The position numbers were made by a program, and so were the translations under genes. Of a stretch of DNA of 64,000 nt, positions 1-64,000 are shown one piece after another. Positions within the stretch are counted from its first letter, which is position 1. The number at the start of each line of letters is the position of its first letter. Below the pieces are notes generated by a model. The model was not told the DNA's origin, did no database searches, and saw only the letters and a program-made list of their open reading frames with translations. Origin of the DNA: Terebella lapidaria (taxonomy: Eukaryota > Annelida > Polychaeta > Terebellida > Terebellidae); NCBI GenBank assembly GCA_949152475.1, contig OX424564.1, forward strand, positions 27,216,165-27,280,164. Reading direction: 5' to 3'.

Positions 1-824
1 ACCTTTTTTAAACAGCTACCTCTGTACTTATAAATTTAATATATTTAGTGTACCACTCAGAATCTCAGATTGATTTCCAAACTGAACCAGAAACTTGGCA
101 GCGTGAAAAAATTATCAGGAAAAAAAAGCCCTCGCGGATACTGAATATAAATGCCATAAAATATTAAGCTCTTCATCTGACTGCCAATGATCTTCAGAGC
201 AATGTGCTCCCATCAGAGTGAAATAACCGTCCCCAAGCATTACTGTTGCCATGGCAACAAATGTCCCTGCCATCAGTTCGCCGTGCAATCGCAGGGATAT
301 ATTGATTTCTTTGACCCTGCGTCACAAGCAGGCACTGGGGTATCGCTTAGCTACGGGCACATTGTTATGCAGTTGCTATGGCGATTTCCCTGTGCAAAGC
401 GAGCAGCGCCGTTATAAATGGGCGGAGATATATTTGGATGCAAGGTTTTTCATTAAGTTTGGGAAAAGAGAGGGGGGGGGGGGGGAGAATCACGGTGGTT
501 TGACTGTATTTGGCTACGATGTTGGAAAGGATTATATGACGTTTTCTCGAAGGAGTAACTCTGTATGAGTTTTGATTTGCAAGGAACTTACTTCACTGGA
601 TAAATTTATGTTTGTTCTTATCCAGCCAATGTTCGCCTTCAGTAGCATTTTATAAGTTGATGAATTATTTTTTTTCGACACCCAAATTCGTCAAAGTTGC
701 TATATAGACTGATGAGATAAAAATATATATTTATGACATGTACAGTATGTGAGATTGCATGTATATTATACCAGTATGTATCAAAGCATGTTTTACCTCC
801 TGTATGTATCATGTTTATTTACAG
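1..824. other. Upstream non-coding region / 5' intron of the first gene
   Basis: No convincing coding exon is seen here; the short open frames have no recognisable content. The stretch ends in a good splice acceptor (pyrimidine-rich run then ACAG at 821-824), so the first gene probably has an untranslated exon further left and this region is 5' flank or intron. It holds a palindromic X-box (separate entry) and a G homopolymer near 472-485. Confidence 0.5.
245..258. promoter_or_regulatory. Palindromic X-box (RFX-type) motif
   Basis: The 14 bases GTTGCCATGGCAAC form a perfect palindrome and match the RFX X-box consensus of two inverted half-sites with a 2-base spacer. RFX factors bind such sites in ciliary and other promoters. 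Binding and target gene are inferred; the nearest gene starts about 650 bases downstream. Confidence 0.45.
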
Positions 825-906
825 ATCATCCAAGGTGTAAAGATGACATCAACACATCCTTGAAAACAACACCCCAGCACCAACAGCAAAGGAGCAGCTA
901 ATTACC

Positions 907-3638
907 ATGGCGACAAAGCCCTCGGAAGACCCCATGGACCTGGGGGGCTTCATGCAAAACTTCGTGCTTAGCAACCCATTCCGCGACTCCCCCGGCATGT
1001 CCATGGGTGCAGGTGGGCCTGCAAACCCCCCATACGATCCGCTTGCTTTGTCCCCTCCCCTCAGTCCCAAGGGAAATTCGGACGAATCTCATAGTCCGAT
1101 TAGTTGCCATAGCAACTTAAATGGCCTTCACGACCACCACAGTAATGGGCTGATGGAGGACGGGATGAAATCCGAGTTGTTGATCACTGATCGCGTTGGG
1201 AAGGTCATGGACACGCCTAAAGGTCACATCGGCAGTAATAGGTGGTTCGCGACAGCTCTCAAGAAACAGCAAGTCGCGGATTGGAGAGTGGATGTCCAAA
1301 GCTGGTATGTTCTGCGAATGGTTGTAGTCTCGCATTTGAAGCAGTGTGATGTTAGAGATATGGGCTATCAATTGTAGGCCTACATGGCTGGTTACCTAGA
1401 TGATAGACCTGTATTGCAAGTTGTGAGATCGATTTATTTTGATACTACAATGTATGAAAGTTACAAGTTCATGTTAAGATGTATACTGTAAACGTACTAA
1501 TTTCTGCGGTTTATTTATTTTGCTGATTTCACGGTAATATAAAAACCACGAAAATAAATCCACCGCAAAAATTTGTCCATACCGGAGAACGAAGTAAAAG
1601 GAAGGTAAAACCGCAAAATTAAATCCATGGCAAAAATAAGTACATTTACAGTATATAATGAAGAGATTTTTTTTTCTGAAGAAATATCATTCCAAAATAT
1701 TGAATACTCGTTGATTTTTTGCAGGCTTAGGGCGAACTACTGCTACGTCCCTGAATACACTGGTGTCCGAGAGGCCAAGTCCCTTCTTGCAGCGGTCTCC
1801 GCCGAGTTTCCCGAGGTCACCGCTGTCATCCTGTCCAAGGTCATGACCTTCACTTTCCCAGACTGCCCCAAGGTCAACGTCAACAACGTCAGCAGATGCC
1901 AGGGATACCGAGGGCTCGTCTCCAAACCACAGGTTTGTAGGGTGCATTATGACGGACGCTTATGACAGAATAGGTGCATTTTGATGTAGGAGTCTCGCAT
2001 TACTAAATAGTTGATCATGTGTGAATTTACCGTTTATCTGAGAGATGATGAATAAGGAAAATGTTTCGTGATACATTACTTTATATATACATGTAAATTC
2101 CAGCAAAATGGTGATGTTCAGTGTTGGATATACACTTTACGATCTTCCCTGATCTCATCCATTGGAAGGAATATGCACGTATATATAACAAAGAAACTAG
2201 AGACGATACTAAAACATTTGAAGTTTACTCTGACAGCCGGAAGACTACTGTAACCTGGACCTGCTGAAGGCGGTGAACCGTGTCAAGAAGACTGGACTCC
2301 TGTCGAGCGCTGCTGACATGTTCAGCGTCCCCGAGGCCGCAGTGGCTGGACTGTACTACTGGCACGGAGACCGCGGCGGGACCCCCAGCGAAGACGGAGA
2401 CAGGGCAGACATCAGCAAGGCTCAGGTGGGTGGCATTTGATTACAATATGTTTGTAGAAAACTCAAGTATTTATGATTTACATGTAATTGCTTGCCATTG
2501 GTTTTGTTAAGCTTATGGTACCTTTACTGGTACCCTATCGGAACAGTACCCCTGAGATATCTGTCAAACTTCTGTTGGCTTCTTTAACCGTGGTTATTAG
2601 GCACAACATGAGTACAAACATAAACATACTACAATGTACTGTGATGACTTTGTCTGCAGAAGGTAATTCATGTCAATGCGAAAATTCTTTTCTAATTATT
2701 ATCTCCCAACTATATTATTCCACCAGAACCACTTCGCTGGCCGAAAACGTCGGAGATGCAAGCGACGAAGGTTACCGAAGGACTACCTTGATCCTGACTC
2801 GCTCTCCGACATGGACGACGATAGGCAACCTCCTCGCAGGAAGCGGAACTCTTCACTCGGAGGGAGGAAACACTCCTCAAACGTGCAGGTTAAGGAAGAA
2901 GTCGACTGCGATAAGTACGAGACTTCGGAAGTGGCCGCCGGAGATAAATCGAATAGGGGTGGCAAAGTGGTTTCCATGCTAAAAAAGTTGCTGAAGGGAA
3001 AACAAACCATTGAAGGTCCAGAGGAAAGTCCAAATAACGGGAATAGCCCTGAACAATTGGATAGTCCACTGGTGATTGTTAAGTCGGAGCCAGTCGATCC
3101 AGACTATGGAGATGCTAATCCAAACGAGGCGAGTAGGAAAGTTCCAAATTCACAGAACAATGAGGAGTATCAGACTTCTCCATTAAACATGACCACTTCG
3201 CAGAAACAACTGGATAGTTGTGATGTAACCGATGTTGACAGCATGAGAGCCGAGATCTCAAGACTTCAGTCACGTCTTGGGAACGAGGAATCTCATTCGG
3301 CACATCTCAACGTGGAACTCGCATCGACGAAGAAAGAAGTGTCCAGTTTGAAATCGACAATTCGCAAGCAGGAAATGTCAATGATTGAACTCGCGCAGGA
3401 TTTCTCAATGCTGCACGAACAGTTCCGAAAAGTCACCAACAAGTTCATGTTGACTCTTTCACAGCTATCACCCGAGCAGCAGCCAAAAGGAGATGTGGAA
3501 CAGTCTAATCCCTCCCCAACTGCGCAAGTTAGTAACCGTAGCAACAAGGGCAGGAGGAACAGTGGACGAAAGTGGAAATTCCATGCTTCAAAACTCTTCA
3601 ACTCAGGAGAAACAGTGGACGATCCCGATCAGGGGTGA
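907..3638 (+). CDS. Uncharacterised nuclear-type coiled-coil protein, 4 coding exons, 568 aa
   Basis: I do not recognise this family. Exons 907-1304, 1725-1932, 2237-2425 and 2727-3638 join with matching phases (2, 0, 0) at GT-AG sites and give 569 codons including TGA. The start is the first ATG after an in-frame stop at 844-846 and lies in a strong context (ACCATGG). Exons 2-3 encode a conserved-looking folded segment (about residues 133-265) with a Cys/Tyr cluster (YCYVPEY) and a PEAAVAGLYYWHG stretch. Exon 4 opens with a very basic run (KRRRCKRRR, about 272-280), a likely nuclear localisation signal, then acidic and basic low-complexity sequence. Two SUMO-type motifs follow (VKEE about 320, VKSE about 383) and then a heptad-rich coiled coil (about 438-512). 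A nuclear regulatory or chromatin-linked role is plausible but inferred only from composition. Intron 1 hosts a small MITE. Confidence 0.8.
1484..1653. mobile_element. 170-bp TIR MITE (TACTGTAAA family), TA-flanked
   Basis: The ends read TACTGTAAACGTACTAAT and, in reverse complement on the right, TACTGTAAATGTACTTAT, followed by related gcgg/ccat sequence. TA dinucleotides flank both ends, as expected for Tc1/mariner-type insertion. It sits inside intron 1 of the first gene and is related to the elements at 5018-5227 and 34547-34745. It has no coding capacity. Confidence 0.7.
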
Positions 3639-5017
3639 ATTTGTGACTTATTTTCAGGATTTTTTGAGACATGATCCACTTGCAAAGACATTGTTATGAA
3701 ATCAGGGAACTGTTTGTTTTTTGTTTGCGAAGAATTGGAAAGGGGAAAAAAGGTGCCACATGGAAATTTGACGGGTGCCAAATGTTGATGTCGGTCGTTT
3801 TACATAGTAGAAAAGGCAGCATTTATGGACAGTTGTTTCTACATTATCACATGCATTGCATATCTCTATGTGTTCATACTTGGAATTTGATTGCTTCCTT
3901 AAAGAATTTTACTACATGTTCATGTCGTCAATCTTATTGCTGTGTAGTTTGACCTGTATACCATGCTATGATTTAGTAACTTGTGTATGAATCTACTAAA
4001 TCTGCCAAAACAACTTGTTAGAATCACTTAAAATGCGAATCAATTTGATGATCAAATGTGGGCACATGTTCACAAGTAATGCATATGTTTTACACAGAAA
4101 TATAAATAAATCCTCATCTTGAATATGTCCCTATAGCCATTAATTGATCAACCTGTAAGTGTCCATAATATTTGTTTTCTCTGTAAACCATGTGTTGTCA
4201 CGTTGTGAATCTACGCAAACCCCAAAGGTATCCCAATATATACAATGTATAAAGTATACATGTAAATTATGATCAAGGGTATTAAAGAACTTTTAAATTC
4301 AGTTATGGGGTTGGTTGGTATTATTTCAATTTGATTATCCATTTATGAATCACACAAAGTTCGTTTACATGTATATGGGTTTTTTTTGCGGAAATTGATT
4401 GTTATATGAATCCGCAAAGATGATATATATGTAGAAATCACTATATATGTCCAAATAAATTATCAGAAAAGGTCTTGGTTATGAATGATAAGAACAATGG
4501 ATCATTTTTCATACTTAGTATGTTGAAGGTAACCTTTGCTTTTCATGTAATCTTCAAAATATCGTGAACAGACTTTATTTGTGGTGGATTCATTTTGCAG
4601 AGTTTAAGATGAATATTTGAATTGCTGCATGATCAATTTCTGTGTATAATACATATTAATTCAAAGCAAAGACAAAACCTTGAATATGAATTCTCATGAA
4701 AATAGTACAAGATACGAAAACTGCAAAATCAACTGCAAAAAAAACAGTACATGCACTTCACAAAATGAGAGATCATCTTACACACAGCATATGCCTTAAT
4801 CATATAACTTGTAATTTACAAAATTCTAAGATAAATTTTCTCCGATTACTTTAACATGGTCACTATTATATACAATAAGAGGGCTTTGCATGACAATATT
4901 CGTATTTGAATTGATAATATTATTTACACATCTACCGGTATGTCCATTGCCTAGAAATTTTTCACCTAGGAATCTCTTGTATATACTATCATACTTTTAC
5001 ATCAGGTCTAAGTAATA
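3639..5017 (+). other. 3' UTR and intergenic spacer
   Basis: AT-rich sequence after the stop of the first gene. AATAAA at 4105-4110 is a plausible polyadenylation signal about 470 bases after the stop. Beyond it I see no gene or clear repeat until the MITE at 5018. Confidence 0.4.
4105..4110 (+). terminator. Candidate polyadenylation signal AATAAA
   Basis: Canonical hexamer in the 3' flank of the four-exon gene. Distance from the stop is normal for an animal 3' UTR; use is inferred. Confidence 0.4.
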
Positions 5018-5227
5018 TACTGTAAAAAGACTAATTTTGGCGGCTATTAAATTTGGCAGTTGTGAGCCCCACGTTATTTGGCGGAGATTCAATTTGGCGG
5101 TTTCAAAACCACATATATTTCTTAACATATATCTAGTTAATTCGACGGACGATTTAATTTGGCGGTTTTGCCCCTACCACCAAATCTGCCAAATAAATTG
5201 TCCGCCAAAATTTGTAGTTTTACAGTA
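5018..5227. mobile_element. 210-bp TIR MITE (TACTGTAAA family), TA-flanked
   Basis: The left end TACTGTAAAAAGACTAATTT and the reverse complement of the right end, TACTGTAAAACTACAAATTT, match closely and both continue into TTGGCGG. TA precedes and follows the element. The inside repeats the motif ATTTGGCGG several times in both orientations. Non-coding, mariner-like by its TA target. Confidence 0.75.
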
Positions 5228-5435
5228 TATCCTTGTACAATTTTAACATGCTTGCAGTGTCACACACACATTTGGCCATGTCAGTGTTGTCTTTGGGAAA
5301 GAAGGCACTTTATATACATGTATTCTCACTCAATTGGCTGATTTCATTGAAAAGTGTTCTTGGTGGACTTCTCGGAATTCCAAATCCACAAAAATAAATT
5401 GCATCAAACGTTTTTGCACCAGTAACATGTTCAGT

Positions 5436-5441
5436 TTTATT
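5436..5441 (-). terminator. Polyadenylation signal (AATAAA on minus strand)
   Basis: TTTATT on the plus strand is AATAAA on the minus strand, about 17 bases past the stop of the small minus-strand gene. The short spacing supports that gene as real and compact. Confidence 0.45.
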
Positions 5442-5457
5442 TGGAAGTTACGAAACA

Positions 5458-5787
5458 CTAGGATTTAATGTGCCTTTCCCTCAAAGCCTGGATGAAACCT
5501 TGTTGAACGTGTAGCGAAAACAGTCCTTCCATCCGTTTCGGGAACGATCCATTGCAAATCTGTCCAACATGTTTGTCTAGCCAGTCCATATCATTGCTGA
5601 TTTTCGTTGGGTTCATTGGAATTTCTCGCTCCAATTGCCCGCTCGACGAGGGCACAACAGTTTTTTGCAGATTGTTCTGTAGGTTGTCGAAGCATAGCTC
5701 CGAACGTTTCCTCATCATCTCCTCACGATCGGAGTGGAACGGCAAAGCATTCGAATGTGATCCCCGCTTTCTATCACGGGACGACAT
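5458..5787 (-). CDS. Small hypothetical protein, 109 aa, single coding exon
   Basis: The frame opens at ATG directly after a textbook acceptor (pyrimidine run then CAG at 5788-5790), suggesting an upstream untranslated or short coding exon not identified here. The product begins MSSRDRKRG and is hydrophilic and charged, with no signal peptide or membrane segment. A likely helical C-terminal half contains DMDWLDKHVGQI and FIQALRERHIKS. I do not recognise the family. The gene is convergent with the four-exon gene on the plus strand. In favour are the acceptor, the open length, non-repetitive content and the adjacent polyA signal; against are its small size and the missing first exon. Confidence 0.5.
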   Translation of the reverse strand: MSSRDRKRGSHSNALPFHSDREEMMRKRSELCFDNLQNNLQKTVVPSSSGQLEREIPMNPTKISNDMDWLDKHVGQICNGSFPKRMEGLFSLHVQQGFIQALRERHIKS

Positions 5788-6129
5788 CTGTGTGCAAAAC
5801 AAAAATATAATCTCAAAACAGTTTCAACGAGTTTGAACAACATCCAGCTAGGTAACTGACTTTTGTATTTAGTTGCAAGCATATCGATCTATAATATAGA
5901 TCTGCAGAAGTTGACGAATGGGAAAACTACTTTCAATCTATACTATAGAGTCTACTCCACCAAATACAAGTAATTCTGTGATGACTAAAAAAATATTTGA
6001 ATTGTGACTCATTATTTGTGTGAAAGATGTAATATAGTTAGTACATCTAGTAGTATTATCTATCACTGATTTGTGAATGTGTGTATGTGAAGCGCAAGCA
6101 ATGGGGTACAGGTGATAGGGCCTAAGCCT

Positions 6130-6247
6130 AAGGCCGCCAAAGTGATCAGGCCGCCATCAAACTACAGGTTAAGTGATGGATGGTGAGTGTTATGACACTC
6201 CTGCATACGGGTATGATAATATGCGGCCTGATTGCTTTGGCGGCCTT
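6130..6247. repeat. Small foldback / MITE with 25-bp inverted arms
   Basis: The arm at 6130-6154 (AAGGCCGCCAAAGTGATCAG and on) is the inverse of 6223-6247 with two mismatches, separated by about 68 bases. GTGATA sequence outside both arms suggests the original termini extend further. No coding capacity. Confidence 0.6.
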
Positions 6248-6644
6248 ATCACTTGGTAACCCAAGGCAAGCAATCAATCGAACGTCACAATATCTTCAAA
6301 TTCACGTATTATCGCCCAACATTTAACAGATTCAGCAAAACCCACTACATTTCTGAACGGCATGTGTTGTTCGAGTGACAGACTGTTCTTTTGGGTTACC
6401 GTTCTTATATATCACATCCAGATTGTTGCAGGCGATGTACACTGTATCGTCAATTTAGCGTTCAATTTTCCCCGCCTCTTGACTGAGTCTTGATTTTTCT
6501 TGTGCAAGAAACACAAGTGACACCTGGCGAATGACGAGAACTTGAGAATTCAACTCAAGCATGAACGCTATGACAAGAACACGAGGAAACTCATAACGTT
6601 CATTATGGAAAGGTGCTCTGGGGTCAACATACATCACTAGAAGG

Positions 6645-7017
6645 AATTTCCAGTTGGAATATTCTTATGGACCCCGTTAATGTTTGTCAAAGGAAGTAAT
6701 ATCAGATTTATTCACACAAATGCCAATAGCATCTAGGCCTAATGATTCATAACTTCAAATAACTCATGACCAATAGGTTGTTTTTATTTAATTAAAACCG
6801 GTATGGATACTTACCTCAATAATAAACACTTCGGTAATATACTTTGCATTGGATTTTCAGTTGAAATTCGGACCCCATTAATGTTTCTCAAAAAAAAATT
6901 TCTCAATTTTATTCACACAAATCCCAATAGCATAATTATTCATATCTTCAAATGAATAATAGTGTTGATTTTATTCAATTAAATATAAGGTAAATACCTC
7001 TATGATAAACACTTCGG
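6645..7017. repeat. Tandem pair of degenerate DIRS-like terminal sequences
   Basis: Two units of about 170-200 bases follow each other. Each has a GGACCCC(A/G)TTAATGTTT start, a TTCACACAAAT(C/G)CCAATAGCAT middle and an end reading ACCTC(A/T)AT(A/G)ATAAACACTTCGG. The last motif is close to the terminal ACCTCTATAATAAACACTTTGGG of the intronic DIRS element at 27.9-34.2 kb, so these look like old solo termini. A G homopolymer follows. Confidence 0.5.
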
Positions 7018-7209
7018 GGGGGGGGGGGGGGGTGTCTTGCTTTTCTAACAAATAATGAGGGGGACTCGAATCTGGAGTCTGAAGCGTGTGGCGGCCATTT
7101 TCATTTTGGCGACGGGTCCCAAATAGGGCTTTCCAATTATAAATTCTACTATGCTTTATAATGGAACATTAGAGACTAGGAATCATTTGTACACAGATAG
7201 GAAATGATA

Positions 7210-8585
7210 TATGCTGCATATTGTTATGATTTTGAATTTCATCTTTGACCTCATTTTCAAGGTCAAAGCACAAAATGGCTCATATCTCGCTCATTATCGA
7301 AAGGCTTGGGAATTAATAGTGGACGTAGAGCATGCTGGATATTCTGATAACATTGAATTTGACCTTCGACCTAATTTTCGAAGTCACAGGACGAAATGGC
7401 TAATATGTCACTTATTTTCGACTTTACAGCTTAGGAATCAACTGTGCACACATAGGAAATGATTTATGTTGAATATTTTCATGAGCTTGAACTTAATCTT
7501 TGACCTCATTTTCAAGGTCAGATCACAAAATGGCTAATATCTGCTTATTATCGATTTTACAGCTTAGGAATCAATTGTGAACACATAAGAAATGATATGC
7601 TGAATATTGTCTTCACCTTAAATTTGACCTTATTTTCAAGTTCAAAAAACAAAATGGATAATATCTCGCTTCTTCTCGACAATATAGCTTGCGAATCAAT
7701 TGTGGACATATAGGAAATGATATGCCCCGAATATTCTGATGACCTTGAATTTGACCTCACTCTCAATGTCAAAGCACAAAATGGCTAATATCTTGCTTGA
7801 TGTTGACTTTACGGCTTGGGAATAAATTGTGGACATAAAGGAAATGATGTATGCTAAATATTTTAATGACCTTGAATTTGACATTTGGACTGATTTTCAA
7901 GGTCATAGCATAGACCTTGCTGGAGGTCTATGGTCATAGCAAAAAATGGCTAATATTTTGCTTATTATCAACTTTACAGCATGGGAATCAATTGTGGGCA
8001 TTTAGGAAATGATGTATGCCGAATATTTTGATGACCCTGAATTTGACCTTTGACCTCATTTTCAAGGTCATAGCACAAAATGGCTAATATTTTGCCTATT
8101 ATCGATTTTACAGCTTGGGAATCAATTGTGGACATATAGAAAATCATGTATGCCTATTATTTTGATGACCTTGATTTGACCTTTGACCTAAGTTTTAAGG
8201 TCATGGAACAAAATGGCTAATGTCTCACTTATTATCGACTTCACAGCTTAGAAATAATTTGTGCACATATAGAAAATGATATATGTTAATATTGTCATGA
8301 CCTTGAATTTGACTTTTGACCTCATTTTCTAGTGAACACAAAATGGCTAATATCTTGCTCATTATTGAGTTTACAGCTTAGCAATCAATTGTGTACATAT
8401 AGGAAATGCTATATACCAAATATTCTGATGACCTTGAATTTGACCAGTGACCCTATTTTCAAGGTCACGGGACAAAATGGCTAAAATTTCAAATATAAAA
8501 CACATTGATTTTGACCTCACTTTCAAGGTTTCAATATTGAATTTGACCTCACGTTCAAGGTCAGAGCACAAAATGGCTAATACAT
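7210..8585. repeat. Tandem array of about 11 GACCTTGA/AATGGCTAATAT units (about 125-135 bp each)
   Basis: Each unit runs roughly: AAATGGCTAATATCT, a TTATCGACTTTACAGCTT segment, GGAATCAATTGTGGACATAT, AGGAAATGATATATG, then TGACCTTGAATTTGACC and TTTTCAAGGTCA. Copies are diverged, and one near 7.9 kb has a short internal duplication. No unit codes for protein; open frames here are shadows. The array ends near the hairpin tail at 8.77 kb that also ends the 11.6-13.6 kb locus. Confidence 0.85.
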
Positions 8586-8689
8586 AGTATCTTGCTTGAT
8601 ATTGACTCTATAGCTTGGGAATAATATATCAAAAATTTTAATGGTTTTATTGGTACAGTTATATATTTTTCCATGTTACCTTCATGTAT

Positions 8690-8800
8690 TTTATTGTAAG
8701 GCGCCCCTGAGCAGCACTGAGTGCTGGAAGTGGCGCAATACAAATTAATAAATTATTTTAAATTATTATTTTGTCGGTAACCTTTCTTAGCACTTGGGCT
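8690..8800. repeat. SINE/LINE-like 3' tail plus GGTAACC...TTAGC hairpin end
   Basis: The stretch 8695-8760 (gtaaggcgcccctgagcagc and on, ending aattaataaattatt) has the form of the common metazoan SINE/LINE tail, with a GCGC pair and an ATAAATTATT end. It is followed at about 8771 by GTCGGTAACCTTTCTTAGCA and its short inverted repeat, the same terminus found at 13.59 kb. This suggests a SINE inserted near the end of the larger repeat. Confidence 0.45.
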
Positions 8801-8984
8801 AAATTTTCATGAAGGATACGAATAGAAAAATACATTTTAAAAATTCAAATGAAACAACAATAATTCAAGGAAAAGTATTATTTATTACAGAAATTAATCA
8901 ATAAACATAGAAACACCAATTAAATTCAATCAAAATAATGAGAGAAAAATTCCAATAAAATCAATATGCTCAGAATATATATGT

Positions 8985-9205
8985 GAACATTATGATATTG
9001 AACAATTCAGGTTGCACTATGATACTCAAACATTTATAGATCCATTATGATATTCAGATCATTCATGCGTCCATAATGCATTATGATTCAAAAACATTTA
9101 TGGTGCATTATGATATCCAAACATTTGTGGGTTCATTATGATGTTCCAACTATTTATCAGTACGTTATGATTGTCAAACATTTACGGATGCATTATGATA
9201 GGAAA
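8985..9205. repeat. Degenerate minisatellite (about 7 units near 32-36 bp)
   Basis: The motif CATTATGATATxCAAACATTTAT recurs with variation. Units differ by substitutions and short indels, so this is an old array. No coding content. Confidence 0.6.
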
Positions 9206-9530
9206 AAATTCTAGCCTGAGGAGGAGGGTACACTACGCTGAATTATACCGTGCCACAATGTGGCAAAGTTGTGTATGAGAGACCAAAAATGAGAGACTTA
9301 TAAAGCTGGCTACTAGGCAACTCGGCTGATAAGAAGCCTTTTTGAAAAAAAAATACTGGTACATTCAATTTTGCATACCACTCCCGAAATAAATCACCTT
9401 TGAAACCACGTTGGTATGGGCTGTACGTATTATAGTATAGTTATCATGGTGACCAGATAGCCTACTTCTTATGATTATGGTATATTTTCTATAAGCAGGC
9501 TTCAATTATTTTTTTATCACTGACTGAACG

Positions 9531-9978
9531 CAGGGGCACAACCACGGTGTAAAAATTGGGGGGGGGGGGGGGGGGAGTTGGGAGGGGGGTCGGTCCAATG
9601 TTTGGGCCCAAGTATCATACGCTGCGCCTTAATACTACTCGTCCACTAAATGAATGCCATTTAATCCGTCTGTCACCTTTTTTAATCCTTATCGATAGAG
9701 GAAGGGGGAGGATATGATACTTGGGCCAATGTTTGGTTAATACATGATTTTCCAACGCGAGCACCGAAGGGATGAAGCAACACTATAGGGGGACTGGAGG
9801 CATGCCCCCGGAAAATTTTTGGAAATACACATGATAAATGGTGGTATTTGGTTTCATCTGATGTTTTTTTAGATTTAATTCCACACACATATAACATATA
9901 ATATTATATCTAAAAAAAAAACAACTGTCCCAAAGTTGGGGGGGGGGGGTCACCCCAAAAGTTGGGGTTGTGCCCTTG
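9531..9978. mobile_element. 448-bp non-autonomous hAT-type DNA transposon with 8-bp target duplication
   Basis: Termini are CAGGGGCACAACC on the left and GGTTGTGCCCTTG on the right (one mismatch as inverted repeats). The element is bracketed by the direct repeat ACTGAACG at 9523-9530 and 9979-9986. An 8-bp target duplication with CA(G/A)GGG ends is the hallmark of the hAT superfamily. Long G tracts lie just inside both ends. There is no transposase frame. Confidence 0.85.
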
Positions 9979-10114
9979 ACTGAACGAAAATCCGAGACTG
10001 TGATTGGTCAATCACAACGGTGATACCCGTATCCTGAATACCTAATTTGGCACAAGTCACCTTCGATACAAGTTCCCGTATCCCTTGCGAGTCTCGTTTT
10101 CAGACAGTGATAAA

Positions 10115-10262
10115 TTCGTTACCCCGTGTCTGTTCACGAAATACGGAATTATGTCTACGTCTTGCTGTCCATATCCCATTCGGCCTTAATTCGGCCTCTT
10201 GGGATACGAACAGCTAGACTTAGATATAATTCCATATTCCGTTAACAAACATGGGATAACTA
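10115..10262. repeat. Long imperfect hairpin (arms about 65 bp, loop about 18 bases)
   Basis: From CCCCGTGTCTGTTCACG through ATATCCCA, the left arm pairs with the segment from TTGGGATACGAACAGC to AACATGGG with scattered mismatches. The centre holds a doubled TTCGGCC. It could be a foldback MITE; a structured transcript is possible but unsupported. Confidence 0.55.
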
Positions 10263-11561
10263 ATAGTATACCATCCACGTGTGGTGTCATGGCTCTACTG
10301 CATGCACTTGGCTAATAAAAGCAAGTTTCTCGTGTTATATCATGAATACTCATTATAAGAGTTAATGAGCTCCAAATCAGTTGATGATATCTCCTGAACG
10401 AGCAAAGATATATTCAGGTTCTGTAAAAGCCAGCACACACACTATGATAGACCTAATTTAGATTAATTTTGACTTGAGTTAGACTTTCCGCGTGTTTTCT
10501 TTTGAAACATTTCATTTTTTTCTCTCTGATGATATATAGAGTTGTTTATGCGATTCAGAGAGAAATTATCAATATATTACAACATCTGCTCTGAAACAAC
10601 ATAGTTTTGGGACAAGTATCAGTGATTTTTTCTGTGGAAATATACAGAATAGTTTTTGATTCAGAAATAAAACTGACCATATGTTGCAATATCTGTGCAG
10701 AATTTTGTCGCTTTGATATCAAATCATTTCCAAAAAATTAAAATCTACTCCGCTACTACGAAATGATGTGCACCAATATGCTCTACACCTCCTAAAAAGT
10801 GTCAAATAATCGACACTCATATTACGATCAATATATACCTGCTCCGTTCGATCAGTATACCGGCGCACTATAATATGGGACCACCAATAAATGTGCCTCG
10901 TTATTATCTCCTCACCACAGCAGGAGAGCATATTTGCAGCCTGTTGGAAAGGTAGGACACAATTACGTCACTGTTTTCTGAAGTTCTTCAAGTACATACT
11001 ATTCCAGACTGGGGATTACTCATCCACTTTCCATTATACACCAAGACATTCAGGGATTGCAGACCCTTACCCCATGGATTTGGTCACTATAGTGACCGCC
11101 ACTATCTGAAAATGTTAGGGGGTTTTCCCCACGAAAAAAAGATCGTTGTGACCTTTTAAGGTCATCGGAGGTCGAATTCATGTGCACCACTCGAATTGCC
11201 ATATGACTTTCCATTTGAATGAGCTATATGAAGCTTTTTGAGAGTGATGATACGGATGGCTCCATTATAACGAAAAAAGTTACTAAAATCCGACAAAATT
11301 TTTTCAAGGGAAAACAAATCTTTTCTCGAGGCGAAACGACTCAAAACATACATGTTTGTGGCGAATTTGCCCAAAGATCGCGATAGGTATTTTGTCTTTT
11401 TCGTACATCATATTCGGCCTGCTTCACGTTCGAAGCATGCGTGTCTCTGGAGACTTATCATCCATCGATCCACTACACTGTTTCATTAGTCATGACGTCA
11501 CACCCTCGGTCTCGTACGCTGGCAGCTATAAATACTGCCAGACCATCTTGAGTTTTTAGGT
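10263..11561. other. Intergenic, no gene seen
   Basis: AT-rich sequence with only short random frames. A GGTCATCGGAGGTCGAATTC segment near 11.16 kb and nearby text loosely resemble the neighbouring GACCTTGA repeats but are too diverged to call. Confidence 0.4.
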
Positions 11562-13620
11562 TACCGGACCTATGGTCCGATAACCTATTGCCGTCGCGTT
11601 GCGTCCGTCGTCCGTCCGTCGTCCGTCGTCCGTCCACATTTTTATCTTTAAAGTTTACAGGCGGATTTTCCTGAAATTTTGCACAAAGTTGCCTGAGGGG
11701 GTTATTTTTTAGTTTTTTTATTTTCGCATTTTTCTCAAAATGGCGGCCATTTTTGACGAAAAATGGCCAATTTTGGACTTTGGCGGCCATTTTCTCAAAA
11801 ACTGTCTGATCAGTTTTGAGATTTTTGTTTCAAAAGATTCCCCTTATGTACCTTTATGATGTGTATAAGTTTTGTTGCCCTTGAATCGCCGGTCTCCGTG
11901 TGGCGGCCATTTTGAATTTTTGACGGGTCGGCGAAAAAAATTTTATTTGTCCCAAATCGCGTTACTATCCATTTTGGGTCATTTCTAGACAAAAAAAAAA
12001 ATTTTCACCCTTTGAAAAAATTTTGGACTTAGAAAATTTTCGGCACTTTTTCCCTTCATAATGGGAGCTGTCCGGACTGTACTCATAGAACGCTTGAAGA
12101 TAGAGCTTAGAAATTGGCACTTTCAAATGGGAAGTCATATATGGCGACTTGTGTGGTGACCTTGAATTTGACCTTGGATGACCTTGAAAGGTCAAAACAG
12201 CCATTTTTGGGTCGAAAAACGCTCAAATTTGCACCTGGTCTGTATTTTCTCAAAAACTCTCTGATCAGTTTTGAGATTTTTGCTTAAAAAGATTCCTCTT
12301 ATACACCTCTGCAACGTGTATAAGTTTTGTTGCCCTTGAATCGCCGATCTCAGTGTGGCGGCCATTTTGAATTTTTGACGAGTCGGCGAAAAAGAAAATT
12401 TTCGCCCCAAAAAACATTACTATCCATTTTGGGTCATTTCTAGACAAAAAAAAAATTTTCACCCTTTGAAAAAAATTTTGGACTTAGAAAATTTTAGGCA
12501 CTTTTTTCCTTCATAAGGGGAGCTGCCGGGACTGTACTCATAGAACGCTTGAAGATAGAGCTTAGATATTGGCACTTTCAAATGGAAAGTCACATATGGC
12601 GACTTGTGTTGTGACCTTGAATTTGACCTTGGATGACCTTGATAGGTCAAAACAGCCATTTTTGGGTCGAGAAATGCTCGAATTTGCACCTGGCCTGTCT
12701 TTTCTCGAAAACTGTCTGATCAGTTTTGAGATTATTGTTTCAAAATATTCCCCTTATGTACCTTTATGATGTTTATAAGTTTTGTTGCCCTTGAATCGCC
12801 GGTCTCCGTGTGGCGGCCATTTAGAATTTTTGACGGGTTGGCGAAAAAAATTTTGTTTGCCCCAAATCGCATTACTATTCATTTTGGGTCATTTCTAGAC
12901 AAAAAAAAAATTTTCACCCTTTGAAAAAAATTTTGGACTTAGAAAATTTTTGCCACTTTTTTCCTTCATAATGGGAGCTGCCAGGACTGTACTCATAGTA
13001 TGCTTGAAGATAGAGCTTAGATATTGGCACTTTCAAATAGGAAGTCATATATAGCGAGTTGGGAGGTGACATTGAATTTGACCTTTGATGACCTTGAAAG
13101 GTCAAAACAGCCCTTTTGGGGTGAAAAAATGCTCAAATTTGCCTCTACAGATGAAATGCATGTAGATAGAGCTTCAGTTTGCATTATGAACATATAGGAA
13201 GTCATATTATGGAACAACTAATGATGACCTTGATTTTGACCTTGGATGACCTTGAGTGCCAAATGTCTGACTTGAAATCTTGAAAGTGGCCTCTGAAGCA
13301 TAAACTTTTGCACATACAGGTTAGGATTGTGTATAAGCCTGTAAAAAAGTAATGTATAAATGGCACATTTTTTGGTGACGTTGAACTTGACCTTAAAGAC
13401 CTTGAAGGGCGAATCTCAAAATCTGAAATTGGCCTCTACACACGAAATACTTGTTGATAAAACTTATATGTTTGTATTATGAACATACAAAGTCATATGC
13501 AGCATACCTGATGGTGACATTGAGATTCACAAAGATGACCTTGACTGGTAAATCTCAAAATCATATGTCACCTACAATGCTTGAAACCAAAATTGTCCGG
13601 TAACCTATCTTAGCCCTTGG
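11562..13620. repeat. Large repeat with short TIRs enclosing 455-bp tandem units
   Basis: The left end, GGTTACCGGACCTATGGTCC, itself folds back. The right end at about 13.59 kb, GTCCGGTAACC followed by TATCTTAGCCCTTGGGCTAA, is its inverse over 11 bases. After the left end comes a CGTCCGTCGTCCGTC microsatellite-like run. Inside, near-identical units recur with a 455-base period: TCTGATCAGTTTTGAG starts at 11805, 12260 and 12715. Each contains TGACCTTGAATTTGACCTT, GGCGGCCATTTT and a CTAGACAAAAAAAA run. The last units (13.1-13.6 kb) are more diverged. All frames here are repeat shadows. Confidence 0.8.
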
Positions 13621-13639
13621 GCTAATTTTTTTTATTCGT

Positions 13640-14110
13640 CTCAGACCTGTCAGGCGAGAAGCTGACGGTGTAGCGCGGCTATATGTGCTCCTGTCCCCTC
13701 CGTCTTGAGTGGAGGGTGTCAGGTCCCCGGGGACGATTCCCACGGGGGGGGGGGGGGGGGGCAGAAGGGGGGCTATTTTGATCCGGTGTTCACCCACCTG
13801 GGATTGTGCGTCCAGGCTCTGGCAGACCGTCGGGTTATCCGGGGTTCTATCCCGTGGCGGACCGTCGGTGAGACCGACCAGCAACTCGCTCCTGTGCTCG
13901 CGTTCCGAGATTCCGCTCCCATGGCTCTCGGGCTCGACAACCAGGCTACATAACCATGACGATGTATTTCTGAGTTGTGTGGCGGATTACTACCTGGTTA
14001 AGATATGGTTAATATATTGAGTATATGGCGCCTACAGTGACCGTGCCACAGGGCGGGACACTTGCGTCCTAGTAGCGGGTGCCAAACGTTATAATGTCCC
14101 CGGGGACACA
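13640..14110. repeat. GC-rich repeat, possibly a tRNA-derived SINE
   Basis: GC content is clearly above the surroundings. The segment 13800-13865 contains GGGGTTCTATCCC, which can form a T-arm-like stem-loop and approximates a Pol III B box, but I cannot fold a full cloverleaf. The palindrome GTCCCCGGGGAC occurs near both edges (about 13722 and 14096). A long G homopolymer starts at about 13744. Family assignment is uncertain. Confidence 0.35.
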
Positions 14111-14266
14111 AGAATATGTGTGCTGCAAGTTGGTTGTCCAGTTATTCTCGTGAAGTTATGAATCTAAAATCCTTTGATCGTTTCAATTCGCATGATGCAA
14201 TCCAATGTTTCTGTTGCAGAGTTTTTGTTGCAGATTCTCCCCTGGATCCTGTACTACAACCCTATT

Positions 14267-17222
14267 ATGACGATGCGCGCCCTGCTCCTGCTCGCGGTAG
14301 TCACCCCGGCCTGTTTGCAGATGGAGCCCACACCCTGTCCCCCTGCCGGTATAACACTCGGGTGACATGCACATGTCAGAATTGGAAGCCCTGCATGGAA
14401 GTCATTCATGACCATGAAAAGTCAGAACGACAGTTTCATTCGCATAAACTACCATTAATTGACTCTGTGGATTACCACAATTTTCAATTCAATTGCTCGA
14501 AAGGTCCGAAATTTTGACCCAACAGGTAAAAAAAGAACCGAAGTTTCGTTTTTTTTTTGCACTTTGCTCTAAATCTAACAAGTTACTTCCTCTATAAATT
14601 ATAGAAATGATATTTCGTTCATTTTATCTTCTGCATGTGGATGATCGAAAGTAGGCTCACGAGGCTGAAAGAAGGCCATAATTTTCTTCTTCTGTTCAGA
14701 AACCTTCCCCTTAGTATCACCTTAGTATCTCCCTTAGTATCACATACGGATGATATTTGGGACTGGTCATCATATATGACGTGAATCATTCGAAAAGCTC
14801 TGAATTTAGGCACAAATCATCAAGACTGAAATATCACTCTTTGGCACTTACTCGAAATATACTACCCGGGTAAGTACTTTTTATCCCAATACCATATGGT
14901 TGACATTTATGATTGTTTGTCTTTACTCTAGAGTCGTAGAGATGGAAATTCTTGAATAGCTGGGAAGGCCCCAATTGTATGCCCACGCAAAAGGCAAATC
15001 AGTCCACGACCTTGAACTTGATACGAGAACTTCGATAGTAAATCGCAAGGTCAAATCTGACCTGAAATGAGTAAATTGTCAGCTGCTCACCAAAATGCTT
15101 ATGAACAGAGATTAGGATCGTTTTATAGTTACGTCAGATCTTTGGGTGACCCTGATGTTGGCTTCATATGAACTCGGGTGTTATCCCAAGATGGATAATT
15201 GCACTTTACAGACGGATCATACAGTATGTAGATAGAGTTCATGCTCGTGTTACGAGCATAGAGAAAATTATATTGTGAATAATTTGGTGACCTTGAACTT
15301 TACCTTGATGACCTCGAGTGGTATATCTCCGAGTAACATGAAATATGTACATTAGCCACTGCAGCCAGCCAAAACGCTTGTAGATAAGTGTTTAAGTTTG
15401 TATTATGAGCATACACAAGAAGTCATATGATGGTGGATATATATATTACATACCAATTTTCGTTTATATAACTGCTGTATATAACGTGGATTCGCAATCA
15501 AAAACAAAGTGTAAAAGAGCGCTTCTATAAAATGATTCAGATGTGAACACATAACTCCCAATTTTCGTAAAAATATTGAAAATCTGGATTTTTTTTGCAG
15601 CCTGCGATATTTGTGGTCGTCTTTTAGACGTCAACTCAGACTTCATGACGGTGAGACAAAGTCAGACATCACATTTTCAATGTTTTTATTTATCAATTAT
15701 AAAACTTATATCCGTATTTCTCATAACGAGCACTGGGGTGTACATGTACAATATTTACACAGAAATGCGCATTTGACTCTCCTGCTGGACTCCTGTCGGC
15801 TTTGACATACAAGTGTGACCGAGCCGCCTGTGGGTCGAATGGGATTACCTTCTTCAGGAACTTCCTGTTGCATTACTGTGACAGCAAGGGCAGACAGTTC
15901 CGCTTCCCAAAGTGTACGTACAAATAGCTGGGGACCTCAGTTGTCCCTAGAACACTATAGTGATTTCCTCCACAATTGCCCCTACTGTCGCCCCGTCAGT
16001 TAACTGGAACATGGCTGGCATTCCGGACAGACATTCCCAATATAGGGGCCTGAAAAAGCTGAAATAGGCCTCCAACTATGGTTTAAGCCAAAAGTTCGAT
16101 TTCAGGGGCTAGTTTTGCCATTTTAGGGGCCAGTCGAGATAGGAAATTTAACATTATAAAAGCGTCTAACCTGTTAGCTAGGTCTCGTCTGCCCGTTCGT
16201 GCACACCGAAACGGGGAAAAGGTAAGACGGTATTAAATACCTGTTCCCATGTTTACTGGAAAAGGCTTGGAATGTATAGATTCCCGGTGACCACCTGCGA
16301 GCTGCGCGCTAAGTGACCTTAGGGCTTTTCCTTAGTTTGCTCACTAGTATCTGCGGCAGACAGTTCAAATGTTGTTTTCTCCCAAACTTCGTTCTCAGAG
16401 ACGAACTTTCTCGCGATATCGTTCAGGTCATCGACATCGTACGGTTCGAAGGTACACATAGATCTATCCAACCCATACCTTCGTCATTCAACTTAACAGG
16501 TTGCTAATCTAGGTCTTCCACAAAGTATATTAAAAAGCATTCCACTTCTTGTTTTTCCTTCTATTTCTGTATTTCCAGGTTGTTCGAAAGTGGACCTCAT
16601 TCTGGTAGTGGATAACTCTTTCAGTGTTCTAAATTTCCAAACCCAGAGAAATGATTTCCTGAAAGAGATAGTCGGCAGCTTCGATATAGCTGATGACGAG
16701 ACAAGGATTGGAATCATTTCCTACAATCACGGAATCGGGGCACATGTTACCAACGACCTTGCCATGGACAACACGAGAGCCGAAGCCCTTGAAGCGATAG
16801 ACGCAATTCCTCCTCCAACCCGTTCCACCAACACAGGCGATGCGATCGACAGAATGTCACTGATGTTTGATGACAAGTAATGTTTTCAGCCTGATGTATT
16901 GTGCTTCTATGTCATTCAATCTGATACAACAAATTATTCAATGAATTTATTGGATTTTGTATGCCTAAAAAACAGCCCAAGTGGGAATAACAAGGTTGGA
17001 ATCGTGTTCACTGATGGGGTAACAAACAGAGGGAAATCTGTGGCTGATGCTGTAGCTAGCATTCCGAGTGGCGTGGTCATGTTCGCTGTGGGGGTCGGTG
17101 AGATAGACATGGAGGAACTCCTGATGATAGCCCAGGGCGATACAGACCGTCGGATAACCGCTGAGAACTTCGATGAGCTGCCTGAAAAGATCAACGATCT
17201 CAGAGAGGTGTTGTGCGACTAA
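14267..17222 (+). CDS. Secreted Kazal-like / von Willebrand factor A domain protein, 275 aa
   Basis: Five exons (14267-14348, 15601-15650, 15763-15913, 16579-16876, 16976-17222) join in compatible phases (1, 0, 1, 2) to 276 codons including TAA. Exon 1 encodes a signal peptide (MTMRALLLLAVVTPACLQ). Exons 2-3 add a Cys-rich stretch with CDICG and CDRAACGSNGITF. The latter resembles a Kazal module (CGSNGxTY) but the Cys normally after Asn is Phe, so it is degenerate. Exons 4-5 encode a complete vWA domain (about residues 98-275). Its metal-ion site is intact: DxSxS as DNSFS (106-110), Thr in NTGD (about 180) and the TDG aspartate (about 207). vWA proteins of this kind bind extracellular matrix or other secreted partners; the precise ligand is unknown. 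Intron 1 carries diverged GACCTTGA repeats. AATAAA lies 250 bases past the stop. Confidence 0.82.
14940..15450. repeat. Diverged GACCTTGA-type units in intron 1 of the vWA gene
   Basis: Phrases such as GACCTTGAACTT, GTGACCTTGAACTTTACCTTG and TATTATGAGCATACACAAGAAG recur with about 120-300 base spacing. They parallel the outer units of the 11.6-13.6 kb locus, so they look like an older fragment of the same family. Confidence 0.5.
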
Positions 17223-17469
17223 GTCCCAGGGTAAAGCAGGCATGAACGATTCATATCTTCTGCTTCTTCTTCTGTTTTCTAATCACATATCATTCAACTA
17301 GTGTCTATTTCGATCTAATTCCTGACCACAAAATCGTTGTTCTCTTCCACTTTATCTTCACTGTTTTCTTGACGGTCAGTGAACAATTCCCTGTTGCAGG
17401 TGTGATAGATGATAACTGGCCACCAGTGGAGATTATCCCACTACATATGTATCCAGCGATATGACGTGA

Positions 17470-17475
17470 AATAAA
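17470..17475 (+). terminator. Polyadenylation signal AATAAA of the vWA gene
   Basis: Canonical hexamer about 250 bases downstream of the TAA stop and before the next repeat block. Use is inferred. Confidence 0.5.
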
Positions 17476-18039
17476 CGATGAAGTATCCAATTATTTCTGT
17501 GTTTCCTCTCAAACTAGTATATGCCGAAAGGTGTCATGTAGCTATCCATGTTTAAAATATGGGCACACTGTTGTACTCTGTGATTCATCTGATGGGACAT
17601 CACGGTCTGAACGGCTGAAACCTGATGTGAAACCTGATCAAAAAAAGACATACCAATGAAATAAATAACCCAAACGTGAGAATGTACAGTATTAGTCAGG
17701 CAGCCAAAGCCGATTTTTTGGCCTTACCCTGCACCGACCGATATATTGGTTTTCTCAGTGGATTTTATTACCATAGGACATATTCATTGAATATCAACCG
17801 GATATCAAGCGGATATCCTTGAGCCACAAATTCTAAGCAGGGATAGTGGAGAATGCTTGGAACACAGAGGGCGGGTGGCGTAATTCAAGGTAATGCTGGA
17901 GCAGATTGACGTAGTTACCAGTATCCCCAAGTGGACAAGATATGTGCACCCGTTTTCAAAATTGCAACCCTTCTTGAAGAGAATCGAATATTCGACAGTG
18001 CCTCATGTAACTCGTTAATGAAATAATGACATCTCTTAA

Positions 18040-18455
18040 GGTAGTCCGCTCCAGACAGTGAGGGTAGGGGGTCAAAGCGTTTTTTAACATAAACAACTGT
18101 ATCAACATAATCTAGAGCTTCAAAATGATATATTGTATAGAGTAACTGTTCAGCATCCTGAAACTGAAAAGAAAATAGGGGATCACCGTATCCGTTCGCA
18201 TGGAAAACATGATGCAAGATGTGAATATGGACAAACAAATGTGCAAAAATGCCATAATTTATGTTATTTTAGGTAAATGTGTGTGATTTTGATAGAATAT
18301 GTCGAAGAAACGAGCACGGTGACCCCCTATTTTCTTTTCAGTATTAGGATGCTGATCATTCACTCTATAAAATATGTCATTTTGAAGAAATAATATTCAA
18401 GAAATGATTTTTAAATTTTGACTCTTCTTTACCTCAATGTTTGTAGCAGACTACG
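18040..18455. mobile_element. 416-bp foldback element flanked by TTAA
   Basis: Arms are imperfect inverted repeats. GGTAGTCCGCTCC at the left pairs with the right terminal sequence, and further in CCCTATTTTCTTTTCAG on the right matches the inverse of the left near 18.16-18.18 kb. TTAA lies at 18036-18039 and 18456-18459, suggesting a piggyBac-type TTAA target. It has no transposase, and the minus-strand frame across the left arm is a shadow. Confidence 0.6.
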
Positions 18456-18543
18456 TTAAGATATCTCTACTCCGTCCTGTGTGGCATCGCACCGCTTGCA
18501 GAGAGTGGCCACCTCCCCTGTGGATGACGAATGAAATGCTTTT

Positions 18544-18589
18544 CCTGCAAATGAAAATTTGCAGGACCTCGAAAAATGCTTTTCGAGGT
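18544..18589. repeat. Two perfect back-to-back hairpins
   Basis: CCTGCAAAT-GAAA-ATTTGCAGG (9-bp stem) is followed without a gap by ACCTCGAAAA-ATGC-TTTTCGAGGT (10-bp stem). Both stems are perfect and both loops are four bases. Function is unknown; it could be a structured transcript end, a recombination site or the terminus of a mobile element. Confidence 0.65.
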
Positions 18590-19031
18590 CAAAAACATTC
18601 TGGTTCAAAATGGAACTGTGGTGTAGTGTTTCAGCCCTATATCATGGAATAACCCAAAGTTGTCAGATTCTGTCTAGTTCCAAGAAAACCACATCAGCGA
18701 TAGGATGAGCTGAGGGAATAAGATATTTCTTGATGAGCTATGTAATTTTCAACTCCAACCAAACAGCGTTCACAAAGCCCAAGAATGGGGAAAAAAAAGC
18801 GGAAACTACTACTTCCCAGAAAAGGTGTCCGCTTCTTGGCCACAAAGGCTTCGCACACTCCGATCCATGCCCACAAAGACTTTGTGGACATCATTGCCAA
18901 AAAGGGTGTCGCCAATCGGTGCTCCTGAAAGTGATAGCACAAGAGAAGTAGAGTAGGATTTTTATGTTTCAACGTTCTACGCATGATTCTGTCACACCAG
19001 CTTCATCCCAATTGCCACTTGTGACGATCCC

Positions 19032-19934
19032 TGCCGGTAAAGCGACACAGAACGATGACCAAGGTCCATAGGTCCTCCAGTGTACTTCAAGCAACAAGTC
19101 AGATTGGTGAAGAAGTTGTATTCACCAGTTCAGACTTGCATGTGAATAAGAAGACTAGACTAGAGGAGAAATACCAGGCATGGGGCGACAATAGGTAGGT
19201 TAAGAATGGGAAACACCCTGGACTAGAGTAGAGGAGAAATACCTAGTAATAGGGCGAGTGCTGACATACCCTAGATAAGAAAGATATTAAGGTGGCAGTC
19301 AGCACTCGTGTGCACAGGCAAATCCCTAAGAGCAGACAGGTACGTCATTGCCCTCTGTTAAGTGATGTAAATTATTAGGACAATTACTCTCTGCCCACCA
19401 TGCCAGATAAGCTTGACGCCCTGGCAAAGGTCCAACTATTTCTCAGTGCTCGATCCTCTACCAAGCAATTGCCGGGTGGGTAAATGCCGGTAAAGCGACA
19501 CAGAACGATGACCAAGGTCCATAGGTCCTCCAGTGTACTTCAAGCAACAAGTCAGATTGGTGAAGAAGTTGTATTCACCAGTTCAGACTTGCATGTGAAT
19601 AAGAAGACTAGACTAGAGGAGAAATACCAGGCATGGGGCGACAATAGGTAGGTTAAGAATGGGAAACACCCTGGACTAGAGTAGAGGAGAAATACCTAGT
19701 AATAGGGCGAGTGCTGACATACCCTAGATAAGAAAGATATTAAGGTGGCAGATAGCACTCGTGTGCACAGGCAAATCCCTAAGAGCAGACAGGTACGTCA
19801 TTGCCCTCTGTTAAGTGATGTAAATTATTAGGACAATTACTCTCTGCCCACCATGCCAGATAAGCTTGACGCCCTGGCAAAGGTCCAACTATTTCTCAGT
19901 GCTCGATCCTCTACCAAGCAATTGCCGGGTGGGA
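19032..19934. repeat. Recent 453-bp direct tandem duplication
   Basis: The copy starting TGCCGGTAAAGCGACACAGA at 19032 is repeated from 19485 and reads almost identically to the end; the differences I see are near CAGTCAGCACTCG versus CAGATAGCACTCG. Such identity in a region of decayed transposons means the duplication is young. The duplicated unit includes the 5' part of a Ty3/gypsy RT relic. Confidence 0.9.
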
Positions 19935-20250
19935 GTTGATCGTGAGGACCAGCCATGCAATTTGAGACCAGCAATGGCCCTGCATCACTCAAGGTTATCT
20001 CTGGTTCAGACGCATGTGCTACATCTACCTGGACGATGTAATTGTCTACAGATGTATGTTCGACCAAGCGATGAACAATCTGGAGGCGATCTTGGGAAGA
20101 ATTGTTCCAGTGCGAGATTCTGGATCTCGGCTTTGTCTTGGGTGATCTCCATTTGGAATATCACATCACCTCTTACCACAGGTGTTTCGAAAAAGATTGT
20201 GGAGAAATCGCTGAAATTTTTGTCGCTCTCACCAGAGCAGTGAGAATCTT
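19390..20250 (+). pseudogene. Decayed Ty3/gypsy-type reverse transcriptase fragment
   Basis: Shifting among frames, the conceptual product shows KLDALAKVQ, then YFSVLDPLPSNCRVGVD, then SNGPASLK, then YIYLDDVIVY, then VSKKIVE. This is the order and spacing of motifs in a Ty3/gypsy RT (substrate-binding region, then the YLDD catalytic pair, then the connection to the next repeat). The YLDD box survives but stops and frameshifts break every frame, so it is a dead relic. The first motif is present twice because of the tandem duplication. Confidence 0.6.
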
Positions 20251-20533
20251 CACGTGAGGTGCTTTGCAACACTGCACATTCCAGCAACTTTGAAATGTCA
20301 GTGAAATACTGATCCGCATGCAAGACTATCGGAAAAACTATTGTATGACGTGGCATCACCCCCTCGTCGTACTAGCGATGGTGCAACATTACCACCACAA
20401 CTTGTAGGGACCTTGTTTTCTTCTAAGTGCCTACTCGTTGGCTAACAAAACACCAATGGTACGACTTTAGTGGGGGATTATGCACCAAAAGTTTCTTGGC
20501 AATGTTGACGGTCTCTTGTGATGCCACAGCTGC

Positions 20534-21600
20534 AAAAACTAGACATAAAAGCCTATAGGCTTTGTGGCATCCCCCAATTTTTCTTTTCTTTTCTAATGGT
20601 GAAACTTGACTGATATTATAATACATATACCAGGATTATTGAACACAGGTGGGAGTGAGAGATCAAATTATAGCAGTTGCTCACTAGACAAATGCCCATC
20701 AGATATTTGCCATCAGAGTATACTTATTCAGTGTGTTTCTGGCTTCCATAATATTCTTCATGTACTATTGTACAACAAATGTGAAGCCTTATGGGTTTCT
20801 GCTGGCAACCAAGGCCCAGGCAGACCTTCAAAGCTATTATCTTCAGCTTGGCCCATCGTTATATAACCACCAATTGTTTTCTTTAGAAAGGGAAGGAGGG
20901 CATTGTTCCAACCTGTTGGTGTTAGTATAGTAAACTGGGGTGAGGGGACAGGAGGGGATGGGGCAGTGCATACAAATCACTGATACATTGCTACATTTAT
21001 ATGTAGATTATTAGACAGGCTGACAGTGGGGTGGGTGAGGGGGGGGGGGGTATTGCCTTATCACTTACTGAACTGACTGAAAGGGTGATGTATTTAACTA
21101 CAGGTAGTGTAGATCAGTGGCAGTCTGATAGGCAAGTTTACTGTTTGCTGGACATGTATAGATAATCGGTCAGTGGGATTGTCTGCTGGACATATATTGT
21201 CTGCTTGTCACAAGGCATTCAAGCGATGAATCAGCAATAATTCTTTTAAGCTCTAGGTCGAAGGTCGTTTGACGGATTGATCCCAAAATCAATAGGGTTC
21301 TTCCCTGGTGGTATATGAACCTCTATGCAATGATTTGCAGCCATGGCATGAATACTTTTTGAATTATCGTCCGGAAACGAAGTGTTGAAAAATCAACATT
21401 GATTTCATCCTCACGGACCTCGGATCCGGCTAAAAACAATAGGGTTCTTCCACATATCATTTCAGACCAGTAGTGAAAATTTGGCAAGGATACATTGAGG
21501 CAAACTAAAGTTATCGTCCGGAAACCAAACGGTAGGGAAAAAAAAGAAAAAAACAAGAAAAAAACATAAGGCCTCCCGATTTTCAACCGGGATGCCTAAT
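20534..21600. repeat. Interspersed repeat, copy A (hairpin-ended family)
   Basis: It begins ACTAGACATAAAAGCCTATA with the GGCTTTGTGGCATCCCCCA continuation. It ends ATAAGGCCTCCCGATTTTCA with an inverted GGGATGCCTAAT. A second copy at 56991-57845 has the same start and end, which fixes the element borders. Both ends contain short self-complementary sequences, and the 3' portion has TTATCGTCCGGAAACCAAAC followed by an A-rich run. The middle is diverged between copies. Confidence 0.7.
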
Positions 21601-21683
21601 GAAGTGCATTGTACACGATATACGATAGGCCAGATATACGGATGCCTAATGAAGTGCATTGTACACGATATACGATAGGCCAG
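21591..21683. repeat. Short direct duplication (50-bp period)
   Basis: GATGCCTAATGAAGTGCATT and the following sequence to GATAGGCCAG occur at 21591 and again at 21641, in effect two copies. This is immediately at the end of the interspersed repeat and may reflect its insertion or slippage. Confidence 0.7.
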
Positions 21684-21776
21684 CATATTCACATGGTCTG
21701 GAACATGCGAGCCCTGATAGAAATATGGTGCTTGTGACACCACATTCAGCCGACGTCGGGACGCTTACTTCATACC

Positions 21777-22931
21777 TCATTCTTTGTTGATGTAAGCCAC
21801 AACTGTGGAAGTGTTCGTGGCTAACAACAATACCTGTTGAGAGAAATGATGATACCAGTGCTGCAACGCTAGGAACACAGCCCTTTTCTCCAGGACGTTG
21901 ATGTGCTCATCCTGCTCTGAACGAGAACAGAATCCCGAGACTTCATGAGAGTCCCAATGAGCACACCAACCATCCAAAATGCCATCCAGAGTTGCCTGGA
22001 GGGAGGTGATTGATAAAATGGAGACCCCCGGATGAAGTTGATTGGATCCAACCACCAACGCAGATCTTCCACTACCTGGCGTCGTCATATTCCCACCAAC
22101 TGCACAATGCGAGAAGTTGGCATGGAGCTGATGCTGCAACGACTACATGAGGAGACATTCCAGCAGCACCATCTTTTCCGTGGAAGACAGAATGCCATTA
22201 GGGACTGCCAACGAGAAGCGGGCTGCAGATTCTGCTATAAGAATCTATGGTCCTGTGCAAACTCCTTGGTTCGGGTAACAGATCCAGAGGTAGTACAAAA
22301 TCGATAGCCCAGAAAGACGAAGCCATGCTGAGGAGATAAGTCAGACTTTTTGGTTGATCTTGAACCTTATCCACTTAGAGATCGAACAACCACCGAGCCT
22401 GATGGATGAGAGTCCACGAGCGGTGATATCTGATCAGCTGATTGTCAAGACACTGGTACAGGACGATCCCATTGCAATCAGCCAGCACTTGCATCTCTTT
22501 CCGCACATGGTGAAAATCCAAAGGGTGGTCGACATGCCAAAAAACAATGCCTGGAACTGCCAGACCAGACCCTGATAGAAGGATCCGACATACTTTCAGC
22601 TGGACCTTCTCATCAGAATATGGGAGTATGCATCCGTCAAGTTGATCGTTACAACCCATGTGTTAAGAGGCATCGCCGACCTGATTACCTCGTCCGTTTC
22701 TGTAGTGGAAGTCGAGATGTGGCGATAGCGACTCAAAGCCGAGATATCGATCACCTGCCACCAAACACCCGGTGCTTTGGCCACAACAAATTGAATACCA
22801 GGGAAATGTCCTGAGACCGACAACATTGCTCGTGTTTCTATCATGAGTGAAATGTAGTCTCCCAAAGCTTGGCACATTTTGGGGTCGTGTGAATGAGAAA
22901 ACATCCTTAGTGTCAGTGTGTCAGTGGCCAA
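21777..22931 (-). pseudogene. Decayed DIRS-type pol fragment (RT and RNase H)
   Basis: Minus-strand frames give FVVAKAPGVWWQVIDISAL and NLTDAYSHI (RT motifs), then CLDNQLIRYHRSW where a functional copy would read YLDDW. The RNase H motifs GWCAHWDSHEVSG, INVLEKRAVFLALQHW and LLLATNTSTVVAYINKE follow. Order and wording match the intronic DIRS element at 28.7-33.8 kb, so this is an older relative. Frames shift between segments and the catalytic YLDD is lost. It retains the RT core that the intronic copy has lost. Confidence 0.75.
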
Positions 22932-24121
22932 AACTCATCCAGTTTGAGACCGACCCAGGGTTGAGACTTTGCAAGGATTAGAAAACTAAGTAATCCAAAG
23001 AGGAATTGAAGAAACTCCAGTTTGAAAGCCTTGAAGCAAAATGTTCAACCACCAACCACCAAAGGCAGGAACAAACATTTTTGAGGGTACAGTTTCACCA
23101 AGAAATACTAGAATTTTACACCACAGACTCCTGACAGTTTCGTCAAGACATTGTTATGAACAGCAGAGTCTGAGGGGGCATAGAACTTTAACTAGTTTAG
23201 TAGAATATGCCATTTGAAAATTCAATGGCATGCTTCCCCTCTTAATTGAAGATTACTCAAATTCTAATTATAGAGGTCAAAGTATGAACATACATTACAT
23301 ATACCAAGACTAATGTATGGGAAGAAATTAAATCCTGAATACATATGATCATACTATACAGAGAAGTGCATGTAGAGTGTGTTATACCAGAAATACTATT
23401 GAGCACAATTGCTATCACTAGATTTACAGTTTTTAGCACAAATGACGTCACTGATATCAAGACTTTAAGACTTATTGCAAATCTGTGTCACAATAAGTGG
23501 GGGAAGTTACAATTTTTGTGTGGCTGAACGTGGCGTCTTGTTTTTGCTGATCTACTAGTGAACTTCTCAAAGCAGATTCTGTGGTTTTTCGTGTGAAGCG
23601 TGGTACCCATTGTTTTGCCAACATAAAGACAATAGCATATATTACTTTCTTATATACAGAATTTATTGCCTTAATGATATTCAGTATACAAGAATCATAA
23701 TGAAGGCAATGTGTATCTACGTGGAAATCAGACCATATCATGCAATTGCATTTGTTCAGGAGAAGAATGAAGACCTACCTTTTTTTTTTACCTACCGAAG
23801 CAATGGTATTCAATGTATTTACCATATAGTTGTGTAGATTACTAGTAGACTCCCACTATCCAAAATATAGAGCTATATTGCAAAACAGCTTTCATTTGAT
23901 CTACTGATTATCAATTCTGGCATAATTTACATTTGGAAAATAAATGCAGACAAATTTCTCATTGTTTTATTACTCTCCGGCAGTTGAAATGCTATATACA
24001 TGACCTACACAATCTGAGCACAAACCAGCGAAATTCTTCGTTAAATTAATTTCATAAGAATACAACAGATATCGAATGTCATGAGAAGTTTAAGATAAAT
24101 TTTTATTCCGACAATAAAATT
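22932..24121. other. Intergenic / 3' flank of nibrin, no gene seen
   Basis: AT-rich with no coding content or clear repeats that I can define. On the minus strand this is downstream of the nibrin stop and would contain its 3' UTR. Confidence 0.4.
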
Positions 24122-27100
24122 TCATCTTTTCCGTCCTTTTGTGGCTTGTCTGCCCTTCGTCAATGCCTTCTTCATGCTGAAACTGGGGGACAAATATATT
24201 CTCATAATATTTGAAGAAATCACTGATGAAACAATGTGTATTACGCATAATAATGACATAAAGTTGCAATGAATTAAAAGAATATGTCTGTTCATTGTAT
24301 TTCATCTTTCTGGTTATCGATAACTAGTATACACCAATAAATGCTGAACTTAATCTTTGCTTTGATTCACAGCTATTAGGCATGTTTCCGAGGATTTTGT
24401 ACAATGCTCACTTGAAAAGCTCATCATCATCTCTTTCTTGTTGATCTTTTCTTTTTTCTTCCTACAAAACAAAAAGATTTTCAACTTATTCATCGAGACA
24501 GTAGCATGAGTAGATCGGTTATATGAAATCTAAAACTTCATTTCTAAAAGCTTTTCAAAAACGAAACTAATAATAGGCACTAGTTTACAGCACAACTGTG
24601 AAAATCTTATCAACTGTGACAATCAAATTACACCTCTTTTCATGATTTTTTTTTCTCTAATAACACTGACCGCTATGCACTCATCGAACCAATCCTGGAG
24701 TGCCTTGCTCACAGACCCATTATCCACGACCAAGTCTTTTCCGCCGATAACCAACGGCAAATCACTACTACCAGCATTGGCGGTCTTGTAACAAAAACAA
24801 CATACTACAATTTATATTACATATTACCTTTGAATAATTTACCTCACTAAAAACAGAGATTAGTAGTTTTTTTCCATAAATAACGGCTAGTACACATATT
24901 GAGATTTTTTACATTAAATCTTCTGTACTTCCAAACCATCGAGATTTGATATACCCGGTACATAATTAGTAATCTGACCTTTCTAAACCTCTTGTAGTTT
25001 TTCACCAGTTTTCCCTTCCACATGCACGTATCGCCTTGGGTTTCGTGTCTGCGTTGTGTTGGTTTGCGAACGATTAGATCCCTCTCTTCGACAACCATCA
25101 CATTTGTAGGCAGATTCGGGTCAAATTCGTAATCACTTTTGGGAAACATTGAAACATCGACCTGGCCCTTCAAAAAAATGAGAAACGATACCTATTATTA
25201 CCCATGGCATTATACAAGGAAATCCAATATTTTTCCTGTAATATTTGCAATTGTAGTAAACATAATCTCAATTTTTAAGTTTGTCGAGAATGAACAGATT
25301 ATGCTTTCTCACCATGGGTTCAATTTTTGGACGGGAATTCAAACTTGGGGAATACCCAGCATCTTGTGGTTGTACCTGTCAAGATAGAACACATGGCAAA
25401 AGATCACTTGAAGTCAGTGCAACAATCAACATTTGCCAAATACAATACAAAGCATACTGCTTTTAAACCTACTCTTTGGGGCTGCCCTCTACTTGTTGAA
25501 GGCTTCAGCCTTTCATCTTCAGCCGTCTCTGGAATGCGTAAATCATCTGAATCTGAGGCATCTTTCGCCTCGTGCTTAACTCTTTGGACCTTCCTCTCCC
25601 TGCTGGGGGACAGACTTTTTCTCTCACGTTTGGGGGCGGAGTTTCCAGCTTGGCTCTGCCCCTTTTCAACTTGGCTCCGCCCCTTCCTAGTAGGAACCAT
25701 GGAGAACATATCTACTTCCCCGTCGCTGTCCAATGCCTGGTGTTCATCTGATAGCAGTTCTGGGGACCTTTCTCGTCGAGCGAAGCCTGATGACTCCTGT
25801 TTCACGCGTAACTTTTTCCCAGGCATATTGTCATCGTCATCATCATCACTATCAACATGACGTCTTTTGGCGATGTTTTTACGCGAAAACAACCCACCCT
25901 TCTTTGTTTTTTCCTCTGGACTTGGTCTTGACTTTGGCTGAAGATTCCTCGGACTTTCTGGACGGGGACTTGGACTTCTTCTCGTTCGTCGACTGTTGGT
26001 CGTCAACTCACTGTCAAAAAAATCAAGATCCACACCACGCTTTGATCGGGGTGAAACTATTCTTGGAATGGCTGGATTTGGGCTCGGACTCCGGCTCTTC
26101 CGATTGATTCCACTACCCCCTCTGACAGGCACGTCAAATGTATCCTTGTTCACTATGTTATTGTTCACTGTTGCCACTTTTTGTGGTGTGATTGGCTCTT
26201 CTTTTACTTTGGTTACACTCCCTCTTGCATTTGCAACAGCAGTACGTTTTGTGGCAGTGTTATCTTGATCATAATCATCGCTTTCCCTCGCCCTGGAAAA
26301 TTCAAATGAATTCAAAAAATATTTCGAGGAAATTCTGTATGAAATCTACTACCTGTAAAACTATCCAAATGTAGATTGCATATTGAGTATACTTCAAATT
26401 GTTCATATAACCGGGATTCTCGGGCCGAGCTATCAAGCTATTCTCTTGCCTTTTCTTCCCTGGTACAGTGGAAGATGATGTAAATTCTCTGGTCATCTCT
26501 GACGAATGCTTCTGACTAGGTGGTTCGACTTTTATCTGTTCATATCGTAATTGATAAAGAATCACAACTGAGCAATAGAATCAGTCTATCATGACTAGTT
26601 CAATCAATAAAACTCTATTGTGATCAACCTACAATGCAGTACTGTACATTGCAAATTGTACCAAAAGTATGATGTATACTATTCTCAAACAAAAATTGGT
26701 ACCTTTGCTGCTGGCTTTCTATCTGCTGGTCTCTCACTCTGATTTTCCCTGTACATGAAAGTCCAAACTTGCACATTCCAGATAATTAAACTCACAATAA
26801 ACTTTCAAGTTTATTCATTTTACATTGCATGCAACATACAATGCTGCTATATTCACACAAACGTTACATACATTTCAATAACAACAAGTCTCCAGACTTT
26901 GTGATCATATTATCCATAGCAATTCACAATCACCTCACCTGTTTTGAGTGTCTGGGGCTCTAAGTTGTGACGCTGTCATATCAACTTGTGATAATGTTTG
27001 TGGAACGACAGGGACACAACCACCTGCCATACCTGAAAGTATCTCTCAATGTTAAATGCGGTATGATCCATGAGAAAGTGATATATAAATGCTGTAAAAC

Positions 27101-30100
27101 AGTGCTTACCATTTGCATAACTGGAGTTTTAGAGATTATCGCAGTAATGATATTTAAATTTATCCATGGAAGTAGGCATTGGAAGTAGGCCTACTCGCAA
27201 AATAAGAACATATTAGCAATATTATCAGCAGTCAAACCAAACTGTATAACGTCTCTGTTGATGTACTGACTGTTTTGTACGTTGGGGTTGCAGTGTGTCT
27301 TCACGGACACATAGAGTACCGCGTAACCGATCTCACATTCCTGGATAGGGCGCTTCCGATGTCTAGAAAAAAGGAGAGCATAATACATACAGGGAAATAG
27401 ACAGTACACAGCTAGGATGTGTTGCACTTAATCATTTGAATTACAATCAAATTCTTCATATGGAATATTATCAAGAAAGATATTGAACAGGTCAGACAAA
27501 AGTGATGTATTAAAAGCTAAAATTTGATTTGTGACAAGCGCTGCTAACTTTTTCAGTACACCCATCACATGTTGTATCCAATCATGGGCGTTTTTGGAGA
27601 TGTTCTGTGATTGGTCGATGAGTTCGCACGACATGACACATGACCCAGGCATGACAAGGATATCATCCTCGTTGTCATCCGATCCTTCCTCCATTAACAT
27701 TGGCGTGCCTCTGCCCAGCTCCACGGCAATACTCAGCTTCTTGAACTGAATGAAATCATGCGATTTTATTATAAAGAGTTTAGTATGCGAGCTTCCTATT
27801 TTTGATTGAGCGATTAATCCTGCTCTTGAGGGCATTGCAGTTCCAACAACAATGGAGGGTAATACGATGATGTCAGGGCTTTTGACACAGTCATTTTTCA
27901 CCTACATGGTGAACTACGATGAACTCGAAAGGAAGTTTTAACAAGTTTAAAACCAGTATTTATTACATACCTACCTCTATAATAAACACTTTGGGTAATC
28001 TTACCTTGACATTCAAAGAAGAGGAGAGGATTAGATGTCACTAAAAAATTTTGAGAAAAATTTCCGTGACATCAATCCTTAACTTTTTTGAAAAATTGAA
28101 CCAAAATCCCTTCAGATCCCATGCGGTGATGTTTTACATCACGGGTCACATGACCCTAAACCGCCATTATTTTTCTCCCGAATTAAGGCGGGGAGGTGGG
28201 AGGGCACTCTTAGTGTTTATTATAGAGGTAGGTATGTAATAAATACTGGTTTTAAACTTGTTAAAACTTCCTATTTATGTCCATACTTCTACCTCTATAA
28301 TAAACACTTTGGGTTATATCAGAATAACCACCGGCGGAGGGCTTAACCCCCCGATGTGCCACATCATCATGAGGGATTTTAGGTTCCATTTAACTCGAAA
28401 GAGGCGAAATATTGGCTTATTTGCGTATTTAGAGGTGAAGATATATACATATATGAACCACTAGGAACATTAATGCAGGCTTCCCGCGGATTAAGGTATT
28501 TACATGAACCCCGCGGGCAAGCCCGAGCAAATAAGTCATAAATGAAATAACAAAGATGATAATCACCTTAGATGCACGTGTAGGCGAGCAGGGGGGTCTC
28601 TGGAGGTGACTTTCCTCCAGCAGACGAACAGAAAATTCCCGGCAAAGAAGAGGAGCAACACCCCTGACGAGCCGAACCCTGGTGCATCTGTACAACGTGT
28701 GATGTCGATATCTACAGTATCTACAGATGGACGTTATGCTCGGCGACTACCAGTGGTCCAAGCTGGTAGCCGGAGTCGGACTTCCAGGCTAAGTCTCTGA
28801 GGTAGAAAGACGTGAAAGTATTTTGAGAACTCCAGGTACATGCCGACATCACATTATTCAAAGAGACTCGATTAGCAAATGCAAGCGACGCCGCGAGAGC
28901 CCTCACATCATGAGCCTTCACTTTGAAACCCTCGGACTTCTTTGCTTCAGATTGCTCGTAGCAAAAAAGAACGCATTTCTTTATCCAAGCCGAAATCGTA
29001 GCCGGACGAATATCGTTTGGAAAATCTTTAAGGTACGATACGAAGAGAAGACGTTTACCCAAGTGAAGTTCCCTCGTCCGCCTAACGTAGATGCGGAGAG
29101 CTCTCACGGGGCAAAGTTTAGAGTCTTCCTCCAGGCCTGGCCCCAGGGAAGGAGCTAGGGCCGGGATGGAAAAGGAAAGGAGCGGCGTTCCCGCTAACTG
29201 AGTTTTAGCCAGAAAGGACGGGATGACACCTAACTGAACTGCGGAAAAATCCGCCTTCCATTTGACTTTGGAAAACGCGAGCACATGAAGCTCACTTCGA
29301 CGCTTCCCGGAAGCCAGTGCCAGGAGGAAGACCGTTTTCCACGTGAGGAACTCATACGAAGCACTCTCGAGAGGTTCAAACGGATCAGATCTGAGCGAAT
29401 TTAGGACAAGCGATAGATCCCACTCCGGAACGGGATTCCTAGTCTTAGGCCTTTCAATATCGAAACTGTTCAGCAGGGCAGTAAGACTCTGGTCATGACC
29501 GAAATCGATCCCTAACTTAGGCTTCAGGGTTTTGGCGATCGCCGTCCGATAACCCGCAAGAGTTGAGGGGGCGCGCCCTTGATTGAATTTCTCAAGAAGA
29601 AACTCAGAAATCAAGGGGGCAGTGGTCTTGAATGGAATAACCTTCCGGCTACGACACCAAGCGCAGAACGCTGTCCATTTGGATTGGTAAACTGCCAAAG
29701 AAGATTTTCTATTTGATCTGGTGATCCTAGCGGACACCTCCTTTGAAAATCCCTTCTTTCGGTAACATCGCTCGACAATATCCAAGCATGAAGCTTCAGA
29801 CTTGCGGGGACGGGATGAAAGATGCTGGATCGAGGTTGTTTGAGAAGATCCCAACGATCCGGAAGCTGACGTGGATTGTCCACCAGAAGCTCCAGAAGGT
29901 CCGGGAACCAAGGTTTCTGGGGAAGGCAGGGAGCTATGAGAAGCAGTCGACACTGATGCGACCGAAACTTCGTTAGCACCTTCTCCACTAGCACTGCTGG
30001 AGGATAGGCAAACGCGTACATCCCTTGCCAACTCGTGGACATCGCGTCCACCGACATAGCCAAGGGATCCGGAATCGGCGATACAAACGATGGGAGCTTG

Positions 30101-33100
30101 TGGTTCCACCGCGTGGCGAACAGATCTACCATCGGGGTTCCCCATAGGCCGCAAAGCGTGCGGAACACCTCGGGGGAGAGACTCCATTCCATGGCCTGAA
30201 TCTGCCCCTTCCGAGACAGACGATCGGCCCACACGTTCATGTGACCCGGAATGTGGCGAGCGGCAATCAGAATGGCATTCTGATGAAACCACTGCAGGAG
30301 CTCGATAGTGGCCTGACATAACGTCACTGACTTCGTTCCGCCCTGCTTGTTGATATAAGCTACCACCGTGGAGTTGTCTGTCGCCAACAACACCACTTGA
30401 CCACGGAACTGAGACTGCCAATGACGCAGCGCTAGGGAAACAGCCTCCAGCTCGAGAACATTGATATGACACTGGCGCTGTTGCGCTGACCACGTGCCCG
30501 AGATCTCGTTGCTGTCCCAATGCGCACCCCATCCCTCCAAACTGGCATCCGTAAAGAGATGCCTGGAGGGCAACGGCGGACGGAACGGCGCTCCCCGAAA
30601 CAAATTGGTCGGGCACCGCCACCACTCCAGCTCCGCTTTTACTTCTGGGGAGACTGGAATCAACTCCGACAAGCGGCCGGTCGTCTGCGACCAACGCGAC
30701 TGAAGATAGAGCTGAATGGGACGCATGTGAAGTCTGCCCATAGGCACGAGCTTCTCCATTGCCGCAAGCATTCCCAAGAGAGATTGCCACCTGCGAGCCG
30801 TCTGTGGAAGGCCTCGACGGAAACCTTCTGACAGCACGGATAATTTTGACTGACGGTCCGCCGTCGGCAACACAGTCTCTGAGGTAGTCAGAAACCGATA
30901 CCCCAAGAACACGAAGTCGCGCCGCGGAGACAAATCAGACTTTTTGTGGTTGATCTTGAAGCCTAAAGTAACACGGATCGAACCTGCTCCGCCGTCTCCA
31001 TGGAGAACGTCGGAATCTGAAGAAACTTGTTCAACGGGGAGAGATCGATGACGGGACGCCAACCCCCTGAAGCCTTGGGAACCACGAAAAGAACGCTGTA
31101 AAAACCGGGCGTGTCCGGAGCCGGCTCAACCGCCTGTTTGTCTATCATGGCCAAAATTTCTTCGTGCAAAACGCGCCGACGCTCGGAGTCGCTTGATAAC
31201 GAGAAACCTCTCGGAGTGCCTGAGAGCGGAGGAAATTGATCCTCGAATTTCAGGCCGAACCCTCGTCGGAGTGTCGAGACGACCCAGGGACTCGCCCCCA
31301 GACGCTCCCACTCTCGCCAGAAAGGCTGCAGCCGTGCCCCCACGGGTTGATCTATGACTGGAACGACCACGGAACCAACCCCTGGATCGCCACGGCAACC
31401 CCGAGGAGAATTCGACCCAGCGTCTACGGCAATACCTACCCTTTGACTTGCCTTCCCCTGCTGGTTTGGGAGAAGAAGGACGTCCTCGACCTCGGGCGCC
31501 TCGACCTCGTCCCCCACGGGCTGTACCAGCAGGGGCCCCACGAAAGGGCACACCAGAGGCTCGGCCTCTGCCCTTCGTAGGAGCCCCACCTCGCTGACTC
31601 TGTTGGGAAGGTTGCTGCTGCGGACGTTTCATCACGGCCGCCACGGACTTGGCAAGCCTCTCGGTCGCCCGGGCCGACAGCATGGCATCCTCAGAAAAGG
31701 ACTTCTCCGTCGTACGCTTGTCTGAAGCTGTCTTGGCCTTCTGAAGCTCCTCGGACTCATCCGGGAGAAGAAGAGCGGGAGATGGGCCCGATTCCGGGAC
31801 AACCGGCGCTAGTCGTAACCGTGACATGAGCTCGTCGGGAATGTCGAACCGCAGGGACTGGAGGTACGCGTCCCGTCTCCACAGCTCCGTAACCCAAAGA
31901 GCATGGGAGTCGAGAGCCGCCTTATCCGCTACCCCGAGGCCTATCGACGTCACCAACGAAGCACAAGCCTGAAGGGCATCCGCCAGATCATCGCGGTCAA
32001 GCTCGGGATTGTTCAGGACCTGATCACAGCAGGATTGTAAGGAGGTTCGGGCCGCCATAGACAGCCAATCCAAGGCAGAATCGGTCGCCAGGCCCAAACG
32101 CACGGAGTGTTGAACTTGTGCCAACGAATCCCACTGCACAGATACCGTCTTTGGTTCCGAGAAGAAAGCCGCGTGCGGTTGGCCCTTCAATAACTGCGTG
32201 GGCTTTGCCTCTAACTCCGACGAGGAGTAGAAGTCCCGAATGGAAGGACGAGCTGGAAAGGAACCCGGACGAATCCTGTTAGAGTTTAGGGAGTCATCCC
32301 GGCGTTCAGCCATCGCGCCCCGGACCCCGGTTGCCAGCGGGAAGCGGAAAGAGTCTCGAGATGGTCTCGGCTTCTCCTTCAGACCGGCAATCATAGAGCG
32401 GGCCTTCTTCTTGGGCGGCTCCTGAGCGAAGCCCTCGGGCCACTCCTGGGGCAAGATCTTACGGACGAACTCCATCTTCTCCGGCCACGACAACGGATCA
32501 TCATCAGGGGCAGGAGGAGCCAGAGCAGAATCGTCGTCCTCTCGCGGGCGCTTAGCTGGCCTGATGAGACCCGACGAACAGGGCTGAGGTTCCAAGTCCG
32601 AGTCCTCCGTCAAGGGACGAATCCCGGCTTCCTGAAGGGCGGGAGCCTCACCGTCCTCCGAGGACGACTTCCGGGAAATGCGCTGAACAGGAGGAGGAGG
32701 GGGCACACTCTGACGCTGCGCCTCCCGTTCGTGGGCGAAACGCGACAGGAACGTGCTCCACTGGTCACACATCTCTCGAGTGAAGGAGGCAAACTCCCGC
32801 CTGAGCCCAGCTACATCCGAGGATGGGGCAGGACGAGAAGGAGACGGAAGCGGGGATGTCACTACCGAGACTGTCGCCAATTCCGAGTCCGCAGTAGCCG
32901 CTTTCGACGCAGGGGTCAAAGCAGGCACGTCCGGAGGAGATTCGCCAGTGTCTTCGGAAATCTGAAACCGACAAGGCGAAGTAAGGCGAAAAGAAACCGA
33001 TTTCTTAAGAGAGGGAGCTCTCACGGAAGCCCCTCGGCCCAGAAACGTAGCAATTGGAACCCGGGATCCCAATTCCCCCCTACCGGCAGGCGGGAAACGG

Positions 33101-36100
33101 AACCCGGAACCCAGGTGGTGCCCGGGAGGCGAGAACCCCAACGGGCGGCAGCTGGGGAAGCGAGAGAATCCCCCGGGAGGTCGCATAAGACCCGGGGAAA
33201 ACAAAGCCTCCACCTTGCCCAAAGTGTCCCAGGACCCGGGAGCCGAAGGCACGGCTCCCGCCACCCGCGAGACAACACCTGGGAACCGGGGCCCGAATTG
33301 CTCGGCCTGCGCAGCGCGAGAACCGGGAACCACCGGGAGAAGGTGAGCCGAAAAGGAAGCAACCGAAACTCCAAATAAGCCTGAGGGGCTTACGAGAGAG
33401 CTCGAAGCAGAGACACCAAGAGGGGTCTCGGGGGCCGCCTAAACGGCACCCGGGACCCGGGAACCTGTGGAAGAAAGACATAAGTCAAAACTAACATCTC
33501 GAATTATCCTGGCGAGGACAACATCCTGCCGGTTCCATCTATCTACTGCCTGCCTATGTCGGGACCTAGAGGACGCGGAGGATCCTGACCCAAGGGGCGG
33601 GCCATCTGCCTGGCGCTTGGCCAGAACCTGCTTGAGGCCAGCCAGGGTGTCGATCCACACGTCCGATGACCAGTCCACGCAGAACTCACAAGTGTCAGTC
33701 GGCCGACAATACGCCATGCGGCACACCCAACACGTAGCGTGACGTTCCCATTTGGGCAGAAAATGGTGACAACCACTGCACTTCATCTGAAACAGAACAT
33801 GCAGTGGGCGAAAATAAGGGAAGAAATGGGCCTGGGGAGGACTACACCATTTCCTCCCAAAAAAATTGCACTAAAGACAAACTAGACTAAACTAGCTGTA
33901 GTACAGTAGTGAAAAAACCACAAGAGATCGTAGAAAACGATCGTGAAGAAGTAAATCCTCAGTTGAATGTCTAAGCAAGACTTGCAACACAACCATCCAA
34001 GATGGAGGAGCAAAAATAATGGCGGTTTAGGGTCATGTGACCCGTGATGTAAAACATCACCGCATGGGATCTGAAGGGATTTTGGTTCAATTTTTCAAAA
34101 AAGTTAAGGATTGATGTCACGGAAATTTTTCTCAAAATTTTTTAGTGACATCTAATCCTCTCCTCTTCTTTGAATGTCAAGGTAAGATTACCCAAAGTGT
34201 TTATTATAGAGGTAGAAGTATGGACATAAATAGCAAGATTTTTAACTTTTCTAAATCAAATTTGTGAGTCTCACATGTTAAAAATTCAGCTTTTTTTCAT
34301 GAGCACAAACCTGTTTTGCATTGAGGAAGATGAAGACATTGCCTTGGAACACCGTGGCTCGCCGTGGATCGGGCTTGAAGGAGACCTGCGTCGGGTCCAA
34401 CTGTGACTCGGCCAGGGGTGGCAGGTAGCTGGAAAAAGTGGCAACAAATTCTAGTGAATACCGTGAATTGATACCACTTGGGTATACTGTAGATAACCAC
34501 TCATGAGGCATCGTTACCATTACAGTTGATTTGATAGGTAAACAAATATTGTAAAAGGTGATTATTTCGCGGGGGTTTAAATTTCATGATTTTTCAACAG
34601 TACACAAAAATAAAACCTCGTCAATATTTTGTTCATATTGATACGATATTCCTGTTGGGCTGAATTCGAGACATTTAAACCCCATGAAATGGTCTGACAC
34701 CCAAATACACATTTAAACCCTCAGGAATAATCTTGTTTCACAGTATACAATTACATACACAAGTAATGCAAGAAATTGTCAACATATATCATGATTGAAA
34801 ACATACGAACTTACTCTTCACTCTTTGGTTGTTGTTTATTTGTGTCAATAGACTTCACTAAGTCCTCCAGGTAGTCAGGAGTCACAATTGGCCGTTGCGT
34901 GATCATGGCACATATCGCCTTTAAAAAAACAGTGGGCAAGAAGGCAAAAAGTACGTGTTACAATGTATGACTGGTATTGATGGGCCGATTATCAATTTTT
35001 TTCGAAAATCAGTAGAAAAAACGATTTCGATAATCGATTCGAAAATTACATAATCGATTATCGCGAAAAAAAATCACAAAATCACGAAGTTACATCGAAC
35101 CATAATGGTAGAAATATATGTCAGAAAGAGTCACGATTTGATGTGGTGAACTTGGCGTGCCATCTGGCGAATGGAAGACGAAAATACCATTGCATGGTTG
35201 TCATATTTTTCAAAAAACTTTCTCAAGGAAATGTCCGAAAATAGCACAGATGATTCTGTGGAACGGAGGCGTTCTAAAGTATGAAATTACTTTGGTTCAT
35301 AGCGGTTTCGCACTATAAAGCCATGCTGTAGTCGTAATTGCCAATGAACAGATTATAATCGATGATCAGTTGGTTCGACACACCGATTTTAAACGATAAT
35401 CGATTTTAAAATCCAAACCCATTCCCATCAATTATGACTGGTAATGGTAAAATTAATTCTGATATCGTGAAAACTAGAATGGCATTCATACAGCGAAAGA
35501 AAAGTAAAGGCTCACAACATACCTTGATAGTTATACTAAGGGTGTTCATTATCAGAAGCTTGCAGTTTTGCCGCCATTCATTTGTCACATGACCTCCAAG
35601 CTGACCAATGAGCTGTCTTGTTTTTTTCTTCCCGGGAACATCGAGACAGGAGGTTGTTGTAAGATAAGATTCGTATTTTGCCCTGAGGACAAGACAGAAG
35701 TATGAAACTCTTAAATCATTCTGATGCAAAAACTGTATGTTTTATTCATCAAAATAGTTTATTTCTATTGCTGATGCTTGACATTTTCTTCGCTCTTCTA
35801 AACATATTGCTTTTCAATAAACCAAATCCTGAAATCGAAATAATCTTGTAACCACCACATTTATAAATGAAAGTAAACATCACTGTGAAAAAATGACTCG
35901 CTGACCTGTATCGACTGATGCCAGCTGTACCGAACACCATCACGCTCCCCTCGCTGACGACACACTTGTCCTTGATGACCCTCGTCTCCCCGACTAGAGT
36001 GCCCAGTCTGGAGAGGTCAGTCAGCGTCAGGATCGGCAAACGCTGTGGGTTCACCTGTTATGGTAAGAGATAATAAAACTAAAACCCCAGGTGGGATACA

Positions 36101-36787
36101 TGTGCATAAATTAACCATGTATTTGTTCATGATGCATTGGAAAATGATATTGGGAAAGAATACTCCCAAGATGTACATATACAAGATATATATACGTGTG
36201 TATAAAGTGAATGTACTAAATTTCAGTCTGTCAGAAATATGTAAGGACATAAATAATCAGGATATGCTGAGAGTTATCCAATTTCCAAATATTCAATTCA
36301 ATAAATTATAAATATAGTATTTTTGACAAATAATCAAACCTACCACTTGATTATCAGGATGAGACACACTGATGGTCGCGTGCTTACGACTGATGCTCAT
36401 GTCATTCTCGATGAGTATGTCGCAATCTCTGCGGCCAATTGAGTATTCTCGGCCACACAACAGTCGAAAACTTTGACCTGTTTTTGCAATACGTAAAACA
36501 TCAACTAAGAAAAGTTCCTTTAGAACTACCAGTCTACCACTGAATATTGAATAACCGATGCATGTGTTAATCAATTGAGAAAACTGACTGCAACAAATGT
36601 CCACAGCGCTGTACACAGTAATATCTAGGCCATACGGTAGGCTAGTATGTCCAGTTTCAATTTATGGTTTCCTCTAATATCGCTCAATACAGTTGGGCCG
36701 TCAAACAAAGTTAATGAACCGGGGAAAAATCTCCCTATACTTTGTTAAGTGCTTACCTGGATCGCCTATTGACTGAAATATCCACAT
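24122..36787 (-). CDS. NBN: Nibrin (NBS1), MRE11-RAD50-NBS1 complex subunit; 16 exons, 829 aa
   Basis: Exons 36757-36787, 36344-36477, 35906-36054, 35523-35682, 34815-34918, 34311-34428, 27549-27745, 27271-27362, 26939-27032, 26703-26748, 26393-26535, 25473-26292, 24979-25161, 24671-24784, 24412-24461, 24122-24176. All phases agree and total 830 codons. The N-terminus (MWIFQSIGDPG) leads into an FHA domain with the phospho-binding SIGRRDC and SISRKH motifs (about 23-43). Tandem BRCT domains follow (about 105-330; GGHVTNEW, RPIVTPDYLEDL, FIFLNAK). A long disordered SP/SQ-rich middle comes next, with a DDDDDD run and SUMO-type VKQE/VKHE. The C-terminus has the MRE11-binding KNYKRFRK (about 750-757), a conserved VIGGKDL block, and an acidic-aromatic ATM-binding type ending (ERDDDELF, then GRKR). 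The protein recruits MRE11-RAD50 and ATM to DNA breaks in the nucleus. Intron 6 (6.6 kb) holds a DIRS retroelement; another intron holds a hAT-like element. The exon 13 acceptor is ambiguous by 6 bases (25161 or 25167). Confidence 0.95.
27971..28174. repeat. DIRS inverted terminal repeat, 3' side copy (204 bp)
   Basis: Read in reverse complement it matches 34012-34215 over 204 bases with no difference that I can find. It contains ACCTCTATAATAAACACTTT, the conserved end sequence that also appears, diverged, near 6.8-7.0 kb. Near-identity of the repeats suggests a young insertion. Confidence 0.9.
28212..28314. repeat. DIRS internal complementary region
   Basis: The first half is the inverse of the outermost left end (27931-27990). 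The second half, from about CTATTTATGTCCATAC, is the inverse of the outermost right end (34185-34233). The two halves meet at AAACTTCCTATTTATG. This end-to-end junction is the template used to complete the termini in DIRS replication models. Confidence 0.88.
28721..30790 (-). CDS. DIRS tyrosine recombinase ORF
   Basis: The recombinase proper occupies roughly the C-terminal 370 residues (about 28721-29830). Upstream codons of this frame overlap the RNase H frame and may not be translated. Motifs include VYQSKWTAFCAWCRSR and APSTLAGYRTAIAKTL in the N-terminal core-binding part. The catalytic set is Arg in ASGKRRSELH, HDVR (HxxR) and Tyr in FTSFYLRDL, all present. It would integrate the circular DNA copy by site-specific recombination without making target duplications. 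The frame is open to its stop with no visible damage. Confidence 0.88.
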   Translation of the reverse strand: MAISLGNACGNGEARAYGQTSHASHSALSSVALVADDRPLVGVDSSLPRSKSGAGVVAVPDQFVSGSAVPSAVALQASLYGCQFGGMGCALGQQRDLGHVVSATAPVSYQCSRAGGCFPSAASLAVSVPWSSGVVGDRQLHGGSLYQQAGRNEVSDVMSGHYRAPAVVSSECHSDCRSPHSGSHERVGRSSVSEGADSGHGMESLPRGVPHALRPMGNPDGRSVRHAVEPQAPIVCIADSGSLGYVGGRDVHELARDVRVCLSSSSASGEGANEVSVASVSTASHSSLPSPETLVPGPSGASGGQSTSASGSLGSSQTTSIQHLSSRPRKSEASCLDIVERCYRKKGFSKEVSARITRSNRKSSLAVYQSKWTAFCAWCRSRKVIPFKTTAPLISEFLLEKFNQGRAPSTLAGYRTAIAKTLKPKLGIDFGHDQSLTALLNSFDIERPKTRNPVPEWDLSLVLNSLRSDPFEPLESASYEFLTWKTVFLLALASGKRRSELHVLAFSKVKWKADFSAVQLGVIPSFLAKTQLAGTPLLSFSIPALAPSLGPGLEEDSKLCPVRALRIYVRRTRELHLGKRLLFVSYLKDFPNDIRPATISAWIKKCVLFCYEQSEAKKSEGFKVKAHDVRALAASLAFANRVSLNNVMSACTWSSQNTFTSFYLRDLAWKSDSGYQLGPLVVAEHNVHL
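29611..31589 (-). pseudogene. DIRS reverse transcriptase-RNase H, RT core deleted and frame-shifted
   Basis: The N-terminal part lies in one frame (30963-31589; WREWERLGASPWV, PKASGGWRPVIDLSPLNKF, METAEQVRSVL). It breaks at about 30967 and resumes in another frame (29611 to about 30968) at GFKINHKKSDLSPRRDFVFL. In DIRS and the decayed copy at 22.4-22.7 kb, roughly 100 residues including the YLDD palm lie between these two points; here they are gone. RNase H downstream is complete, with acidic residues in TDASLEGWG, NVLELEAV, ATDNSTV and WADRLSR. The product cannot polymerise DNA, so movement would need enzyme supplied by another copy. Confidence 0.9.
31126..33786 (-). pseudogene. DIRS gag-like ORF1 with in-frame amber stop
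   Basis: The frame starts MKCSGCHHFLPKW with a CxxC...CxxC...CxxC zinc-binding head (CWVC, CEFC) typical of DIRS ORF1. It is interrupted by TAG at 33439-33441 after about 115 residues, but the same frame stays open on both sides for about 770 more codons. The body is Ser/Pro- and charge-rich, with a helical segment (DFYSSSELEAK through LWRRDAYLQSL) and an RG-rich nucleic-acid-binding C-terminus (RGGRGRGARGRGR). The end overlaps the RT frame. The stop is either a simple null mutation or, less likely, read through. Confidence 0.8.
34012..34215. repeat. DIRS inverted terminal repeat, 5' side copy (204 bp)
   Basis: Inverse of 27971-28174. It lies upstream of gag on the minus strand and would carry the element promoter. 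Confidence 0.9.
34547..34745. mobile_element. About 199-bp MITE related to the TACTGTAAA family, in a nibrin intron
   Basis: Left TATTGTAAAAGGTGATTATT and the reverse complement of the right end, TACTGTGAAACAAGATTATT, align with several mismatches. Both continue into a shared GGGTTTAAAT. More diverged than the copies at 1.5 and 5.0 kb. Non-coding. Confidence 0.55.
34976..35432. mobile_element. 457-bp TIR element with direct-repeat flanks, in a nibrin intron
   Basis: Ends are ATTGATGGG and CCCATCAAT, bracketed by the direct repeat TATGACTGGT at 34966-34975 and 35433-35442. Subterminal ATCGATTATCG/CGATAATCGAT motifs occur on both sides. The GATGGG-type end fits hAT, though the flanking repeat reads as 10 bases rather than the usual 8. 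No transposase frame, so non-autonomous. Confidence 0.75.
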
Positions 36788-36864
36788 GATTCTCCGATTT
36801 TATTCAGCTTTTGAGCTTGTAAAGCCCGTCAGTTCAAAAAGGAAAATTCAGCACAACATCCGAA

Positions 36865-36874
36865 GCGCGGGAAA
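36865..36874 (-). promoter_or_regulatory. E2F-like site upstream of nibrin
   Basis: The minus-strand sequence TTTCCCGCGC matches the E2F consensus TTTSSCGC and lies about 80 bases before the nibrin ATG. E2F control of DNA-repair genes is well known, so S-phase-linked expression is plausible but inferred. Confidence 0.4.
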
Positions 36875-37169
36875 TTCCCAAAACATTGGAAATCCCCAGT
36901 GAGTTACATATTATATTCGACAGATGGCGCTGAATTCCGTGTTTATAAAGCCTCCGTCACACCCTGCCGAAACATTGGCAACCAACCTAAAAGTATATCA
37001 CCAGTGTTACGGCTACATAGCAATAAGAGCGCACACTCCTCTGTCGAGCAAGTTAAGGCGAAGGATATATCGTTTGTGCTAGAATGTCGGATGATTAGGC
37101 CTATGTGCCAAAACTCGGATGGCGATGCAGATTTCTATACAATTAAACCTATGCAATGAAGTAACAGGG

Positions 37170-38685
37170 CACAAACGGTTCAGTGATCCTGGTGGTATTT
37201 TATGATTCTAGGAGCACGTCCTGTGATTCTGAGGGCAAGGTTTTATGATTCTGGGGGAAAATCAGGTGGGGTGTCCCTACATATTGAGCTAAAATGATAA
37301 ATTCTGCAAGAATCAGAACCTTCATTATTCGATTAGTTGGCTCAATTGTTGCAGAGTGCACACAAAAGGAGATTTCATGCAGAGTGTCTCGTATATCACG
37401 TATTAAGCTCCACCAATTCCTACTAGACTGTCAAGGAAACAATAAGTACTCAGGAACCATACATTTTGAAGCATTCGGTCATGTTTCGGAGTGATTTTAG
37501 ATGGTTAAACACATTTCCTTTGGTGATGAAATTAAAACTAGAAAATTGATTCTAGAGGCAAGCAACCATGATTTTGTGGGCTAACACGCATATGTCCTAT
37601 AAAGAATGATGAATTCTGTTCAAAATTCAGATAAAAGCAATTGGTTTAAAATCTCATATTCCTCAATATAGGTTCATACTTCCTAGCTTATGTTCTGTGG
37701 TATTGAATCCCCCTCTTCTTAATAATATTGTTGAAATAGACAGCTCCATGATTTTATCCTGTTGACATATAGCCACTTCGCTTCAAAACACCGTTCATGT
37801 TTTCATATTGCTCCGGAAGGAGCCTTGGCATGTCAGGCAGGCGAGTACTGATATCAGTACTTCAAAATTATTCGTACATTTAGAGTCATGCCTTCAAAAT
37901 TAACAAAACACTGCTTTTATAATCTCAGGTCTGGTCTACGCGGAAAGCGTAGATAGCACGCGAACCCCAAATGGGCAAAAAAAGATTTATACAGGTATCA
38001 TTATCTGCCGGTATCAAGACAGCATTCGACACTTATTAAGAAGATTATTTTACAATGTTATTAAGAATATGTGGATTAAATATCACAGCACATCAGCTGG
38101 GTATTACGAATCTATATGAAGAGTATCATACACAAATCAATTGCTTTTATATGGCTTTTGAACAGAATTCATCCTTTTCTTACAGGACATATATTGCGTG
38201 TTTGCCCACACAATCATGTTTGCCTGCCCCAAGATTCATATTCTCCCAGAAAATCCAATTTCCATGAAACCAGCGCATTTCCTAGCCTTAACTTCATCAC
38301 CAAAGGAGAAAGTGAAGTTTTGTCATCTAAAATCACTCCAAAACATGACCAAATACTTCAAAATATATGATTCCTGAGTACTTATTGTATTTACACTTAC
38401 ATCTTGAAAGTCTACCAGGATTTGGTGGAGCTTAATACGCGAATATAAGAGACACCCTGCATGAAATCTCACTCTGCAACAATTGAGCCAACTAATCGAA
38501 TAATAAATGTTTTGATTATTTCAGAATTTATATCAATTTTGCTCAATATTCAGGGACACCCCACCTGTTTTGAGAATGTCCCCCAGAATCACAAAACCTT
38601 ACTGTACCCCCAGAATCACGGGACCTGCCCGCAAAAACGTAAAATACCCCATAGAATCACTGAACCGATTGTGCAATGTGAAATT
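37170..38685. repeat. 1.5-kb foldback element with arms over 500 bp
   Basis: The left arm (37170 to about 37690) and right arm (about 38085-38685) are imperfect inverse copies. Pairs include CGGTTCAGTGAT at the outer ends, AGGTGGGGTGTCCCT, TTGGCTCAATTGTTGCAGAG and GGTCATGTTTCGGAGTGATT with their inverses. The loop is about 390 bases. Outer parts repeat a GTGATTCTGGGGG-like motif. There is no coding capacity. It begins about 380 bases upstream of the nibrin start codon. Confidence 0.75.
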
Positions 38686-39894
38686 GTGGGCCTATCTGCC
38701 AAAGAATGCGGCACTAGATACATACAGATCCAATATGAAAAATTAGCATAACAATGAGTATTAAATTAAGAGTCAACTATGGTGAATTACAAATTTACTC
38801 AATATAATGATAATTTTACCTGATTAAGATACTTTTGAGTGGAACTGGGTTATTCTCGAGATATCTTTTAGCATTTGAAATCATCAGAGTTTAAAAATTA
38901 AATGGAAATGGAAATGGCACAGAATGCATTTGGATTTGATTTTAGACCAATGATGTTTTTCGCCAATCTGTCACGAGGGGCGCAACACTACTAGTATGCC
39001 TATGGGCCGGTAACCTTAAAACAACTGCTTGTACTAACAGGAAATCAAAGTTCATAGTCAAAATCCATTAACTGTAATTTATGATAATGTTTTAGTTGTA
39101 TTGGGACTTAAGGACATTTATTTTCAACTCATGATCACTGGACACCAATATTGATTTAATATTACTGGTATTAAAATAATTATGAACTTGGAGAGAAAGC
39201 AATGGAATAGAACTTGTTCATAATGACTTCCTTAATTGTTGCCAAGGGTTACAGTTTGCTTAACACGGAATTTACATCAATTGACTCGAGATGTGTTATT
39301 TATTCGGAGCTGCCCTTTTCGCATTTCAGTGAAATAGTTCTCCCGTGGGGCGTTATGATTCATCACGGACGTGTAGGCCTCCTCGTGTAGTCATAATGCG
39401 CTGACATGATGATATATTTTCCCGCCAAATAGAACGTAGTCACGCTTTAGATTGCAATCCATTCCTGGTTGCTTCTTGCTAAACAAAAAACTTATCATTC
39501 ACACATACGTTTCACGATGCTCCATACAATCAAATAGGCCTACAAAAATATAGCGGTATATTAGACGAGAAGACCAATTTTGTAAGATGTTCAAGACTGC
39601 ACCAAGGTTGAAGCCAATGCAATATGTACACGGATTTCAGTGATGATTTGCTTTATTTGTTCTGAAATGTTTTCATATGTGAATAACCTAGACATTAGAA
39701 AAGAAAAACAAAAATACGAATTATCCTCTTGAAACATTCACATTCTCTATTTCTTTTCATTTTTTTTGCAATAAATCTCCAAGGAAAGGATGTATAGCTA
39801 TGAATTGAATGGGCTAATACATCCCACTATATGTTTCACTGTTTATTTTTTGGGGAAAATATATATGCCTATATTCGTCCCAATGAAATTTGCC
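38686..39894. other. Intergenic, no gene seen
   Basis: AT-rich sequence between the foldback element and the GC-rich block. No coding exon or clear repeat was recognised. Confidence 0.4.
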
Positions 39895-40665
39895 ATCAGA
39901 TCACCTCCCGAGGACAATCTGTCCGACCACGCTTTGGCACTGGAAACAGCGGGGGTGAGGACGAGTGGACGTAAGAGCGTCGCTGAGATCGGATCGTCTG
40001 CCTTCTCAGCAGCACGCGCCAACACCGCGGCGGGTCGCTCGTGCAGGCGGCCACCAGACGACAAGATAGCGCAGCAGACGACTGAATCTGCCGGCGTTTT
40101 GTGCATTGAGCAAGCAAGCGTTCGTTGAGCCACTGGGCCAGTTGCCAGGCAAGCGAACGAACGAACGCCGGGTGAATCGACGACAGTGGATGGTTATTCC
40201 CCCCTGTTCGCTGTGCATGCATGCTGTCAAATGGATACCGATTACTTGTCAAAATGTTCGGGGGTCAGTATACACCGTGGGACATCTGTGGTGAGACATT
40301 ATTTCGCTGGATTGGGCAGTGATTTGGGTTTGTTTTTCAACGGGAGCTGGCTGTAGGGTTTGCTTCTGTGTGTGTCCTGCTTTACGTACTGGAAAAGGAG
40401 CCGTCGTCTGTCGTTTTGTTGGGAGTCCGGTGACACATCTCTGCGTCATCCCTTGCTTCCCGCAGGCGCGTCCGTTGGCATCAGCGGCCTTTGGCACCGG
40501 TCAATTCCCCTTGGAGTACACACGGGACAGCGGCTTCGTGCGACGAACACATGTGCACAGATTTCTGTTGTGTAGAGCACAAGAAAGGCACACTTAATTG
40601 GAATACAGTGAAGCTAATATACTGGGATTTGATGTACCTAAATATTGGATACATATATTGGATAT
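39895..40665 (+). promoter_or_regulatory. GC/CpG-rich block, candidate promoter and 5' UTR exon of the cadherin gene
   Basis: This is a clear island of CpG-rich sequence (for example CGCGCCAACACCGCGGCGGG, and a CGAACGAACGAACG run) in an otherwise AT-rich region about 2.5-3 kb upstream of the cadherin start. The frames here have no recognisable protein content and occur on both strands. Assignment to the cadherin gene rests only on position and direction; a separate unknown transcript is possible. Confidence 0.4.
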
Positions 40666-43051
40666 ATTTAGTGCTAAGTGCACACATGTTTCCGCGCCGT
40701 GCTTTGGATAATTATTTTTCATCAATTTTGCAGACAGTTTGACAAGTACATTATTAATCATTGGTTATTTGACTACAAGGCAATAAATCAATGTAGCTGT
40801 CCGTGGCCAAAGTATTGGTAAAATGTTCAGCCCGTGATCAGTCATACACTAAACGGATGAATGTGCATAATGCTGGCTTGAAACAATATGTCATGATTTA
40901 TATTGCAGTAACTTGATGGAACTGTCTGGTCCTTAGCATTGTTGAATAGTAACTGTATCGTTGACTTGTTAAAAAAGAATTTAAGTTCATTAGGCAATCT
41001 CTAATTAATAAATGGTCTTTAATTTCCGAAACTGTTCAAGAGAAGAAAAAAAAAGCTCAATTGAGTTAATGATTCCTAAATATTTGGAGGTTGATACAAA
41101 CTCCCAAAATATTTGGACAAGTATCTTGCTCTTGCAAAAGCTAACTGGTGAGAAGTAATGATATAAAACAGAGACAAATTGCTAGCGACCTTTTGGCATC
41201 GGCTACAAATTTGTTTCCAAGCTCTGAAAGCAAGATACCGAGCTGGTTTTTGTCAAGCGATCAGTTCCGGAAAAGCAACTTTTTTGCACTCTTCCTCAAG
41301 ACATATAAAAGAAACGAGAGATTTCTCGTTATGTGTTTCTACTAGTATATAGTGTTTGTTACAGTTTTACTAATTCGTAAATTTGTTTCCAAAGTAAACA
41401 CTACTTATTATAAAATTGAAGAATCCATCCATGGCCAAATTAATTCTGGATCCATAAGGAAGTTGTGCGAAATCATTTGCCGAGACATAATGTATGCTGC
41501 ATTCAGATTCACGCATTATGACTTTCTGCCATTGGTATCCGCCACTGTCGGCAGTGGAGTGTAGTATCACGCTTTTTAAGCATGCCGCAGGAAAAAAAAA
41601 GTTTATGAAGGAGGAGAACTAATTTGTCAGTGTATTATTGTTGGATGATAAAAATAGAATGATATGTGAAAATGTCACTATATTTTTCCCCTACCAGTTT
41701 GAGAAGGGGTAGCTCGAGGCAAATTGTAAATGTAATTGATGGGTGCAAACAAGTATGATAGTGGATAAGATAAATTTGATCGAAATGAGTGCTTTACTTT
41801 CTGGGAAACATTTAAACAAGCATTAATTAAATCAGTTCTTTATCTGGCTGGTGACAGGCAATTCATCACTTTAATCAACATGAAAAAAATGAATTATTCT
41901 TCTTTGTTCTAAGTAAGAAATTAAATGTACTTCCACTGACTAACTATAGAGTTGACCCCCTACCTAAACACGCCATGAATTCTGGATAAATCTCCTTGGG
42001 TTGGTCCATACCTGTCAAAACTCTAAGACTAGCTTGCATATGGGTGGGTGGGCATTTAGAAAACGGCGATAATTAAAGTGATTATTCAAATTCAGTTGTG
42101 AGCATCAAAGTGTGAGAATTGTATGTTGGGGGTCTGGATTTTAGTTGTGACATGCTGATTTTGATATAAGTTTTGCACAGCAAGATATGAATACCTGCAA
42201 CATGGGAGGGCTTCAGGTTTTTCTCTCTGCCAATTCAATAAAAGCCCAGTAGGTCACAGTGGCATGCCTGCAGGGGTGTAACCTATGGTCCCCCTTTTGA
42301 TCATCCTCACCCCATATATTCTACATGTAGGCCTATTTTCTCCCTCTAGGCTGCTAAGTGAAGTGTCAGTGTGTGAGACATTCTAAATAGCATGGGCGGG
42401 GATTCCTGATTATCTTCATCTGGATCCATTCTATAGATTCAGATGACTCCCAACTGTGAATTTTCCCTTGAACATTGTTGAAGGCAATACCATGTCCTGA
42501 AGGGGTGGGGGGAAGGGGCATGGCAGGGAAGAATATCTATTAGTGTCCTGCGGGCACATGTTTTGGAAGTCAGTTGGATCCAGAAAACAAAAATCTGGAC
42601 AGTGTTCCTTATCCTTATCAGGATCATTGTTGTGATAAGAAATCCAGACACAGTTGCAGGGGGGCAGGTTGCCTCCTGGATACGTAATAGCTAATAATCT
42701 AGATACTGGTTATTGGAAGCCTGGCGTGGACAGAGCCAATTTCCTATGGATGTTACATTGTTATCATTTGTGTGCATGTGTTTGTTATCATTTACCATGT
42801 TGAGTAAAACCAACACAGGTGAAATTGCCATGATAAATGCATTTGATAAGGTGTAAAGAATGCTGTTATATGATTGTGTTGCTTATGGATTACATGTTCC
42901 AACACAGGTTTTTCTGCATTCTACATGTTGCTGAGGAAATATTCAAGTGTTCTGATGACTAGTTACATATCATATGAAAATCTGAATACCAAATTATTGT
43001 ACCTTCCAAGTACCCATTAAATGTTGTATTTTACTATTTTATATTTTCCAG
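40666..43051 (+). other. Probable 5' intron of the cadherin gene
   Basis: AT-rich, no coding exons seen. It ends in a strong acceptor (TTTTATATTTTCCAG at about 43037-43051) that would join an upstream untranslated exon to the ATG-bearing exon. Confidence 0.4.
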
Positions 43052-43149
43052 TATCAGCAACTGAGATGAAGTAGTTGGATACCAAACTGTGAATAATCCC
43101 TGAGGGAAGAAAAGACTGTGTTTTTGCAGCATTTCCTGTAGAAGACAAA

Positions 43150-44428
43150 ATGGCCACCAGAAACAGTACAAAGTTCGGTGCTTGCTTGAGACACTGTCTC
43201 CCTTTCGGAGTGTCCTATCTGTGTATACTGATGGTGAGTTTCTTGCCAGCATTCCACGCTCGAAAAATTCTAGTTCCAGAAGATGTAGGACCGGGATATC
43301 TAATTTCCATGCTGCCCCATTGGGGACAAACGTACCACCTGGAATCCGCGACGTCATCGTCCGCGGACATCAGTCATTACTTCGCAGTACTTCCACAAGG
43401 TGAAATTGTCACCCGTTCAAGCATTTCTAGTCTCGTCAATGAAAAGATCTCGCTCACGGTGCGGAGCAGTATGGGTAGTGACCACTGGCAAGATGTCATG
43501 CACTTGGAGGTGAGACATCGATCGCACATCATCATGTTCGCCGAACAGCATTACGAAGGGGACATCTCGGAAAATATGCCAGCGGGAACCACCGTCAAAC
43601 ATTTGGAAGGTATGAAGGCTCGATCGGGCTCAAATGTGCCGGTACATTATACCTTAATTTCTGGAGCATCAGACTGCTTTGAGCTTGTTCAGCCTAGTTC
43701 TGCCAACGACAGCATCAAAATTCGGTCCACAAAAGTTTTAGATCGTGAGTTGAGAAACAAGTGGATTCTGGAGGTTGAGGCTTCGACGGACGACCCTTCC
43801 GACTTCCCAGCATATGCCAAAGTCCGTGTCCATGTCACTGATCAGAATGACAACATTCCAACGTTTGCGGAAAACTTTCACCAGACTACCATCAAAGATA
43901 CAATGCCTGCAGGCGCGACGATTCTCCAACTAACAGCGACAGATCCTGATGTGGGCAGGGTTCACTATACAATGGACCAAAATGACGTATTTCACCTGGA
44001 CTCCAATTCCGGCACTGTCTCTTTGAAAGTGAAACCGAGACATACCTCATACACCTACGTACTCCAAGTGTTCGCCGTTGATGAAGACGGACAACGAAGC
44101 GATCCGACTAATGTTGAAATCGATGTCGATAGTAACAAATACTATGAACACCATGCCGGAAGACACCACCACGATCGGCGAACTCGCTGGAAACGAGACA
44201 CTCTCTCAACTCGTGAAGTCGAGGTCACTGAAAACATGGTCGGACGCTTGCTGGATTTACCGAACAACGTTCACGAGAGGTTTGCATTTAAAACGCCTGT
44301 TCCGGATATGCTAGAAATCGATTCCATCACGGGAGTCGTGAGACTTAAACAGGATAAACATCTGGATTACGAAAAACAGCCGCTAATCAATTTTGCCGTG
44401 AGGATTACGCGAGACGATAATCCTGCAT
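43150..44428 (+). CDS. Cadherin-superfamily protein, first coding exon (426 aa, partial)
   Basis: The exon starts at ATG in a good context and ends at a GTGAGT donor in phase 1; later exons are not in the window. Residues about 18-37 (LPFGVSYLCILMVSFLPAFH) form a signal peptide. At least two cadherin-like repeats follow. The calcium-linker motif DQNDN is at about 231-235, then a repeat with TATDPDVG and VFAVDEDGQ, then RWKR at about 346-349, a furin-type site. After it the sequence restarts with an EC1-like strand (REVEVTENMVGRLLDL) and DYEKQPLINFAV. This resembles a precursor cleaved ahead of its adhesive repeats. The exact subfamily is not recognised. It would act at the cell surface in adhesion. 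The full protein should be much longer. Confidence 0.85.
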
Positions 44429-47400
44429 GTGAGTACTCTATGCATTTTATTTTACACTTACTTTCTTACAGTGAGAAATTCTAAATTTCTACCGGTGTGG
44501 TGCTATCTAAAGTTTGCTGAAATCATTCAGCGCAGAGAACAAAAACAACACAAAAACTTCAAAGTCATCACAACAAAATTCATACAAGTCACAGATATTA
44601 CATGTTGACAACATGACTTTATCAAAGACATCGTCATGTGCACTAATGGCATGAACAGACATGACGTTGTGATGATGTTTTCTTGTGTAAGGCACTTGAG
44701 GAAGCTTTATGGTATTTCAAACACCCATAAAGTAAGACATAAGAGATAATGATGGTTTCCGTATGGAAAGGTCATCACGAGTTTTTGCCCTTGAAGATTT
44801 GTTGCATGTTATTCATGCAACAAGGTGGGCCAGCGTGTTCACTTTATCACTGTAAAACTTTCTAGAATTAACATGTTCATGCACACTAGTGTACTAAATT
44901 TCACAGACTATTGTACACTAAAATTTCTTATTCTATTCAACATTGTTCAATATATGCATTTGTTGGCAGAAGTTGTGGAAAACTAGGTTGAATGAATTGT
45001 CTCTGTTGGGAAAAGCTGACTTTTCACACAACAATAACATTCTGTGAGCACACACCAAATTTAAAGCCAAACTGTCATTTAGTCGAATGTGTGCGTTTTC
45101 AATCCCGCAACTTTGACAAGCACCCAAATGTGTTTTCTGAGCAAGGGGATTTAATTTTGTTGTCACGCGCCTAAAGGTTGGCGTAGGTTAGGATCTCCAA
45201 ACGAAGGTAAGTTCTACTTGCTAAAGTCATGAACAGTTGCACGTGCAGCATTCTACCGGAATTATATCCATGTAGTTTTCAGTCGCAAAGTGAAATGCAA
45301 ACAGTAATATTCGCTACAATGGAGTAACGATGTTTTCTGCAGTGAGCAGTGGCGAGGCAAAATTTCACTTTCATGATTGAGCCGGGAAATTGCATGCAGA
45401 AGTCAACCCTGGGACGAGCTTGGCGGTACAGCACTGAAGTTTGTTTGAACAAAAGATTGGGAGGTTGTAGGGCATGTTGTTTCAACGCAGACAATCATGA
45501 TGTTTTTTTTTCGGAGACAATTTTCAGTGTGTCGGTATGTATTAGACACAGTCGCAGCATCGTACTGCGGCATAGTGTAGGTTTATGTCTTTATAAAATT
45601 TTTGCGAGAAGCGAATACCTACTTATAAGTGCATCACAATGAAACTGAAGTGTTTTCGATATTCTTTGGATGTCTTATTTCACAGAAGGAGGCGGGCTTC
45701 TTCTGTAATAGAACACACAAAAACCGCTCGGTAAAACTTTAGAATAAAGCAAACAAGGTCTTGAGGGAGGTTTTCGTTACAACGATTAGCTATTCAAGCT
45801 ATAAGTAATGCATATTTGTGAACGAGGAAAGAAAAAATATTTGCGTTGGTATCGGCTAGGTGATCTATCAGAATGTTTTTGGCACTTCGCTTCTAGAAAA
45901 AGGACCCTTCTACTATTCAATGTACATAAGGGTCCCTTGGGTATATATTTGTAATCTGTTAACTGAAGGGCGTTGAATTGTGCTTGAAACGGTCTCGAAA
46001 TATCATATTGCAGGTTCTTGTGTGTGAGTTATTATTTTGATATAAAACACCAATAATAGGTCAATTATTGTGCATACCCCAGTATATATTTGCTTCATAG
46101 AATTATATGTATAGGCAGCTCACCATGAAAAGAGCATGCAGATATATAACTGGAACATGAAAAATAGTTTTATGGAAAAATATTTTTTATCCAGACTTTA
46201 TCTTTTGTTTGTTTTTGCATCAGTGATTGTAACACAAGACCACATCTTATTCATGTGGAGATGCTGAAAAGGGATCATGGTATTTAAGTTGACAATTTTT
46301 TGTTTACATTTGATAATGACCTGTCATATCAATTCTATATGCCGTGTGATGTACGTCAGCTTATTTGCCTTACTATACAGAGGCAGTAAATTCATATTCT
46401 GCAGATATATTTTCTATTCACCATGATGGTCTATATGTATACATGTATGTGACATAGCTCATAATATATCACTAAGAGATATGTCGGCCAGACACAAAAG
46501 CAAACATTTCAAGAAACATTATACACCCATGGTAAATACCGGTTATTGTGGTTATATACATGAAAGTATGTATCATCTATATATCATAATTTCAACCAGG
46601 ATAAACTACTAAAAGTATGTAATTTGGCCCAGATGATCCTAAACGGCCTTTATTATTCCGTGATTAATATTCATGGTGAGGGCCATTTGTCAATACACAA
46701 GTGCATATAATTATCGCCGTTCGGAAGTTCGCTTGAATACCAAAGCACTGATGATGATGATGACGGTGAATTGTCGGCCTTCGAATTTCCGATTGGCTTC
46801 CGATGGTCAATCAGGGGAATGCCATTGAATATTGGTCGGAGTACATTAATTTTCAGTAATTTCTGATCGTGATTGCCAGTTGTTCAGTGCATAGAATATT
46901 TATGTCTTTGCGGCAATATCTATACTATGTTTGTTATACTATTGGAATTGCGATGGTAGGCTGGATGTAGCTTATATGTATTGATTATTTGATTGAAAAA
47001 TTAATCTAATGCTAACGAAAAACTTGGCCTTTTCAGGATATTATAAAGCATTTTGTCTGTCAGTATCGGCGGTACGCCATGGAATTTTATTACCAGCTGC
47101 AAAATGCATGCATTCAGCCAAGAAAATGCATTTTGATACTAAAATTATCCCGTGACATTTCAAATGGGATACATTAAAAAATTACCCATCGGGGAAAAAT
47201 CAATTTCAGTAGCCATGATGAATTGATCTTTTCGACAGCTTGAAAATGTGAGGGATTACTGTTAATAGCTGTCATCGATATTCAGTTAATGATGTAATAT
47301 TTCATGATCTAAAAGTAATCTGTAAAGGTCACTTTATGGATTTTATTGGTCCAAAATCAAGACAGAATTTATCAGGTTGCTGGCTTCACAAGTCACAAGC

Positions 47401-48891
47401 TTGCTACTCATAGAATATCCACAAATAGCTGAAGTTGACCCCTGCCGTCCCACGGCAATATATTTGTCCAGAGATCGTGGCGTTTCTGGGATACAGCAGG
47501 TGGTTTCTATGAAGGGTTATCATCACATCACACGTCTTTGTCAATATTTCTGTAGATAACTTTCAGAGTAACAATCTATCTGACAAGGTGACAGTTTATT
47601 CTAGAGATAAACCCTTTTACACCTCGAAATTCAATATTTATATATAGCTCAGGACCAGGAGCCAATATAATATCTGACGAAACTCGATGGCCTGAGTGAT
47701 GAAGCAGTCTGGACTAATGATCAGATGGATATTTAGCCTACTTTAGCCTAATCACTCGCAGGTGCGAAGAATTATGTATACAAAGGGGATTAAATTGTGT
47801 CCGAGTTCGAGAAATTCTAATGTCAATATATCTGAAATGTGCAGTATTCAGCCATTGTCATGGTAACTGTATACTATTTTATTGACTTCGTTTGGAAAGA
47901 AACCATCCAAAACATGATTCATAATTTATGATAATTATAATCAATAGATTGAGACTTGTTTTTGCAATGAAGTCTATTTTTGTGCCTTCTATTGCCCACA
48001 CAAAGGTCAAGTTTAAAGTAGTAATTTCAGTATCTAAATGTAACATGTGTGGGGCAAACCTGTAATCAGACACCCTGTCATTTGGGAATGTCCACCTTAT
48101 ACCTTGAGATACTTTGGGTTTCGAGTTATGCCCAGAAAATATCACCAACCTTTCACATTTGTACATGGGTTACGAGTATTTTTCCTTTGCGGACTATTAA
48201 AACTAATTATTTCTGAACCGAGATATTAAAATATCGTAAAAGTCAGCGATACCAAGTGTCAAATACCGATCCATCAGATGTGTTCATTGTTAAATTATCA
48301 ATAAAACTTTATGACTTCTCATTCCTGAAAAACACCCTGTGCTATTCCAGTGATCCATTTGAGTATCCTTTCTCACATAGAAAAATCTACCAGGGGGAAA
48401 ACTACAGTGTACAGAAATGAAAATACCCCCCACAGGACCTAGCCAAGACTAGAGGACCTTTCCTACTTGAAGAACCTCCATGAACTCTCCTATGTTGTGT
48501 ACAATGCGGCAGCAAGCACAGGTGAATTGAGTATCAAAGCCACTCAGCACATGGAAACAACACAGCGACCATGTTTAGATATGGGATGTGTGGCTCTAAT
48601 GCGGTAGGTTCGTGTCGGACACGATCGTGGCGGGGAGTTTATCGTCCGTCGGCGGACCGCGTTCCCGTGTATTCCCATGTAGGTAGCCTTGGTGCAGTAT
48701 GCTTTGTGTCAGGACAAAATAACCTTACTATCGATCGGACATTAGCTTCTGATAAAAAAAGGAATCTGTAAAAGAGTGTTACGGGGAGAAGCCTGTCATA
48801 ACTCATAAGGTGATGTTTCCTTTTAAGGCAGATGAGTTGGAAGGGTTTGAGTGAGCGGGGTGGGGGGGTGGGCGTTAGATGGCTGTAGTTA
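44429..48891 (+). other. Cadherin intron, first part
   Basis: No further cadherin exon or other coding sequence was recognised. The segment 46.6-46.95 kb is a little less AT-rich and has several TTAAT/ATTAAT homeobox-type cores, but this is not strong evidence of an enhancer. Confidence 0.4.
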
Positions 48892-49610
48892 CACACGTGC
48901 TCTCGTTAATCCTCACCAGCCGGCTCGCTAATCAATTTTGCGTTTTTTCGTCGGCTAGCAAAAGCTGGCTGACAATGGAGTCGGCGCGCTCCCGCTCGCT
49001 AGATATTTCTTGGCGAAGTCATAACGCGCACAAACCCGCTGACTCACAGGCCAGCGAGCTTAAACTCGCCAGTGATTTCAAAACTCTCTTCGGCCCGTTT
49101 TTATAAAGTGACACATTTGTAAGCGCGTTTGACTTGAAGAAAAGCATTTGGGCTCTGAATTTCCCGCAAGACACCAGTCTGTTTTATGCGCATATAAATG
49201 GCCTTGACCTTCAATTAGGCTGTGAAATACGTCACTTCCGGTTTCGAGTTTGCTTGATGTCATGGACTGACTGGTCACAAGAAGTTTTCTCAATAAAAAA
49301 AGTTGAAACTAATACGACTAAAACAGAATGAAGAATCCTATTTATCTTCACGTCATGAAGACGTGGTTTTGCAAACTGGCTTCGGCGCACTTACGCTCGC
49401 CGACAGATTTCATGCTAGCGAAAACGAGCTTTGAAAATGTTGGCTAGCAAAAACGCGCGGACATAATTGCAAACGGGTTTACGCGAGCGTAAACGAGTTA
49501 GGTAAAATTTGGAGGCGGGTTTATTGTGGCCGGCTCCAGTCAACTAGCTTCAGCCAGTTTTAGCCAGCTGACGCTCGCAAAACTAGTGAGGATTAACGAG
49601 AGCACGTGTG
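48892..49610. mobile_element. 719-bp non-autonomous DNA transposon with perfect 25-bp TIRs, TA target
   Basis: The left TIR starts CACACGTGCTCTCGTTAATC and runs 25 bases (48892-48916). The right TIR (49586-49610) is its exact inverse. TA dinucleotides flank both ends (48890-48891 and 49611-49612), which points to Tc1/mariner-type insertion. Inside, CG-rich words such as GCTCGC, GCTAGC and CGAGCGTAAACGAG recur in both orientations as subterminal repeats. There is no transposase frame. Perfect TIRs suggest a fairly recent insertion. Confidence 0.88.
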
Positions 49611-52600
49611 TAGCTTGGGAAGAAGGAAAAAGTAAAGAGGCGAGATGGGGTACTATATGTATGGGTAGGGAAAGGTCTAAACGGAAAATCATTTATTAGA
49701 AGAGGGGAGGGGGGGGGGGGAGGGGGAGAGGTTGGAAGGAACACCAGATTTGAGTAATGAGTGCCCAGGTAAATTTATGGTCTTGCCTATCAGCCAGTAA
49801 CCATGGTAATTATGACCAGGTGGGCCTAGGGGTGTACCTACATGATACGGGACAGTCGCTTGATTAAATCTTTGTGGTGAGCCGTGTGCTCTCAAATTAG
49901 AGCACAGTTAGTCCGCATGTTGGCACATGTCGCCAAAATTGCTTTTTCGATATAGAGATTTGACAAAGGAACAAATTAATCACATGACCAATGCATTTAT
50001 TTCTGCCGTAGACATGATTTATGAAAAGAATAAGACCATGTCTTCCATATGATTATTGTCATCCAGGACAGTTGCATGATAATTTTTCAGGTAATGTCTT
50101 CAATTTCATGATTTCAGTGACAAATCCAAGGAAAAGCCGATCTTTGTGGAGGCGTTACGATTCGTTCCTCAGGAAATTCATGTTCATTTACCATGTTTTC
50201 ACTACCGATAGACGATACATGTACATGTGTATCCTTTGAATGGTGCCTCCCATCTCACCCTCCCTCCTTCCCTCCCACTCAAATATTGATCGACAAACCT
50301 AATATAGCAGCTTGGACTAAACTCTTTACTTTGTGACACCTTCACTTCATTCTACATTGCTCCAGGCAGTATGAGACATCAGTTTTGTATGTATCTATCC
50401 ACATTTGCATATATGTAATACCTGTTCTGTATTACTTGATCTATTTAGACTGTCTGGGAATTTTGTCCGATAACAACAAGCCAGTCGATTCACTTCATTC
50501 CGTCGGTTCTGTTGTGTATTATCAGAGTTCGTTCCAATTCGATATATATCCAGGGTTGATTTCTAGGCCCAAGTACAGGGGAAAGAAAATTAGTTTGGCA
50601 ATCATTATCCAGACAATTTATTCTTCACCTTTTATCGGAAAAAAATTTGTTGAAATCACCTACACGTTTGGAACCTCCACAATAGTCTCAAAGTGGTAAA
50701 ACCGATACAATACTGTATCTTTCTGAACATCAGATACATGTATAGTCATAATTTCACTGTGCTACTCCAGGCTCAAATACCAGGATATACATGTTAGATC
50801 CATATCACAGTATATAGACATTTACATGTAATTATTTGGTGCCAATATCATACCACTGTGCCGTGGTATCTCATATCTCTTGTTTCTTTGAACTGGGCAA
50901 GTCTTTTATTGATTGATTTCTGGCTGGTCCTGTTATTAGTACGGTAGTTAGAGGCATCCATCCCAGACAGATCAATACTATTATTACTCTGACTATGCAC
51001 AGCTAATGAATATGTATGTCGAGTGTTGCTGGATATGATTCTTACTGTGGTGTGAACAGCCTCCAGGCAAAATCTTCATACAATGGTGCTATTGCTCTGA
51101 AAAAGTGACCTAACAGGATACCTAACTCTTGTCAACAATGCATTTTCCTATTACCGGGTACACTTTTATCATAAGTTATATCGAGGAAAAAGCAGAAAAG
51201 ATAAAACAGCATCAGTATTCAGACACCGTCATATTTGCACAGTGCATTACCGGACGTGTATGTTCTATTATACATGTTATCAGAAACCCATCTCTCTTAT
51301 GGGTTTCTGATGTTATCATTGTGCCATACTAGTATCCCACGTGGATGTAGCCAATCAGCAATAAATTCATAATTGGCATTATCCCTTTGATGTATATTTT
51401 ATGTATTGCTCACTAGGAACTGACGATAAATACTACATGTAAATAGCCAGCACTATCATCAGTCTGAGGATTATCTTTCTATTTGATGTGTATATTGGCC
51501 TTATATATGTATTCAATAGTTATACGTGTATTCTTCCCCTCTTGAATGATCTGCCAAATGATTAACCTAATTCAACCTTTCTATTGTCAATCAACAGTTA
51601 AGATAATTTGCTGTACAACACTTACATGTACTTGCACCGTGTAAAAGCTGTTAGAAATATATTAGTCGATGGTCAATATTATGTAGGTCGTGCCCTCAAA
51701 TCATTGTCCGTAAAGTGAAAAGCACTTGTGCAGTATTCAGTCACAGGTGTATGTACTTGTAGTAAATCCCACTCACCGCATGTGACGCGCATAAAAGCCG
51801 TTATATATAATATTGGAATCAAAGAATTCTTGCAGAGAATAGGGGGAGGGGTTTGAAAAAAAATGTGCGTTTTCATATCTGAATACCTTGCATATATAAT
51901 GATGGATTTAGCATTCTGCTATTAGTTTAAGTATGTACGTGGATTTCATGAATTGGAGGCTCGAGATTGCATTCGTGGAAAACTGATGTTCGTAAGGCAT
52001 TTCGGTACATAGAGTATCATGTCTGTACATGTACGTCTATTGGATCTTTAATTACAGACATGGAAATTATTATCAATTTGCAGCAAGTTCTCATGCACTT
52101 TCTGCCTTTCCAATTCTTTGTTCGCAAATTGAATAGCGAATCGTTGAATGGGAGATGTAGACTATTATATACACAAGCAGCGCACATATGTCTCCCTACC
52201 TTTATAGAGTATATAATCATATTATTTGTGGCTCAAAGCAGGTCCCCTTTTAATATTTTAAATACAGCCTTTGGCTGGCGACCTTTCCTATGACCCGATA
52301 ATGACTTTAAATGATAATGGCTTACATTGCATGGCCGATGCCCGCAAGGCACAAGCCAGGGTTGGCGTAGGTCAGCAATAGACATAACACCAATTAGCTA
52401 GGTGACACCGTGAGCTGTTGTATATTTAATTGGAAAAGTCCAGGTTTCCTGGTGCATTTCCTTTGATCTTTATTGACTATTTCCACCGCAGGTTGCCATG
52501 GTTTCACTTGGGGATGGCACCATGAGGTTGCTTCGTTTATTCTCCAAGCCTTTTATGGTCATGTTATTGAAATATTGAACAACAAGAATTACAGGAATGC

Positions 52601-54400
52601 ACAGATTGCTTTCATCCGTATATATTAGATATTGCGCAATAGCAACATATGGCAGTATTTAAATATCATCTATGGTATGTTTTGTATGTCCTGCAAATGG
52701 AACCTATTGATTTTTTCTTATGAAAAATCAGGTTTCGTCAGATGTCTTTGACAATCTAAAATTTTAATTGCTGCAATGTGTGCAGAAAATGCTTGCAAGC
52801 ACATAATAAAAAACCTTGGTTTCGCAGCTGTTGAACAATTGATTCAGCCAGTGAGCATGCATAGATTTAACAAAAATCCTACTGGTACATGTACATGTAC
52901 TAGTATGTGGCATGCTCTCTGCAGTGATATATCTTGATTCATTTCACAGTGAATTGAAACGAGTACTTCGATTTACTTTTGCCGCAATCACAAAGTGAAT
53001 CGGCCAAATCTGCCTGAGGCGCTTCGAGCTGATGGACCGTTATTCATAAAAATGACAGGATGACATGAAAAACTGCCGAGATCTATAGTTAGCTGACAGG
53101 CGATAGGTGACAATAGCACACCACTTAAAATAGTATCCTATAACCTTGCGTGTCACCCTGCGGAATAACGCAAACATTGTAAAATTCAATGTCTGACGTC
53201 TCCCGAAATAAACATTTTCGCCAAGTTTTGTCGACCGATCCACTGCTGTGGGTTTGTCTTTGTCGTGAGCCTAAAATACATTCGACAATCATACATTGTA
53301 TGTCAAATATTGGTTCAGTCGTAGGAGGAACGTTGACTTTTGTAGGCCCCTGCGGGTTCAAAACCGTGCCGAAAAAATGCGATTCAGATTCGCACCTCCA
53401 CGTCTTTGTGTGGTCTTGCGAGTGTGGTCAGCGAACTTTTTTCGTCTGTCTGTCTGTCAGCGCAAGCAACCGAGCCACATCAGTCAACAGTCCTAATTGG
53501 TAGCATCAACATTGAGAACTATCTCCACCAGTCAACCCAAGAAACCACTAGGCATACAGTACAGTACAGTATGAGTAAATCGATTCTTTTATACTCACAG
53601 GTGCTGCATGCCATGGCTGGGTTTTTCCGTTCCCGGAAGATGTAAATAACTCCGAACAATACAGCAGAGTTTGTTTGACGGATTAAAATCATGATGGTTT
53701 TTCCTGGTGTTTGCTTGTAAGCTATATTTGGCCAATCAAAACCATGATAATTGGTTGGCTTTTTTTGCTGGGAGTACCTTCTAAGGACATGTCATTCAAC
53801 TGTAAAACCAAACTTGTCAGTTCTAAGTACTATTTGTGAAGGGTTTTGCTTTCAATGTTGAATTTATTTCCATTAGCGCGTCAAGATCAAACAAGCAGAG
53901 TTCAAATAGATAGTGGTGGTCTCCATTTTAAACATGTAAAGTGAAAAATAACATGGGTTCATCGGTTCTTTCTTCATTTAATTTGGAAATTTGTTCTTTT
54001 TCACAACAATTCACCTATTGCAAGACACAGAAATATTCTAAACCTTTAATTATGATCGCGGCTGTCAGTGAGTAGATTGCACAATCATCTTATGAATTGT
54101 GCCGATCATATTTTCTATACTGATAATAGGATCAGACACATTGTGTAAATCATATTTAAATTGAGACCATTAGATCTGCTTTGTAGTAGTAATAAGATAT
54201 ATAAACATGTAGAATTGAATCATAAAATATTTAGACACAAATCATATTTTGTCGCATACTTATCCCTATAAGTATATCAAAAGTATAATACATTGAATGT
54301 GGACGCAGAAATCATATCGACTAGATACATACAATACAGTTCTTGTTTGTAAACACATGGATACAAAAACCAGTGTTGAATGATTGATCCCTGATCACTT
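49611..54400 (+). other. Cadherin intron, middle part
   Basis: Mostly AT-rich, without recognisable exons. It holds a G homopolymer at about 49.70-49.72 kb, a small hairpin at 51279-51311 and a modestly GC-richer patch at 53.0-53.6 kb with no identifiable gene. Confidence 0.4.
51279..51311. repeat. Perfect 13-bp stem hairpin
   Basis: ATCAGAAACCCAT and ATGGGTTTCTGAT pair perfectly around a 7-base CTCTCTT loop. It is too short for a typical miRNA precursor. Function unknown. Confidence 0.6.
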
Positions 54401-54450
54401 GCCGATCAATGAATGGCTATCAATCAACGCCAATCAATGGCTATTGATAC
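54375..54450. promoter_or_regulatory. Cluster of ATCAAT / ATTGAT words
   Basis: Within about 60 bases there are GATCAATGA, TATCAATCAA, CCAATCAATGG and TATTGATAC, four to five copies of the ATCAAT core bound by Onecut/HNF6-type and some homeodomain factors. It is clustered in the long cadherin intron, where enhancers are common. Regulatory use is inference. Confidence 0.3.
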
Positions 54451-54684
54451 GTATATAAGACCAGGCGACTATCGTAGACACGGCTGAACCATGTCTAACA
54501 CATTTACGCTTTGATTAAGGACACTTGACATGTTGCTGACCTGAGCTTGCTAGATTTTTTTTCGTCGGTGGCCACTGTTTTGCTACTTTATCCATTGTTG
54601 TTACTGCGTTGTGGCGCGCTTGAGTGACTTCGGTCGTCTGCCCAGCTATCTAAAGGGTCCGACAATATGTCACTTTTAACAGAT

Positions 54685-54738
54685 GGTGTCGCCAATCCAG
54701 GATTAGCGAAGATATTGTAGACAGTTTGTGGCGACACC
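54685..54738. repeat. Short inverted repeat GGTGTCGCCA
   Basis: GGTGTCGCCA at 54685-54694 and its exact inverse at 54729-54738, with a 34-base spacer. No coding content. Confidence 0.5.
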
Positions 54739-56443
54739 GTAAATGCCTAAATATAGATGTCTATTGACTGGTGATAGTAAACGATATTTTATCTGATAAT
54801 GATGTCTATGTACGATAGTTTTCCACTTCAAATTTCTGTATCAGATATATATACTCATCAATAAGCTAGATAGTACTACTGTAATGATGGTAATATCCAT
54901 GTAATTGTTTCTACTTTTTCATTGCAGTCAATTTGTTAAGCCATTATAGCCATAGACGAAATAAAACTTTTTTTTTTCTTTTTTGAAACATTGAGTGGAC
55001 AACTTACTCCATTCAATTGGGCAATTAACTTTTTTTCCCCATTCAAAAATACCCTCCACTGTAGTTATATTATGCATACTATTTAGTGCCCTTCTCACCC
55101 TCTTCATAAATGTAAAAGCAAAATTACAAAATAGAAAATGGCTGCCAGGATAAAGCTGGATAGACTGTTAGCTAATGTCCATTAAATGGCAGACATATTT
55201 TTTGGCTTCCGTGCTGTTCCATACTTCCATAATGTCGGTGACTACATTACGTGGTATATCACGTTTTCGAGTGGGTTTTTCCGATGCCAATCTGTCTGGC
55301 GCCCATTAAGCTACATGATTGATTTGCTGATGTATGTAGCTACATATAGAGAGAACCTCCCCGCTCTTCCCCCACTTACATGTTATACCCCAAGACTTCA
55401 TAAAAAGCAATTGACATGACAAAAATATGGTCACGGTTTCGTCGGGTCTCCGTGAGGCAAAATCATATTGATTACTTCGGGAAAATAAAGTCCACTCGCA
55501 ATTTTCAGCCCACTCACCTTTCTAGAACTCGCATGGGAATCGGCAGAAAAAACCCGAAAATAGAAAAAAAAACATGGCTATTTTCTCCATGGACATCACG
55601 GAAAGTGGACAGTGAAAACGCGGTGAAGAAGACGGGAAAATAATGATTGTGTGAAACGATATGTCCCGATAATGTTTGCTGAGCAAGCGAAAAATGCCAA
55701 CGAGGAAACAGAAGCCCATCAGCGTCCTCTCCCAGCGTACAATGCTTTGTGACTCAGCACTTGATTGGAAACGGAACAAACGTTTGCGCACTTTTACGAT
55801 GCCACTGCAAGGCAACAGGCAAGGATGGGGCAGCCAAATACACCGCACTCGCCCTGCTTAGATCGAATTGTTCCGTAGTCTTTACTGCTTGCGTCTTTGG
55901 AATGGCGCGATCAATCACAATTCTTTTGTTTACTGGAGTTCCCGAGAGTGGCACCGTCATTTCTCACAAGTTTTAGTACGAGTATTGTCTCCGGGAAAAT
56001 AGATTCTTCAATGTGGCCGACTTTATTTCAAGACGTTGCACGCGTCACTCCGCGCATACACAATGAACTTTATGATGCCTTTTGATGGGGGGGAGATTTC
56101 ATTTTGAATTGGCTCGCATTGTTGTCTTATAGCTTGCTGCATGCAGTGCCATGCACCATGCAATATTTTCAAGGGTATGGCTTACTGTTGTCTGGGGTTG
56201 TGAGCAGCACCTTCCCATCAATTTCCCGTTAGATAAATAACGTTTTTCACGTTAGAGCTTTCCAGGAACGCAGCGTATTCCACATCCCACGGTCCCGTCG
56301 TTAAACCCTCGGCCTGGAACTTAATACCTCATACATCAAATTCGTTTTTCAAAAACGTCGACTGGTCACCACAGCGACACAGCTTCTCAACAGTGGCACC
56401 CCATTAAGCCGAAGCTCCCAAGTTCTGAATACCCTGCATCTTA
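54739..56443 (+). other. Cadherin intron with a GC-richer patch at 55.4-56.3 kb
   Basis: Short frames at 55.2-56.1 kb lie on both strands and overlap one another; none shows a recognisable domain. It may be an unannotated exon or a regulatory island, but the sequence alone does not decide. Confidence 0.35.
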
Positions 56444-56457
56444 GTTGCCATGGCAAC
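56444..56457. promoter_or_regulatory. Palindromic X-box (RFX-type) motif
   Basis: GTTGCCATGGCAAC, identical to the motif at 245-258. A second near-consensus X-box lies about 100 bases downstream. Confidence 0.4.
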
Positions 56458-56554
56458 TTGTTGCTGCCCCCCATAGAACTCCCAGCAGCCTCATCCAATG
56501 TTGTCAAGGAGCGCTCAGTTGAAAAACACATCTACGCTGGTTTATTCTACCCCA

Positions 56555-56568
56555 GTAACCATGGCAAC
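56555..56568. promoter_or_regulatory. X-box (RFX-type) motif GTAACCATGGCAAC
   Basis: Matches GTNRCC-NN-RGYAAC. Paired with the perfect site about 100 bases upstream, it is a candidate RFX-responsive module inside the cadherin intron. Confidence 0.4.
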
Positions 56569-56990
56569 CAAATTCTTCACTGTCGGAGTTCTTCACTGCC
56601 AAATTATTGGGGTGCTCAATAACCTATCGCTATAATTACAATACAAAGAAAAAGATGAAAAAGAAATTTAAAAAAGTGCGCTGTGTAGACAGAGGGTAAG
56701 TCCCACGGTACATGACCAGATGAGCAAATTTGGGATTCCGGCTGAAATAAAGCATGATACGTTGGAGTACAGGGTGATTCATCATTGCGGAGCTGATGAG
56801 ATTTATCCGGGGTGTGAAGTTATATGGGACCCCAGAGGCAGAGTAGCAATAGAGGAATGATAGAGGGAAATGTTGGGTATTTTCACAGTTCTTGGAATGT
56901 TACATGTGTAATATCCGATCTTTAGAAGGGTCATTAAGAATTTTACAGAATTTTACTTGATTGAATGATATTTTCCAACAGCATAACGTG

Positions 56991-57763
56991 AAAAACTAGA
57001 CATAAAAGCCTATAGGCTTTGTGGCATCCCCCATTTTGTTCTTATCATTTCAAATGGTCATACTGGACTGAGAAAAAAGGATACATAGGCCATTGTATGT
57101 GGGTAAGAGTGAGAGCTCATCAGACAGTTTCTTACCAGAACTGCTTTTTATCATCTTGACAACTTGGCCCACCAGACATTTGCCACCCCAAATGAATGGA
57201 CAATTACCCAGCCAATATTATTCAGCGTACTAGTATATTTAATCAGAATGTTCGTGATATTTTTCAGGTGCTCCTGTCAAATATAAAATGATACGTGACT
57301 AAAAGAATGCTGTGTCATCTTGGCCAATTTTGTGATTTCAAAACTTGTACAATACAGCGGAATTTTCGCATTCATATTATAACCAAAGCCAAACATTTGC
57401 CAGCTAACTAAAACAATGATGATTTGGTCATTGCATGTGAAATAGAGTTGAATAACAAAACATTCAAACAATACATGTTTGTACAATATAAATGCAGACA
57501 GGGCAAATCATTCCCCAAGCATGTTGTGTCATGTGTGTTGGCTTATTAACCAACTATTGTATTCTGTGGGATAGAACTTCATTCTTTTACCATGTACACA
57601 CACTAGTAAACCAGGCTTTGGAGGGGGGAGTGAGGGATAATGCATGGATATGAGCCTAGAGTCATGTTGGACATGCTAGCTGTATCACTTGTCAGGCATG
57701 AAAATTTCGGAAAGATAGATCGAGGCGTTCAAGAGTTATGATCCGGAAACCAAACGGCGGAAG

Positions 57764-57794
<31 letters not shown>

Positions 57795-57845
57795 AAAAAC
57801 AGACAAAAACATAAGGCCTCCCGATTTTCAATCGGGATGCCTAAT
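56991..57845. repeat. Interspersed repeat, copy B (same family as 20534-21600)
   Basis: It starts ACTAGACATAAAAGCCTATA and ends ATAAGGCCTCCCGATTTTCA with an inverted GGGATGCCTAAT, exactly as copy A. It also has the subterminal ATCCGGAAACCAAACGG word and a long A-rich run. It is about 200 bases shorter than copy A, with a diverged middle. Non-coding. Confidence 0.72.
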
Positions 57846-60800
57846 AAATGGTTTATTTAAAAAAAAACACACACAGACACTTCTACACCATGCTGCCTTT
57901 GATGCATCAAAATTACTTTCAACAAATCTTGCACCAGGCATCAGGAATTAGAGATGGATAAACGCAAACGACACATCCTTTTAATTCTCAAGACCTGTCT
58001 TGCATCCAGACAGGTCCATTAAAAAAACAACCCGTCTGCTCGTTAATCATTACCGCTATTGGAAAAATGCAACAACAGATATAGGACAGACATTGTGTCC
58101 ATTGGCGTGGCATGTTTGCGGAAGCGATTACCGATCGTACATGGACTTATCTTTGTCACTCGAACCATGACGAAGACAAAAGAACAGCGCCTCCCGTAGA
58201 CAATGTAAGCAAACATGGAACCCCCTTTTCACTGCCACCACTAGTATGGCCTGCCACCTTGCTTCTCCTCATGATAAAGGGATAGACTGTCCCTTCCTGA
58301 GCCAGGTACGTTAGAAAAGCGTATGGTACACTGGGCTACTCAAGTCAATATTGCCTCGTGCCAGACATGGCCTTTTTCTCGTCTGCAAGGCACGGCATGC
58401 ATAAGGGTGATGACATAATGTCGGCCGAAAGGGGGAAAGGGGATGACATAGAGATCATTTCGCAAGGGATCCTCTATTGTTTCAGTGACTAACGGGAGCA
58501 TTTGTTATCACGTTGTCGTAGTAGGGGCATCAATCACCATAATCTGGATTTCCCCTCACGTGTTACAGTTACATTTTGTCGCAGGGTGCCCGGTGAATCT
58601 CGAGTGTACTCAGGGTGGATTATTACGTCATTTATAGTTGGGGTGTGGACAACATTGTTTGCCTTCTCAGTGCCTTTTGTGTACTCCACGGGCATGATTT
58701 ACTCGGGAATCTCAAGTGATTTCCTGTGCCACTAAAAACTTACGTGCCGCGCATGCGGAGGCCTGATATTTCGGCAAATATTGACTATGCCATGAAGTTC
58801 TGTGTTCTTGTCCAAAATCGATGTCATCCACACATTGGCTAGGGAGGGGGGGGGGGGGTGGTTGGTCGAGAGAGGAAGCAGATTGTTGCATGTTTCAACA
58901 AACACTTGTTTATGGTCAATATTATGTAATCGTCACCTGATTTATTGTATGGTAGTTTATCAACTGTCTGTGTGATAAAATAATGAAAAATTCTGAACGA
59001 GCTCTTCCCCCTAGTAATAAATGGGATAGTTGCAGATTGGCATCAAATTTGCCCGCAATAATAATATGGGGACTTTGATAACCACGATAAGCAGAAACAT
59101 GGCGCCAAATGAAATAGATGACAGTACAGATCTATGGCAAAGTGTTAGTCATATAGTCAATTTATAATTTCCCTATCACAATAATGTTTTTTGGCATGCT
59201 CATTGCTCAATGCTTGATAAATACACACAAAACTTACATAAAGGATGGAGAAATAAAAAAAAAAGGACAGAAAATGAATGACCTGTCCTGTGCATGAATT
59301 TTTATCTGGGACCCAGCGATGTTATGATGTGATATTACATGTATGTTATTCCACCCCATCAAATTTACGTATCACATGGGGCTGCTATTTTGATGGGCAG
59401 TCATAAACATGATCAATATTGCAAACTAGTAATTGTTATCACAGACAGATTTATATATTTATCTTCAGACGGTTTGGCCTCGTTGCCGGAGAACAGCATC
59501 TGTTTTCCGTGTAAGCAGACGGAACTGACCACCATGTAACACTAGTAAATTATACATGTTGTTCCAGGGTTGCATTTTAAATCAGGACTGCATGAGGTGG
59601 GGATGTACCGGGTTTTCACAGCTTTTATTGGCAGAAGTGGACACCATTGCCAGAATAAATAGCGAATGGTTAACCCCACTCAATATTTGGTGCGCACGTG
59701 AAAAGACCATTTGTAAAATGGGAACTGTTGGACATTGATCTTGGTGACAGCTCATGTGAGTCACACGTTTTACCAGACTAACACCAGACTCCCACCCCCT
59801 CACCCCCACACACTACTTCACGATTGTTGCATGCATTAATCCAATGACCATGAGCGGCAGACAGCAGAACAATAGAGAATCAGGGTTGGCAGGTTCCAAA
59901 GTGACCTCGTCTGGTCACAACCATGCCTGTGGCATGCCAGATTTGGATTTTTTGATGACGCTCATGCAGTTTGTTCTTCAACTACTCCCCTCCCTCTCCC
60001 ATCTGCCTTAGTTTCGATTCTTCTGTCTTTCAAATCCTATTTTGTCCTTGTCACAGTGTAGAAACATCCAACCCACCCGCACCCCCCTCTTCCCACCCCT
60101 CACGGCATCCTGAGGGGAAAAAATCCAATGTTTGGAACCATTGGCATCAATGCCAGCAGACTGCAGATTTGTTAGGTGCCATAAATCTAATATAGTTGCC
60201 ATGGTGATGGTAACTTGGTGACAAAGACTGCCACAGGACGGCTGGGTGGGTTGACCCTTGGGCTTGGAAGCCTCAGGGTGAAGCTTTGTTGCTAGGTGGG
60301 TGGAGGGGGGAGGTAGGGGGTCAAGGGTACGGTAAATTGAAACTAGGGAGTATAGGAGGCACGCAGTACGGGACAAATTGTGGAATAAATTAATTTAAGG
60401 TGACAGCTGCTGGCAGTTTTACATTTGCAGTCATGTGAAAAATTTGATTTTCAAATCCAGATCTATATATATGGAATCAACACAAGTTGGTGAACAAATG
60501 ACGCTGGTGAACAAAGGAAAATCATGCAATACTAAACTACAGAATCTGATATACATGTTTCATTACAGAACTAGTTTGTATGATGTGTAATTGTGATACT
60601 CGAAGGATTTGCCTTTCAGCAAAAAGGTGCAATCTGTCCAGCATACATTGTTGCCATACATGTGTTACATGATACTAGGAGATAATGTTATATGACTGTC
60701 ACATTAGTTATAGTATTAGTCTATGGTAGTTTATAGACCAGTATTCGAGTATGTTGAATGTTATTATAACAGTATATACTGTGACATCTCATATTGCCCA

Positions 60801-60964
60801 TGTACTGACGTTCATGACATTGACAAGTTGTAAACTAATATAAGGTAATAGAGGTGAATGTAAGTGCATCATTATGGAAAATGAGCGTACAATACAGATA
60901 AAAAATATTTAATATGATGTTACTTTTATATACATGTATGTGGAATTTTATGCTAGTAATATAA
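57846..60964 (+). other. Cadherin intron, no gene seen
   Basis: No coding exon recognised. Contains a G homopolymer near 58.85 kb, pyrimidine- and purine-rich patches at 59.98-60.33 kb and an imperfect X-box-like stretch near 60195. Confidence 0.4.
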
Positions 60965-61690
60965 ACTATGGATATAAATGTGTAATTTCATCAAAGACTA
61001 CAAACTGATATTTAAATGTCTGTTTCATGTCATTGTTTGTATTTATCACAATTTGTTGCAAAAAGACAAAGGGCACACTTCATGTAAAATTGTAAAACAC
61101 ATTCACTATTCACAAAGAGAATGCAATGTTTTAGACAGGAATATTGACAATGGAGATGAACTTTGCCAAGGTTTCAACATAAAATCAACTTTTACATGCA
61201 CTGTTCACAATGCATGTATTTTGTAGTGTTTTGCATCATGAACTGAACGAAACTCAATCTGAGTAGGTAGTAATTAAATTTTCAGGAAACTTTCTTCTTC
61301 GAAAGAAGGCTATATTTCACTATGGATATAACTGTGTAATTTCATCAAAGACTACAAACTGATATTTAAATGTCTGTTACATGTCATTCTTTGTATTTAT
61401 CACAATTTGTTTCAAAAAGACAAAGGGCACACGTCATGTAAAATTATAAAACACACATTCACTATTCACAAAGAGAATGCAATGTTTTAGACAGGAATAT
61501 TGTACAGGGTGGTTTGACAATGGAGATGAACTTTGCCAAGGTTTCAACATAAAATCAACTTTTACATGCACTGCTCACAATGCATGTATTTTGTAGTGTT
61601 TTGCATCATGAACTGAATGAAACTCAATCTGAGTAGGTAGTAATTAAATTTTCAGAAAACTTTCTTCTTCGAAAGAAGGCTATATTTCAG
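60965..61690. repeat. Direct tandem duplication, 355-bp period
   Basis: The unit starting CTATGGATATAAATGTG at 60965 and ending GAAAGAAGGCTATATTTCA is repeated from 61320 with a few substitutions. The second copy has a 14-base addition (near 61502, GTACAGGGTGGTTT) absent from the first. No coding content; the duplicated frames are shadows. Confidence 0.9.
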
Positions 61691-63749
61691 GACAATTAAG
61701 TACAAAATCAGTGTACAAACCGAGAAAGTGAAAAGTGTGGACAAAAGTGTAGATGCCTGCGATGAGCATAAAATATGTTGCGTACAACACTATAATCATG
61801 TAGTGAATAATGGATGTTACGCAAATTTCTTCAGGGAAACACCAGTGAGTAATGATAGGTCTCGTGCTGACAAAATAATACTGCCTCGCTGGGTGATTTA
61901 CATAATTTTGAGCAAAAAAAGTGGTTTGTGATGTAACTCCCCCAAAAGACTTGATACTGGTGGGATGATTTTGGGCCTAATTAATTAGAATTGAATAGAA
62001 AGACAAATAAAAACATTGTGAAAGTATGATTTCGTTTTCTGAACATCTTGAGTGAGATGAAAAAGAAAAATCTATCATTGTGCAAGGAGGAATGATTAAT
62101 CTTTAGCAGCCAAACCAATGGTATAAGCCTGATAATGCTGTGTGCTGAATAAATTTAGGAAGAAGCATTGTTGTGCCCTTTTTGTAGGCCTCTCTAGGCA
62201 AAATGTTATGGCACTTGATCTAATTTTTCACAAAAAAAAAAAAAAAAAAATGATTCTATGGCCCGTATGTCCCCTGTGATGCAAACATTCGGACCCTAAG
62301 ATCTATCTACAGCGTTCTCTGTATCTCTCTCCCGATTGATGCCTCGTCTTTCTAGTGTGGATACTTCAGCATCCTCAAGAGAGTAAAGACGAAATCTTTG
62401 ATCCTTTCCAGGCGATCTTCCCACGATCAGGCTTCTGTTGTCTTTGCCATCCATGATGGGGGAATTACTTGTCTACCCAGCCCCCCCCCCTCCCCCCCCC
62501 CCCCTCTCCCCATCCGGCACCACTATGGTCTTTTCTCAGGAGTTCCCCTTTTATGGATGATCTCCAAATGACTAGACCTAGTAAACCTACATTCTATAAT
62601 TTTCTGGGCACGCACTGACCCGAAATGACCAAACAAGGCATTTAATTGATTCACATGCAAATTGGTGGCAAATGGTCGCTGTACTACCATTGAGGAGCAC
62701 ACTAGAGCGTGTATCTTGAGGGGGAGAAGGACAGAGGGTATAATGTAAACTGTCATACATGACTGGAATAAAGAATTTAGGAAGAGTATTATGAACTGGT
62801 GCTCTGTTGCACGCATAACACTCTTTGAATAGTTGTACCAGAAATGGTGTCCTATGCACGGGTGTCTGGAAATTGTGCTACGTACTGTATGCACTGGTAT
62901 GCAATTACTAATTGCGCATGACGACAAGAACTCCGCGTTCGTGGTTATTGAGGGAACATTACAGTCCCAGATTTCCAGTGTTTAGATACCCGCTTCTACA
63001 CCAAAACCTGAACCAAAACTCTGATAAATACGGCTGGTTCCAATTTTGTGGGCCCAGCTGCATTTGCCAAATTGGGCAATAACCATGAAATGATTTGTGG
63101 CCGCTATCAAGTTCCCATATACAACCATCTTTCACTGTTGTACGTACGTTCATCATAAAATGTGTGCTCGGAAGTTCATTTTGGCCATGTTAGGTGTCCA
63201 TCAGACCTGTCACATGTGTCCTGAATCTGACGTGGAAATTGTCATCGAAATTGCTCTATTTGGCAAATTGGTTACGGCCAAATGTAATTTCAGACTAGTC
63301 TGCCATTCAGTTTATCCCCAAAATATACGGCACAAGGAAAAAAGATGAGTGATGAAGTTTGGCTTTGTCTGTTGTGCCCGTGTTTGCAAATTACTTTGGT
63401 TTTACTACAGTTTATCTGGCCACGATTTCATTCACGAAATTGGTACATGTAGCAGTTTTGGGTGACTCAACTTTACTGTTTTTTCTATGTTTCGTTCATC
63501 GCTGGATTCCACGCTGGTGATTGAAGATCTAAATCTAGTGCTAGCTTGTTCTCTGAGTTTGCTTTGGTTCCCAATTCTCGACTGGATTTTCCACTGGGCT
63601 GCCCCGGCCTCAAACAAGATGAAAATCAGGCTCAGAAACTTGAATTATTACAAGGACAAGTGTTCGATATCGTCAATTCGTCATGCGTAAAATCTCCGTG
63701 ATAGCCTGAGGTTATCTGCTGAGGGTACCCTCACTTGTTTATGGGTACT
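61691..63749 (+). other. Cadherin intron or flank, no gene seen
   Basis: AT-rich with a poly-A run near 62.23 kb and a poly-C tract at about 62.48-62.51 kb. No recognisable exon. Confidence 0.4.
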
Positions 63750-64000
63750 ACAGAGTTGCCAACTCGTACAGTTTTCCCGTATTTAGTACGGTTTTGAGAG
63801 CAAAATACGGGAGTACGACCAGTTACCAAAATAGTACGGTTTTGTGGCGCCAAATAAAATAATTTCGTACGTAGAAAATTTTTTTTTCCATGTATAAAAT
63901 CGAGAATTTTGACAAGTGCGCACACTTATTACGAAGACGCGCGAAGACGGACAGATACGGTAGCGGTCTTGTCAATGCTGCACGCTGATTGGCTGATCTG
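63750..64000. mobile_element. Probable terminus of a hAT-like DNA element, cut by the window end
   Basis: CAGAGTTGCCAACTCGTACA is followed by several AGTACGGTTTT-type words in both orientations. Its CAGAGTTGCCAA start fits hAT ends. The other end lies outside the window, so this cannot be confirmed here. Confidence 0.35.

Follow-up and report, generated by a model that had tools for sequence, protein, structure and literature searches.

A disabled DIRS1-like retrotransposon copy in a nibrin intron of Terebella lapidaria and a second family carrying the same left terminal module

The window analysed in this study is a 64,000-nucleotide stretch of contig OX424564.1 of Terebella lapidaria. An exon within 27428–27901 (minus strand) matched nibrin (PDB 8bah_C, residues 232–299, E = 2.8e-4), and the region 34278–34583 (minus strand) matched NIBRIN_BRCT_II at E = 0.0067, which is under the cut-off. 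The phase-0 intron at 27746–34310 (minus strand, GT-AG) splits ...NVFIFLNAKQ from FKKLSIAVEL... and would measure approximately 262 bp without the 6303-bp DIRS1-like element (27930–34232, minus strand) that it holds. The earlier note had described a structurally complete DIRS element with inverted terminal repeats (ITRs) and an internal complementary region (ICR), inserted in a nibrin intron in the sense orientation of the gene; the structure, the gene and both reported lesions were right, and the exon matches and the minus-strand element bore out the location and orientation. Nibrin location and shared orientation are those of one insertion, with no sign of function, and no effect on nibrin is claimed. 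Neither tRNAs nor Rfam matches at gathering score were found within the window.

The left terminus of the element (27930–28174 in plus-strand coordinates, corresponding to the 3' end of the element) consists of an outer part (27930–27970) and the conserved ITR (27971–28174), and the right terminus (34012–34232, the 5' end) contains the conserved ITR at 34012–34215 with subfamily-diagnostic sites at 34134 and 34138. The outer ends, 27930 and 34232, were set by comparison with other copies and are uncertain by plus or minus the 3-bp core. The two ITRs were complementary at 204 of 204 positions, as had been claimed, and the substantial divergence named as a test against that claim was not found. 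The ICR (28212–28317) had been said to join both outer ends exactly: its left part (28212–28272) matched the left end at 61 of 61 bases, but its right part, reaching to 28317, matched the right end at 46 of 47, one base off. The two parts join at a 3-bp ATA junction, with the circle junction lying inside the ICR. The window copy and its family (family A) showed no target-site duplication, and the flanks indicated insertion at a short core. Left flanks read A-N-A in 9 of 9 cases, a count that leaves out a left-end-like match at L066, which also has ATA before it, and the ICR matches of L001–L008; the right ends read AAATA followed by any base, with the search motif unmatched at the right end of L058. 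According to the parts of Piednoel et al. (2011, PMC3266345) drawn on here, DIRS1-like elements carry ITRs and two ICR parts that join in a circle junction of 3 bp, lack target duplication and have gag, tyrosine recombinase (YR) and reverse transcriptase (RT)–RNase H–methyltransferase regions; the window element follows the same ITR/ICR scheme, and its size and ITR length are close to those of SkoDIRS1-2 (6052–6283 bp, conserved ITR 202 and 142 bp; Table 3 of that paper).

All coding frames of the element lie on the minus strand. The gag frame (31126–33870, stop to stop) is cut by a TAG at 33439–33441, which confirms the amber codon reported earlier, and terminates in another private stop (31126–31128). 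The pol frame is present in two pieces: an open reading frame at 30963–31628 with the fingers part of RT, and the remainder at 29611–31125 with RNase H (Pfam PF00075, E = 2e-4; 22 bits, under the curated cut-off of 25.8 for this family), followed by a part without a library match that is tentatively labelled methyltransferase-like on the basis of a motif. Fingers, YxDD and TDAS denote the RT/RNase H motifs. YxDD was not present in the window copy, and the RT palm is indeed missing, through a 301-nt loss between the fingers frame and the RNase H frame. The element has a YR in place of a DDE integrase; the YR frame (28721–30934) starts after a TGA at 30935–30937, and its C-terminal part matched PHROG integrases (approximately 28802–29101; E = 2.8e-4 and 3.3e-4). 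Pfam at E 0.01 gave no match on gag, YR or the RT fingers, and a PDB search with the YR frame returned three chance matches only (E 0.87–1.3). Among the siblings, 19 of 27 stretches kept fingers, YxDD and TDAS in the same frame, and gag was open in 16 of 26.

Family A comprises at least 27 loci at approximately 95% identity or more, the window included. Copy counts are lower bounds, since 40 of 724 candidates were scored for the left end, 40 of 824 for the RT region and 40 of 74 in a third search, and the loci are partly non-independent (a single duplicated stretch contains L035, L059 and L060, and L037 overlaps L038). The deletion junction lies at 30968–30973, with a 5-bp microhomology, GTAAC, at 30968–30972. 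After L034 and L035, which had no usable flank, were dropped from the 29 loci, all 27 fetched loci with both flanks kept the RT segment. Compared with the window, the extra bases numbered exactly 301 in 23 loci, 302 in one and 287 in one; L037 and L038, which overlap and both belong to a single relative with a local duplication, came out at 1084 for the piece used and at 300, by coordinates, for the nearer one. In 11 further copies that were listed but unfetched, the same two pieces were spaced 301 bases wider than in the window. The amber codon was absent from 28 of the 29 other loci, the remaining one being a gap; we therefore rejected a gag stop common to the whole family and bypassed by readthrough. 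Both lesions thus look private to the window copy on these alignments.

The earlier note had proposed that the crippled copy was either mobilised in trans or damaged after insertion, with other copies sharing its RT deletion as the sign of a mobile subfamily. Damage to one copy agrees with the counts (RT deletion in 0 of 27 loci, amber in 0 of 29), but the mobile subfamily defined by the deletion does not. No point in support of such a non-autonomous subfamily was found, its junction occurred in none of the 27 loci with both flanks nor, by coordinates, in the 11 further copies (40 of 824 candidates scored), and we rejected it as exceedingly improbable. Young interspersed copies misassemble easily, and the junction was judged from the assembly, so we also considered that the assembly had collapsed 301 bases at the 5-bp repeat. 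However, such a repeat is short for a collapse, and 16 private substitutions lie on both sides of the junction together with flanks of the copy's own; we believe that an error of this kind is very unlikely.

The age of the copy was estimated from its private changes, which amounted to 16 substitutions over 4243 compared internal sites. At this rate, zero differences between the two ITRs are expected with P = 0.21; therefore, ITR identity is not proof of extreme youth, and we rejected it as evidence of this. The window copy falls in an intermediate ITR subfamily, not the youngest. The insertion had been called very recent, which is too strong for a copy with these private changes and this subfamily position, although the copy is fairly young and its family moderately young. 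In gag, variants found in at least three copies were 24 silent to 8 not, whereas singletons, some of which may be errors of sequencing or assembly in the other copies, were 74 to 118 (p = 0.0002), and variants private to the window were 3 to 7 (p = 0.02 against the shared variants); variants present in exactly two copies are omitted from these counts. The 16 private substitutions, with 7 of the 10 compared in gag not silent, point to single-copy damage, and the private gag changes would fit the neutral decay of one copy rather than a mobile subfamily without RT.

A private deletion does not separate loss during reverse transcription from later loss. In the former case the copy would have been defective from the start and dependent on help in trans: template switching at the 5-bp repeat would have removed the RT palm from its RNA, which was then packaged, copied and inserted with the proteins of intact siblings. 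Jumps of reverse transcriptase leave microhomology, and 5 bp of it is seen at the deletion; siblings with open frames exist, and a second family, described below, suggests that a DIRS RNA can be mobilised even when defective. However, no other examined copy has the deletion (27 of 27 keep the segment), and the 16 other private changes, whose ratio of silent to non-silent in gag is 3:7, speak for decay at this site. We regard birth in a defective state as possible but doubtful.

This second family, B, was recognised by the terminal module of the window element (27930–28318), which is composed of the ITR, a spacer and the ICR. Among the 40 of 724 left-end matches that were scored, 28 lay outside the places of family A, and all 28 were at 100% over 205 bp; eight of these, picked among ties, were fetched. 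All eight matched this module at 388–389 of the 389 bases (0–1 difference), whereas the adjoining body was 35% different, with 421–428 of the next 1222–1229 bases differing. The recombinase of B had 35–38% amino acid identity, and its stretch was interrupted in all eight copies, with six in-frame stops in six of them and four to six (main alignment) in the other two. In L001, the copy whose alignment was read for them, catalytic residues were lost. The B bodies nevertheless had a mean pairwise divergence of 0.56% among the eight copies, and their flanks were unrelated. The recombinase of B is a pseudogene shared by the eight copies, which were amplified recently, after that loss.

Identical termini of A and B could also reflect constraint by selection or gene conversion over the whole 389 bp instead of a recent exchange. 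Some constraint exists: in two more distant copies, L067 and L068, the ITRs reached approximately 88% identity against 70–78% in the 150 bases next to them, the body stretch compared being at the gag end for these two and at the YR end for B. However, these ITRs are 12% off those of A, while B differs by 0–1 base in the module despite a 35% difference in the body. Moreover, the copies of family A vary among themselves at 16 sites of the right ITR, and B carries the derived state at 34138 of one A subfamily. Constraint is thus an unlikely source of the identity.

The best reading of family B is a putative non-autonomous DIRS family mobilised in trans via the termini of family A. B was viewed over its left 1.7 kb, and its dependence on A rests on that part. 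Mobilisation in trans, which the earlier note had considered for copies sharing the deletion, seems to occur here, yet in a different family with the same left terminus and not in the window's own. Overall, we believe that the window probably holds a copy of the moderately young family A disabled by its own lesions, and that B, which carries the left module of A, was apparently copied and inserted by A proteins. Its tyrosine recombinase would have put the element into an A-N-A site of the short nibrin intron without target duplication; at or after insertion, the gag amber, the other private stop and the 301-nt loss of the RT palm at a short microhomology, seen in no other copy examined, would have disabled it. 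The terminal module would be the working cis part of family A, and B, whose recombinase is dead and whose body has diverged, may have gained its ends through template switching and have been copied and inserted by the proteins of A.

We are somewhat inclined to go further and speculate that a long-dead DIRS body became mobile again after gaining the 389-bp module of a live family, with ITR and ICR alone sufficing in cis for foreign DIRS proteins to replicate and insert it. If true, the B body with this module amounts to a complementation experiment, done by nature, on how DIRS elements replicate. By itself, the window copy is unremarkable, one more decaying example of a familiar type of element; B separates the cis-acting sequence of DIRS elements from their proteins and could define the needs of the ITR/ICR replication scheme.

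Among LTR retrotransposons, Dasheng and RIRE2 reportedly form a pair in which a defective family has the ends of a putative autonomous partner. B is likewise defective and has, at its left end, the terminus of a putative partner. In contrast to that pair, the ends are a DIRS ITR and ICR, integration is by a tyrosine recombinase, and a long relic body appears to be retained in B. Exchange among copies during LTR retrotransposon bursts has been described, in the parts of Sanchez et al. (2017, PMC5668417) considered here, as returning old members to circulation. That exchange is within one family, whereas the bodies of A and B are 35% apart and the terminal module alone matches. The portions of Piednoel et al. 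(PMC3266345) drawn on above make no mention of a partner family that has a common terminus and whose recombinase is dead.

The frames of the siblings showed a further feature. In many of them gag and recombinase share a single frame, within which pol is nested at +1, and this shared frame remains open across approximately 720 codons of overlapping pol; among 29 stretches, whose coverage reaches down to 29769, 14 had an open frame of more than 1100 codons and the other 15 did not. The same parts of PMC3266345 report three ORFs in DIRS1-like elements, with a long pol–YR overlap in half of 28 elements, and do not describe a continuous gag–YR frame. The TGA at 30935–30937 counts against a single gag–YR frame: the window copy has it, as do 4 of the 24 siblings examined (L010, L020, L029 and L033), which belong to three subfamilies, and it may represent repeated CpG loss. 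The openness of gag–YR opposite pol suggests that the recombinase may be translated as a fusion to gag, with pol expressed through a +1 shift.

The window copy is a DIRS1-like element of 6303 bp on the minus strand (27930-34232), with inverted terminal repeats (ITRs) and an internal complementary region (ICR), and is a new representative of an already known element type. The earlier note had described the ITRs as identical over 204 bases and the ICR as joining both outer ends exactly. The conserved ITR pair (27971-28174 and 34012-34215) was indeed complementary at 204/204 positions, and the ICR (28212-28317) matched the left end at 61/61 positions; at the right end, the match was 46/47 and thus not exact. 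Both ICR parts meet at ATA. The pattern A-N-A preceded the left end in 9/9 copies, one being the window element and eight being fetched members of another family; right ends read AAATA, then any base. DIRS1-like elements are described in the accessible text of PMC3266345 as integrating by recombination at a 3-bp core without target duplication, and the ends of the window element agree with the scheme given there.

The proposed location in a nibrin intron, in the orientation of the gene, was confirmed by exon matches on the same strand as the element. The exon in 27428-27901 (minus) matches nibrin residues 232-299 (8bah_C, E=2.8e-4), and the exon in 34278-34583 (minus) matches the start of NIBRIN_BRCT_II with E=0.0067, under that profile's cut-off. 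The intron (27746-34310, minus, GT-AG, phase-0) lies between NVFIFLNAKQ and FKKLSIAVEL, and its length without the element is approximately 262 bp.

The genome (761.6 Mb, 438 contigs) was searched for loci of family A, the family of the window copy. The best 40 of 824 candidates were scored, so copy counts are lower bounds; L035, L059, and L060 come from the same duplicated stretch, which makes the loci counted partly non-independent. A mobile subfamily sharing the RT deletion had been named as one of two possible outcomes, and the search spoke against it: among 29 loci fetched besides the window, all 27 with both deletion flanks kept the RT segment. Compared with the window, exactly 301 extra bases were present in 23/27 loci, 302 in one, and 287 in one; at L037 and L038, which overlap and belong to a single relative with a local duplication, the excess was 1084 with the piece selected automatically and 300 with the nearer piece, by its coordinates. 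In eleven further unfetched copies among the matches listed, the two pieces were likewise 301 bases further apart. The window's deletion junction has a microhomology of 5 bp. The gag amber codon was absent from 28/29 other loci, and the remaining locus has a gap at the site. From these comparisons, both lesions look private to the window copy. It has a further private stop in the gag frame (31126-31128), silent in the RT frame, and shares a TGA at 30935-30937 with 4/24 siblings. The siblings are often open: the fingers, YxDD, and TDAS motifs occurred in a single frame in 19/27 sibling stretches, and gag was open for more than 600 codons, reaching the limit of the sequence fetched, in 16/26.

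Two local arrangements were also observed. L035, L059, and L060 (contig C1, about 19.973-19.980 Mb) consist of repeated pieces that all derive from one internally deleted DIRS copy and have an identical right flank, pointing to local duplication after insertion. L037 and L038 (contig C13, about 30.85 Mb) belong to a relative approximately 83% identical in the RT region, which is tandemly duplicated.

Over 4243 internal sites compared (29769-34011, deleted segment excluded), the window copy showed 16 private substitutions; the 220 sites of the right ITR held none. At the private rate, 1.5 ITR-ITR differences are expected and the probability of none is 0.21; identical ITRs are therefore compatible with decay of a few tenths of a percent. 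Sites 33881, 34134, and 34138 sort 26 loci and the window into states AAA (8), AAT (5 and the window), and TTT (13). Two copies at greater distance, L067 and L068, carry A at both 34134 and 34138, which makes AAA the older state and places the window copy in between. Gag variants in at least 3 copies were 24 silent vs 8 not, singletons 74 vs 118, and the window's own 3 vs 7. Such ratios are the pattern of selection during replication, followed by neutral decay once a copy is inserted.

The gag frame of many siblings runs free of stops towards the tyrosine recombinase (YR) frame, with pol inside at +1. This frame was open for more than 1100 codons in 14/29 of the stretches fetched between about 33000 and 29769, and not in 15/29. 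Over a 720-codon overlap in one sibling, it contained 0 stops vs a mean of 26.7 after synonymous shuffling of pol codons, and 0/2000 shuffles reached zero. Shared overlap variants were silent in pol in 16/22 cases vs 50/146 singletons, and 18/22 were not silent in the other frame, one being the shared TGA. The mostly pol-silent shared variants indicate that pol is the constrained protein, and that the other frame stays open although its residues are little constrained. In the accessible text of PMC3266345, a long pol-YR overlap is reported for half of 28 annotated elements, whereas gag and YR are often continuous here, with pol nested; no continuous gag-YR frame was described in the accessible text of PMC3266345, PMC9210276, or PMC2685390.

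A left-end search (205-base query; best 40 of 724 candidates scored) returned 12 matches belonging to family A by position and 28 away from known family-A places, all 28 at 100% over 205 bases. The eight of these 28 that were fetched (L001-L008) represent a second family, B, and were identical to the window at 388 or 389/389 bases over 27930-28318, the module of ITR, spacer, and ICR, vs 421-428 differences in 1222-1229 sites of the next stretch, which places the identity edge just past the ICR. Their bodies differed by 0.56% on average and their flanks were mutually unrelated, so they are separate, recent insertions. The B recombinase had 35-38% identity to the window's and 4-6 stops in the main alignment in 8/8 copies. 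In the L001 alignment, two catalytic residues, the H-x-x-R arginine and the tyrosine, were both replaced. B may be approximately 7 kb long, judging from one unfetched non-A copy in which the left end and a gag-like piece are 6.2 kb apart (C2:7622167 to C2:7628377).

Because the B recombinase was broken before the family spread, the B enzyme cannot have inserted these copies; among the families observed, A alone combines that end with open genes. The simplest and most likely account is that reverse transcription jumped between an RNA of A and one of an old B element, which gave B the A module, and that A proteins then copied and inserted B; the jump, the helper role of A, and the right end of B are inferences. 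All 28 non-A left ends are in the AAT state for sites 34134 and 34138, since the left-ITR counterparts (28052 and 28048) lie within the identical 205 bases. The derived 34138 state is missing from L067, L068, and AAA copies, which dates the proposed A/B exchange to the AAT period of A. The order AAA, AAT, TTT within A favours A over B as the putative donor of the module.

Among LTR elements, defective families paired with autonomous ones are a familiar phenomenon. As a weak negative, no non-autonomous or recombinant DIRS element was described in the titles and initial abstract text listed by the literature searches or in the accessible text of PMC9210276 and PMC12477816, with most subscription papers and repeat databases outside this scope.

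At L045 and L051 (each near 2382), family-A copies stop exactly at the left-end-like start of another DIRS element, the boundary reading AAATA then GGAAGTTT..., as if a relative had been hit at its end or circle junction. Hybrid ends could arise from tandem arrangements of this kind.

Among other window repeats, a 453-bp tandem unit at 19032-19933 has two copies 99% alike, with no open frame of at least 60 aa wholly within it. Tandem arrays occupy 7244-8484 and 11789-13142; their unit lengths are about 127-165 bp and 455 bp (3.0 copies, 89% matches).
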